Positions 1-34,866 of a stretch of DNA of 34,866 bases are shown in pieces. The stretch lies in assembly GCF_016901035.1 (NCBI RefSeq), contig NZ_JAFEUF010000036.1, positions 8,033-42,898 of the forward strand, in the 5' to 3' direction. This stretch comes from Streptomyces durocortorensis (GTDB lineage: Bacteria; Actinomycetota; Actinomycetes; Streptomycetales; Streptomycetaceae). Below the pieces are notes generated by a model. That model ran no database searches, was not told the origin of the DNA, and saw only the letters and a program-made list of their open reading frames with translations. Made by a program: the position numbers and the translations under genes. Position 1 is the stretch's first letter; each line of letters opens with the position of its first letter.

Positions 1-111
1 CCCCGCCGGGGGGGGCCGCGGCGCCGCCGCCCGCGCCCCTGCCGTCCCTCGCCCTCGGCGGCGGGCCCGCCCCCCCCCCCGCGCCCCCGGCCCCCCCCCC
101 CCCCCCCCCCC
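1..111. other. Low-complexity G/C-only stretch ending in C21
   Basis: These bases contain no A and only a few T, and finish in an uninterrupted run of 21 C (91-111). Coding sequence of rsgA becomes normal exactly after it. This looks like a contig end with poly-G/poly-C artefact rather than biological sequence. Confidence 0.6.
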
Positions 112-1264
112 GGCCGCGCTTGGCCTGCATGGCCGCGCGCCCCTCCGCGCCCTTGCGCTTCCAGTCCCGCAGGATCTCGGCGCGTACCCGGGCGTCGGTC
201 TTGGCTACGATCCGCTGGTTCTCGCGGATCAGCTTGCGGTAGCTCTCCAGCCGCCGCTCGGGCAGGGTTCCGTCCTCCAGGGCCCCGAGGACGGCGCACC
301 CCGGCTCCGCCTCGTGGGCGCAGTCGTGGAACCGGCACTCCTCGGCCAGAGCCTCGATCTCGGAGAAGACCTCGCCGACCCCGGCCCCGGCGTCGTAGAG
401 GCCGACGCCGCGCAGCCCGGGGGTGTCGATGAGGACGCCTCCCTGCGGCAGCAGCAGGAGGTTGCGGGTCGTGGTGGTGTGCCGGCCCTTGCCGTCGACG
501 TCACGGGCCGCCTGTACGTCCATCACGTCCTGGCCGAGCAGGGTGTTGGCCAGGGTGGACTTGCCCGCTCCGGAGATGCCGAGCAGCACGCTCGTGCCGC
601 CGGAGACGACGGCCCCGAAGATGTCGAGCCCCTCGCCGGTGGTGGAGCTGACGGGCAGCACCTGGACGCCGGGCGCGATGGCCTCGATGTCCTGGACGAG
701 GTGGGACAGGGTGACCGCGTCGGGCACCAGGTCGGCCTTGGTCAGGACCACGATCGGCTGGGGCCGGTGCTCCCCGCCGTGGCCGTCGCCCAGCAGCGCG
801 GCCCCCTCGGAGCTGGACAGGGCGAGCGCGAGGAACCGCTCGACCCGCCCGAGGTCCAGTTCGACGGCGAGCGAGACGCAGATGGCGATGTGGTCGATGT
901 TGGTGGCGAGCACCTGGCCCTCGGACCGCTGCGAGGAGGTGGAGCGGACGAAGGCGGTCCGGCGCGGCAGCAGCGTACGGACGAAGCGCGGGTCACCGTC
1001 GGCGTCGAGCGCCACCCAGTCGCCGGTGCAGACGATCCGCATCGGGTCACGGGGCACCACGAAGGCGGTGTCGGCGCGGACCGCGCCGTCGGCAGTGATC
1101 ACGTCGCACTGACCACGGTCCACCCGCACGACCCGACCTGGCACGAGACCTTGCTCGTCGTACGGGGAGAAAGCGGCCGCCCAGTCGTCGTCCCAGCCGT
1201 ACGGAGTCAGCGGGTGCGAGGAAGAGACAGCGGAGGAAGACAGGGAAGAAAACGAGAAAGACAA
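1..1264 (-). CDS. rsgA: Ribosome small-subunit-dependent GTPase A (RsgA/YjeQ), 3' end lost at window edge
   Basis: Circularly permuted GTPase that acts in late 30S subunit maturation. Read on the minus strand, the frame starts at TTG 1264 with GAAGGG six bases upstream and gives MSFSFSS... followed by a Ser-rich stretch and an OB-fold-like region. The permuted G-motif order is visible: TKAD near residue 173 (G4), GISGAGKST near 228 (G1), then IDTPGLRG near 278 (G3). A Cys/His zinc knuckle (ECRFHDC...GC) follows near residue 310. The order G4-G1-G3 is diagnostic of RsgA. The frame has no stop down to base 1, but bases 1-111 are nearly pure G/C and probably unreliable; the real C-terminus is likely shortly after AMQAKRGR near base 112. 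The family is well recognised; only the end is uncertain. TTG was chosen over internal starts because it has the ribosome binding site and keeps the family's N-terminal extension. Confidence 0.9.
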   Translation of the reverse strand, partial: MSFSFSSLSSSAVSSSHPLTPYGWDDDWAAAFSPYDEQGLVPGRVVRVDRGQCDVITADGAVRADTAFVVPRDPMRIVCTGDWVALDADGDPRFVRTLLPRRTAFVRSTSSQRSEGQVLATNIDHIAICVSLAVELDLGRVERFLALALSSSEGAALLGDGHGGEHRPQPIVVLTKADLVPDAVTLSHLVQDIEAIAPGVQVLPVSSTTGEGLDIFGAVVSGGTSVLLGISGAGKSTLANTLLGQDVMDVQAARDVDGKGRHTTTTRNLLLLPQGGVLIDTPGLRGVGLYDAGAGVGEVFSEIEALAEECRFHDCAHEAEPGCAVLGALEDGTLPERRLESYRKLIRENQRIVAKTDARVRAEILRDWKRKGAEGRAAMQAKRGRGGGGGGAGGAGGGAGPPPRARDGRGAGGGAAAPPGG

Positions 1265-1624
1265 GGGAAACCCTTCACAGGGTGGCCCCGGCGCGCGCGC
1301 TCGGCGCGGAAAGAAGAGAAGGGGGTCAGCCGGTGGCCACGGGGATGAGGACGATGCTCTTCCGGTTGTGGGCAGTGCCCATCGCAACGACAGTCATCAA
1401 TGTCCTCACCTCCTGATTCCCTCTGGTTCCCGGTTCCCGGAACTGGCTTCCGGCGGAACGGTGATCACCCTAGCCCTCACCCCGGGAACACCGTCAACCG
1501 ATTTATCGCGGACCACGGTCGAGGGACGTTCGAACAGGCTCATTCGCGTGGGATGGCCGCAATCTCCCTCGATCGGGTGATACGCATGCATAGGCCCCGG
1601 TCCGAGGCCGTTAGGGTGCCGAGC
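1265..1624. other. Intergenic region between divergent rsgA and DUF5949 gene
   Basis: 360 bases without an established gene. It holds the 23-codon minus-strand ORF at 1326-1397 and a cluster of GTTCCCGG-type half sites around 1425-1442 (direct repeat GGTTCCC and the odd dyad GTTCC-C-GGAAC), which could be promoter elements or operators. I could not assign a promoter with confidence. Confidence 0.4.
1326..1397 (-). CDS. Putative 23-residue peptide upstream of rsgA
   Basis: Short ORF reading MTVVAMGTAHNR... and ending in VLIPVATG, stop TGA at 1326-1328. It is preceded by an unusually strong Shine-Dalgarno, CAGGAGGTGAGG, ending about 8-10 bases before the ATG. The stop lies 61 bases before the rsgA TTG start on the same strand, so it may be a leader peptide or a small protein made from the rsgA transcript. 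I do not recognise a family. The strong ribosome binding site is the only evidence for translation; the peptide is too short for codon statistics. Confidence 0.4.
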   Translation of the reverse strand: MTVVAMGTAHNRKSIVLIPVATG

Positions 1625-2125
1625 ATGACCACACCCCAGGCCTCCACCGGCATGTTCACCCCGGCCCAGTTGGGCACCCAGATCCTGATCGGCTGGAGCG
1701 GCCGGCAGCCCGACGCGGACCAGGACACCGCCTATCTCCTCGCGTACTCGCTGGGCGACGGGCAGGACGGTCCGTTGGTCGGCCGCGAGGCCATGCGCGC
1801 CGCGCTGGAGCGTGCGGGCCTCCATGTCGGCGGCTCGATCCAGGACGCCGCCGAGAGCCCGGGCATCCAGGCGAAGCTTCTCGTCCAGGCGGGCCAGGCC
1901 GTCCTGACCCTGCCTCACCTCAGCGCGCAGTACCCGGCCCCCGCGGAGTGGCTGGCCGCGGCCCAGGCGCAGGGCCAGGTGTACGGGATGTTCGCCACGA
2001 CCCCGTGGCCGGAGGCCGTTCCCGGACAGCCGGTCAGCGAGGACCAGTTGCGTGCCTTCGCCGCCGACGAGGAAGTCGTCCGCGCCGCCGCCCACTGCCT
2101 GCTCCCGGTCCGCTCCCTGGGCTGA
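1625..2125 (+). CDS. DUF5949-type conserved protein
   Basis: 166-residue soluble protein, MTTPQASTG..., with no signal peptide or membrane segment. The sequence resembles what I recall as the streptomycete DUF5949 family (core YLLAYSLGDGQDGP, then GQAVLTLPHLSAQ, then PWPEAVPGQPVSEDQLRAFAADEE and a C-terminal AAHCLLPVRSLG). Function unknown. The ATG at 1625 was chosen because residues upstream in the open frame look non-coding and the family begins close to this point. The gene is transcribed divergently from rsgA and is closed by a perfect 21-bp hairpin 17 bases after its stop. Family assignment is from memory of conserved phrases and is moderately sure; the gene itself is clear. Confidence 0.75.
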   Translation: MTTPQASTGMFTPAQLGTQILIGWSGRQPDADQDTAYLLAYSLGDGQDGPLVGREAMRAALERAGLHVGGSIQDAAESPGIQAKLLVQAGQAVLTLPHLSAQYPAPAEWLAAAQAQGQVYGMFATTPWPEAVPGQPVSEDQLRAFAADEEVVRAAAHCLLPVRSLG

Positions 2126-2141
2126 GGCACTCCGCCGCCCC

Positions 2142-2193
2142 GCACATGACGAGGCCCACCACCCCCCGTGGAGTGGTGGGCCTCGTCATGTGC
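2142..2193 (+). terminator. Perfect 21-bp stem terminator
   Basis: Arms 2142-2162 and 2173-2193 are exactly complementary with a 10-base loop. It follows the DUF5949 gene by 17 bases. There is no T-tract, as is usual in Streptomyces. With the next hairpin (2216-2249, serving the opposite strand) it insulates two converging units. Confidence 0.9.
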
Positions 2194-2215
2194 CCGATGC
2201 CGGGCCGAGCGAGAA

Positions 2216-2249
2216 CGGGCGGCCCGAGGAGTGACCCTCGGACCGCCCG
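2216..2249 (-). terminator. Terminator of rodlin gene 1
   Basis: Arms 2216-2229 and 2236-2249 pair over 14 bases with one G-T wobble and a 6-base loop. It lies 27 bases beyond the stop codon of the minus-strand rodlin gene. Confidence 0.8.
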
Positions 2250-2275
2250 CGCTCACACCAACAGGCTGGGCTACG

Positions 2276-2683
2276 TCAGTTGTTGCCGACGCCGTTGCCC
2301 GAGAGGACCGGGATGTCGTCCAGGATGTGCGACAGCGGCTCGTCGCCCTTGGCCTGGGTGGAGTTGTCGGCGCACTGCTGGTTCTGCGGGTTGGACAGGA
2401 CGTTGACGTCCTGGACCGCGACCGGCACGAGGCCGACGAGCGAGCCGACGTTGGCCTTGAGGGGCAGGCCGACGCAGAGCTTGTTCAGGGTGCCCTGAAC
2501 GAGCTGGTTCTGCGGGCTCCAGTCACCCTCGGTCTCGGCGTTGCCGATCTCCGACTCGGCACCGTTGCCGTTGAGCGTGGTGGTGCCGCCGTCGTTGCCG
2601 ATCGCCATGGCCGTGGGAGCCGCGACTGCGGACAGACCGAGCAGGGACACGGCCACTGCAGCGCCGGCCATCATCTTCTTCAT
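2276..2683 (-). CDS. Rodlin (Rdl family) paralogue 1
   Basis: 135-residue secreted protein of the rodlin family, which with chaplins forms the rodlet layer on aerial hyphae and spores. ATG at 2683 has AAAGGTGAAG upstream. Residues 1-27 are a signal peptide (MKKMMAG..., hydrophobic core, cleavage after TAMA). The mature part has the family marks: GNDGGTTT, NGNGAESEIGNAET, GDWSPQNQLVQGTLN, two cysteines (LNKLC and NQQC), NSTQAKGDE and a terminal SGNGVGNN. It is the most diverged of the three copies here; differences include LKANVG for AKANVG and NPQNQQC for SPQNQQC. A likely promoter lies at 2725-2753 and a hairpin terminator at 2216-2249, so it seems monocistronic. S. coelicolor has two rodlins, RdlA and RdlB; I cannot say which one this matches. 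Confidence 0.92.
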   Translation of the reverse strand: MKKMMAGAAVAVSLLGLSAVAAPTAMAIGNDGGTTTLNGNGAESEIGNAETEGDWSPQNQLVQGTLNKLCVGLPLKANVGSLVGLVPVAVQDVNVLSNPQNQQCADNSTQAKGDEPLSHILDDIPVLSGNGVGNN

Positions 2684-2724
2684 CAACTTCACCTTTCGGA
2701 GCGTCCCGTTGTGGAACGTACTGA

Positions 2725-2753
2725 TCAACTGCCGTTGCCCCTGATCGGTTGCG
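2725..2753 (-). promoter_or_regulatory. Candidate sigma-BldN-like promoter of rodlin 1
   Basis: Minus strand reads CGCAAC, 17 bases, AGTTGA, with the second hexamer ending 42 bases before the ATG. As I recall, sigma-BldN uses CGTAAC-N16-CGTTGA and controls rodlin and chaplin genes in Streptomyces. The same arrangement precedes rodlin 3. Confidence 0.45.
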
Positions 2754-2801
2754 CAGTACCACTCAAATGGGTTCGTTCCGGCGCAAGGTCGACGCTTCTC
2801 G

Positions 2802-3020
2802 TCAATTCCCGGGCGTCTCAGGCCCGGGAACCTGCTCCGAGGTGCGGGCCGCGGGCACGAAACCCCCGCGACGGGGCGCGGGGCCCGGCTGCGGTTCGGC
2901 GAGGGGGTGGTCGCCTCCGGCCGCCTGCCACTCGGCGACGAGCCGGTCGTAGATCGGTGTGCCGCTCGGCGCGGGCCACCGCTCGGCGCTCTGCGGGGTC
3001 TGACTGTCGTACGGATCCAT
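2802..3020 (-). CDS. Small conserved hypothetical protein
   Basis: 72-residue ORF, MDPYDSQTPQSAERWPAP..., containing SGTPIYDRLVAEWQAAGG and a Pro/Arg-rich tail. The phrase TPIYDRLVAEW is one I remember from small streptomycete proteins of unknown role, which is the main reason to accept the ORF. No signal peptide, no membrane segment, no cysteine. It sits between two rodlin genes but has no secretion signal, so it may be unrelated to the surface layer. No function can be given. Confidence 0.6.
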   Translation of the reverse strand: MDPYDSQTPQSAERWPAPSGTPIYDRLVAEWQAAGGDHPLAEPQPGPAPRRGGFVPAARTSEQVPGPETPGN

Positions 3021-3176
3021 ACCGAGGCCCTACCCGGCCCGGGAGGGGCCGCCAGCCGGGGTTACGGCATCCGGCCCAAGCGGTTGACCCGACCGGAGGC
3101 GGCGGCACACGGCGAGGGGGGGGTCCATCCGGTCCGGCGAGGAACGGTCGCCGTACGGATGGACTGGCCCCGGGCG

Positions 3177-3194
3177 GGTCAGCGGGGGCTGACC
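3177..3194 (-). terminator. Hairpin after rodlin 2
   Basis: GGTCAGC and GCTGACC pair perfectly (7 bp) around a 4-base loop, 15 bases beyond the rodlin 2 stop. Short but GC-rich and correctly placed. Confidence 0.6.
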
Positions 3195-3208
3195 GGAGCT
3201 ACTCGGTC

Positions 3209-3619
3209 TCAGTTGTTGCCGGCGCCGTTGCCGGAGAGGACCGGGATGTCGTTCAGCAGGTGCGACAGGGCCTCGTCACCCTTGGCCTGGGTGGAGTTCT
3301 CGGTGCACTGCTGGTTCTGCGGGGAGGACAGGACGTTGATGTCCTGGACCGAGATCGGCACGACGCCGAGCAGCGAGCCGACGTTCGCCTTGGCCGGGAG
3401 GGCGATGCAGGGCTTGTTCAGCGAGCCCTGGATGAGCGCGAACTGCGGGCTCCAGTCGCCGTGGGTCTCGGAGTTGCCGTACGCCTGCGAGGCCCCGTTG
3501 CCGTTGACCGTCGTGGTGCCGCCGTCGTTGGCGATGGCCATGGCGGACGGGGCGGCCGCGGCGGAGACGCCGACGATGGAGACGGCGACGGCCGCCGAGG
3601 ACATGAACTTCTTGAACAT
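3209..3619 (-). CDS. Rodlin (Rdl family) paralogue 2
   Basis: 136-residue secreted rodlin. ATG 3619 is preceded by AGAAGGGC. Signal peptide about residues 1-28 (MFKKFMSSAAVAVS..., cleavage after SAMA). Mature part carries IANDGGTTTVNGNGASQAYGNSET, GDWSPQF, the two conserved cysteines (LNKPC, NQQC), NSTQAKGDEALSH and terminal GNGAGNN. It is very close to rodlin 3, with a block of 92 identical bases (3260-3351 against 4772-4863). Its start lies 67 bases after the stop of the unrecognised secreted protein (3687-3977), with only a short hairpin between, so the two may share a transcript. A hairpin at 3177-3194 ends the unit. Confidence 0.92.
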   Translation of the reverse strand: MFKKFMSSAAVAVSIVGVSAAAAPSAMAIANDGGTTTVNGNGASQAYGNSETHGDWSPQFALIQGSLNKPCIALPAKANVGSLLGVVPISVQDINVLSSPQNQQCTENSTQAKGDEALSHLLNDIPVLSGNGAGNN

Positions 3620-3680
3620 GGAAATGCCCTTCTGGAAAGTGGTGCTGTCAGGCGGGGAAGCCAGGGAATTGGTCGTGTCG

Positions 3681-3696
3681 CGGCGGTCAGCCGCCG
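3681..3696 (-). other. Stem-loop enclosing a stop codon
   Basis: CGGCGG and CCGCCG pair around the loop TCAG, which contains the stop codon of the secreted protein on the minus strand. It may be a weak terminator or simply stabilise the 3' end; only 67 bases separate it from the rodlin 2 start. Confidence 0.45.
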
Positions 3697-3977
3697 AGGG
3701 GAACACCGCCGAGCAGCGGAGCGGCGCCCTCGACCGCACCGGTTGCCTGGCCCGCCAGCTTGCCGACCGTGCCGTCCTCCGCGAGCGTCTCGGTGGTCTC
3801 GGCGGCCGTGTCCACCACCGGGTCCACTACCTGCGGGGCACTGGCCATGACCTGGTTGAGGCCGCTGTCGAGGCTGAAGTTGGGGGCCGTGGGCGTAGTA
3901 ACGGCGAAGGCGGGGGCGGCCGTTCCGAGGGCAGCCACGGAACCGACAACGAGGGCGGCGGTCTTCGCGTACTTCAC
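3687..3977 (-). CDS. Small secreted protein of unknown function in rodlin island
   Basis: 96 residues. The start is taken as GTG 3977 because AAGGGAACC sits at the right distance and because the neighbouring chaplin uses the same AAAAGTGAAG context; an ATG at 4031 would give an unlikely N-terminal extension. Residues 1-26 form a Sec signal peptide (MKYAKTAALVVGS..., cleavage after AFA). The mature ~70 residues begin VTTPTAPNFSLDSG and end GAAPLLGGVPLGG; they contain no cysteine and alternate small hydrophobic with Asp/Glu/Thr residues (VVDTAAETTETLAEDG). I recognise no chaplin or rodlin signature. Position (67 bases before rodlin 2, same strand) suggests a role at the hyphal surface, but that is inference. 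Confidence 0.8.
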   Translation of the reverse strand: MKYAKTAALVVGSVAALGTAAPAFAVTTPTAPNFSLDSGLNQVMASAPQVVDPVVDTAAETTETLAEDGTVGKLAGQATGAVEGAAPLLGGVPLGG

Positions 3978-4169
3978 TTTTCTGGTTCCCTTCTGCGCGG
4001 CGTCTGCTTCGGTCACGTTTCCGTGCCGCACACAAGCTCTCTTTACCTGTGACTTCTGCCGCTTTCTCCCTGATCAACGATCAAGCCGCTTCTGGGAAAC
4101 TGCGGGGCGAGAATTTTCTCCGGCACCGCCCACGCATTCTCCGCGGCAGGGACGGCAGGGAAACCAAAA

Positions 4170-4199
4170 GGCCCCGGACGGCATGTACCGTCCGGGGCC
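4170..4199 (-). terminator. Rho-independent terminator of short chaplin
   Basis: Perfect 12-bp stem (4170-4181 with 4188-4199), 6-base loop, followed on the minus strand by TTTTGGTTT. This is the most classical terminator in the window. Confidence 0.92.
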
Positions 4200-4237
4200 A
4201 ACCGATTGCGGGCCGAAGAGGCCCTGCCGACCGGAGG

Positions 4238-4471
4238 TTACTTGTTGATGCAGGTGTTGCCGAACGCCGGGTTCAGCGCACCGATCACGTTGACGGTGTT
4301 ACCGCAGAGGTTGACCGGAATGTGGATCGGGACCTGCAGGACGTTGCCGGACAGAACGCCCGGGGAACCTGCGGCAATGGCCTCGGCACCCGAGTCGGCC
4401 ATGGCCGGCGCGGCGACGCCCATCGCCAGGAACGTACCGGCGGCGACGGCGGCAACCTTGGTGAACTTCAC
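4238..4471 (-). CDS. Short chaplin
   Basis: 77-residue secreted amyloid-type surface protein of the short chaplin class. GTG 4471 is preceded by GGAAAGGGAAG; the open frame upstream (to 4549) is leader. Signal peptide residues 1-25 (cleavage after PAMA). The mature protein is one chaplin domain: DSGAEAIAAGSPGVLSGN, then VQ-free variant LQVPIHIPVNLCGNTVNV, IGALNPAFGN, TCINK. Both family cysteines are present. Ends right after the domain, with no cell-wall sorting signal, as in ChpD-H. Which orthologue it is cannot be told from one window. Own terminator at 4170-4199. Confidence 0.93.
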   Translation of the reverse strand: MKFTKVAAVAAGTFLAMGVAAPAMADSGAEAIAAGSPGVLSGNVLQVPIHIPVNLCGNTVNVIGALNPAFGNTCINK

Positions 4472-4602
4472 TTTTCTTCCCTTTCCTCGGCGGAGTCCGG
4501 TGCGGTCACGACTGTCGTGCCCCACCCGAGTCGGTACTGAATCGCTCACGACTCCTGCGCTGTCCTACGTAACGATGAACACCCGGAATCGGAACTGTTC
4601 AT

Positions 4603-4628
4603 CGGGCGGATTCACGGATATCCGCCCG
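4603..4628. repeat. Inverted repeat between rodlin 3 and chaplin
   Basis: Nine-base arms 4603-4611 and 4620-4628 (CGGGCGGAT/ATCCGCCCG) with an 8-base spacer. It lies beyond the rodlin 3 terminator and 132 bases before the chaplin start, so it could be a second terminator or an operator. Confidence 0.5.
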
Positions 4629-4658
4629 AATGCCGCAGTCACTCCCCGGGAGAAACAA

Positions 4659-4703
4659 CGGGCCCGAGCCGCTCGGTGGAGGAACTCCGAGGGCTCGGGC
4701 CCG
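4659..4703 (-). terminator. Terminator of rodlin 3
   Basis: Perfect 12-bp arms (4659-4670 and 4692-4703); the 21-base loop itself contains CTCGG/CCGAG, giving a stacked hairpin. It ends 17 bases beyond the rodlin 3 stop. Confidence 0.85.
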
Positions 4704-4720
4704 AGCAGGGCGGCCGCGGG

Positions 4721-5122
4721 TCAGTTGTTGCCGACGCCGTTGCCGGAGAGGATCGGGATGTCCTCCAGGATGTGCGACAGGGCCTCGTCACCCTTGGCCT
4801 GGGTGGAGTTCTCGGTGCACTGCTGGTTCTGCGGGGAGGACAGGACGTTGATGTCCTGGACCGCGACCGGCACGAGACCGATGAGCGAGCCGACGTTCGC
4901 CTTGGCCGGGAGGGCGATGCAGGGCTTGTTCAGCGAGCCCTGGACGAGCCCGAACTGCGGACTCCAGTCGCCGTGGGTCTCGGAGTTGCCGTACGACTGC
5001 GAAGCACCGTTGCCGTTGACCGAGGTCGTGCCGCCGTCGTTGGCGATGGCCATGGCCTGCGTCGCGCCGAGACCGAGGATGGAGGCGGCGACAGCGCCCG
5101 TAGCCAGAACCTTCTTGATCAC
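4721..5122 (-). CDS. Rodlin (Rdl family) paralogue 3
   Basis: 133-residue secreted rodlin starting at GTG 5122 with GAAGGG upstream. Signal peptide residues 1-25 (MIKKVLATGAV..., cleavage after QAMA). Mature part has IANDGGTTSVNGNGASQSYGNSET, GDWSPQFGLVQGSLN, cysteines in LNKPC and NQQC, NSTQAKGDEALSH and terminal GNGVGNN. Nearly identical to rodlin 2 in the second half, including 92 identical bases, and closer to it than to rodlin 1. Candidate promoter 5168-5195 and strong terminator 4659-4703 make it a single-gene unit, divergent from the long chaplin at 5679. Confidence 0.92.
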   Translation of the reverse strand: MIKKVLATGAVAASILGLGATQAMAIANDGGTTSVNGNGASQSYGNSETHGDWSPQFGLVQGSLNKPCIALPAKANVGSLIGLVPVAVQDINVLSSPQNQQCTENSTQAKGDEALSHILEDIPILSGNGVGNN

Positions 5123-5678
5123 GATTAACCCTTCTCGTACCGGTCGCCCCGTGGCGGAGCCCCCTGGTCAACTCGCCACGCGAGGTTAGGTTCCGCCCAT
5201 TCACCCGAATGCCGGACACGAGGGGGACTCCCCCTGCCCTTCTCGCTTCTCCTCGCACCCGGCCGTCTGTTCGTGAAGGAATTGCACACACCCTTCCGGG
5301 ACCTTCGCCCGAACGGGTGGGCGAGCACCGATCTCGCCGACGCCGCGAGACATCGACGGCGGAAGCCCGCTCCCGGTCAACACCGTCAAAAAAAAGCCCA
5401 GTTGAGGGCGAATCGTTTTTCTTGCTCTCCGAACAGGGATGTGCGGGATGCCGAGACACCACCCGTTCGGGTGATTACATAATTTCCACGCAACTCCAAG
5501 TTTCCCGCATGTGTCTGAGTCGTTATGGCAGTCGTCCAGCGCGCACGTCTTCACCCATTTTCACCATGGCTTCCCGCGGGATCCGGCTGTGCAGCCGCTC
5601 CACCCGATGGCTGCCCGACTATCCGCGCGCGAAGCACCCACGCGATGTCCTCGCGAATGTCCTAAGGAAGGGCAAGTA
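5123..5678. promoter_or_regulatory. Large divergent regulatory region, rodlin 3 / long chaplin
   Basis: 556 bases without a convincing gene, and visibly less GC-biased than its surroundings (A8 at 5388-5395, T5 near 5416, an AT-rich patch near 5475-5485). It contains the rodlin 3 promoter (5168-5195) and a 13-bp element present twice in opposite orientation: CCCGAACGGGTGG at 5308-5320 and its reverse complement at 5459-5471. The latter is part of the perfect 14-bp palindrome CACCCGTTCGGGTG at 5460-5473. The chaplin start lies 205 bases further, so its 5' UTR may be long. ORFs here have no coding-like base use. Confidence 0.6.
5168..5195 (-). promoter_or_regulatory. Candidate sigma-BldN-like promoter of rodlin 3
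   Basis: Minus strand reads CGGAAC, 16 bases, AGTTGA; the -10 hexamer ends 46 bases before the GTG start. Layout matches the rodlin 1 candidate (42 bases). Similarity to the sigma-BldN consensus is from memory. Confidence 0.45.
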
Positions 5679-6386
5679 ATGCGACAGGTCTTGAACAAGA
5701 GCTTGATCGTCATGGCGGCCGCATCGGGCCTCCTGGCGGCGGTGGGCGGCACCGCGCACGCCGACGCGTCGGCCGAGGGGGCGGCCGTCGGTTCGCCGGG
5801 GGTCGGTTCGGGCAACGCCGTGCAGGCACCGGTGCACATCCCGGTCAATGTGTGCGGCAACACCGTCAATGTGATCGCCCTGCTGAACCCGGCCTTCGGC
5901 AACAAGTGCGTGAACGCCGACGGCCCGAAGCACAACCACCCGCCGGGCAAGCCCCCGGTCGACGAGCCGCCCGTCGACGAGCCGCCCGTCGACGAGCCGC
6001 CGGTCGATGAGCCGCCGGTCGATGAGCCGCCGGTGGACGAGCCGCCCGTGGACGAGCCCCCGGTCGACGAGCCGCCCGTGGACGAACCGCCGGTGGACGA
6101 GCCGCCCGTCGATGAGCCGCCCGTGGACGAGCCCCCGGTCGACGAACCGCCGGTGGACCAGCCGCCGACCGACGAGCCCCCCGTGGACCAGCCGCCGACC
6201 GACACGCCCGGTACCGACACCCCCGGCTCGGACACGCCCGGATCCGGCACGCCCGGGGGCAACACCCCGGACGCGCACCTGGCCGACACCGGTGCCGCCG
6301 ACCTGGGCCTGGCCGCCGGCGCGAGCGCCGCGCTGCTGCTCGGCGGTGCGGTGCTGATGCGCCGCACCCGTAACGCGCGGGACTGA
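5679..6386 (+). CDS. Long chaplin, one chaplin domain, PPVDE stalk, LAXTG sortase anchor
   Basis: 235 residues; ATG 5679 has AAGGAAGGG upstream. Signal peptide about 1-28 (cleavage after AHA). Residues ~30-73 are a single chaplin domain (EGAAVGSPGVGSGNAVQAPV, HIPVNVCGNTVNV, LLNPAFGNKCVN) with both cysteines. Residues 92-176 are 17 pentapeptides: 13 exact PPVDE, then PPVDQ, PPTDE, PPVDQ and PPTDT. A TPGTD/TPGSD-rich link follows. The C-terminus has a sortase signal: LADTG, a hydrophobic helix (LGLAAGASAALLLGGAVLM) and RRTRNARD. So the domain should be covalently attached to peptidoglycan on a rigid, acidic stalk. Known cell-wall chaplins (ChpA-C) usually have two chaplin domains; here the second is absent. 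Terminated by the hairpin at 6409-6444. Confidence 0.93.
   Translation: MRQVLNKSLIVMAAASGLLAAVGGTAHADASAEGAAVGSPGVGSGNAVQAPVHIPVNVCGNTVNVIALLNPAFGNKCVNADGPKHNHPPGKPPVDEPPVDEPPVDEPPVDEPPVDEPPVDEPPVDEPPVDEPPVDEPPVDEPPVDEPPVDEPPVDEPPVDQPPTDEPPVDQPPTDTPGTDTPGSDTPGSGTPGGNTPDAHLADTGAADLGLAAGASAALLLGGAVLMRRTRNARD
5952..6206 (+). repeat. 17 x 15-bp in-frame repeat encoding PPVDE-type pentapeptides
   Basis: Units of 15 bases start at 5952 and continue to 6206. Thirteen successive units encode PPVDE exactly, though they differ at third positions (CCG/CCC, GTC/GTG, GAC/GAT, GAG/GAA). The last four are degenerate at protein level. Confidence 0.97.
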
Positions 6387-6408
6387 TAGAGCTCCCGCGG
6401 GAGAACGA

Positions 6409-6444
6409 GGTCCGGCCGGACAGCGGGGACTGTCCGGCCGGACC
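6409..6444 (+). terminator. Terminator of long chaplin
   Basis: Perfect 15-bp stem (6409-6423 with 6430-6444) and a 6-base loop, 22 bases after the chaplin stop. Confidence 0.9.
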
Positions 6445-6451
6445 TTCTGTG

Positions 6452-6484
6452 TGTACGGGACGTGTACGGGACCTGCACGGGACG
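6452..6484 (+). repeat. Three 11-bp direct repeats before the monooxygenase gene
   Basis: Units TGTACGGGACG (6452-6462), TGTACGGGACC (6463-6473) and TGCACGGGACG (6474-6484). They start 7 bases after the chaplin terminator and end 18 bases before the ATG at 6503, so they occupy the only space available for the promoter. Helical spacing suggests a regulator site. Confidence 0.6.
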
Positions 6485-6502
6485 ACGGGAAGGGCCGGGG
6501 AC

Positions 6503-7750
6503 ATGGCGGCAGCGTTGCGCATCGGAGTGATCGGCGGCAGCATCGCGGGGTGCGCGGCGGCCGTCGCGGGCTCGCGGGCCGGGGCCGACGTCACCGTGTA
6601 CGAGCGGAGCGGCGCCGAACTCCAGGACCGGGGGTTCGGCATCGTGATCCCGCCGCCGCTGCACGCGGAGCTGGTCGGGTCCGGGTATCTGGACGCGGCC
6701 ATGCCGACCGCTCCGGTGGGGACGCGGGTCTGGCTGACGCGGGAGCCGGGCGGCCGGTCCGCGCGGGAACTGGCCCGGCAGCACTCCCCCGTGACGCCGT
6801 GCAACTGGGGCCTGTTGTGGCGGTCGTTGCGTGCGAGCGCCGGGGCCGTGCGCTATCTGCGGGGGCAGCCGGTGGCCTCGGTCCGGCTCGGAGATTCAGG
6901 CCGGGCGGTGGTCACCTCCGCGCGGGGCGAGAAACCGTACGACCTGGTCGTGGGCGCCGACGGTCACGCCTCGGCCACCCGGCAGCTGCTCGCGCCGGGC
7001 CTCCGGCCGGAGCCCGCCCCGTACGTGGTCTGGCGCGGCGCGATCCCGCTCGGCGCGCCGGCCGGGCACCCCCGGGAGCTGGAGCTCCTGCGTGGCGCGT
7101 GGGTGACCCTGGGGTTTCCCGGCGGGCACGGCATCTTCTACCTGATCCCCGGTGGCCCGCAGGACGGCGACGGCAGCGCCGGGGCGGGCAACCGGCTGCT
7201 CGCGTACGCCATTTACAGCCGACCGCCCGAGGGCGCCGACCCCGGACCGTACGTGCGGGAGCTGGCGGCGGCGCACTTCCCGGCGGCCTGGGCGGACATC
7301 GTCGCGCGGAGCGGGCGACGGGCGACGGCATGCCACCCGGTCGCCGATGTGCAGGCTCCCCGGGTCGCCCGCCCGCCGCTGCTGCTGGCCGGGGACGCGG
7401 CCGGGGTGACCAGGCCGCACACCGCCACCGGCGCGGTCAAGGCGCTGCAGGACGCCCTGTGCCTGGAGCGGGTCCTCCGGGAGGGGCCGGATCTCACCGC
7501 GGCGCTGGAGCGGTACGCGGACGAACGCACAGCGGCGGGAGCCCGGTTGGTGGAGCTGGGCCGCCGGATGGGACGCGCCCTGGTCGAGGAGGTCCCCGAC
7601 TGGCCGGCGATGGGGCAGGACGAGGTGGACGTCTGGTTCCGCGGCGTGCTGGACGGGACGTGGCACTACCTCTACGAGGGGCCCGGGGAGGCTCCCGAAC
7701 CGGCCGCCGCGACCACGTCGGCGGGCCCCGAGGCGACCGTCGCCCGGTGA
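6503..7750 (+). CDS. FAD-dependent monooxygenase (class A flavoprotein hydroxylase type)
   Basis: 415 residues. ATG 6503 follows GGGAAGGG. N-terminal Rossmann motif VIGGSIAGCAAA (residues ~9-20), then YERSG for the ribose contact. The DG motif region is LVVGADGHASATR (~150) and the second FAD motif LLAGDAAGVTRPHTATGAVKAL near 293-312. This arrangement is typical of NAD(P)H-dependent aromatic hydroxylases; the GGSIAG start and overall length resemble the 2,6-dihydroxypyridine 3-monooxygenase branch. Substrate unknown. It runs toward the thiolase gene with only 22 bases between the stops, and its neighbours on that side belong to an acyl-CoA catabolic module, so hydroxylation of an aromatic or N-heteroaromatic compound feeding that module is a reasonable guess. 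Confidence 0.85.
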   Translation: MAAALRIGVIGGSIAGCAAAVAGSRAGADVTVYERSGAELQDRGFGIVIPPPLHAELVGSGYLDAAMPTAPVGTRVWLTREPGGRSARELARQHSPVTPCNWGLLWRSLRASAGAVRYLRGQPVASVRLGDSGRAVVTSARGEKPYDLVVGADGHASATRQLLAPGLRPEPAPYVVWRGAIPLGAPAGHPRELELLRGAWVTLGFPGGHGIFYLIPGGPQDGDGSAGAGNRLLAYAIYSRPPEGADPGPYVRELAAAHFPAAWADIVARSGRRATACHPVADVQAPRVARPPLLLAGDAAGVTRPHTATGAVKALQDALCLERVLREGPDLTAALERYADERTAAGARLVELGRRMGRALVEEVPDWPAMGQDEVDVWFRGVLDGTWHYLYEGPGEAPEPAAATTSAGPEATVAR

Positions 7751-7772
7751 GGCGGATCCGCGTGAACGGCCC

Positions 7773-8993
7773 TCAGTGCGCGATGCGTTCGAAGATCGCG
7801 GCGAGTCCCTGACCGCCGCCGATGCACATCGTCTCCAGTCCGTACCGGGCCTCGCGGCGGTGGAGTTCGCGGGTGAGGGTGGCGAGGATGCGGGCCCCGG
7901 TGGCACCGACCGGATGGCCCAGCGAGATGCCCGAGCCGTTGACGTTGATCCGCTGCTCGTGGTCCTTCTCGCCGAGGCCCAACTCCCGTGTGCAGGCGAG
8001 TACCTGGGCGGCGAACGCCTCGTTCAGCTCGATCAGGTCGAGGTCGGCGAGGGTGAGGCCCGCCCGGCCGAGGGCGGTGCGGGTGGCGGCGACGGGGGCG
8101 ATGCCCATCGTCGCGGCGGGCACCCCGGCACGGGCGAAGGAGACGAGGCGGACGAGCGGGGTGAGGCCGAGGCGTTCGGCGGTCTCGGCGCTGGTGACCA
8201 GGCAGGCGGCGGCAGCGTCGTTCTGGCCGCTGGCGTTTCCCGCGGTGACGGTGGCGTCCGGGTCGGACTTCGCCATCACGGGTCGGAGAGAGGCGAGTTG
8301 CTCGGCCGTCGTGTCGGGGCGGGGGTGTTCGTCGGCGGTGACCGTCGTTTCGCCCTTGCGGGTGCGTACGGTCACGGGGACGGTCTCCGCGTCGTAGCGG
8401 CCCTCGGCGACGGCGTGCGCGGCGCGCTGCTGGGAGCGGAGCGCCAGGGCGTCCTGGTCGGCGCGGCTGATGCCGTACTCCCGGCGCAGGTTCTCCGCCG
8501 TCTCGATCATGCCGCCGGGGACCGGGTGGTTGATTCCGCCCGCCGTGACGCGGCCCCGGGCGAGGGCGTCGTGCAGGTGGAGGCCGGGGCCCTTGATGCC
8601 CCAGCGGCCGTCGTGGGTGTAGTAGGGGGCGGCGCTCATCACGTCGACGCCACCGGCGATGACGACGTCGCTGAAGCCGGCCCGGATCTGCATCGCCGCG
8701 TCCAGTACCGCCTGGAGCCCGGAGCCGCAGCGGCGGTCGATCTGGGAGCCGGTGACCGAGGTGGGCAGTCCGGCGTCCAGGGCGGCGACCCGGCCGATGG
8801 CGGGGGCCTCGCTGGTCGGGTAGGCGTGGCCGAGGATCACCTCGTCGACCCGGGCGGGGTCGACGCCGGTGCGGGCGACGATCTCCTCGATGACGCGTGC
8901 GGCCAGCGCGGCCGGGGTCTGCTGGGCGAAGGCCCCGCCGAACCGGCCGATGGGGGTGCGCAGGGGTTCGCAGATGACGACGTCGAGCGGCAC
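7773..8993 (-). CDS. Thiolase (acetyl-CoA acyltransferase; possible 3-oxoadipyl-CoA thiolase)
   Basis: 406 residues. GTG 8993 preceded by GGAAAGG; the open frame upstream to 9083 covers the promoter. Full thiolase signature set: nucleophilic Cys89 in DRRCGSG, NEAFA near residue 330, GHPVGATGAR with the catalytic His, and CIGGGQG with the second catalytic Cys near the C-terminus. It cleaves a 3-oxoacyl-CoA with CoA to acetyl-CoA and a shortened acyl-CoA. Next to a CoA-transferase pair and a 3-hydroxyacyl-CoA dehydrogenase, the PcaF/PaaJ role (3-oxoadipyl-CoA to succinyl-CoA plus acetyl-CoA) is likely, but general beta-oxidation thiolases look similar. Its promoter region carries the 16-bp motif at 9062-9077 shared with the CoA-transferase promoter. 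Confidence 0.88.
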   Translation of the reverse strand: MPLDVVICEPLRTPIGRFGGAFAQQTPAALAARVIEEIVARTGVDPARVDEVILGHAYPTSEAPAIGRVAALDAGLPTSVTGSQIDRRCGSGLQAVLDAAMQIRAGFSDVVIAGGVDVMSAAPYYTHDGRWGIKGPGLHLHDALARGRVTAGGINHPVPGGMIETAENLRREYGISRADQDALALRSQQRAAHAVAEGRYDAETVPVTVRTRKGETTVTADEHPRPDTTAEQLASLRPVMAKSDPDATVTAGNASGQNDAAAACLVTSAETAERLGLTPLVRLVSFARAGVPAATMGIAPVAATRTALGRAGLTLADLDLIELNEAFAAQVLACTRELGLGEKDHEQRINVNGSGISLGHPVGATGARILATLTRELHRREARYGLETMCIGGGQGLAAIFERIAH

Positions 8994-9061
8994 GGAGGGG
9001 CCTTTCCTGGAGCGGTGGCGGTACGCGCGGGTCCAGTGACCTTCGCACCGCGCCACTGAGT

Positions 9062-9077
9062 CGGTCCAATATCGAAT
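9062..9077 (-). promoter_or_regulatory. Shared operator/promoter motif before thiolase
   Basis: Minus strand reads ATTCGATATTGGACCG, 68 bases before the thiolase GTG. It matches ATTCGGTATTGGACAG at 10063-10078 in 14 of 16 positions, in the same orientation relative to its gene. The core is an imperfect dyad. Confidence 0.6.
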
Positions 9078-9104
9078 ATGCACCGGGTCGAGAGGCTGTG
9101 CGTC

Positions 9105-10010
9105 TCAATCGCGGGTACGCACGGGCGTCGGCAGTGCTTCCTCCGCCACGGCGAGCACCGCGCGCAGGGCGGCGGAGGGGTTGTCCGCGCGCCAGGCGAG
9201 AGCGGCGCGGAGGCGGATGGGAGGACCGGCGAGGGGCCGGTAGACCAGGCCGTTCTGCTGGATGTGCTGGACGGAGGTGACCGTGAGGGTGACGCCGACC
9301 CCGGCGGCGACCAGGGCGAGGATCGTGTACGAGTCGGGGGCCTCCTGGACGACGCGCGGGGTGAACCCGGCGCTCTCGCAGGCCTCGGTCATGGCGTCGC
9401 GGACGGTGGAGCCGGAGTTGGCGGGGAAGGAGACGAACGGTTCGCCGGCGAGTACGGCGAGCGGCACGGCATCCCGCCGGGCGAGCGGGTGGTCGGAGGG
9501 CAGGGCGCAGACCAGCTCCTCCTCGTCGATCACCCGGTGGGCGACGCCGGGCCGGGTCACCGGCAGCCGGACGAAGCCGAGGTCGAGCGAGCCGTCCGCG
9601 ACCCGGGCGAGGGCGGTGTTGGCGTACGTCTGGCCGGTCATGACGAGTTCGAGGCCGGGGTGGGCGGCGCGCACGGCACGGGTGAGCCGGGGCAGCGTCT
9701 CGTGGCTGGAGGCCCCGGCGAAGCCGATGGTGACCCGGCCCGACTCGCCGATCCCCGCCGATCTGGCCGCCCGGACGGCGGTGTCCAGGTCGTCGAGGAC
9801 GGTGCGTACGGGTTCGAGGAAGGTCTCCCCCGCGCTGGTCAGCCGGACCGAGCGGGTGTTGCGGTGGAAGAGCTGGACGCCGAGCTCCTTCTCCAGCTGG
9901 CGGATCTGCTGGCTCAGCGGTGGCTGGGCCATCTGGAGCCGCTTGGCGGCCCGGCCGAAGTGAAGTTCCTCGGCCACCGCGAGGAAGGCGTTGAGATGGC
10001 GTAGTTCCAT
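9105..10010 (-). CDS. LysR-family transcriptional regulator
   Basis: 301 residues, ATG 10010. N-terminal winged HTH of LysR type (MELRHLNAFLAVAEELHFGR, AAKRLQMAQPPLSQQIRQLE, residues 1-60), linker helix to ~90, and a periplasmic-binding-protein-like effector domain from ~92 (RVTIGFAGASSHETLPRL) to the end. LysR proteins of this type often respond to aromatic or dicarboxylic acid intermediates and act from divergent promoters. It is divergent from the CoA-transferase genes (124 bases between starts) and upstream, on the same strand, of the thiolase. Probable regulator of both, through the shared 16-bp motif; that link is inference. Confidence 0.93.
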   Translation of the reverse strand: MELRHLNAFLAVAEELHFGRAAKRLQMAQPPLSQQIRQLEKELGVQLFHRNTRSVRLTSAGETFLEPVRTVLDDLDTAVRAARSAGIGESGRVTIGFAGASSHETLPRLTRAVRAAHPGLELVMTGQTYANTALARVADGSLDLGFVRLPVTRPGVAHRVIDEEELVCALPSDHPLARRDAVPLAVLAGEPFVSFPANSGSTVRDAMTEACESAGFTPRVVQEAPDSYTILALVAAGVGVTLTVTSVQHIQQNGLVYRPLAGPPIRLRAALAWRADNPSAALRAVLAVAEEALPTPVRTRD

Positions 10011-10062
10011 GAGGACGTCTCCCCCGCGTCATTGATATGCCCTGCGTCTCGATCCGACCTTA

Positions 10063-10078
10063 ATTCGGTATTGGACAG
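10063..10078 (+). promoter_or_regulatory. Shared operator/promoter motif before CoA-transferase genes
   Basis: ATTCGGTATTGGACAG, 55 bases before the GTG at 10134, in the LysR/CoA-transferase divergent gap. Near-copy of the motif before the thiolase. It also resembles, from memory, the GTTCGATAATCGCAC site of IclR-type PcaR/PcaU, so the binding protein need not be the adjacent LysR. Confidence 0.6.
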
Positions 10079-10133
10079 CCATCAATGGGCGCTGACACCG
10101 TGAGGCCCTGGCATGCGGACGATGAGGAGAACC

Positions 10134-11075
10134 GTGGACCGGACGGCCGGCAAGGTCATGTCGATGAGGGAGGCCGTCGCCGCCTTCGTCCACGACGGGG
10201 ACACCGTGAGCCTGGAGGGGTTCACCCATCTCATCCCGACCGCCGCCGGGCACGAGATCATCCGGCAGGGGCGCCGGGATCTCACGGTCGTCCGGATGAC
10301 GGCGGACATCGTGGTGGACCAGATGCTGGCAGCGGGCTGCGTGGCGCGGCTGGTGTCGTCCTTCGTGGGCAACTCGTCGGCCGGTTCGCTCGGCGAGCTG
10401 CGGCGGCGCGTCGAGCGGGCCGATCCCGAGCCGCTGGTGTTCGAGGAGTACAGCCACTACGGGATGGTGTGCCGGTATCTGGCCGGTGCGCAGCGGCTGC
10501 CGTTCTACCCGCTGCGCAGTTACGCGGGGAGTGACCTGCCGGCCGTCAACCCCGGTATCCGTAAGGTCACTTCGCCCTACCCCGCCGCCGACGGCTCCAC
10601 CGAGCAGATCTACGTCGTGCCGCCCGTCCAACCGGACGTGACGATCATCCACGCCCAGCGCGCCGACCACCGGGGCAACACCCAGATCTGGGGGCTGACG
10701 GGCGTCCAGGCCGAGGCGGTGTACGCGGCGGAGAAGGCGGTCGTGGTGGTGGAGGAGCTGGTGGCGGACGCGGTGATCCGTGCGGACCCGAACCGTACCC
10801 TCGTCCCCGCCCACGCGGTCGACGCGGTGGTGGTCTGCCCGCGTGGGGCGCACCCGTCGTTCGCACAGGGGTACTACGACCGGGACAACGCCTTCTACCG
10901 CGCCTGGTCGGCGATCAGCAAGGATCCGGAGCGGCTGCGGGGATGGCTGGAGGAGTGGGTGTACGGGACCGTCGACCACGCGGAGTACGCGGCGAAGCTG
11001 GGCGAGGAGTTCTGGGCGGGGCTCGCGGTCGGCGAGGCGCTGAGCGAGCCGGTGAACTACGGGAGGCGGCTGTGA
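10134..11075 (+). CDS. CoA-transferase subunit A (3-oxoadipate/glutaconate type)
   Basis: 313 residues. GTG 10134 is fixed by GAGGAG four bases upstream; the ATG at 10113 lacks a site. Family I CoA-transferase alpha subunit, larger than PcaI and like the CatI/GctA/IpdA branch: KVMSMREAVAAFVHDGDTVSLEGF at the N-terminus, VDQMLAAGCVARL, VPPVQPDVTIIHAQRADHRGNTQIWG in the middle and AVVVVEELV. Would move CoA from succinyl-CoA to a carboxylic acid such as 3-oxoadipate together with subunit B. Subunit B follows after 28 bases through a duplicated initiation sequence. Substrate is inferred from the neighbouring thiolase and dehydrogenase. An IpdA-like ring-opening hydrolase role is an alternative. 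Confidence 0.85.
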   Translation: MDRTAGKVMSMREAVAAFVHDGDTVSLEGFTHLIPTAAGHEIIRQGRRDLTVVRMTADIVVDQMLAAGCVARLVSSFVGNSSAGSLGELRRRVERADPEPLVFEEYSHYGMVCRYLAGAQRLPFYPLRSYAGSDLPAVNPGIRKVTSPYPAADGSTEQIYVVPPVQPDVTIIHAQRADHRGNTQIWGLTGVQAEAVYAAEKAVVVVEELVADAVIRADPNRTLVPAHAVDAVVVCPRGAHPSFAQGYYDRDNAFYRAWSAISKDPERLRGWLEEWVYGTVDHAEYAAKLGEEFWAGLAVGEALSEPVNYGRRL

Positions 11076-11110
11076 GCGAGCCCTTGCACGAAGGGAGGCG
11101 GCTGTGAGCG
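11061..11110 (+). repeat. Duplicated ribosome-binding/start region between CoA-transferase genes
   Basis: GGGAGGCGGCTGTGAGCG occurs at 11061-11078 and again at 11093-11110, offset 32 bases. Both copies contain a Shine-Dalgarno followed by GTG. In the first copy the GTG overlaps the subunit A stop (GTGA), in the second it is the subunit B start. Confidence 0.9.
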
Positions 11111-11889
11111 GGCAGCGTGCGGGGGGTACGGGGCCTGTCACCTCGTCGGAGCTGCTCTCCGTCGTCGCCGCGCGCGAACTGGCGTGCCGGCGAACCGTGT
11201 TCGCGGGGATCGGACTGCCCACGCTCGCCGCCGAACTGGCGCGGCTGACCGTCGCCCCGGGCATCGAAGTGGTGTACGAGTCCGGGGTTTGCGGGGCGCA
11301 CCCCTCCCAGCTGCCGGAGACCATCGCGGACGCCGTCCTGATCACCGGGGCCGAGGCGGTGGTGTCCATGCCCACCCTGTTCGGCTCGGTGCTCCAGGGC
11401 GGGCATATCGACGTCGGCTTCCTGGGGGCCGCGCAGATCGACCGGTGGGGCAACCTCAACACCTCGGTGATCGGGGAGTGGGAGCGCCCGTCGGTGCGGC
11501 TGCCGGGTTCCGGGGGCGCGGTGGAGGTGATGGCGAACGCCCGGGAGGTCTTCGTCGTGATGCGCCGCCACACCCCGCGCTCCTTCGCGGACGTGCTCGA
11601 CTTCTGCACGACGCCCGGGCCCGACCGGGCGCTCGCGGACGGCATCCGCCCGCTCGGCGTCGGCGTCACCCGGGTCATCACCGAGCTGGGCGTCCTCGCC
11701 CGTGACGGTGTCGGGGACGAGCTGCGGCTGGTCGCCGTGCACCCCGGGGTCACCGTCGAGCAGGTCCGGGCGGCGACCGGCTGGAAGCTGAAGGCCACCG
11801 ACCGGGTCACGACGACGGACCCGCCCGCCCCTGCGGAGCTGCGGCTCCTGCGCGACGATGTCGACCCGAACCGTGTCTACCTCCGCTGA
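11104..11889 (+). CDS. CoA-transferase subunit B
   Basis: 261 residues, GTG 11104 with AAGGGAGG five bases upstream. Beta subunit of a family I CoA-transferase. The catalytic glutamate is visible as Glu59 in VVYESGVCGAHP, corresponding to the (S)ENG motif of glutaconate CoA-transferase; Asn is replaced by Ser. Further family marks: VSMPTLFGSVLQGGHIDVGFLGAAQIDRWGN and MRRHTPRSF. The presence of Glu argues for a true transferase acting through a glutamyl-CoA thioester. Forms a heteromer with subunit A, with which it is surely co-transcribed. Followed after 77 bases by the dehydrogenase. Confidence 0.87.
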   Translation: MSGQRAGGTGPVTSSELLSVVAARELACRRTVFAGIGLPTLAAELARLTVAPGIEVVYESGVCGAHPSQLPETIADAVLITGAEAVVSMPTLFGSVLQGGHIDVGFLGAAQIDRWGNLNTSVIGEWERPSVRLPGSGGAVEVMANAREVFVVMRRHTPRSFADVLDFCTTPGPDRALADGIRPLGVGVTRVITELGVLARDGVGDELRLVAVHPGVTVEQVRAATGWKLKATDRVTTTDPPAPAELRLLRDDVDPNRVYLR

Positions 11890-11906
11890 CCCCATCTCTC
11901 ACCACG

Positions 11907-11946
11907 ACCGTCCATGACCGTTCATCACCGTTCATCACCGTCTTCG
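11907..11946 (+). repeat. Tandem 10-bp repeat before the dehydrogenase gene
   Basis: Four units based on ACCGTTCATC (two exact, at 11917 and 11927, flanked by ACCGTCCATG and ACCGTCTTCG). They fill most of the 77-base gap between subunit B and the dehydrogenase. Confidence 0.75.
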
Positions 11947-11966
11947 CCGGAAGGGCCCCAACTGCC

Positions 11967-13523
11967 ATGCGTATCAGGATCGTCGGAGCCGGGGCCATGG
12001 GCCGTGGCATCGCCCAGTGGGCCGCGAGCGCGGGACACACCGTGGAGCTGGGTGACGTACGGGCCGACGCGGTGAAGGACGCCGTGGAGTTCGTGGCCTC
12101 GATGCTGGAGAGGGCGGTCGTCAAGGGCCGGATGTCCGCCGACGAGCGGGACGCGGCGGTGGCCCGGCTGGTGCCGCTCGCCGAACCGTGGGCGGCCGGG
12201 CCGGACGTGGAGCTGGTCATCGAGGCCGTACGGGAGGACCTGGAGACCAAGGCCGAGGTGTTCGGGAGGCTGGAGGAGGCGCTGCCCGGCTCCGCCGTCT
12301 TCGCGACCAACACCTCCTCCCTGTCGGTCACCCGGATCGCGGCGACCCTCCAGGACCCCTCGCGCCTGGCCGGGCTGCACTTCTTCAACCCGGTGCCGCT
12401 GATGCGGATCGTGGAGGTGGTGCCGGGCGCGGCGACCCGTCCGGAGATCCCGGCACTCCTCACCGAGCTGGTGGAGGGGTGCGGGCACCGGGCGGTGACC
12501 GTGGCCGACACGCCCGGATTCCTGGTGAACCACGCGGGGCGCGGGCTGGTGACGGAGGCGCTCGCGCTGCTGGAGGAGTCGGTCGCGGAGCCGGCGGAGA
12601 TCGACCGGATCGCGCGGGACGTGCTGGGGCTGCGGATGGGCCCGTTCGAGCTGATGGACCTGACCGGGCTCGATGTGACGGCCGCGGTGATCGACTCGAT
12701 CTGGGCGGGCTTCCGGTACGAGGACCGGCTGCGCCCGTCCTTCCTGACCCCGAACCGGGTGGTGGCGGGGCTGCACGGGCGTAAGACGGGCCGGGGCTGG
12801 TACGCGTACGGGGACGGGGACGGGTCATCCGGCCCCGCGCCGGAGAGCCCGGTCGGCGGGGACAGGGAGCGCCCGGTTTTCCTGGCCTCGGCCGGGCGGG
12901 CGGAGGTCGCGGCCTACGAGGAGGCGCTGACCGGGGCGCTGGAGGCGGCGGGGGTCCGCGTGGAGCGGGGCGACGGGCCGTCGGACGGGGCCGTGGTGCT
13001 GGTGCCGGTGTGGGGGACGTCGGTGGCGGGGGCGATCGCGGAGGACGGGCTGCCCCGGGAGCGTACGTTCGGCGTGGAGGCGCTGCCTCCGGCGGGGCGG
13101 CGGCGGGTTCTCGCGGTGACGGCCGCCTCCGATCCGGCGGCCGCCCGGGACGCGCGTGCGGTACTGGCGCGGGGAGGCGAGGGCGGGGAGCCGTACGCGG
13201 TGTCGGTGGTGCGGGACACGGCGGGGTCGGTCGCGCAGCGGCTGCTGTCCTCCGTCGTCGCGGTCGGCTGCTCGATCGCGGAGCGCTCGCTCGCGGCGCC
13301 CGCCGACATCGATCTGGCGGTGACCACGGGCCTCGGCTACCCGGCCGGGCCGCTGGCGTGGGGCGAGCGGATCGGGGCCGTACGGATGCTGGCGCTCCAG
13401 CGGGCGCTGCACGCGTCGACCGGCGATCCGCGTCACCGGCCGACCCGGTGGGTCACCGAGCGGGCGGCCCTGGGTCTTGCGCTGACCGATCCGGGGACCT
13501 CGCCGGCGGACTGCCTGGGGTGA
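11967..13523 (+). CDS. 3-hydroxyacyl-CoA dehydrogenase, PaaH/PaaC type
   Basis: 518 residues, ATG 11967 with GGAAGGG upstream. NAD-binding Rossmann motif GAGAMGRGIAQWAA at residues 7-20, ATNTSSLSVT and LHFFNPVPLMRIVEVV (HFFNP with the catalytic His) near 113-150, then two C-terminal HCDH domains: the first ~185-285 (DTPGFLVNHAGRGLVTEAL, GPFELMDLTGLDV), the second ~400-500 (VAQRLLSSVVAVGCSIAE, GLGYPAGPLAWGE). The duplicated C-terminal domain and ~500-residue length are typical of PaaH-like 3-hydroxyadipyl-CoA dehydrogenases of phenylacetate and adipate degradation. With the CoA-transferase and thiolase this makes the end of such a route. The enoyl-CoA hydratase and acyl-CoA dehydrogenase steps are not present next to it. 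Confidence 0.87.
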   Translation: MRIRIVGAGAMGRGIAQWAASAGHTVELGDVRADAVKDAVEFVASMLERAVVKGRMSADERDAAVARLVPLAEPWAAGPDVELVIEAVREDLETKAEVFGRLEEALPGSAVFATNTSSLSVTRIAATLQDPSRLAGLHFFNPVPLMRIVEVVPGAATRPEIPALLTELVEGCGHRAVTVADTPGFLVNHAGRGLVTEALALLEESVAEPAEIDRIARDVLGLRMGPFELMDLTGLDVTAAVIDSIWAGFRYEDRLRPSFLTPNRVVAGLHGRKTGRGWYAYGDGDGSSGPAPESPVGGDRERPVFLASAGRAEVAAYEEALTGALEAAGVRVERGDGPSDGAVVLVPVWGTSVAGAIAEDGLPRERTFGVEALPPAGRRRVLAVTAASDPAAARDARAVLARGGEGGEPYAVSVVRDTAGSVAQRLLSSVVAVGCSIAERSLAAPADIDLAVTTGLGYPAGPLAWGERIGAVRMLALQRALHASTGDPRHRPTRWVTERAALGLALTDPGTSPADCLG

Positions 13524-13590
13524 GTCCCCGGGGGGCCGGGTGACCGATTCGTACAAGACGGCGGCGGGGCCGGGTGCCTACGGTCGGGGC

Positions 13591-13995
13591 ATGACTCCAC
13601 GACTCGACGCCATCAGCATCATCACCTCCGACCTCGCGGCCTCGCTCGCCTTCTACCGGCGGCTCGGCCTCGACATCCCGGACGGGGCGGAGTCCGCGCC
13701 CCATGTCGAGGTGGCCCTGCCGGGCGGGCAGCGGCTGCTGTGGGACACGGAGGAGGTCATCGCCTCGTTCGACCCGGACTGGGAGCGCCCGGCGGGCGGC
13801 GGTGAGCGGGTCGCCCTGGCCTTCGTCTGCGACGGCCCGCGGGAGGTGGACGCGCTGTACGCGGAGCTGGTCGACGCCGGGTACAGCGGGCAGCTGAAGC
13901 CGTGGGACGCGGAGTGGGGGCAGCGCTACGCGGTGGTCCTGGACCCGGACGGCTGCGGGGTGTCGCTGTTCGCGGCCCTGCCCGCCGCGAAGTAG
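13591..13995 (+). CDS. VOC (glyoxalase/bleomycin-resistance) family protein
   Basis: 134 residues from ATG 13591 (MTPRLDAISIITSDLAAS). Two beta-alpha-beta-beta-beta modules of the vicinal oxygen chelate fold: ITSDLAASLAFYRRLGLDIP in the first and VDALYAELVDAGYSG with YAVVLDPDGCGVSLFA in the second. Metal ligands are not certain. Possible roles are dioxygenase-like chemistry, resistance binding protein or lyase; none can be chosen. Its last 70 bases overlap the 3' end of the AraC gene on the other strand. Confidence 0.85.
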   Translation: MTPRLDAISIITSDLAASLAFYRRLGLDIPDGAESAPHVEVALPGGQRLLWDTEEVIASFDPDWERPAGGGERVALAFVCDGPREVDALYAELVDAGYSGQLKPWDAEWGQRYAVVLDPDGCGVSLFAALPAAK

Positions 13996-14702
13996 GCCCC
14001 GAGGGTCGTGCCGGCCAGGTCGCGCATCTCCCGGGAGAGGTGCGCCTGGTCGGTGCAGCCCGCCGCGCAGGCCGCCTCGGCGTACGGGAGGCCGGTGCGG
14101 ACGAGGGCCAGGGCCCGCTGGAGGCGGAGGATCCTCGCCAGTGTCTTGGGGCCGTAGCCGAAGGCGGCCAGGGAGCGGCGGTGCAGCTGGCGGGCCCCGA
14201 GGCCGACCTCGGCGGCCGTCGACGCGACGGACCTGCCGCGCCGCAGACCGTCGGCGACGGCCGCTGTGACCGGGTCCGGCGGGCCGGTGTCGGCGGCCCG
14301 GCCGAGCGCGAAGTCCTCCAGGGCGGTGGCGGGGTCGGCGGCCCGGTCGATCCGCCCGGTGAGCGCCGCGACGGCGGTACGGGGCCAGAGCGCGGCCAGG
14401 TCGACCCGGTGGTCGCGCAGCTCGTGCGCCGGTACGCCGAGGAGTACGGGGGCGGTGCCGGGTCCGAACCGGATCGCGGCGCAGGAACCCCGGTTGCGCG
14501 GGTCGACCTCGAAGGCGTGGGTGTCGGGCCCGGCGACGACCAGGCGGCCGGCGGTCCAGATCAGGTCCATGCAGCCGTCGGGCAGGACTGACCGGGCGGG
14601 CGGTCGCGGGCCGGACGGGACGTCCAGGGTCCAGACGACGGCCCCGTCCAGCCGGGACGGGCGTTCCTGGTACCGCTGGTGCTGCCGGGGCATGGTTTCC
14701 AC
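13926..14702 (-). CDS. AraC-family transcriptional regulator
   Basis: 258 residues from ATG 14702 (ATG 14693 is an equally possible start). N-terminal ~110 residues resemble the small beta-rich sensor found in DUF6597-type AraC proteins (PPARSVLPDGCMDLIWTAGRLVVAGPD). C-terminal double HTH of AraC type about residues 150-240: VASTAAEVGLGARQLHRRSLAAFGYGPKTLARILRLQRA, then YAEAACAAGCTDQAHLSREMRDLAGTTLGAY. Ligand unknown. The last ~23 residues after the HTH are those encoded opposite the VOC gene, so the overlap costs no domain. Convergent with the VOC gene. Confidence 0.88.
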   Translation of the reverse strand: METMPRQHQRYQERPSRLDGAVVWTLDVPSGPRPPARSVLPDGCMDLIWTAGRLVVAGPDTHAFEVDPRNRGSCAAIRFGPGTAPVLLGVPAHELRDHRVDLAALWPRTAVAALTGRIDRAADPATALEDFALGRAADTGPPDPVTAAVADGLRRGRSVASTAAEVGLGARQLHRRSLAAFGYGPKTLARILRLQRALALVRTGLPYAEAACAAGCTDQAHLSREMRDLAGTTLGAYFAAGRAANSDTPQPSGSRTTA

Positions 14703-14772
14703 GCTAGCGCGGTCGGCGGTCGGCGGGCTCAGCCGTCAGCGGTCTCGGCGGTCGGCGCACTCAGCGGTCTCG

Positions 14773-14807
14773 GCCGTCAGCCGTCAGCCGTCAGCCGTCA
14801 GCCGTCA
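14773..14807 (-). repeat. Five tandem 7-bp repeats at the yihY-like stop codon
   Basis: GCCGTCA x5 on the plus strand, that is TGACGGC on the minus strand, beginning exactly with the TGA stop of the YihY-family gene (14805-14807). Because 7 is not a multiple of 3, the TGAs fall in all three frames. Confidence 0.9.
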
Positions 14808-16022
14808 GCGGGGAGACGGTCCCTCCGGCGACGAGGAGCCCTTCGGCTCCTTCACGTCCTTGGGCTCCTTGGCTTCCTTCGCGTCCCTGGGCTCCTTCTC
14901 CCAGGTCGCGTGCAGCCGGGACTTCACGTCGTCGGGCGGCAGGAAGCGGGACCAGCGCTCGGGGAACTCGGAGGGCATGTACGCGGGGCCGTCGTCCTCG
15001 TCATCGTCGTCGTCCGTGCCGTCGTAGGCGGCCGAGCGGGTACGGGCGACGAACTCGGCGGCCTGGGCGGCCCGGACGCGTTCGGTGGCCTCGCGGGCGG
15101 CGGCCGTGGCGAGGGAGGGCCACACCCGGTCGATGGCCGCGTTGACCGCGGCGCCGACCAGGACCGCGAAGGCGGAGATGCCGATCCACAGCAGCACGGC
15201 GATCGGCGCCGCCAAGGAGCCGTAGATGGTCGGGCCCTCGACCGTGCTGGTCAGGTAGATCCGGAGCAGGAAGCTGCCGAGGACCCACATGCCGAGCGCC
15301 ACCAGCGCCCCGGGAACGTCCTCGATCCAGGGCGAACGGACGGGCACGGACACGTGGTAGAGCGTCGTGAGGAACGCGATGGTCAGCAGTATGACGAGCG
15401 GCCAGTACAGGACGGCTATGACCTCGGTGCCCCAGGGCACGAACTCGACCACCCGGTCCGGGCCGACGACCAGCAGCGGCAGCACCACCGCGCCGAGCAG
15501 CAGGGCGACGACGTACAGCAGGAAGGCCAGCAGCCGGGTCTTGACGATGCCGCGGTGGCCGTCCAGGCCGTACATGACGGTGATGGTGTCGATGAAGACG
15601 TTCACCGCGCGGGAGCCGGACCACAGGGCGATGGCGAAGCCGAGGGAGATGACGTCGGGGCGGGCCCCGGTCGTGACGTCGGCGAGCAGCGGTTTGGCGA
15701 AGTCGTTGACCCCGCGCTCGGACAGCACCGTCTGGGAGGCGGAGAGGATGTTGCGCTCGATGGAGGCGACGGTGGTGGTGGTCGTCCACTCGTCGACGTA
15801 ACCGAGCAGTCCGATCATGCCGAGCAGCAGCGGGGGCAGCGAGAGCAGGGTGAAGAACGCCGCCTCGGCCGCGAGGCCCAGAATGCGGTACTCGATGCAC
15901 GAGTTGACGGTGTCCTTGAGCAAGTGCCACGCCATGCGCCGTTTGGAGACATTGCGGTAGAGCACTCGCGCCCGGTGGAGCCGGCCCGGGGGCCGCTCGG
16001 GTGTTTCCTTTGCTGCCTGCAC
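14805..16022 (-). CDS. YihY/BrkB-family inner membrane protein
   Basis: 405 residues if started at GTG 16022 (VQAAKETPERPP...); later starts at GTG 15965 or ATG 15935 are possible. Around residues 30-330 it has the YihY domain with about six membrane helices: NSCIEYRILGLAAEAAFFTLLSLPPLLLG, the conserved SGSRAVNVFIDTITVMYG, then hydrophobic helices near LLAFLLYVVALLLGAV, VIAVLYWPLVILLTIAF, VPGALVALGMWVLGSF and APIAVLLWIGISAFAVLVGAAVNAA. The C-terminal ~90 residues are cytoplasmic, with an acidic patch (GTDDDDDEDD) and a Lys/Glu/Pro-rich tail with KEPK-type repeats. Function of the family is not settled; it is not RNase BN. GTG 16022 lies at the end of an AAGGAGGTG-like sequence and fits a leaderless start from the symmetric element at 16028-16034. 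Confidence 0.85.
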   Translation of the reverse strand: MQAAKETPERPPGRLHRARVLYRNVSKRRMAWHLLKDTVNSCIEYRILGLAAEAAFFTLLSLPPLLLGMIGLLGYVDEWTTTTTVASIERNILSASQTVLSERGVNDFAKPLLADVTTGARPDVISLGFAIALWSGSRAVNVFIDTITVMYGLDGHRGIVKTRLLAFLLYVVALLLGAVVLPLLVVGPDRVVEFVPWGTEVIAVLYWPLVILLTIAFLTTLYHVSVPVRSPWIEDVPGALVALGMWVLGSFLLRIYLTSTVEGPTIYGSLAAPIAVLLWIGISAFAVLVGAAVNAAIDRVWPSLATAAAREATERVRAAQAAEFVARTRSAAYDGTDDDDDEDDGPAYMPSEFPERWSRFLPPDDVKSRLHATWEKEPRDAKEAKEPKDVKEPKGSSSPEGPSPR

Positions 16023-16027
16023 CTCCT

Positions 16028-16034
16028 TACCGTA
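16028..16034. promoter_or_regulatory. Symmetric TACCGTA: overlapping -10 elements of two leaderless genes
   Basis: On the plus strand TACCGT (16028-16033) lies at -12 to -7 from the ATG at 16040. On the minus strand TACGGT (16034-16029) lies at -12 to -7 from the GTG at 16022. Both match TANNNT. The start codons are 18 bases apart and centred on this element. No room exists for separate leaders. Confidence 0.6.
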
Positions 16035-16039
16035 TCGGC

Positions 16040-17677
16040 ATGGCAGCCACCACCCACACCGTGACCAATCAGGTTCCGCCGCTGGTCGGCCTTGACGTCT
16101 TCGCCGCCGACCGGGTCCTGTCCGAGGCCGTCGAGCGGCACATCGAGCCCGCGGTCCTGCCCGTGGCGCTGGTGGAGCTCGGGGAGCTCGGCCGGGCCGC
16201 CGGCTCCACCCAGGCACAGGAGTGGGGCGCGCAGGCGAACGCGCACCCGCCCGTTCTGCGGACGCATGACCGTTACGGTCATCGCGTCGACGAGGTGGAG
16301 TTCCATCCTTCCTGGCACCGGCTGCTGGGCCATGCCGTATCCGCCGGGCTGACGGACGCCTGGGGCCGCCCGGCCGGTCATGTCCGGCGCGCGGCGGGGT
16401 TCCTGGTCTGGTCGCAGGCCGAGGCGGGGCACGGCTGCCCGCTGTCGATGACGCATGCCGCGGTGCCCGCGCTGCGGACCGATCCGGCGCTGGCCGCCGA
16501 GTGGGAGCCGCTGCTGACCTCGCACACGTACGTGGAGGGGCTGCGGCCCCCGGGCGAGAAGGCAGGCGTGCTCTTCGGGATGGGGATGACCGAGAAGCAG
16601 GGCGGCACCGACGTGCGGTCGAACACGACCCGGGCCGAGCCGCTGGCGGGCGAGGGCGAGTACCTGCTCACCGGGCACAAGTGGTTCTGCTCGGCGCCGA
16701 TGTCGGACGGTTTCCTGGTGCTGGCGCAGGCCCCGGGCGGGCTGAGCTGCTTCCTGGTGCCGCGCGTGCTCCCGGACGGCGCCCGGAACGTGTTCGCGAT
16801 CCAGCGGCTGAAGGACAAGCTGGGCAACCGGTCCAACGCGTCCGCCGAGGTCGAGTTCGACGGGACCTGGGCCCGCCGGGTCGGCGAGGAGGGGCGCGGG
16901 GTGCGCACCATCATCGAGATGGTGGCGGCCACCCGCCTCGACTGCGTGGTGGGTTCGGCGGCGCTGATGCGGCAGGCGGTGGCGCAGGCGGTCCACCACA
17001 GCACGTATCGCAGCGCGTTCGGCGGGGTGCTGATCGACAAGCCGCTGATGCGCAACGTCCTGGCGGATCTGGCGCTGGAGTCGGAGGCGGCGACGGTGCT
17101 GGCGATGCGGCTGGCGGCGGCGTACGACGCGGACACCGAGGAGGAGCGGGCCTTCCTGCGGCTGGCGCTGCCCGCCGCGAAGTTCTGGGTCACCAAGCGC
17201 TGTACCGCCGTGGTGGGCGAGGCGCTGGAGTGCCTGGGCGGCAACGGGTACGTGGAGGAGTCGGGCATGCCCCGGCTGCTGCGCGAGGCGCCGCTCAACT
17301 CGATCTGGGAGGGCTCGGGCAATGTGCAGGCGCTCGACATGCTGCGGGCGCTGCAACGGGAGCCGGGGGCGCTGGACGCGTTCCTGCGGGAGGTCGGGCA
17401 GGCGCGCGGGGCGGATCACCGGCTGGACGCGGCGATCAAGGGGTTGCTGACGGAGCTGGCCGATCTGGACGGCATCGAGGCGCGGGCGCGGCGGCTGGTG
17501 GAGCGGTTCGCGCTGGTGCTCCAGGGGTCGCTGCTGGTGCGGTGGGCTCCGCCGGAGGTGGCCGACGCGTTCTGCGCGTCGCGGCTCGGCGGGGACGGGG
17601 GTGCGGTGTTCGGGACGCTGCCGCACAGCCTGGATCTGGCCTCGGTGGTGGCACGGGCCCGGCCGGTCGCCTCGTAG
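16040..17677 (+). CDS. Acyl-CoA dehydrogenase, AidB-like
   Basis: 545 residues, ATG 16040. No Shine-Dalgarno precedes it, consistent with a leaderless transcript. FAD-dependent acyl-CoA dehydrogenase fold of the AidB/DNA-alkylation-response branch: long N-terminal part (PLVGLDVFAADRVLSEAVERH), SQAEAGHGCPLSMTHA, GMGMTEKQGGTDVRSNTT (FAD/substrate loop, ~180-197), HKWFCSAPMSDGFLVLAQ, and near the end of the catalytic region CLGGNGYVEESGMPRLLREAPLNSIWEGSGNVQALDMLR, which is the AidB signature. E. coli AidB binds DNA and has weak isovaleryl-CoA dehydrogenase activity; the role in Streptomyces is unclear. Not part of the catabolic module 2.5 kb away. A perfect 17-bp hairpin ends the gene. Confidence 0.9.
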   Translation: MAATTHTVTNQVPPLVGLDVFAADRVLSEAVERHIEPAVLPVALVELGELGRAAGSTQAQEWGAQANAHPPVLRTHDRYGHRVDEVEFHPSWHRLLGHAVSAGLTDAWGRPAGHVRRAAGFLVWSQAEAGHGCPLSMTHAAVPALRTDPALAAEWEPLLTSHTYVEGLRPPGEKAGVLFGMGMTEKQGGTDVRSNTTRAEPLAGEGEYLLTGHKWFCSAPMSDGFLVLAQAPGGLSCFLVPRVLPDGARNVFAIQRLKDKLGNRSNASAEVEFDGTWARRVGEEGRGVRTIIEMVAATRLDCVVGSAALMRQAVAQAVHHSTYRSAFGGVLIDKPLMRNVLADLALESEAATVLAMRLAAAYDADTEEERAFLRLALPAAKFWVTKRCTAVVGEALECLGGNGYVEESGMPRLLREAPLNSIWEGSGNVQALDMLRALQREPGALDAFLREVGQARGADHRLDAAIKGLLTELADLDGIEARARRLVERFALVLQGSLLVRWAPPEVADAFCASRLGGDGGAVFGTLPHSLDLASVVARARPVAS

Positions 17678-17691
17678 GCCCTCACCTGCGG

Positions 17692-17731
17692 GCAGGGGCC
17701 CTCCCGGACTCGACTCCGGGAGGGCCCCTGC
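17692..17731. terminator. Perfect 17-bp stem terminator between convergent genes
   Basis: Arms 17692-17708 and 17715-17731, 6-base loop. It lies 14 bases after the acyl-CoA dehydrogenase stop and 45 bases from the stop of the convergent DoxX gene, and can serve both strands. Confidence 0.92.
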
Positions 17732-17776
17732 TGTGCGATCTGCGACCGGCCGGGCTTTTTCTCGCCCGCGCCGCGT

Positions 17777-18337
17777 TCAGGAGAGGCGCTTGCGGGCGGC
17801 CTCGACGGAGTGCGCGACGCTGTCCGCGGTCGCGCCTGCCGCGTTCCCGACCTGGTGGGAGACGGCATGGGCACGGTGGCTGACCGCGTCGGACGCGTGG
17901 GCCGCCGTCCGACGGGTCCGGTAGGCGAGCGAGGGCTTGCCGTGGGTGTCGGCAGCGGCGATCAGCAGCCCGCCGAACAGGGACAGGTCGGTGAGGAGGT
18001 CCGCGCGCCGCGCCCCGGGATCGTCGCCCGGCCCACGGCCGCCGGCCGTGAGGGCGGAGGACACCAGGGTCACCGCGAGGGCGGCGGACGCCAGCCGTGG
18101 CGCGCGCCCCAGGGCGAGCAGGACTCCCGCGCCGAGCTGCACCGCGCCCTGGAGGCGTACGAGCTGCTCGGGATCCTCGGGCAGGAACGGCACCCGCGAG
18201 GCGAGTGCGGGAGCCCCGCGCTCGCTCCGGGAGTCCTCCGGAAGGTCGGGGAGGGCGGGGTCGCGGACCGCCGCGATCCCGTCACGGATGAATTTCGCGG
18301 CCAGCAGGGGCCGGGCGACTCTGCGCAGAACAGCCAT
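17777..18337 (-). CDS. DoxX-family membrane protein
   Basis: 186 residues, ATG 18337. DoxX layout: RRVARPLLAAKFIRDGIAAVRDP as first segment, then a soluble loop, LVRLQGAVQLGAGVLLALGRAPRLASAALAVTLVSSAL as central helices, and DLLTDLSLFGGLLIAAADT as the last helix. The typical RxxxG...R and LxxDLS features are visible. The C-terminal ~45 residues (AYRTRRTAAHASDAVSHRAHAVSHQ...) form an Ala/His-rich amphipathic helix with repeated VSH. Members act in membrane redox or have unknown roles. Single gene by context. Confidence 0.85.
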   Translation of the reverse strand: MAVLRRVARPLLAAKFIRDGIAAVRDPALPDLPEDSRSERGAPALASRVPFLPEDPEQLVRLQGAVQLGAGVLLALGRAPRLASAALAVTLVSSALTAGGRGPGDDPGARRADLLTDLSLFGGLLIAAADTHGKPSLAYRTRRTAAHASDAVSHRAHAVSHQVGNAAGATADSVAHSVEAARKRLS

Positions 18338-18506
18338 GTCCGTCCGTTGCCCCGTCCGGCACGGGCCACACCCCTTTCAGAAAGGAGCAACGCTCCGGGG
18401 CGGCGGCTGATCGGCGGTACGCGATGTGTCGGACCGGAGGGGTACGGGAACCCGGGTTCCGTCGAGTCGGCAGAGAGTCGAATCGGCGGAGAGTGAGGAG
18501 GACACC

Positions 18507-18905
18507 GTGGGAGCTTGGCCAGTGCGATGGGCGGGCGCGGCGACCGCCGCCTATGGAGTGGGGGTGCTGGTGCGCCCGGCGCTGATGGCCCGCCCGTGCG
18601 GTCTGGACGAGGAGGACGGGTCCGTACCGCCGGCGACCGCGCTGCTGATCCGCGTCGTGGGCGCCCGGGACGCCGCGATCGGGCTCGCCATGCTGGTCGC
18701 GAGGGAGGGCTCCGCACTGCGGGCGGCGACCGCGTGCCGGGTCGCGGCCGACCTCTGCGACGCGGCGCTCTTCGGTACGCAGCTCCCCGATCCGGCGGCA
18801 CGCCGGAAGGCCGCCGCAGTCGCGGGAGGCTGGGGAGCGCTGTGCGCGGCGGCGGGTCTGGCGTCGGAGAGCGTACGGAGGTGCGGCGGGGGCAGCCGGA
18901 CGTAG
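18507..18905 (+). CDS. Small integral membrane protein (DUF4267-like)
   Basis: 132 residues. GTG 18507 chosen because GAGGAGG precedes it; the open frame to 18426 is upstream DNA. Predicted membrane stretches: WAGAATAAYGVGVLVRPALM (residues ~8-27), ATALLIRVVGARDAAIGLAMLVA (~45-67) and AAAVAGGWGALCAAAGLA near the C-terminus. The central GARDAAIGLA and ADLCDAALFG resemble what I recall of DUF4267-type actinobacterial proteins. Function unknown. A hairpin at 19045-19080 lies downstream. Confidence 0.65.
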   Translation: MGAWPVRWAGAATAAYGVGVLVRPALMARPCGLDEEDGSVPPATALLIRVVGARDAAIGLAMLVAREGSALRAATACRVAADLCDAALFGTQLPDPAARRKAAAVAGGWGALCAAAGLASESVRRCGGGSRT

Positions 18906-19044
18906 CGGGCGCCGGCGTGCCCGCGGGGCCGGCATTCCGGATGCGGTCGGGCAACGCCCCTGGATCCCGGCGTGCCCGCGGGCACGGGGCCGGCTTTCCG
19001 TCCCGGCCTGCCGTCGCCGGCGACCGGGCGGCGGGGGAAGCGAA

Positions 19045-19080
19045 GGAGGGTGGTGCTGCGCCGACACGGCACCACCCTCC
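19045..19080 (+). terminator. Perfect 12-bp stem terminator
   Basis: Arms 19045-19056 and 19069-19080 with a 12-base loop, 139 bases after the small membrane protein gene. No T-tract. Confidence 0.75.
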
Positions 19081-19166
19081 ATGCTTGTGCGACACCGGGC
19101 GACCGGGACGGGCCCGGCGCACAGTGTTCCTGCCACTCTCGTACAGACCCGCGGGCCATCGCCAGA

Positions 19167-19185
19167 GTTGCAAAGGGTTGCAACC
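19167..19185 (+). promoter_or_regulatory. GTTGCAA repeat and GGTTGCAACC palindrome
   Basis: GTTGCAA (19167-19173) is followed by the perfect 10-bp palindrome GGTTGCAACC (19176-19185), 88 bases before the GAF regulator start. Probable operator, perhaps for autoregulation. Confidence 0.5.
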
Positions 19186-19273
19186 ATTGTGTGGACTGCA
19201 CGGCGGCCCGGCCGGGTGAACGGCAGGATGGGCGGGCCGGGGGGCCGGGAAGCGTTCGGGGGGAACGGGGACC

Positions 19274-20569
19274 ATGACGGACACAGGTGCGGTGGGGATG
19301 GTGCGGGTGACCGGTCAGGGGGCGGGCCGCCGGGCGAGCCGGTTGCTCCACGGGGCCCGGGAGGCGCGGCTGACGGGGGCGCCGTCCGCTGTCGTGCCCC
19401 GGGCGGAGATCGACGCCTCCTGGGACCGGGTCATGCGCAGCGGCATCGACCCCGACCAGTCGCCGGAGAGCGAGCTGCTGGAGGCGGACGAGATCGAGCA
19501 CCGCCGCCGCAGTACGGCGCTCGGCGAACTGATGCCGTTACTGCGGGCGGGACTGGCCTCGATCGCGGACGCCGCGCAGCAGATCATGGTGGTGACCGAC
19601 ACCGAGGGCCGGGTGCTGTGGCGGCAGGGCAACACGGGGGTGCTGCGCCGGGCCCACGACATCTGCCTGGAGGAGGGGGCGGCCTGGGCCGAGGCGGCGA
19701 CCGGGACGAACGCGATCGGGACGGCGCTGGCCGCCCGGATCCCCGTCCAGGTCCACTCGGCCGAGCACTTCATCCGGGCGCTGCACAGCTGGACCTGCGC
19801 GGCGGCCCCGGTGCGCGATCCGCGCGACGGGCGGCTGATCGGGATCGTCGACATCAGCGGGCCCGCGTCCACCTTCCATCCGGCGACGCTGGCCCTGGTC
19901 GACTCGGTGGCCCGGCTCGCCGAGGGCGAGATCCGCATCCGCCATCTGGCGGAGATCGAGCGGCTGCGCGCGGTGGCCGCGCCGATCCTGTGCCGGATCG
20001 GCGGGCGGGCGCTGGCGGTGGACGTGCACGGGCGGCTGGCGGCGGTGACCGGGATGCCGCCGGTGGACCGGCTGCCGCTGCCGAAGTCCCTGCGGCCGGG
20101 TCCGGTGTGGCTGCCCTCGCTCGGCATGTGCCGGGTCGAGCCGCTGCCGGGCGGCTGGCTGGTGCAGGTGGACGAGGGCGGGGCGCCGGGGGCGCCGCGC
20201 CGGGTGGTGCTGGACCTGAGCCGGCCACGGGCGCTCGCGGTGCATCTGACCGGGCCGCTGGGCAGCGTGAAGCAGCGGCTCTCGCCGCGCCACGCGGAGC
20301 TGCTGTACGCGCTGGCGGTGCACCGGCAGGGACGGACGGCCTCGGAGCTGGCGCGGGACATCTTCGGGGACGCGACCCGGACGGTGACGGTCCGGGCCGA
20401 GATCTCCCGGCTGCGGCGTCGTCTGGCGGAGGTCCTGGCCCACCGCCCGTACCGCTTCGGGGACGGGGTGGAGGTGGAGGTGATCCACCCGGAGCACGGG
20501 GCGGATCTGCTGCCGCACTCCCTGGCGCCGGTGGTGACGGAGGCCCGCGGGGCGGCGCGGGCCACCTGA
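19274..20569 (+). CDS. GAF-domain transcriptional regulator with C-terminal winged helix
   Basis: 431 residues, ATG 19274. N-terminal part is like the sensor half of AcoR-type activators: PRAEIDASWDRVMRSGIDPDQ (residues ~44-64), then a GAF domain ~100-220 (QQIMVVTDTEGRVLWRQGN, WAEAATGTNAIGTALAARIPVQVHSAEHF, TCAAAPVRDPRDGRLIGIVDISG). It lacks the AAA+ sigma-54 interaction domain (no GAFTGA, no Walker A). Instead the C-terminus has a winged-helix-like region about 335-400 (SPRHAELLYALAVHRQGRTASELARDIFGD, TVTVRAEISRLRRRLAEVL). So it is a one-component regulator with an AcoR-like sensor. Such proteins in actinobacteria often sit beside aldehyde or alcohol dehydrogenase genes, which are not in this window. 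The operator candidate is at 19167-19185. Confidence 0.82.
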   Translation: MTDTGAVGMVRVTGQGAGRRASRLLHGAREARLTGAPSAVVPRAEIDASWDRVMRSGIDPDQSPESELLEADEIEHRRRSTALGELMPLLRAGLASIADAAQQIMVVTDTEGRVLWRQGNTGVLRRAHDICLEEGAAWAEAATGTNAIGTALAARIPVQVHSAEHFIRALHSWTCAAAPVRDPRDGRLIGIVDISGPASTFHPATLALVDSVARLAEGEIRIRHLAEIERLRAVAAPILCRIGGRALAVDVHGRLAAVTGMPPVDRLPLPKSLRPGPVWLPSLGMCRVEPLPGGWLVQVDEGGAPGAPRRVVLDLSRPRALAVHLTGPLGSVKQRLSPRHAELLYALAVHRQGRTASELARDIFGDATRTVTVRAEISRLRRRLAEVLAHRPYRFGDGVEVEVIHPEHGADLLPHSLAPVVTEARGAARAT

Positions 20570-20617
20570 GCGGGGTCGCCGTGCGCCGATAGGCGGCTCC
20601 ATGGTTTTCTGGCCGTC

Positions 20618-21214
20618 ATGAGCGACAACCCGCAGCCCGCAGCGCCGACCACCGAGGTGACCGTCTGGTCGCTGGAGCAGACCTCGCCCGCCGATCTCCG
20701 TCCGGCCGTCGAGCCGGAGGGCGATATCCGCGTCGTCCGGTCCGAGGTGGTGCTGCCGGAGTTCAGCCGGTTCCTCTACTCCGCCGTGGGCGGCGACATC
20801 CACTGGACCGACCGGCTGGGCCTGACGTACGCCCAGTGGGAGGAGGCCCTGCGGCGGCCCGGGGCGGAGACCTGGGTGGCGTACGCGAACGGGACGCCGG
20901 CCGGGTACGTCGAGCTGGACCCGCAGGACGACGGCGTGGTCGAGATCATGTACTTCGGGCTGATCCCGGCGTTCCGGGGGCGGCGGATCGGCGGCCATCT
21001 GCTCAGTCACGGGGTGGCGCGCGCCTGGGACCTGGCGGAGCGCTGGCCGGAGCGGCCGGAGACGAAGCGCGTGTGGCTGCACACCTGCTCGAAGGACGGC
21101 CCCCACGCGATGGACAACTACCTGCGGCGCGGCTTCCGGCTCTTCGACACGAAGATCGAGGTGGAGCCGGACGTGGCGACGCCGGGCCCGTGGCCCGGGG
21201 CGTACACCTCCTGA
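20618..21214 (+). CDS. GNAT-family N-acetyltransferase
   Basis: 198 residues, ATG 20618. GNAT fold: WVAYANGTPAGYVELDPQDDGVVEIMYFGLIPAFRGRRIGGHLLSHGVARAW. RGRRIGG is the pyrophosphate-binding R/Q-x-x-G-x-G/A loop of acetyl-CoA binding (~residues 118-124). Late motif KRVWLHTCSKDGPHAMDNYLRRGFRLFDTK. Acceptor unknown. The C-terminus is encoded by the first unit of a 15-bp tandem repeat that starts at the stop codon region (21207). Confidence 0.87.
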   Translation: MSDNPQPAAPTTEVTVWSLEQTSPADLRPAVEPEGDIRVVRSEVVLPEFSRFLYSAVGGDIHWTDRLGLTYAQWEEALRRPGAETWVAYANGTPAGYVELDPQDDGVVEIMYFGLIPAFRGRRIGGHLLSHGVARAWDLAERWPERPETKRVWLHTCSKDGPHAMDNYLRRGFRLFDTKIEVEPDVATPGPWPGAYTS

Positions 21215-21266
21215 CGATCGGCCTCCTGACCACCGGCCTCCTGACCACCGAACTCCTGACCATCGG
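21207..21266 (+). repeat. Four tandem 15-bp repeats containing in-frame stops
   Basis: Units of CCTCCTGACCACCGG type at 21207, 21222, 21237 and 21252. The TGA in the first unit is the stop of the GNAT gene; the unit length keeps the other three TGAs in the same frame. Confidence 0.9.
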
Positions 21267-21394
21267 GTGTTTTGTCGCCAATGCCCGTGCCGCACTCCGT
21301 GACCGGCGCCACATCGTCCCATCTTTCGAGACTCAGCCGTCCACATAGCGGATAGTGGTGGACTGCCCCGAGATGCGCGTGACACGCTTCCGTC

Positions 21395-21478
21395 ATGTCT
21401 GGAACTGGAATTGCCTTGGTGAGTCGACGCCACGTCGACCTCGGCCGCATGTCCAGCGCCATCTGTCCGGCGAGCTGA
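21395..21478 (+). CDS. Leader peptide upstream of sulfite reductase operon
   Basis: 27-residue ORF, MSGTGIALVSRRHVDLGR followed by MSSAICPAS and TGA (GTG at residue 9 is another possible start). The segment SRRHVDLGRMSSAIC is one I recall from streptomycete putative leader peptides found in front of sulfur-assimilation genes. It has a single Cys codon four codons before the stop. The stop lies 115 bases before sirA, and a hairpin (21522-21551) sits between. Likely a regulatory uORF that senses cysteine or another sulfur signal during translation. The conserved sequence supports it; the mechanism is inference. Confidence 0.7.
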   Translation: MSGTGIALVSRRHVDLGRMSSAICPAS

Positions 21479-21521
21479 CAGCACCAGCACCGCCGCATCT
21501 CTCTTACCTCTGATCCGCCCC

Positions 21522-21551
21522 GCGCACCGCCGCGCCTCAGCGCGAGTGCGC
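21522..21551 (+). promoter_or_regulatory. Candidate attenuator hairpin before sirA
   Basis: Outer arms GCGCAC (21522-21527) and GTGCGC (21546-21551), inner stem GCGC-CTCA-GCGC (21532-21543), with small internal bulges. No T-tract follows, so action through Rho or translation would be needed. Lies 43 bases after the leader stop and 42 bases before the sirA ATG. Confidence 0.5.
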
Positions 21552-21593
21552 CGCTCAGAGCCGCCCTCCCGCAGTCCCGAAGGACGTATTGCC

Positions 21594-23291
21594 ATGGCCG
21601 CTACCCCGGAACAGCCTGCGACCGCCACGCCCCGCCGCAAGGCCGGACGCCACCGTGGTGAAGGTCAGTGGGCCGTGGGCCACCACACGCCCCTCAATGG
21701 GAACGAGCAGTTCAAGAAGGACGACGACGGTCTCAACGTGCGGACACGTATTGAGACGATCTACTCCAAGCGCGGTTTCGACTCCATCGACCCGAACGAC
21801 CTGCGCGGACGCATGCGCTGGTGGGGTCTTTACACCCAGCGCAAGCCCGGCATCGACGGCGGCAAGACGGCCGTGCTGGAGCCGGAGGAGCTGGACGACA
21901 AGTTCTTCATGCTGCGCGTCCGGATCGACGGCGGCCGGCTGACCACGCAGCAGCTGCGGGTGATCGGTGAGATCTCCCAGGAGTTCGCGCGCGGGACCGC
22001 CGACCTCACCGACCGGCAGAACGTGCAGTACCACTGGATCCGCATCGAGGACGTGCCGGAGATCTGGCGGCGGCTGGAAGAGGTGGGCCTCTCCACCACC
22101 GAGGCCTGCGGTGACACGCCCCGCGTCATCCTCGGCTCCCCCGTCGCGGGCATCGCCGAGAACGAGATCATCGACGGCTCCCCCGCGATCGACGAGATCC
22201 AGCGCCGCTTCATCGGCAACCCCGACTTCTCCAACCTGCCCCGCAAGTTCAAGTCGGCGGTCTCCGGCTCCCCGAACCTGGACGTGGCGCACGAGATCAA
22301 CGACATCGCCTTCGTCGGCGTGAACCACCCGGAGCACGGCCCCGGCTTCGACCTCTGGGTCGGCGGCGGGCTCTCCACCAACCCCAAGCTCGGGGTGCGG
22401 CTCGGCGCGTGGGTGCCGCTGGACGAGGTGCCGGACGTGTACGGCGGGGTCATCGGGATCTTCCGCGACTACGGCTACCGGCGGCTGCGCACCCGTGCCC
22501 GGCTGAAGTTCCTGGTCGCGGACTGGGGCGCGGAGAAGTTCCGTCAGATTCTCGAGGACGAGTACCTCCAGCGGAAGCTGGTCGACGGGCCCGCGCCCGA
22601 GCAGCCCGCCCAGACCTGGCGCGACCACCTCGGGGTGCACCGGCAGAAGGACGGCCGCTTCTACGTCGGCTTCGCCGCGCGGGTGGGCCGGGTCGACGGC
22701 TCCACCCTCACCAAGATCGCCGAGGTGGCCGAGGAGCACGGCTCCGGCCGGGTGCGGACCACCGCCGAGCAGAAGATGATCGTGCTGGACGTGGCCGAGG
22801 ATCAGGTCGACTCCCTGGTCGCCGGCCTGGAGGCGCTGGACCTCAAGGTCACGCCGTCCCCGTTCCGGCGCGGCACGATGGCCTGCACCGGCATCGAGTT
22901 CTGCAAGCTGGCGATCGTCGAGACGAAGGCGCGCGGCGCATCGCTCATCGACGAACTGGAGCGCCGCATCCCGGAGTTCGACCACCCGATCACCATCAAC
23001 ATCAACGGCTGCCCGAACGCCTGCGCCCGTATCCAGGTCGCGGACATCGGTCTCAAGGGCCAGCTGATGCTGGACGAGAACGGCGAGCAGGTCGAGGGCT
23101 ACCAGGTGCACCTCGGCGGCGCGCTCGGCCTGGAGGCCGGGTTCGGCCGCAAGGTCCGCGGCCTGAAGGTCACCTCCGCCGAACTGCCGGACTACGTCGA
23201 GCGGGTGCTCGGCAAGTTCCAGGAGGAGCGCGAGGACGGCGAGCGCTTCGCGACCTGGGCGGCGCGCGCCAGTGCGGAGTCGCTGTCATGA
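21594..23291 (+). CDS. sirA: Ferredoxin-dependent sulfite reductase, siroheme/4Fe-4S
   Basis: 565 residues, ATG 21594 with GAAGGA upstream. Reduces sulfite to sulfide with six electrons. Two nitrite/sulfite reductase half-domains plus siroheme domains: FFMLRVRIDGGRLTTQQLR and DLTDRQNVQYHWIRIEDVP (first half, ~97-160), FYVGFAARVGRV and RTTAEQKMIVLDV (second half). The cluster/siroheme cysteines are Cys431 and Cys437 (ACTGIEFC) and Cys473 and Cys477 (NGCPNAC). This is the one-polypeptide, ferredoxin-type enzyme of actinobacteria, which is close to nitrite reductase NirA; the sulfur operon context decides for sulfite. First full gene of the operon; its stop overlaps the cysX start (ATGA). Siroheme would be supplied via the chelatase at the operon end. 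Confidence 0.95.
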   Translation: MAATPEQPATATPRRKAGRHRGEGQWAVGHHTPLNGNEQFKKDDDGLNVRTRIETIYSKRGFDSIDPNDLRGRMRWWGLYTQRKPGIDGGKTAVLEPEELDDKFFMLRVRIDGGRLTTQQLRVIGEISQEFARGTADLTDRQNVQYHWIRIEDVPEIWRRLEEVGLSTTEACGDTPRVILGSPVAGIAENEIIDGSPAIDEIQRRFIGNPDFSNLPRKFKSAVSGSPNLDVAHEINDIAFVGVNHPEHGPGFDLWVGGGLSTNPKLGVRLGAWVPLDEVPDVYGGVIGIFRDYGYRRLRTRARLKFLVADWGAEKFRQILEDEYLQRKLVDGPAPEQPAQTWRDHLGVHRQKDGRFYVGFAARVGRVDGSTLTKIAEVAEEHGSGRVRTTAEQKMIVLDVAEDQVDSLVAGLEALDLKVTPSPFRRGTMACTGIEFCKLAIVETKARGASLIDELERRIPEFDHPITININGCPNACARIQVADIGLKGQLMLDENGEQVEGYQVHLGGALGLEAGFGRKVRGLKVTSAELPDYVERVLGKFQEEREDGERFATWAARASAESLS

Positions 23292-23467
23292 GCGAACGAG
23301 CCGCCCCGTTCTACTGCCCGTACTGCGGCGACGAGGACCTGCGCCCCAACGAGACCGGTCACGGCGCCTGGGAATGTGCTTCCTGCAACCGCGCGTTCCA
23401 GCTGAAGTTCCTGGGTCTGCTGACCCGGGGCGTGCAGCGCAACGACGGTGAAGGGGACGCGATATGA
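23288..23467 (+). CDS. cysX: CysX-like small CxxC-CxxC protein
   Basis: 59 residues, ATG 23288 overlapping the sirA stop by four bases, and its own stop overlapping the cysH start. Four cysteines in two pairs, Cys10/Cys13 (YCPYCGDED) and Cys30/Cys33 (ECASCNRAF), 16 residues apart, as in zinc ribbons or rubredoxin-like sites. In Corynebacterium glutamicum a small gene cysX in the fpr2-cysIXHDNYZ cluster sits at this place and was proposed as an electron carrier for sulfite reductase. Four cysteines in this spacing fit one zinc or one iron atom, so a redox or a structural role is open. Translational coupling to both neighbours suggests equimolar production. Confidence 0.8.
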   Translation: MSERAAPFYCPYCGDEDLRPNETGHGAWECASCNRAFQLKFLGLLTRGVQRNDGEGDAI

Positions 23468-24180
23468 CGGACACTCTGCTGAGCGGAGAGCTGACCGACG
23501 AGGAGCTCCGGGAGCTGGCCGAGCGGGCCGGACGGGAGCTGGAGGACGCCTCCGCCATCGAGATCCTGACGTGGGCGACCGACGCCTTCGGGCCGCGCTT
23601 CTGCGTCACCTCCTCGATGGAGGACGCCGTGGTCGCGCACCTGGCCTCCCGGGTGCTGCCGGGCGTGGACGTGGTCTTCCTGGACACCGGCTACCACTTC
23701 CCGGAGACCATCGGCACCCGGGACGCGGTCGACGCGGTGATGGACGTCAACGTCATCACGATCACCCCGCGCCAGACCGTCGCCGAACAGGACGCGGAGC
23801 ACGGCGAGAAGCTGCACGACCGGAACCCCGACCTGTGCTGCGCGCTGCGCAAGGTCAAGCCGTTGGAGGACGGCCTGACCGCGTACGCCGCGTGGGCGAC
23901 GGGGCTGCGCCGTGACGAGTCGCCGACCCGGGCGAACACCCCGGTCGTCGGCTGGGACGCCAAGCGCCGCAAGGTGAAGGTCTCCCCCATCGCCCGCTGG
24001 ACCCAGGACGACGTGGACGCCTACGTCGCCGAGCACGGGGTGCTCACCAACCCGCTGCTGATGGACGGTTACGCCTCCGTCGGCTGCGCGCCCTGCACCC
24101 TCCGGGTGCTGGAGGGCGAGGACGCACGGGCCGGCCGCTGGGCCGGACGCGGTAAGACCGAATGCGGGCTGCACGGCTGA
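23464..24180 (+). CDS. cysH: Adenylyl-sulfate (APS/PAPS) reductase
   Basis: 238 residues, ATG 23464. Reduces activated sulfate to sulfite with thioredoxin-type electrons. PP-loop family core: VTSSMEDAVVAHL (P-loop-like), VVFLDTGYHFPETIGT. Cysteines for a 4Fe-4S cluster are present as Cys125-Cys126 (DLCCALRK) and Cys208/Cys211 (VGCAPCT), and the catalytic Cys234 is in the C-terminal KTECGLHG. The CC...CxxC set is the mark of APS-type reductases and is missing from PAPS reductases of the E. coli type. WTQDDVDAYVAEHGV is a usual family segment. Between cysX (4-base overlap) and cysC (23-base gap). Confidence 0.95.
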   Translation: MTDTLLSGELTDEELRELAERAGRELEDASAIEILTWATDAFGPRFCVTSSMEDAVVAHLASRVLPGVDVVFLDTGYHFPETIGTRDAVDAVMDVNVITITPRQTVAEQDAEHGEKLHDRNPDLCCALRKVKPLEDGLTAYAAWATGLRRDESPTRANTPVVGWDAKRRKVKVSPIARWTQDDVDAYVAEHGVLTNPLLMDGYASVGCAPCTLRVLEGEDARAGRWAGRGKTECGLHG

Positions 24181-24203
24181 TGACGACTGATCAGGAGAGT
24201 TCG

Positions 24204-24749
24204 ATGAGCGTGACGGAGACGGGAGCCACGATCTGGCTCACCGGTCTGCCGAGCGCGGGCAAGACCACCATCGCGTACGAGCTGGCGGGCCGGCTGCGGA
24301 CCGAGGGCCACAAGGTGGAGGTGCTCGACGGCGACGAGATCCGCGAGTTCCTCTCGGCGGGCCTCGGCTTCTCCCGTGAGGACCGGCACACCAACGTGGC
24401 CCGGATCGGCTTCGTCGCCGAACTGCTCGCCGCCAACGGGGTGAAGGTGCTGGTCCCCGTCATCGCCCCGTTCGCCGACAGCCGCGAGGCCGTCCGCAAG
24501 CGGCACGCCACCGAGTCCACCACCTACCTGGAGGTGCACGTCGCAACCCCCGTCGAGGTGTGCTCCGTACGCGATGTGAAGGGCCTTTACGCCAAGCAGG
24601 CGGCGGGCGAGATCAGCGGGCTCACCGGGGTCGACGACCCCTACGAGGCGCCCGAATCGCCCGACCTGCGGATCGAGTCGCACCAGCAGACCGTGCAGGA
24701 GTCAGCGGCGGCGCTCCACGCGCTGCTCACCGAGAGGGGCCTGGCGTGA
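24204..24749 (+). CDS. cysC: Adenylyl-sulfate kinase
   Basis: 181 residues, ATG 24204 with CAGGAGAG upstream (ATG 24180, overlapping the cysH stop, is less likely). Phosphorylates APS to PAPS. P-loop GLPSAGKT at residues 14-21, then LDGDEIREFLSAGLGFSREDRHTNVARIGFVA, with the conserved DGD and DRxxNxxRIG segments that bind APS, and VPVIAPFADSREAVRK. Complete length. The stop overlaps the cysD GTG start (GTGA), so the two are translationally coupled. PAPS would be for sulfotransferases, or for the reductase if that enzyme accepts PAPS. Confidence 0.95.
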   Translation: MSVTETGATIWLTGLPSAGKTTIAYELAGRLRTEGHKVEVLDGDEIREFLSAGLGFSREDRHTNVARIGFVAELLAANGVKVLVPVIAPFADSREAVRKRHATESTTYLEVHVATPVEVCSVRDVKGLYAKQAAGEISGLTGVDDPYEAPESPDLRIESHQQTVQESAAALHALLTERGLA

Positions 24750-25684
24750 GTGCCGTCACCACCACCGTGTCCGAGGACACCGCGAACCCGTACGCGCTCA
24801 GCCACCTGGACTCCCTGGAGTCCGAGGCGGTCCACATCTTCCGTGAGGTGGCGGGTGAGTTCGAGCGGCCGGTGATCCTGTTCTCCGGCGGCAAGGACTC
24901 CATCGTGATGCTGCACCTGGCGCTGAAGGCGTTCGCGCCCGCGCCGGTGCCGTTCACGCTGCTGCACGTGGACACCGGGCACAACTTCCCCGAGGTCCTC
25001 GACTACCGCGACCGCACGGTGAAGAAGCACGGGCTGCGGCTGCACGTCGCCTCCGTGCAGGAGTACATCGACGCCGGGAAGCTCCGCGAGCGCCCCGACG
25101 GCACCCGCAACCCGCTCCAGACCGTGCCGCTGACCGAGGCGATCCAGCAGCACCGCTTCGACGCGGTGTTCGGCGGCGGCCGGCGCGACGAGGAGAAGGC
25201 GCGCGCCAAGGAGCGGGTCTTCTCGCTGCGCGACGAGTTCTCGCAGTGGGATCCGCGCCGCCAGCGCCCCGAGCTGTGGCAGCTGTACAACGGCCGGCAC
25301 GCCCCCGGCGAGCACGTCCGGGTCTTCCCGATCTCCAACTGGACCGAGCTGGACGTCTGGCAGTACATCGAGCGCGAGGGGATCGAGCTGCCGGAGATCT
25401 ACTTCGCCCACGAGCGCGAGGTGTTCAGCCGCAACGGCATGTGGCTGACCGCCGGCCACTGGGGCGGGCCCAAGGAGCACGAGTCCACCGAGACCCGTCT
25501 CGTGCGCTACCGCACGGTCGGCGACATGTCCTGCACCGGGGCCGTCGACTCCGACGCCACCACGCTGGACGCCGTGATCACCGAGATCGCCGCCTCCCGG
25601 CTCACCGAGCGGGGCGCGACCCGCGCCGACGACAAGATGTCCGAGGCCGCGATGGAAGACCGCAAGCGCGAGGGGTATTTCTAA
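24746..25684 (+). CDS. cysD: Sulfate adenylyltransferase small subunit
   Basis: 312 residues, GTG 24746, four-base overlap with cysC. Catalytic subunit of ATP sulfurylase, making APS from ATP and sulfate. PP-loop SGGKDS at residues 47-52, LLHVDTGHNFPEVLDYRD, then FGGGRRDEEKARAKERVFSLRD, YNGRHAPGEHVRVFPISNWTELDVWQYI and the C-terminal RYRTVGDMSCTGAVDSDA and EDRKREGYF, all standard for CysD. Works with the GTPase CysN, which starts one base after its stop. Confidence 0.97.
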   Translation: MSAVTTTVSEDTANPYALSHLDSLESEAVHIFREVAGEFERPVILFSGGKDSIVMLHLALKAFAPAPVPFTLLHVDTGHNFPEVLDYRDRTVKKHGLRLHVASVQEYIDAGKLRERPDGTRNPLQTVPLTEAIQQHRFDAVFGGGRRDEEKARAKERVFSLRDEFSQWDPRRQRPELWQLYNGRHAPGEHVRVFPISNWTELDVWQYIEREGIELPEIYFAHEREVFSRNGMWLTAGHWGGPKEHESTETRLVRYRTVGDMSCTGAVDSDATTLDAVITEIAASRLTERGATRADDKMSEAAMEDRKREGYF

Positions 25685-25685
25685 G

Positions 25686-27023
25686 ATGACCACGACTACC
25701 GAGCAGTTGTCGGCCACCACCCTGCTGCGCTTCGCCACCGCCGGGTCGGTCGACGACGGCAAGTCCACCCTCGTGGGCCGTCTGCTGCACGACTCCAAGT
25801 CGGTCCTCACCGACCAGCTGGAGGCCGTCGAGCAGGCCTCGCTCAGCCGCGGGCAGGAGGCACCGGACCTGGCGCTGCTGACCGACGGGCTGCGGGCCGA
25901 ACGCGAGCAGGGCATCACCATCGATGTCGCCTACCGCTACTTCGCCACCACCCGGCGGCGGTTCATCCTCGCCGACACCCCGGGCCATGTGCAGTACACC
26001 CGGAACATGGTCACCGGCGCCTCCACCGCCGAGCTGGCCGTGGTGCTGGTCGACGCCCGCAACGGGGTCGTCGAGCAGACCCGCCGGCACGCCGCCGTAG
26101 CGGCCCTGCTGCGCGTCCCGCACGTGGTGCTGGCGGTCAACAAGATGGACCTGGTCGACTACGCGGAGCCCGTGTTCGCCGCGATAGCCGAGGAGTTCAC
26201 CGCGTACGCCGCGTCCCTCGGCGTCCCGGAGATCACCGCGATCCCGATCTCGGCGCTGGCCGGGGACAATGTGGTCGAGCCGTCCGCGCACATGGACTGG
26301 TACGGCGGGCCGACCGTCCTGGAGCACCTGGAGACGGTCCCGGTCAGCCATGACCTCACCGCCTGCCACGCGCGCTTCCCCGTGCAGTACGTGATCCGCC
26401 CGCAGTCCGCCGAGCACCCCGACTACCGGGGGTACGCCGGTCAGATCGCCGCCGGGGTGTTCCGGGTCGGCGAACCCGTCTCCGTGCTCCCCTCCGGGCG
26501 TACGACCACGATCACCGGCATCGACGCGCTCGGCGAGAGCGTGGACATCGCCTGGGCGCCGCAGTCGGTGACGCTCCGGCTGGCCGACGACATCGACATC
26601 TCGCGCGGCGACCTGATCGCCCCCGCCGACGACGCCCCGCCGGTCACCCAGGACGTCGAAGCGACCGTCTGCCACGTCGCCGACCAGCCGCTCTCGGTGG
26701 GCCAGCGGGTGCTGCTCAAGCACACCACCCGCACGGTGAAGGCGATCGTCAAGGACATCCCGTCCCGGCTGACCCTGGACGACCTCTCCCAGCACCCGGC
26801 CCCCGGGCAGCTGGTCGCCAACGACATCGGCCGGGTCGTCGTACGCACCGCCGAGCCGCTCGCGCTCGACTCCTACGAGGACTCCCGGCGCACCGGCTCG
26901 TTCCTGCTGATCGACCCGGCGGACGGTACGACGCTGAGCGCCGGCATGGCGGGCGCCGCGTTCGCGGCGGTCGCCGAAGCCGTCGCGCAGGCCGCCGACG
27001 ACGACGCCGAGTGGGACTTCTGA
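25686..27023 (+). CDS. cysN: Sulfate adenylyltransferase GTPase subunit
   Basis: 445 residues, ATG 25686. EF-Tu-like GTPase that drives ATP sulfurylase. G1 GSVDDGKST at residues 20-28, EQGITIDVAYRYF (G2 region), DTPGH near 97 (G3), NKMD near 152 (G4), then two beta-barrel domains with VQYVIRP and RVVVRTAEPLALDSY. It ends in DDDAEWDF with no fused APS kinase domain, in keeping with the separate cysC. Last of the cys genes; a short ORF starts in its stop codon (TGATG) and the transporter genes follow after 231 bases. Confidence 0.97.
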   Translation: MTTTTEQLSATTLLRFATAGSVDDGKSTLVGRLLHDSKSVLTDQLEAVEQASLSRGQEAPDLALLTDGLRAEREQGITIDVAYRYFATTRRRFILADTPGHVQYTRNMVTGASTAELAVVLVDARNGVVEQTRRHAAVAALLRVPHVVLAVNKMDLVDYAEPVFAAIAEEFTAYAASLGVPEITAIPISALAGDNVVEPSAHMDWYGGPTVLEHLETVPVSHDLTACHARFPVQYVIRPQSAEHPDYRGYAGQIAAGVFRVGEPVSVLPSGRTTTITGIDALGESVDIAWAPQSVTLRLADDIDISRGDLIAPADDAPPVTQDVEATVCHVADQPLSVGQRVLLKHTTRTVKAIVKDIPSRLTLDDLSQHPAPGQLVANDIGRVVVRTAEPLALDSYEDSRRTGSFLLIDPADGTTLSAGMAGAAFAAVAEAVAQAADDDAEWDF

Positions 27024-27121
27024 TGGCCACCGACTTCTTCTCCTCCTTCGCGAAGGAGGGCGGCCGCGTGGGCAGCGGCGCCCTCGGCAGCGGTCAGGGA
27101 GGCGTGGGGCGATGTGCGTGA
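27023..27121 (+). CDS. Possible 32-residue ORF coupled to cysN
   Basis: ATG in the cysN stop (TGATG), reading MATDFFSSFAKEGGRVGSG and ending in VGRCA. It is overlapped out of frame by a second ORF at 27112-27207 (MCVMTYAHRSRAP...) that has GGGAGG about ten bases upstream. Neither is recognised. Together they nearly fill the 231-base gap before ssuA. They may be coupling or leader ORFs or may be meaningless; codon use cannot decide. Confidence 0.3.
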   Translation: MATDFFSSFAKEGGRVGSGALGSGQGGVGRCA

Positions 27122-27254
27122 TGACGTACGCGCACCGCTCGCGCGCCCCGCACCCCCCGCACCCGTACCGCCGAAGACCTGCCGCCCTCCCGGCCGCGCC
27201 CCCCTGACCAGACAGCGGGACGCGAGTACCGGGCCAACGAGAGGAAAGCCTCCC

Positions 27255-28367
27255 GTGCCTGCCCCCCGTTCCACCGTTCGCCGCGGTCTCGCCGCTGCCG
27301 CCGCCCTGCCGCTGCTCGCCCTGGCGGCCACCGCCTGCGGCTACGGTTCCGAGGCGAAGGACGACGACGCCAAGACGAACGTCTCCGCCGGAGGCAAGAA
27401 GCTCTCCTCCGACACCGTGAAGATCGGGTACTTCCCGAACCTCACGCACGCCACCGCCCTGGTCGGTATCCAGGAAGGCACCATCCAGAAGGAACTGGGC
27501 GGCACCAAGGTCGAGTCGACGACCTTCAACGCGGGCCCGTCCGAGATCGAGGCGCTGAACGCCGGCTCCATCGACATCGGGTTCATCGGCCCCTCCCCCT
27601 CCATCAACGGGTTCAGCAAGTCCCAGGGCAAGGGGCTGCGGATCATCTCCGGTTCGGCCTCCGGCGGGGTGAAGCTGGTCGTCAACCCGGACAAGATCAA
27701 GACCCTGGACGACCTCAAGGGCAAGAAGATCGCCACCCCGCAGCTCGGCAACACCCAGGACGTGGCATTCCTCAACTGGATCTCCGAGAAGGGCTGGAAG
27801 GTCGACGCCCAGAGCGGCAAGGGCGACGTCTCCGTGGTCCGCTCGGACAACAAGGTGACCCCGGACGCCTACAAGTCCGGTGACCTGGACGGCGCGTGGG
27901 TGCCCGAGCCGACCGCCTCCAAGCTGGTCTCCGAGGGTGCGAAGGTGCTCCTCGACGAGAAGGACCTGTGGCCGGACAAGAAGTTCGTGATCACGAACAT
28001 CATCGTGTCGCAGAAGTTCCTCGACGAGCACCCGGACGTGGTCGAGGCGGTGCTGAAGGGTTCGGTCTCCACCAACAAGTGGATCAACGCCAACCCGGAT
28101 GAGGCCAAGGCGTCCGCCAACAAGGCGCTGGAGACCCTGAGCGGCAAGCCGCTGCCCCAGGAGATCCTCGACCCGGCGTGGGAGTCCATCGAGATCACCG
28201 ACGACCCGCTGGCCGAGACGCTCAAGACGCAGGCCGGTTACTCGGTGAAGTCCGGTCTGCTCGAGGAGCCGAACCTCCAGGGCATCTACGACCTGGGCCC
28301 GCTGAACAAGATCCTCAAGGCCGATGGCCGGCCCGAGGTCGCCGACGCCGGTCTCGGCGTCAAGTAG
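27255..28367 (+). CDS. ssuA: Sulfonate-type ABC transporter substrate-binding lipoprotein
   Basis: 370 residues. GTG 27255 fixed by GAGGAAAG upstream and by a good signal peptide (MPAPRSTVRRGLAAAAALPL). Lipobox-like AATAC puts the lipid on Cys28. The rest is a type II periplasmic binding fold of the SsuA/TauA/NrtA group: VKIGYFPNLTHATALVGIQEGTI, FNAGPSEIEALNAGSIDIGFIGPSPSING, DDLKGKKIATPQLGNTQDVAFLNW, LDGAWVPEPTASKLV. Likely ligands are alkanesulfonates, taurine or perhaps sulfate; no FMNH2-dependent sulfonate monooxygenase (ssuD) is adjacent. First gene of the transporter part of the sulfur operon. Confidence 0.9.
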   Translation: MPAPRSTVRRGLAAAAALPLLALAATACGYGSEAKDDDAKTNVSAGGKKLSSDTVKIGYFPNLTHATALVGIQEGTIQKELGGTKVESTTFNAGPSEIEALNAGSIDIGFIGPSPSINGFSKSQGKGLRIISGSASGGVKLVVNPDKIKTLDDLKGKKIATPQLGNTQDVAFLNWISEKGWKVDAQSGKGDVSVVRSDNKVTPDAYKSGDLDGAWVPEPTASKLVSEGAKVLLDEKDLWPDKKFVITNIIVSQKFLDEHPDVVEAVLKGSVSTNKWINANPDEAKASANKALETLSGKPLPQEILDPAWESIEITDDPLAETLKTQAGYSVKSGLLEEPNLQGIYDLGPLNKILKADGRPEVADAGLGVK

Positions 28368-28414
28368 CCCGCCCATCCGCAGCAGGACGTAAGGAATCCC
28401 AGGAGGTGACGACC

Positions 28415-29206
28415 ATGGAGACCCCTACCCTCACCAAGGCCGAGGACCGTACGACGGTCGATCACGCGGCCCGTCTCGCGCACGTCTCGAAGTCCTTCGC
28501 CGGACCCACGGGGCAGCAGCTCGTGCTGGACGACATCACCCTCGATGTCGCTCCGGGTGAGTTCGTCACCCTCCTGGGAGCGTCCGGGTGCGGAAAGTCG
28601 ACGCTGCTGAATCTGGTGGCCGGACTCGACCGCCCGTCGAAGGGGTCCATCGAGACCCCCGGCGGGCGGCCGGCCCTGATGTTCCAGGAGCACGCCCTCT
28701 TCCCGTGGCTGACCGCGGGCAAGAACATCGAACTGGCCCTGCGGCTGCGCGGGGTGCCGAAATCGGAGCGCCGCACCGAGGCGGAGCGGCTGCTCGAACT
28801 GGTCCGGCTCGGCGGGGCGTACGGCAAGCGGGTGCACGAGCTGTCCGGCGGTATGCGCCAGCGCGTGGCCATGGCCCGGGCGCTCGCGCAGGACAGCCAG
28901 CTGCTGCTGATGGACGAGCCGTTCGCGGCGCTGGACGCCATCACCCGCGATGTGCTGCACGACGAGCTGACCCGGATCTGGCGGGAGACGAACGCCTCGG
29001 TCCTCTTCGTCACGCACAACGTGCGCGAGGCCGTACGGCTCGCGCAGCGCGTCGTGCTGCTGTCGTCCCGGCCGGGCCGGATCGCCCGGGAGTGGACGGT
29101 CGACATCGAGCAGCCGCGCCGCATCGAGGACACCGCCGTGGCGGAGCTGTCCGTCGAGATCACCGAAGAACTGCGTGGGGAGATCCGCCGACATGGCCAG
29201 CACTGA
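28415..29206 (+). CDS. ssuB: Sulfonate-type ABC transporter ATP-binding protein
   Basis: 263 residues, ATG 28415 with AGGAGGTG at ideal distance. All ATPase motifs are intact: Walker A GASGCGKST (residues ~56-64), Q-loop MFQEHALFPWLTAGKNI, signature LSGGMRQRVAMARAL, Walker B LLLMDEPFAALDA and H-loop VTHNVREA. MFQEHALFPWLT is characteristic of the SsuB/TauB/NrtD group. Overlaps the permease gene by 14 bases. Confidence 0.94.
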   Translation: METPTLTKAEDRTTVDHAARLAHVSKSFAGPTGQQLVLDDITLDVAPGEFVTLLGASGCGKSTLLNLVAGLDRPSKGSIETPGGRPALMFQEHALFPWLTAGKNIELALRLRGVPKSERRTEAERLLELVRLGGAYGKRVHELSGGMRQRVAMARALAQDSQLLLMDEPFAALDAITRDVLHDELTRIWRETNASVLFVTHNVREAVRLAQRVVLLSSRPGRIAREWTVDIEQPRRIEDTAVAELSVEITEELRGEIRRHGQH

Positions 29207-30119
29207 CATCACGTCCGACCGGAAACGGCCGGACGAGGCGGCCGGACCGGTCGACAAGAAGCCCGACGACCTGGCGGGCCTGGAAGCCGGCCTCGACGCG
29301 CTCGACGCCGTACAGATCCGCCGCACCCCGGTGCGCGAGGTCCTCCTGCAGAAGGTGCTGCCGCCGGTCGTGGCGGTGGCGCTGGTCCTGGTGGTCTGGG
29401 AGCTGCTGGTCCGCGCCCAGGTCACCGAGGTGTACAAGCTGCCGCCGCCGTCCGCGGTGTGGGACAGCGCCAAGGACATGTGGCTGGCGGGCACGCTGCT
29501 GGAGGTCGTCTGGACCAGCGTGTCGCGCGGTCTGCTCGGCTTCCTGCTCGCCGTCGCCATCGGTACGCCGCTGGGTCTGCTGGTCGCCCGGGTGAAGCTG
29601 GTCCGGGCCGCGATCGGCCCGATCCTGTCCGGGCTCCAGTCGCTGCCCTCGGTGGCATGGGTGGCCCCGGCGGTGATCTGGCTCGGGCTGAACGACCAGA
29701 TGATGTTCGCGGTGATCCTGCTGGGCGCGGTGCCCTCGATCGCCAACGGGCTGGTCTCCGGCGTCGACCAGGTGCCGCCGCTCTTCCTCCGGGCGGGCCG
29801 CACGCTGGGCGCGACCGGGCTGCGCGGGACCTGGCATATCGTGCTCCCGGCGGCGCTGCCCGGCTATCTGGCGGGCCTCAAGCAGGGCTGGGCGTTCTCC
29901 TGGCGCTCCCTGATGGCCGCCGAGATCATCGCCTCGTCACCCGAACTGGGCCTGGGTCTCGGGCAGTTGCTGGAAAACGGCCGCAGCAACTTCGACATGC
30001 CCGGGATCTTCCTGTCGATCCTGCTCATCCTGTTCGTCGGCATCGCCATCGACCTGCTCATCTTCAGTCCGCTGGAGCGGTGGGTGCTGCGCAGCCGCGG
30101 TCTCCTCGTCAAGAACTGA
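29193..30119 (+). CDS. ssuC: Sulfonate-type ABC transporter permease
   Basis: 308 residues, ATG 29193 inside the end of ssuB, GTGGGGAG upstream. An N-terminal ~50-residue cytoplasmic extension (DRKRPDEAAGPVDKKPDDL...) precedes six membrane helices beginning at LPPVVAVALVLVVWELLV. The EAA-type loop is DQVPPLFLRAGRTLGATGLRGTWHIVLPAALPGYLAGLKQGWAFSWRSLMAAEII, typical of SsuC. Ends in SPLERWVLRSRGLLVKN. Followed by cbiX-like chelatase after 8 bases. Confidence 0.94.
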   Translation: MASTDITSDRKRPDEAAGPVDKKPDDLAGLEAGLDALDAVQIRRTPVREVLLQKVLPPVVAVALVLVVWELLVRAQVTEVYKLPPPSAVWDSAKDMWLAGTLLEVVWTSVSRGLLGFLLAVAIGTPLGLLVARVKLVRAAIGPILSGLQSLPSVAWVAPAVIWLGLNDQMMFAVILLGAVPSIANGLVSGVDQVPPLFLRAGRTLGATGLRGTWHIVLPAALPGYLAGLKQGWAFSWRSLMAAEIIASSPELGLGLGQLLENGRSNFDMPGIFLSILLILFVGIAIDLLIFSPLERWVLRSRGLLVKN

Positions 30120-30127
30120 GCCCTCCC

Positions 30128-30880
30128 ATGACGCATCCCACTCTCCTCGTCATCGCCCACGGCAGCCGCGACCCGCGGCACGCCGCGACCGTCCACGCGC
30201 TCACCGAGCGGGTCCGCACCGAGCGGCCGGGACTGCGGGTGGAGACGGCGTTCCTGGAGTTCAACGCCCCGTCGGTGCCCCGGGTGCTGGAGCGCCTGGC
30301 GGCACAGGGGGCGGACGAGGTCGTCGCCCTCCCCCTCCTGCTGACCCGGGCGTTCCACGCCAAGACCGACATCCCCTCGGTCCTGCGCGAGGCCCGCGCC
30401 CGACTGCCGAGGCTGCACATCCGGCAGGCCGACGTCCTCGGCCCGTCCCCGCTGCTCAACGCCACCCTGGAGCGGCGGCTGCGGGAGGCCGAGGTCCGTC
30501 CCGGCGACCTCCCCCGGACCGGGCTCGTCCTGGCCTCGGCGGGATCCTCAGACCCGGAGGCGATCGCAGTGATCGCTGAAATCGCGCGGGAGCTGCGGCA
30601 CACCGGTTGGTGCGCCGTGCGGCCTGCGTTCGCCTCCGCACTCCTTCCCCGTACCGAGGACGTGGTACGGGAACTGCGGGCCGAGGGCGTGGAGCGGGTG
30701 GCGGTGGCCCCGTACGTCATCGCGCCCGGCCGGCTCCCGGACCGCATCGCGGCGGGCGCGGAGGTGGCCGGCGCGGACGTCCTGGCCGATGTGCTGGGCC
30801 CCGCACCGGAGTTGGCACGGCTGCTGCTGAACCGGTTCGACGAGGCGCGGGTGCCGGTGGGGGCGTCGCTGTCGGCGTGA
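30128..30880 (+). CDS. Sirohydrochlorin chelatase (CbiX/SirB type)
   Basis: 250 residues, ATG 30128. Inserts Fe(II) into sirohydrochlorin to give siroheme, the cofactor of SirA (cobalt insertion for B12 is the alternative). Two chelatase half-domains: LLVIAHGSRDPRHAATVHAL with a metal-binding His at residue 11, LLLTRAFHAKTDIPSVL with the second His, ADVLGPSPLLNATLERRL, then the second half from TGLVLASAGSSDPEA to VAPYVIAPGRLPDRI. The second half lacks the HGS motif (ASAGSSDPEA), as in long two-domain forms with one active site. Place at the end of the sulfur operon supports the siroheme role. Confidence 0.9.
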   Translation: MTHPTLLVIAHGSRDPRHAATVHALTERVRTERPGLRVETAFLEFNAPSVPRVLERLAAQGADEVVALPLLLTRAFHAKTDIPSVLREARARLPRLHIRQADVLGPSPLLNATLERRLREAEVRPGDLPRTGLVLASAGSSDPEAIAVIAEIARELRHTGWCAVRPAFASALLPRTEDVVRELRAEGVERVAVAPYVIAPGRLPDRIAAGAEVAGADVLADVLGPAPELARLLLNRFDEARVPVGASLSA

Positions 30881-30888
30881 GGGGCGGC

Positions 30889-30906
30889 GCGTGTCACCGG
30901 ACACGC
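30889..30906 (+). terminator. Hairpin at end of sulfur operon
   Basis: GCGTGTC and GACACGC pair perfectly (7 bp) around ACCG, 9 bases after the chelatase stop. Likely terminator without a T-tract. Confidence 0.55.
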
Positions 30907-31012
30907 CCGGGGGCCGCGCCACCAGGGAGTGCCCGGGAAACCGGAGGCGCCGCTGCCCAGACGTCTCGTACCATCGGGCCGCACCGACCCGTCGCGTACC
31001 CCCAAGGACTCT

Positions 31013-31951
31013 GTGAATCGCTCCGATCTCCCCGCCAAGGCCCCCTCGCTCGCGGCCGGCATGGCCGCCACCGATCACAGCCCGGCCGACCAGCTCGTCC
31101 AGACCCGCCACCGTGCCACGCTCGTGGCGGGCTGGGACATCGCGCCCGGCTCGGCCGTTCTGGAACTGGGCTGCGGCCAGGGTGACATGACCGCTGTCCT
31201 GGCAGAGGCGGTCGGACCCGAGGGGCGCGTGGTGGCCATCGACGTGGCCGACCCCTCCTACGGGTCGCCGGTCACGCTCGGGGAGTCGGCGGCCCGGCTC
31301 GCGGCGGGTCCTCTCGGGCCCCGCATCGACTTCCGTTTCGCCACCGACGTCCTCGCCCCGTCCGTCGATTTCCCCGTCGGCGCCTTCGACCACGTGGTGC
31401 TCGCGCACTGCTCCTGGTACTTCGCCTCGCTCGGGCAACTGCGGGACACCCTGGCCCGGGTACGACGGTGGGCGCGGAAACTCTGGTTCGCCGAGTGGGA
31501 CTTGACGCCCGCGTCGGGCGACCAGCTGGCGCACCTCCTCGCCGTGCTGATCCAGGGACAGATCGAGGCGGCGGGATCGCGTGGCCAGGGCAACGTGCGT
31601 ACGCCCTTCTCCCGTGAGGAGTTGCTGCGGCTCCTGCCCGAGGCCGGCTGGGCGGCCGAGGGAAGCAAGCCGGTCGACACCGAAGGTCTTCAGGACGGCG
31701 ACTGGGAAGTGGCCGCCTGTCTCGGCCTGGTGGGAACGGAGGAGCATCTGGCGTCGCTGCCCGAGCCGGTACGCCGGCTCGTCCTCAGCCAGGCCGACGT
31801 CCTGCGGGCCGTTGCCGTGGAGCGCGGCAACCGTCCGCTCGCCGCGTATTCGGTCACTGCTTACGCGGCCTGGACTCCTGCTCTTCCGAGTCCGAGTCCG
31901 GCTCGGGCGCGTGGTGGCGGCCGACCGGGATCACCAGCGGGGTGCGGCTGA
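31013..31951 (+). CDS. SAM-dependent methyltransferase
   Basis: 312 residues. GTG 31013 has AAGGA at proper distance; upstream codons to 30929 are leader. Class I methyltransferase: motif [22 protein letters not shown] (~residues 42-62), acidic end of strand 2 in [25 protein letters not shown] as motif II region (~125), and a helical C-terminal part. Substrate unknown. The last 98 bases (about 32 residues, Pro/Gly/Arg-rich) lie opposite the 3' end of the siderophore ATPase gene, so the extreme C-terminus is probably not structured. Single gene; no link to the sulfur operon other than position. Confidence 0.85.
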
Positions 31952-32705
31952 CCGGGTCCGTGGTGACCTGGCAGCGCAGCCCGAAGACGTCCTCGACCGT
32001 TTCGGCGGTGATCACGTCGGCCGGGGCGCCCTCGGCGACGATGTCGCCCTTCTTCATCGCGATGACGTGATCCGCGTACCGGCAGGCCTGGTTGAGGTCG
32101 TGCAGGACCATGACGATGGTGCGGCCCTCGCGCCGGTTCAGGTCCACGACGAGGTCCAGGACGTCGATCTGGTGGGCGAGATCGAGATACGTCGTCGGCT
32201 CGTCGAGGAGGAGGACCGGGGTGCCCTGGGCGACGGCCATGGCGATCCAGGCGCGCTGGCGCTGACCGCCGGACAGTTCGTCGACCGCGCGGTCGGCCAG
32301 GTCCGTGGTGCCGGTGGCGGCGAGCGCGTCGTGCACCGCCTGCTCGTCCGCCTTGGTCCACTGCCGCCACCACGTCTGGTGCGGGGAACGGCCCCGATTG
32401 ACCAGGTCGATGACGGTGAGGCCCTCGGGGGCGACCGGCGACTGCGGGAGGATGCCGAGCTGCTGGGCCAGCTCCCGGGTGGGGATGGAGTGCAGGGCCC
32501 GGCCGTCCAGGCTGACCGCCCCGTCGCGCGGGGCGAGCAGGCGGGCCAGGGCGCGCAGCAGGGTCGACTTGCCGCAGGCGTTGGCGCCGACGATGGCGGT
32601 GATCCGGCCCGGCGGGACGGCCAGGTCGAGGCCGCTGACGACGGCCCGGTCGTCGTAGCCCAGGTGCAGGCCCTCGGCCCGCAGGTCGGGTTCGGCGGTG
32701 GACAT
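31854..32705 (-). CDS. Ferric-siderophore ABC transporter ATP-binding protein (FepC type)
   Basis: 283 residues, ATG 32705. Walker [10 protein letters not shown] (~residues 39-47), Q-loop [13 protein letters not shown], signature [17 protein letters not shown], Walker [23 protein letters not shown] and H-loop [22 protein letters not shown] and the preceding VNRGRSPHQ segment are typical of FepC/FhuC-type siderophore ATPases. C-terminal tail is acidic and then basic ([14 protein letters not shown]), encoded in the overlap with the methyltransferase gene. Third gene of the permease operon, three bases after the second permease. Confidence 0.93.
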
Positions 32706-32708
32706 CGG

Positions 32709-33809
32709 TCAGCCTCCTGAGCCCGCGCGGTTGACGCGGATGAGCAGCCAGAGCAGCACCGGGGCGCCGAGCACTCCGGTGACGATCCCGACGGGCAGTT
32801 CGGTGCCGGGGATCAGTTCGCGTGCGAGAACGTCGGACGCGAGGACGACGAGGGCGCCGGTGAGTCCGGCGGCGAGCGGCGGCGGCCAGGCGGTGCGGCA
32901 CAGCCGCTGGGCGATCTGCGGGGCGGCGAGCGCCACGAAGGCCACGGGTCCGGCCGCCGCGGTGGCGAAGGCGACCAGGCCGACGCCGGTGAGCAGGACG
33001 GTGAGCCGTACGGTCTGGACGCGGGTGCCGAGCCCCTTGGCCACGTCGTCGCCGAGTTGCAGCGTACGCATGAGGCGGCCGATGAGCAGGGCGGTGGGGA
33101 CCAGGACGACGAGGGCGTACGCGAGGGGCGCGGCCTGTTGCCAGTCGCGGCCGTTGAGGTTGCCGACGAGCCAGCCGAGGGCGGCCTGTGCCTGGAAGCG
33201 GCCGCCCCGGGCGAGCAGGTAGTCGGTGGCGCTGAGGCAGATCCAGGAGACGCCGATGCCGACGAGGATGATGCGGTAGCCGGTGGTACCGCGCCGCCAG
33301 GCGAGCCCGTAGACGATCAGGGCGCTGGCGAGGGCGCCGAAGAGGCCGAGTGCCTGGGTGCCGAGGCCGAAGTCCCAGCCGAGCACGATGCCCGCGACGA
33401 CGGCCGTTCCGGCGCCCTGGGTGAGGCCGATCATGTCGGGGCTGGCCAGCGGGTTGCGGGTCATCGTCTGGAGGAGCGCGCCGGACATGCCGAACGCGAT
33501 GCCCGCCAGCAGGCCCGTCATGGCGCGGGGCAGCCGCAGTTCCTGGACGACGAGGAGGGTGCCCGCGTCCCCGGAGCCGGTCAGCGCGCGGACGACGTCG
33601 GCGAGCGGGATCCCGTACTCACCGATGGAGACGTGCCAGCACAACGCCGCGAACACGGCGACGGCGAGACCCGCGGTGACGGTGAGCTGACGGGGGCGCA
33701 GGGTGCCGGAGAGCGGCGGGAAGGCGAGACGGAAGGGGCGGGCGGCGGCCTTGGTCTTGCCGCTGACGGTGCCGGTGTCGGCGTCGGTGATCGCTGAGTC
33801 GGTGGTCAT
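32709..33809 (-). CDS. Ferric-siderophore ABC transporter permease (FepG type)
   Basis: 366 residues, ATG 33809. FecCD family with about ten membrane helices after a ~45-residue cytoplasmic N-terminus. Family marks: ELRLPRAMTGLLAGIAFGMSGALLQTMTRNPLASPDMIGLTQGA (residues ~92-135), GWLVGNLNGRDW, ALQLGDD-like LQLGDDVAKGLGTRVQ and GPVAFVALAAPQIAQRL. Pairs with the FepD-type permease upstream, two bases away. Iron-dependent control is expected (DmdR1/IdeR), but the promoter lies outside the window. Confidence 0.94.
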   Translation of the reverse strand: MTTDSAITDADTGTVSGKTKAAARPFRLAFPPLSGTLRPRQLTVTAGLAVAVFAALCWHVSIGEYGIPLADVVRALTGSGDAGTLLVVQELRLPRAMTGLLAGIAFGMSGALLQTMTRNPLASPDMIGLTQGAGTAVVAGIVLGWDFGLGTQALGLFGALASALIVYGLAWRRGTTGYRIILVGIGVSWICLSATDYLLARGGRFQAQAALGWLVGNLNGRDWQQAAPLAYALVVLVPTALLIGRLMRTLQLGDDVAKGLGTRVQTVRLTVLLTGVGLVAFATAAAGPVAFVALAAPQIAQRLCRTAWPPPLAAGLTGALVVLASDVLARELIPGTELPVGIVTGVLGAPVLLWLLIRVNRAGSGG

Positions 33810-33811
33810 GG

Positions 33812-34837
33812 TCAGATCTCCGCGAGGCGTCGTCGGCGGACCAGGGCGATGAAGAACGGTCCGCCGATGAAGGCGACGATGATCCCGGCCTGCACCTCGA
33901 CGGGCCGGGCGATCACCCGGCCGAGGATGTCCGCCCCGAGCAGCAGGGCGGCGGCGAGCGCGGCCGAGAGCGCCAGCAGCCAGCGGTGGTCGGGGCCGAG
34001 TCCGGCGTACTGGGCGAGGACCCGGGCGACGTGCGGGACGACCAGGCCGATGAAGACGACGGGGCCGATCACCGCGACCGCCGCGCCGGTGAGCAGCGTG
34101 ACGGCGACGACGCCCTGGAGGCGGACGAGGCCGAGCTTGCGGCCGAGGGACGCGGCCACGTCGTCGCCGAGGGCGAGGCTGTTGAGGGCGGGGGCGCTCG
34201 CCAGGGCGAGGAGGGCGCCGAGCCCGAGGAAGGGCAGGATCCGCAGCACGGTGGAGGCGTCCTGGTCGGCGAGCGAGCCGGCCGACCAGAAGCGGAAGCG
34301 GTCCAGCGCGGCCGGGTCGGTGAGGACGACGGCGCTGGTCAGCGAGGAGAGCACGGCGGTGACGGCGACTCCGGCGAGGGCGAGCTTCACCGGGGTGGAC
34401 CCCGAACGCCCCATCCGCCCCAGGAGGTAGACGACGACGCTGGCCGCCATGGCCCCGGCGAAGGCGAACCAGATGTAGCCGAGCAGCGAGCCGATCCCGG
34501 CGACCCCGGCGGCGATGACGATGGCGAACGCGGCCCCGGCGCTGACGCCGAGGATGCCGGGGTCGGCCAGGGGGTTACGGGTCAGCGCCTGCATCACGCA
34601 GCCGGAGAGGCCCAGCGCTGCTCCGGCGGCCAGGCCCAGTGCCGTACGCGGGACGCGCACGGACCAGATGACGTCCTCGATCCGGGGTCCGGTCGGCTGT
34701 CCCGTCAAGGCCTTGACCACGTCGCCGGGCGGGATGCTGAGCGCCCCGAGGCCGAGCGAGAGCAGGCAGAGCAGGACCAGCAGCGGGGCGAGCCCGGCCG
34801 CGAGCAGGGAGGGACGCCATCGGGCGGGGCGGGTCAC
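33812..34837 (-). CDS. Ferric-siderophore ABC transporter permease (FepD type)
   Basis: 341 residues, GTG 34837 (MTRPARWRPS). FecCD family, ten predicted helices: VRVPRTALGLAAGAALGLSGCVMQALTRNPLADPGILGVSAGAAFAIV (~residues 60-106), FWSAGSLADQD, LNSLALGDDVAASLGRKLG and GPVVFIGLVVPHVARVL. First permease of the operon; a further gene, possibly the binding protein, may lie beyond base 34866. Ends in RRRRLAEI. Confidence 0.93.
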   Translation of the reverse strand: MTRPARWRPSLLAAGLAPLLVLLCLLSLGLGALSIPPGDVVKALTGQPTGPRIEDVIWSVRVPRTALGLAAGAALGLSGCVMQALTRNPLADPGILGVSAGAAFAIVIAAGVAGIGSLLGYIWFAFAGAMAASVVVYLLGRMGRSGSTPVKLALAGVAVTAVLSSLTSAVVLTDPAALDRFRFWSAGSLADQDASTVLRILPFLGLGALLALASAPALNSLALGDDVAASLGRKLGLVRLQGVVAVTLLTGAAVAVIGPVVFIGLVVPHVARVLAQYAGLGPDHRWLLALSAALAAALLLGADILGRVIARPVEVQAGIIVAFIGGPFFIALVRRRRLAEI

Positions 34838-34866
34838 GGGGCTGGCTCCACGGTCCGGTTCCTCAC

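Follow-up and report, generated by a model that had tools for sequence, protein, structure and literature searches.

A candidate symmetric −10 element common to divergent, putatively leaderless AidB-like and YihY-family genes in Streptomycetaceae

Results and discussion

Two divergent start codons flank a symmetric heptamer

The window, by which we mean the whole 34,866-base stretch of Streptomyces durocortorensis DNA that was analysed, contains two divergent genes whose start codons are separated by an intergenic stretch of 17 bp. Pfam bears out the names given in the initial annotation, as the minus-strand product matches PF03631 (BrkB/YihY) and the plus-strand product carries AidB_N and acyl-CoA dehydrogenase domains. 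Inspection of the sequence also showed the described geometry to be exact, with the YihY GTG at 16022 (minus), the AidB ATG at 16040 (plus), their first bases 18 apart, and TACCGTA at 16028-16034 between both start codons. As had been claimed, this heptamer can be read as TACCGT at −12/−7 of the plus-strand start (16028-16033) and as TACGGT at −12/−7 of the minus-strand start (16034-16029), and the two −10 elements overlap in five bases. Opposite-strand −10 elements that overlap, with −7T and −11A reciprocally paired, characterise shared −10 bidirectional promoters and are present here, and the predicted start sites lie at the preferred 18 bp; in several other genera and families the distance is 19 or 20 bp. 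The features are listed below, where aligned gene pairs are called compact if the gap is short and both −10 elements are present, and separated otherwise.

14805 to 16022 (stop included), minus strand: YihY/BrkB-family membrane protein gene, 405 aa, GTG start
16040 to 17677 (stop included), plus strand: AidB-like acyl-CoA dehydrogenase gene, 545 aa, ATG start
16028 to 16034, no strand: symmetric core TACCGTA (TANNNTA), common to both candidate promoters; its T, A, T and A are invariant in 56/56 compact rows with homology-set starts
16028 to 16033, plus strand: putative −10 element TACCGT of the AidB-like gene, 6 nt before the ATG; kept in compact rows
16029 to 16034, minus strand: putative −10 element TACGGT of the YihY gene, 6 nt before the GTG; TANNNT at the same place in 38/38 separated Streptomycetaceae rows
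16034 to 16039, plus strand: six bases from the −10 element to the ATG of the AidB-like gene; 6 or 7 nt in compact rows
16023 to 16028, minus strand: six bases from the −10 element to the YihY GTG; includes a non-conserved Shine-Dalgarno-like AAGGAG
16052 to 16057, minus strand: possible YihY −35 element GTGGGT, 17-nt spacer, within AidB codons; tentative, by eye; the separated clade has TGAG at −35/−32 before YihY

TANNNTA occurs once in the 34,866 bases of the window, exactly at this gap, where 2.69 occurrences are expected, and the full layout CAYN5TANNNTAN5RTG has a single match in the window and none in 100 shuffles. Across the 7.96-Mb genome this 18-bp pattern is found at one place. A reversed-pattern control also matches once per strand, and a single 18-bp match is therefore not improbable in itself. 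The 19-bp version occurs at three places in the same genome and the 20-bp version at none (controls, 2 and 3 per strand, respectively). None of the three 19-bp sites has convincing genes on both sides, the opposite frames being 35, 5 and 59 aa; the site with the 59-aa frame precedes what we take to be an L33-like gene. The evidential weight of the site comes from its conservation rather than from the rarity of the pattern.

The TA..TA frame is invariant in compact gene pairs

We compared 136 loci: 75 from named Streptomycetaceae, collected with the YihY protein as query, 40 of the 118 family genomes and 20 of the 92 class genomes in which AidB had a match, plus the window itself. We selected the 20 class loci by hand, 15 of them because a YihY match adjoined the AidB match. 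One of the genes was missing from the stretch examined at 21 loci, leaving 115 with both and 113 once two duplicates (L087 and L117) had been discarded. Without L020 and L115, which also show TANNNTA when read from an in-frame GTG at 18 bp, the tally comprises 111 rows (60 compact and 51 separated). The compact label demanded both −10 elements, and the only row with a gap of 25 bp or less that was thereby moved to the separated class is L144. Protein homology to the window determined the YihY start in all but 11 rows, where the start was re-chosen because a −10 element preceded it; four such rows (L090, L138, L139 and L142) are within the 60 compact rows and outside the 56-row column test described next. 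The named rows nearest to the window are Streptomyces rubiginosohelvolus, S. parvus and S. griseus.

A cross-species alignment of the gap, proposed in the initial annotation, gave the predicted outcome, with TANNNTA and the tight spacing kept in compact pairs. When the 56 compact rows with an 18- or 19-bp gap are aligned on the YihY start codon alone, T-12, A-11, T-7 and A-6 are invariant, while each of the other 13 intergenic columns has changed 1-12 times on the tree, 66 times together. By our own arithmetic, which assumes one rate for all columns, the chance that changes would miss exactly those four is about 2e-8. The inner three bases of the core vary (CGG, CCG, CTT, ACG and CGT, with ACT in L115). 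Invariance of TA..TA is the footprint to be expected if two TANNNT elements are superimposed. With 6 or 7 nt from each −10 element to its start codon, the gap comes to 18, 19 or 20 bp, and the compact, shared TANNNTA is present in families f1 (Streptomycetaceae), f9 (L138, L139 and L142) and f26 (L141 and L143, both ATG/ATG). It may perhaps extend to f8, where the core of L154 is 21 bp wide and the YihY frame is ended by the contig edge after 36 aa. A conserved downstream start for YihY, which the initial annotation had named as a finding that would tell against it, was not seen among the homologues compared. We also considered a T at −18 as a further conserved element and rejected it: T is present in 44/56 compact rows, where it arises because the AidB ATG falls there at 18 bp, and G takes its place in the other 12 and in 34/38 separated rows.

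Separated Streptomycetaceae pairs retain both putative −10 elements and lose the symmetry

In 39 Streptomycetaceae rows AidB and YihY are still divergent and lie 87-179 bp apart (1889 bp in L037). Among the 38 of these with a gap below 200 bp, T-12, A-11 and T-7 of YihY are kept in 38/38, and so are the T, A and last T of a TANNNT that lies 6-7 nt before the AidB ATG. The seventh base is the one needed by the partner promoter only. For YihY it is A in 60/60 compact rows against 2/51 separated rows of all families (the exceptions being L067 and L086), and the base that follows the AidB −10 element is A in 0/38 separated Streptomycetaceae rows. Four g3 loci have AidB but no YihY within the stretch examined, and there the seventh base of the AidB −10 element is G, as judged by eye. 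A second island precedes YihY in the 38 separated rows, namely TGAG at −35/−32 (33, 38, 36 and 35 of 38), fixed relative to the GTG; no AidB −35 element was seen in these rows. A large Streptomyces clade has split the two promoters and kept both, so sharing is not essential.

Outside Streptomycetaceae the AidB −10 element was not recognised in 11 of the 12 separated rows. The eight f14 rows, with gaps of 42-91 bp, keep the YihY −10 element, and in L144 (gap 25, start uncertain) the AidB −10 element is absent.

On the tree the compact label requires 8 changes, and well-supported branches force 6 of these. Independent pairs that contrast the compact label with the seventh base gave 4 in the same direction, 0 in the opposite direction and 2 with no difference (p 0.125), an association that is consistent and rests on few events. 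The tree was midpoint-rooted, for drawing only, and our reading of it is that the compact layout is the older state within Streptomycetaceae.

Two side observations concern the fate of the core. In the separated pair of L086, ACCGTAGGCG is found at both ends of the 123-bp gap, as if a shared −10 element had been duplicated when the genes parted. In L181 and L182 the f26 YihY keeps the symmetric core at 18 bp opposite a 39-aa frame, with AidB elsewhere in these genomes.

Evidence that both mRNAs may be leaderless

For each gene, TANNNT stands at start distance and is conserved relative to the start codon, and a conserved Shine-Dalgarno sequence was found for neither. There is none upstream of AidB in the window. 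The YihY GTG is abutted by AAGGAG (16023-16028, minus), a Shine-Dalgarno-like run that was missing from the initial annotation. This run is not conserved, and since it directly abuts the GTG it is unable to serve that codon at normal spacing. No ATG, GTG or TTG is found 5-12 nt downstream of it. With no start at the right distance and the run not kept in relatives, we rejected it as the YihY Shine-Dalgarno sequence.

The −10 element remains fixed 6-7 nt from the start in both compact and separated Streptomycetaceae rows, which fits leaderless genes, as leadered ones would let this distance drift. We infer that both mRNAs are leaderless, with their predicted start sites on the start codons. In S. 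coelicolor a TANNNT −10 element was assigned to 2,870 of 3,570 start sites, and leaderless mRNAs arise from 21.0% of the primary ones (PMC4895711). In bacteria a TANNNT some 12 bp ahead of the start is a mark of leaderless genes (PMC3160421). For S. griseus 364 leaderless mRNAs have been mapped (PMC8914203; dRNA-seq data PRJEB40918), and the AidB/YihY gap of S. griseus NCTC13033 (L003) matches that of the window in every base. The YihY start is GTG in Streptomycetaceae, in contrast to the AUG preference (76.4%) of leaderless mRNAs in S. coelicolor (PMC4895711).

A shared two-way promoter and its alternatives

Conservation of the core and of its spacing supports a single symmetric −10 element locked to both start codons. 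We consider one −10 element shared by two divergent leaderless genes to be the best explanation, with a probability of roughly 0.74. We hypothesize that the 17 bp between the start codons would form a complete bidirectional promoter, in which one TANNNTA of primary-sigma type could be read on either strand. RNA polymerase would bind in either orientation and melt the same few base pairs, and transcription would begin on the first base of one start codon or the other, A for AidB (ATG) and G for YihY (GTG). The two leaderless mRNAs would be translated from their first codon, and the upstream contacts of each promoter would fall within the opposite gene. The initial annotation had called divergent start sites 18 bp apart from symmetric −10 elements a general bacterial phenomenon, and in published work 18 bp is indeed the commonest distance at symmetric bidirectional promoters (PMC12825309, PMC10268837). 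At such promoters −7T and −11A are reciprocally paired and opposing polymerases cannot bind simultaneously (PMC10268837, PMC12825309), and opposing polymerases are likewise probably mutually exclusive at the core described here. Several points weigh against the shared promoter: the few independent contrasts, the unrecognised AidB −10 elements, L181 and L182, L067 and L086, the GTG start, the failure to find an AidB −35 element, and the lack of an excess of the layout across Streptomycetaceae (see below).

One alternative, which we regard as unlikely, is that only one of the genes is leaderless, so that the core is its −10 element and the other gene is leadered and relies mainly on a more distant upstream promoter within the neighbouring gene. 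The AAGGAG before the YihY GTG resembles part of a ribosome-binding site, and f14 YihY keeps its −10 element where none was recognised for AidB. Such a reading is at odds with the invariance of both halves of the core in compact rows, with the retention of a −10 element at start distance by both genes in separated Streptomycetaceae rows, and with the absence of conservation of AAGGAG itself. It is highly improbable that the core is chiefly the operator of a dimeric regulator. The core is palindromic, and two sites of the same pattern (L127 and L128) resemble operators that we take to be iron-box-like, but only TA..TA is fixed while inner bases and flanks vary, and in separated rows the symmetry is lost while TANNNT stays at start distance.

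The initial annotation had also suggested a toggle, with the core existing so that expression of the membrane protein and of the alkylation-response enzyme exclude each other. Overlapping −10 elements must compete if both are busy, and strong activation in one direction can repress the other, although in E. coli such repression was seen only when the opposite direction was strongly raised (PMC12825309). Basal transcription at the five tested E. coli bidirectional promoters was too low for polymerases to compete (PMC12825309), and the promoters are separate in 39 Streptomycetaceae rows. The toggle is therefore unsupported and we think it improbable. Since basal two-way transcription is so low in the published cases, we expect the shared promoter to support weak, mostly independent initiation in both directions rather than to act as a bistable switch.

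Relation to known systems

The proposed arrangement resembles bidirectional promoters with a shared symmetric −10 element, whose start sites are mostly 18 bp apart, whose −7T and −11A are paired and where one polymerase excludes the other (PMC12825309, PMC10268837). It differs in that both predicted start sites coincide with the start codons of protein genes and that spacing and core are kept across families; the word leaderless does not appear in the main text of either paper. It also resembles leaderless genes in which a TA-like signal precedes the start by about 12 bp (PMC3160421, PMC4895711, PMC4633059), given its TANNNT 6-7 nt from ATG or GTG. Those genes are described with one −10 element each, whereas here one core would serve two. 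A divergent pair in which both genes are leaderless is already known. Closely juxtaposed divergent promoters are common in M. tuberculosis, where prpD (Rv1130) and the regulator gene prpR (Rv1129c) are divergent neighbours and both are mapped as leaderless; the figure legend describing them gives neither a start-site distance nor a shared −10 element (PMC3898074). Our literature search, which covered titles and abstract openings, returned no −10 element common to two leaderless genes and nothing on the AidB/YihY gap; the founding Nat Microbiol 2021 paper, outside its scope, may contain cases.

At this site two known phenomena, leaderless genes and symmetric bidirectional promoters, would come together, both locked to protein starts. 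Since species can be compared at the four TA..TA positions and in the spacing, sequence alone can be used to ask which bidirectional promoters selection keeps. The clade with separated promoters offers a natural experiment on what each promoter needs once sharing ends, and the spacing rule helps to fix start codons in annotation.

Related layouts at other gene pairs

There is no Streptomycetaceae-wide excess of the exact layout, as CAYN5TANNNTAN5RTG is present in 65/200 genomes and the reversed control is, by inspection and unsummed, at least as frequent. From these matches we chose 20 further 18-bp stretches by hand as recurrent or interesting, one of them an AidB/YihY pair that served as positive control. 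Long frames on both sides were found for a PEP-utilising enzyme opposite a 211-aa protein (L131 and L132) and for a glyoxalase opposite a family-4 glycosyl hydrolase (L136).

Across the class, CATN5TANNNTAN5ATG occurs at 38 places in 31 of 148 genomes, compared with 12 for the reversed pattern (summed by hand), and single leaderless genes beside a chance CAT must account for some of the difference. Five of the 29 loci that were read have frames of at least 80 aa on both sides: two AI-2E-transporter-like pairs (L164 by Pfam, L165 by likeness), two AidB/YihY pairs, and L167, where one of the two products is CtaA-like. L166, L175 and L189 represent one unrelated pair, a protein of about 220 aa and one of 62-76 aa that begins MRWWK; neither had a Pfam match when L175 was tested. 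The larger protein has a match in 44/148 class genomes. Among its best 30 loci (L190-L219) the small gene is divergent in 28, and 19 of those 28 have an 18-20-bp gap with TANNNTA, which is TAGGCTA in 15 of the 19. These compact loci belong to families f4, f9, f10, f13, f17 and f37. The other nine divergent loci, four of f26 included, have no compact TANNNTA gap. In the f26 loci (L216-L219) the pair stands without a shared TANNNTA, and in L218 and L219 the gap instead contains purine-rich runs that resemble Shine-Dalgarno sequences; we read this as a possible replacement of leaderless by leadered starts.

We speculate, at even odds, that double-leaderless bidirectional promoters form a recurrent, selectively maintained class in Actinomycetes, in which a 7-bp TANNNTA and two short discriminators would be the whole control region of two proteins. 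The spacing would stay at 18-20 bp because both mRNAs would suffer from any insertion, and escape would be possible only by splitting into two complete promoters.

Twelve of the 20 chosen 18-bp stretches were not counted as pairs. Ten lie before a presumed L33-like ribosomal protein gene; the frame on the opposite side measures 10-25 aa at eight of these loci, and 81 and 196 aa at L118 and L126. The remaining two lie before an ABC-ATPase-like gene and face frames of 16 and 19 aa. The L33-like genes (L118-L126, L134 and L160) start directly after the −10 element at start distance, and at several of these loci TGGAAATGATTTCC-like palindromes, presumably Zur-box-like, adjoin the −10 element. At L127 and L128 the −10 element of the ABC-ATPase-like gene lies within a TTAGGTTAGGCTAACC-like palindrome, presumably iron-box-like, directly before the ATG.
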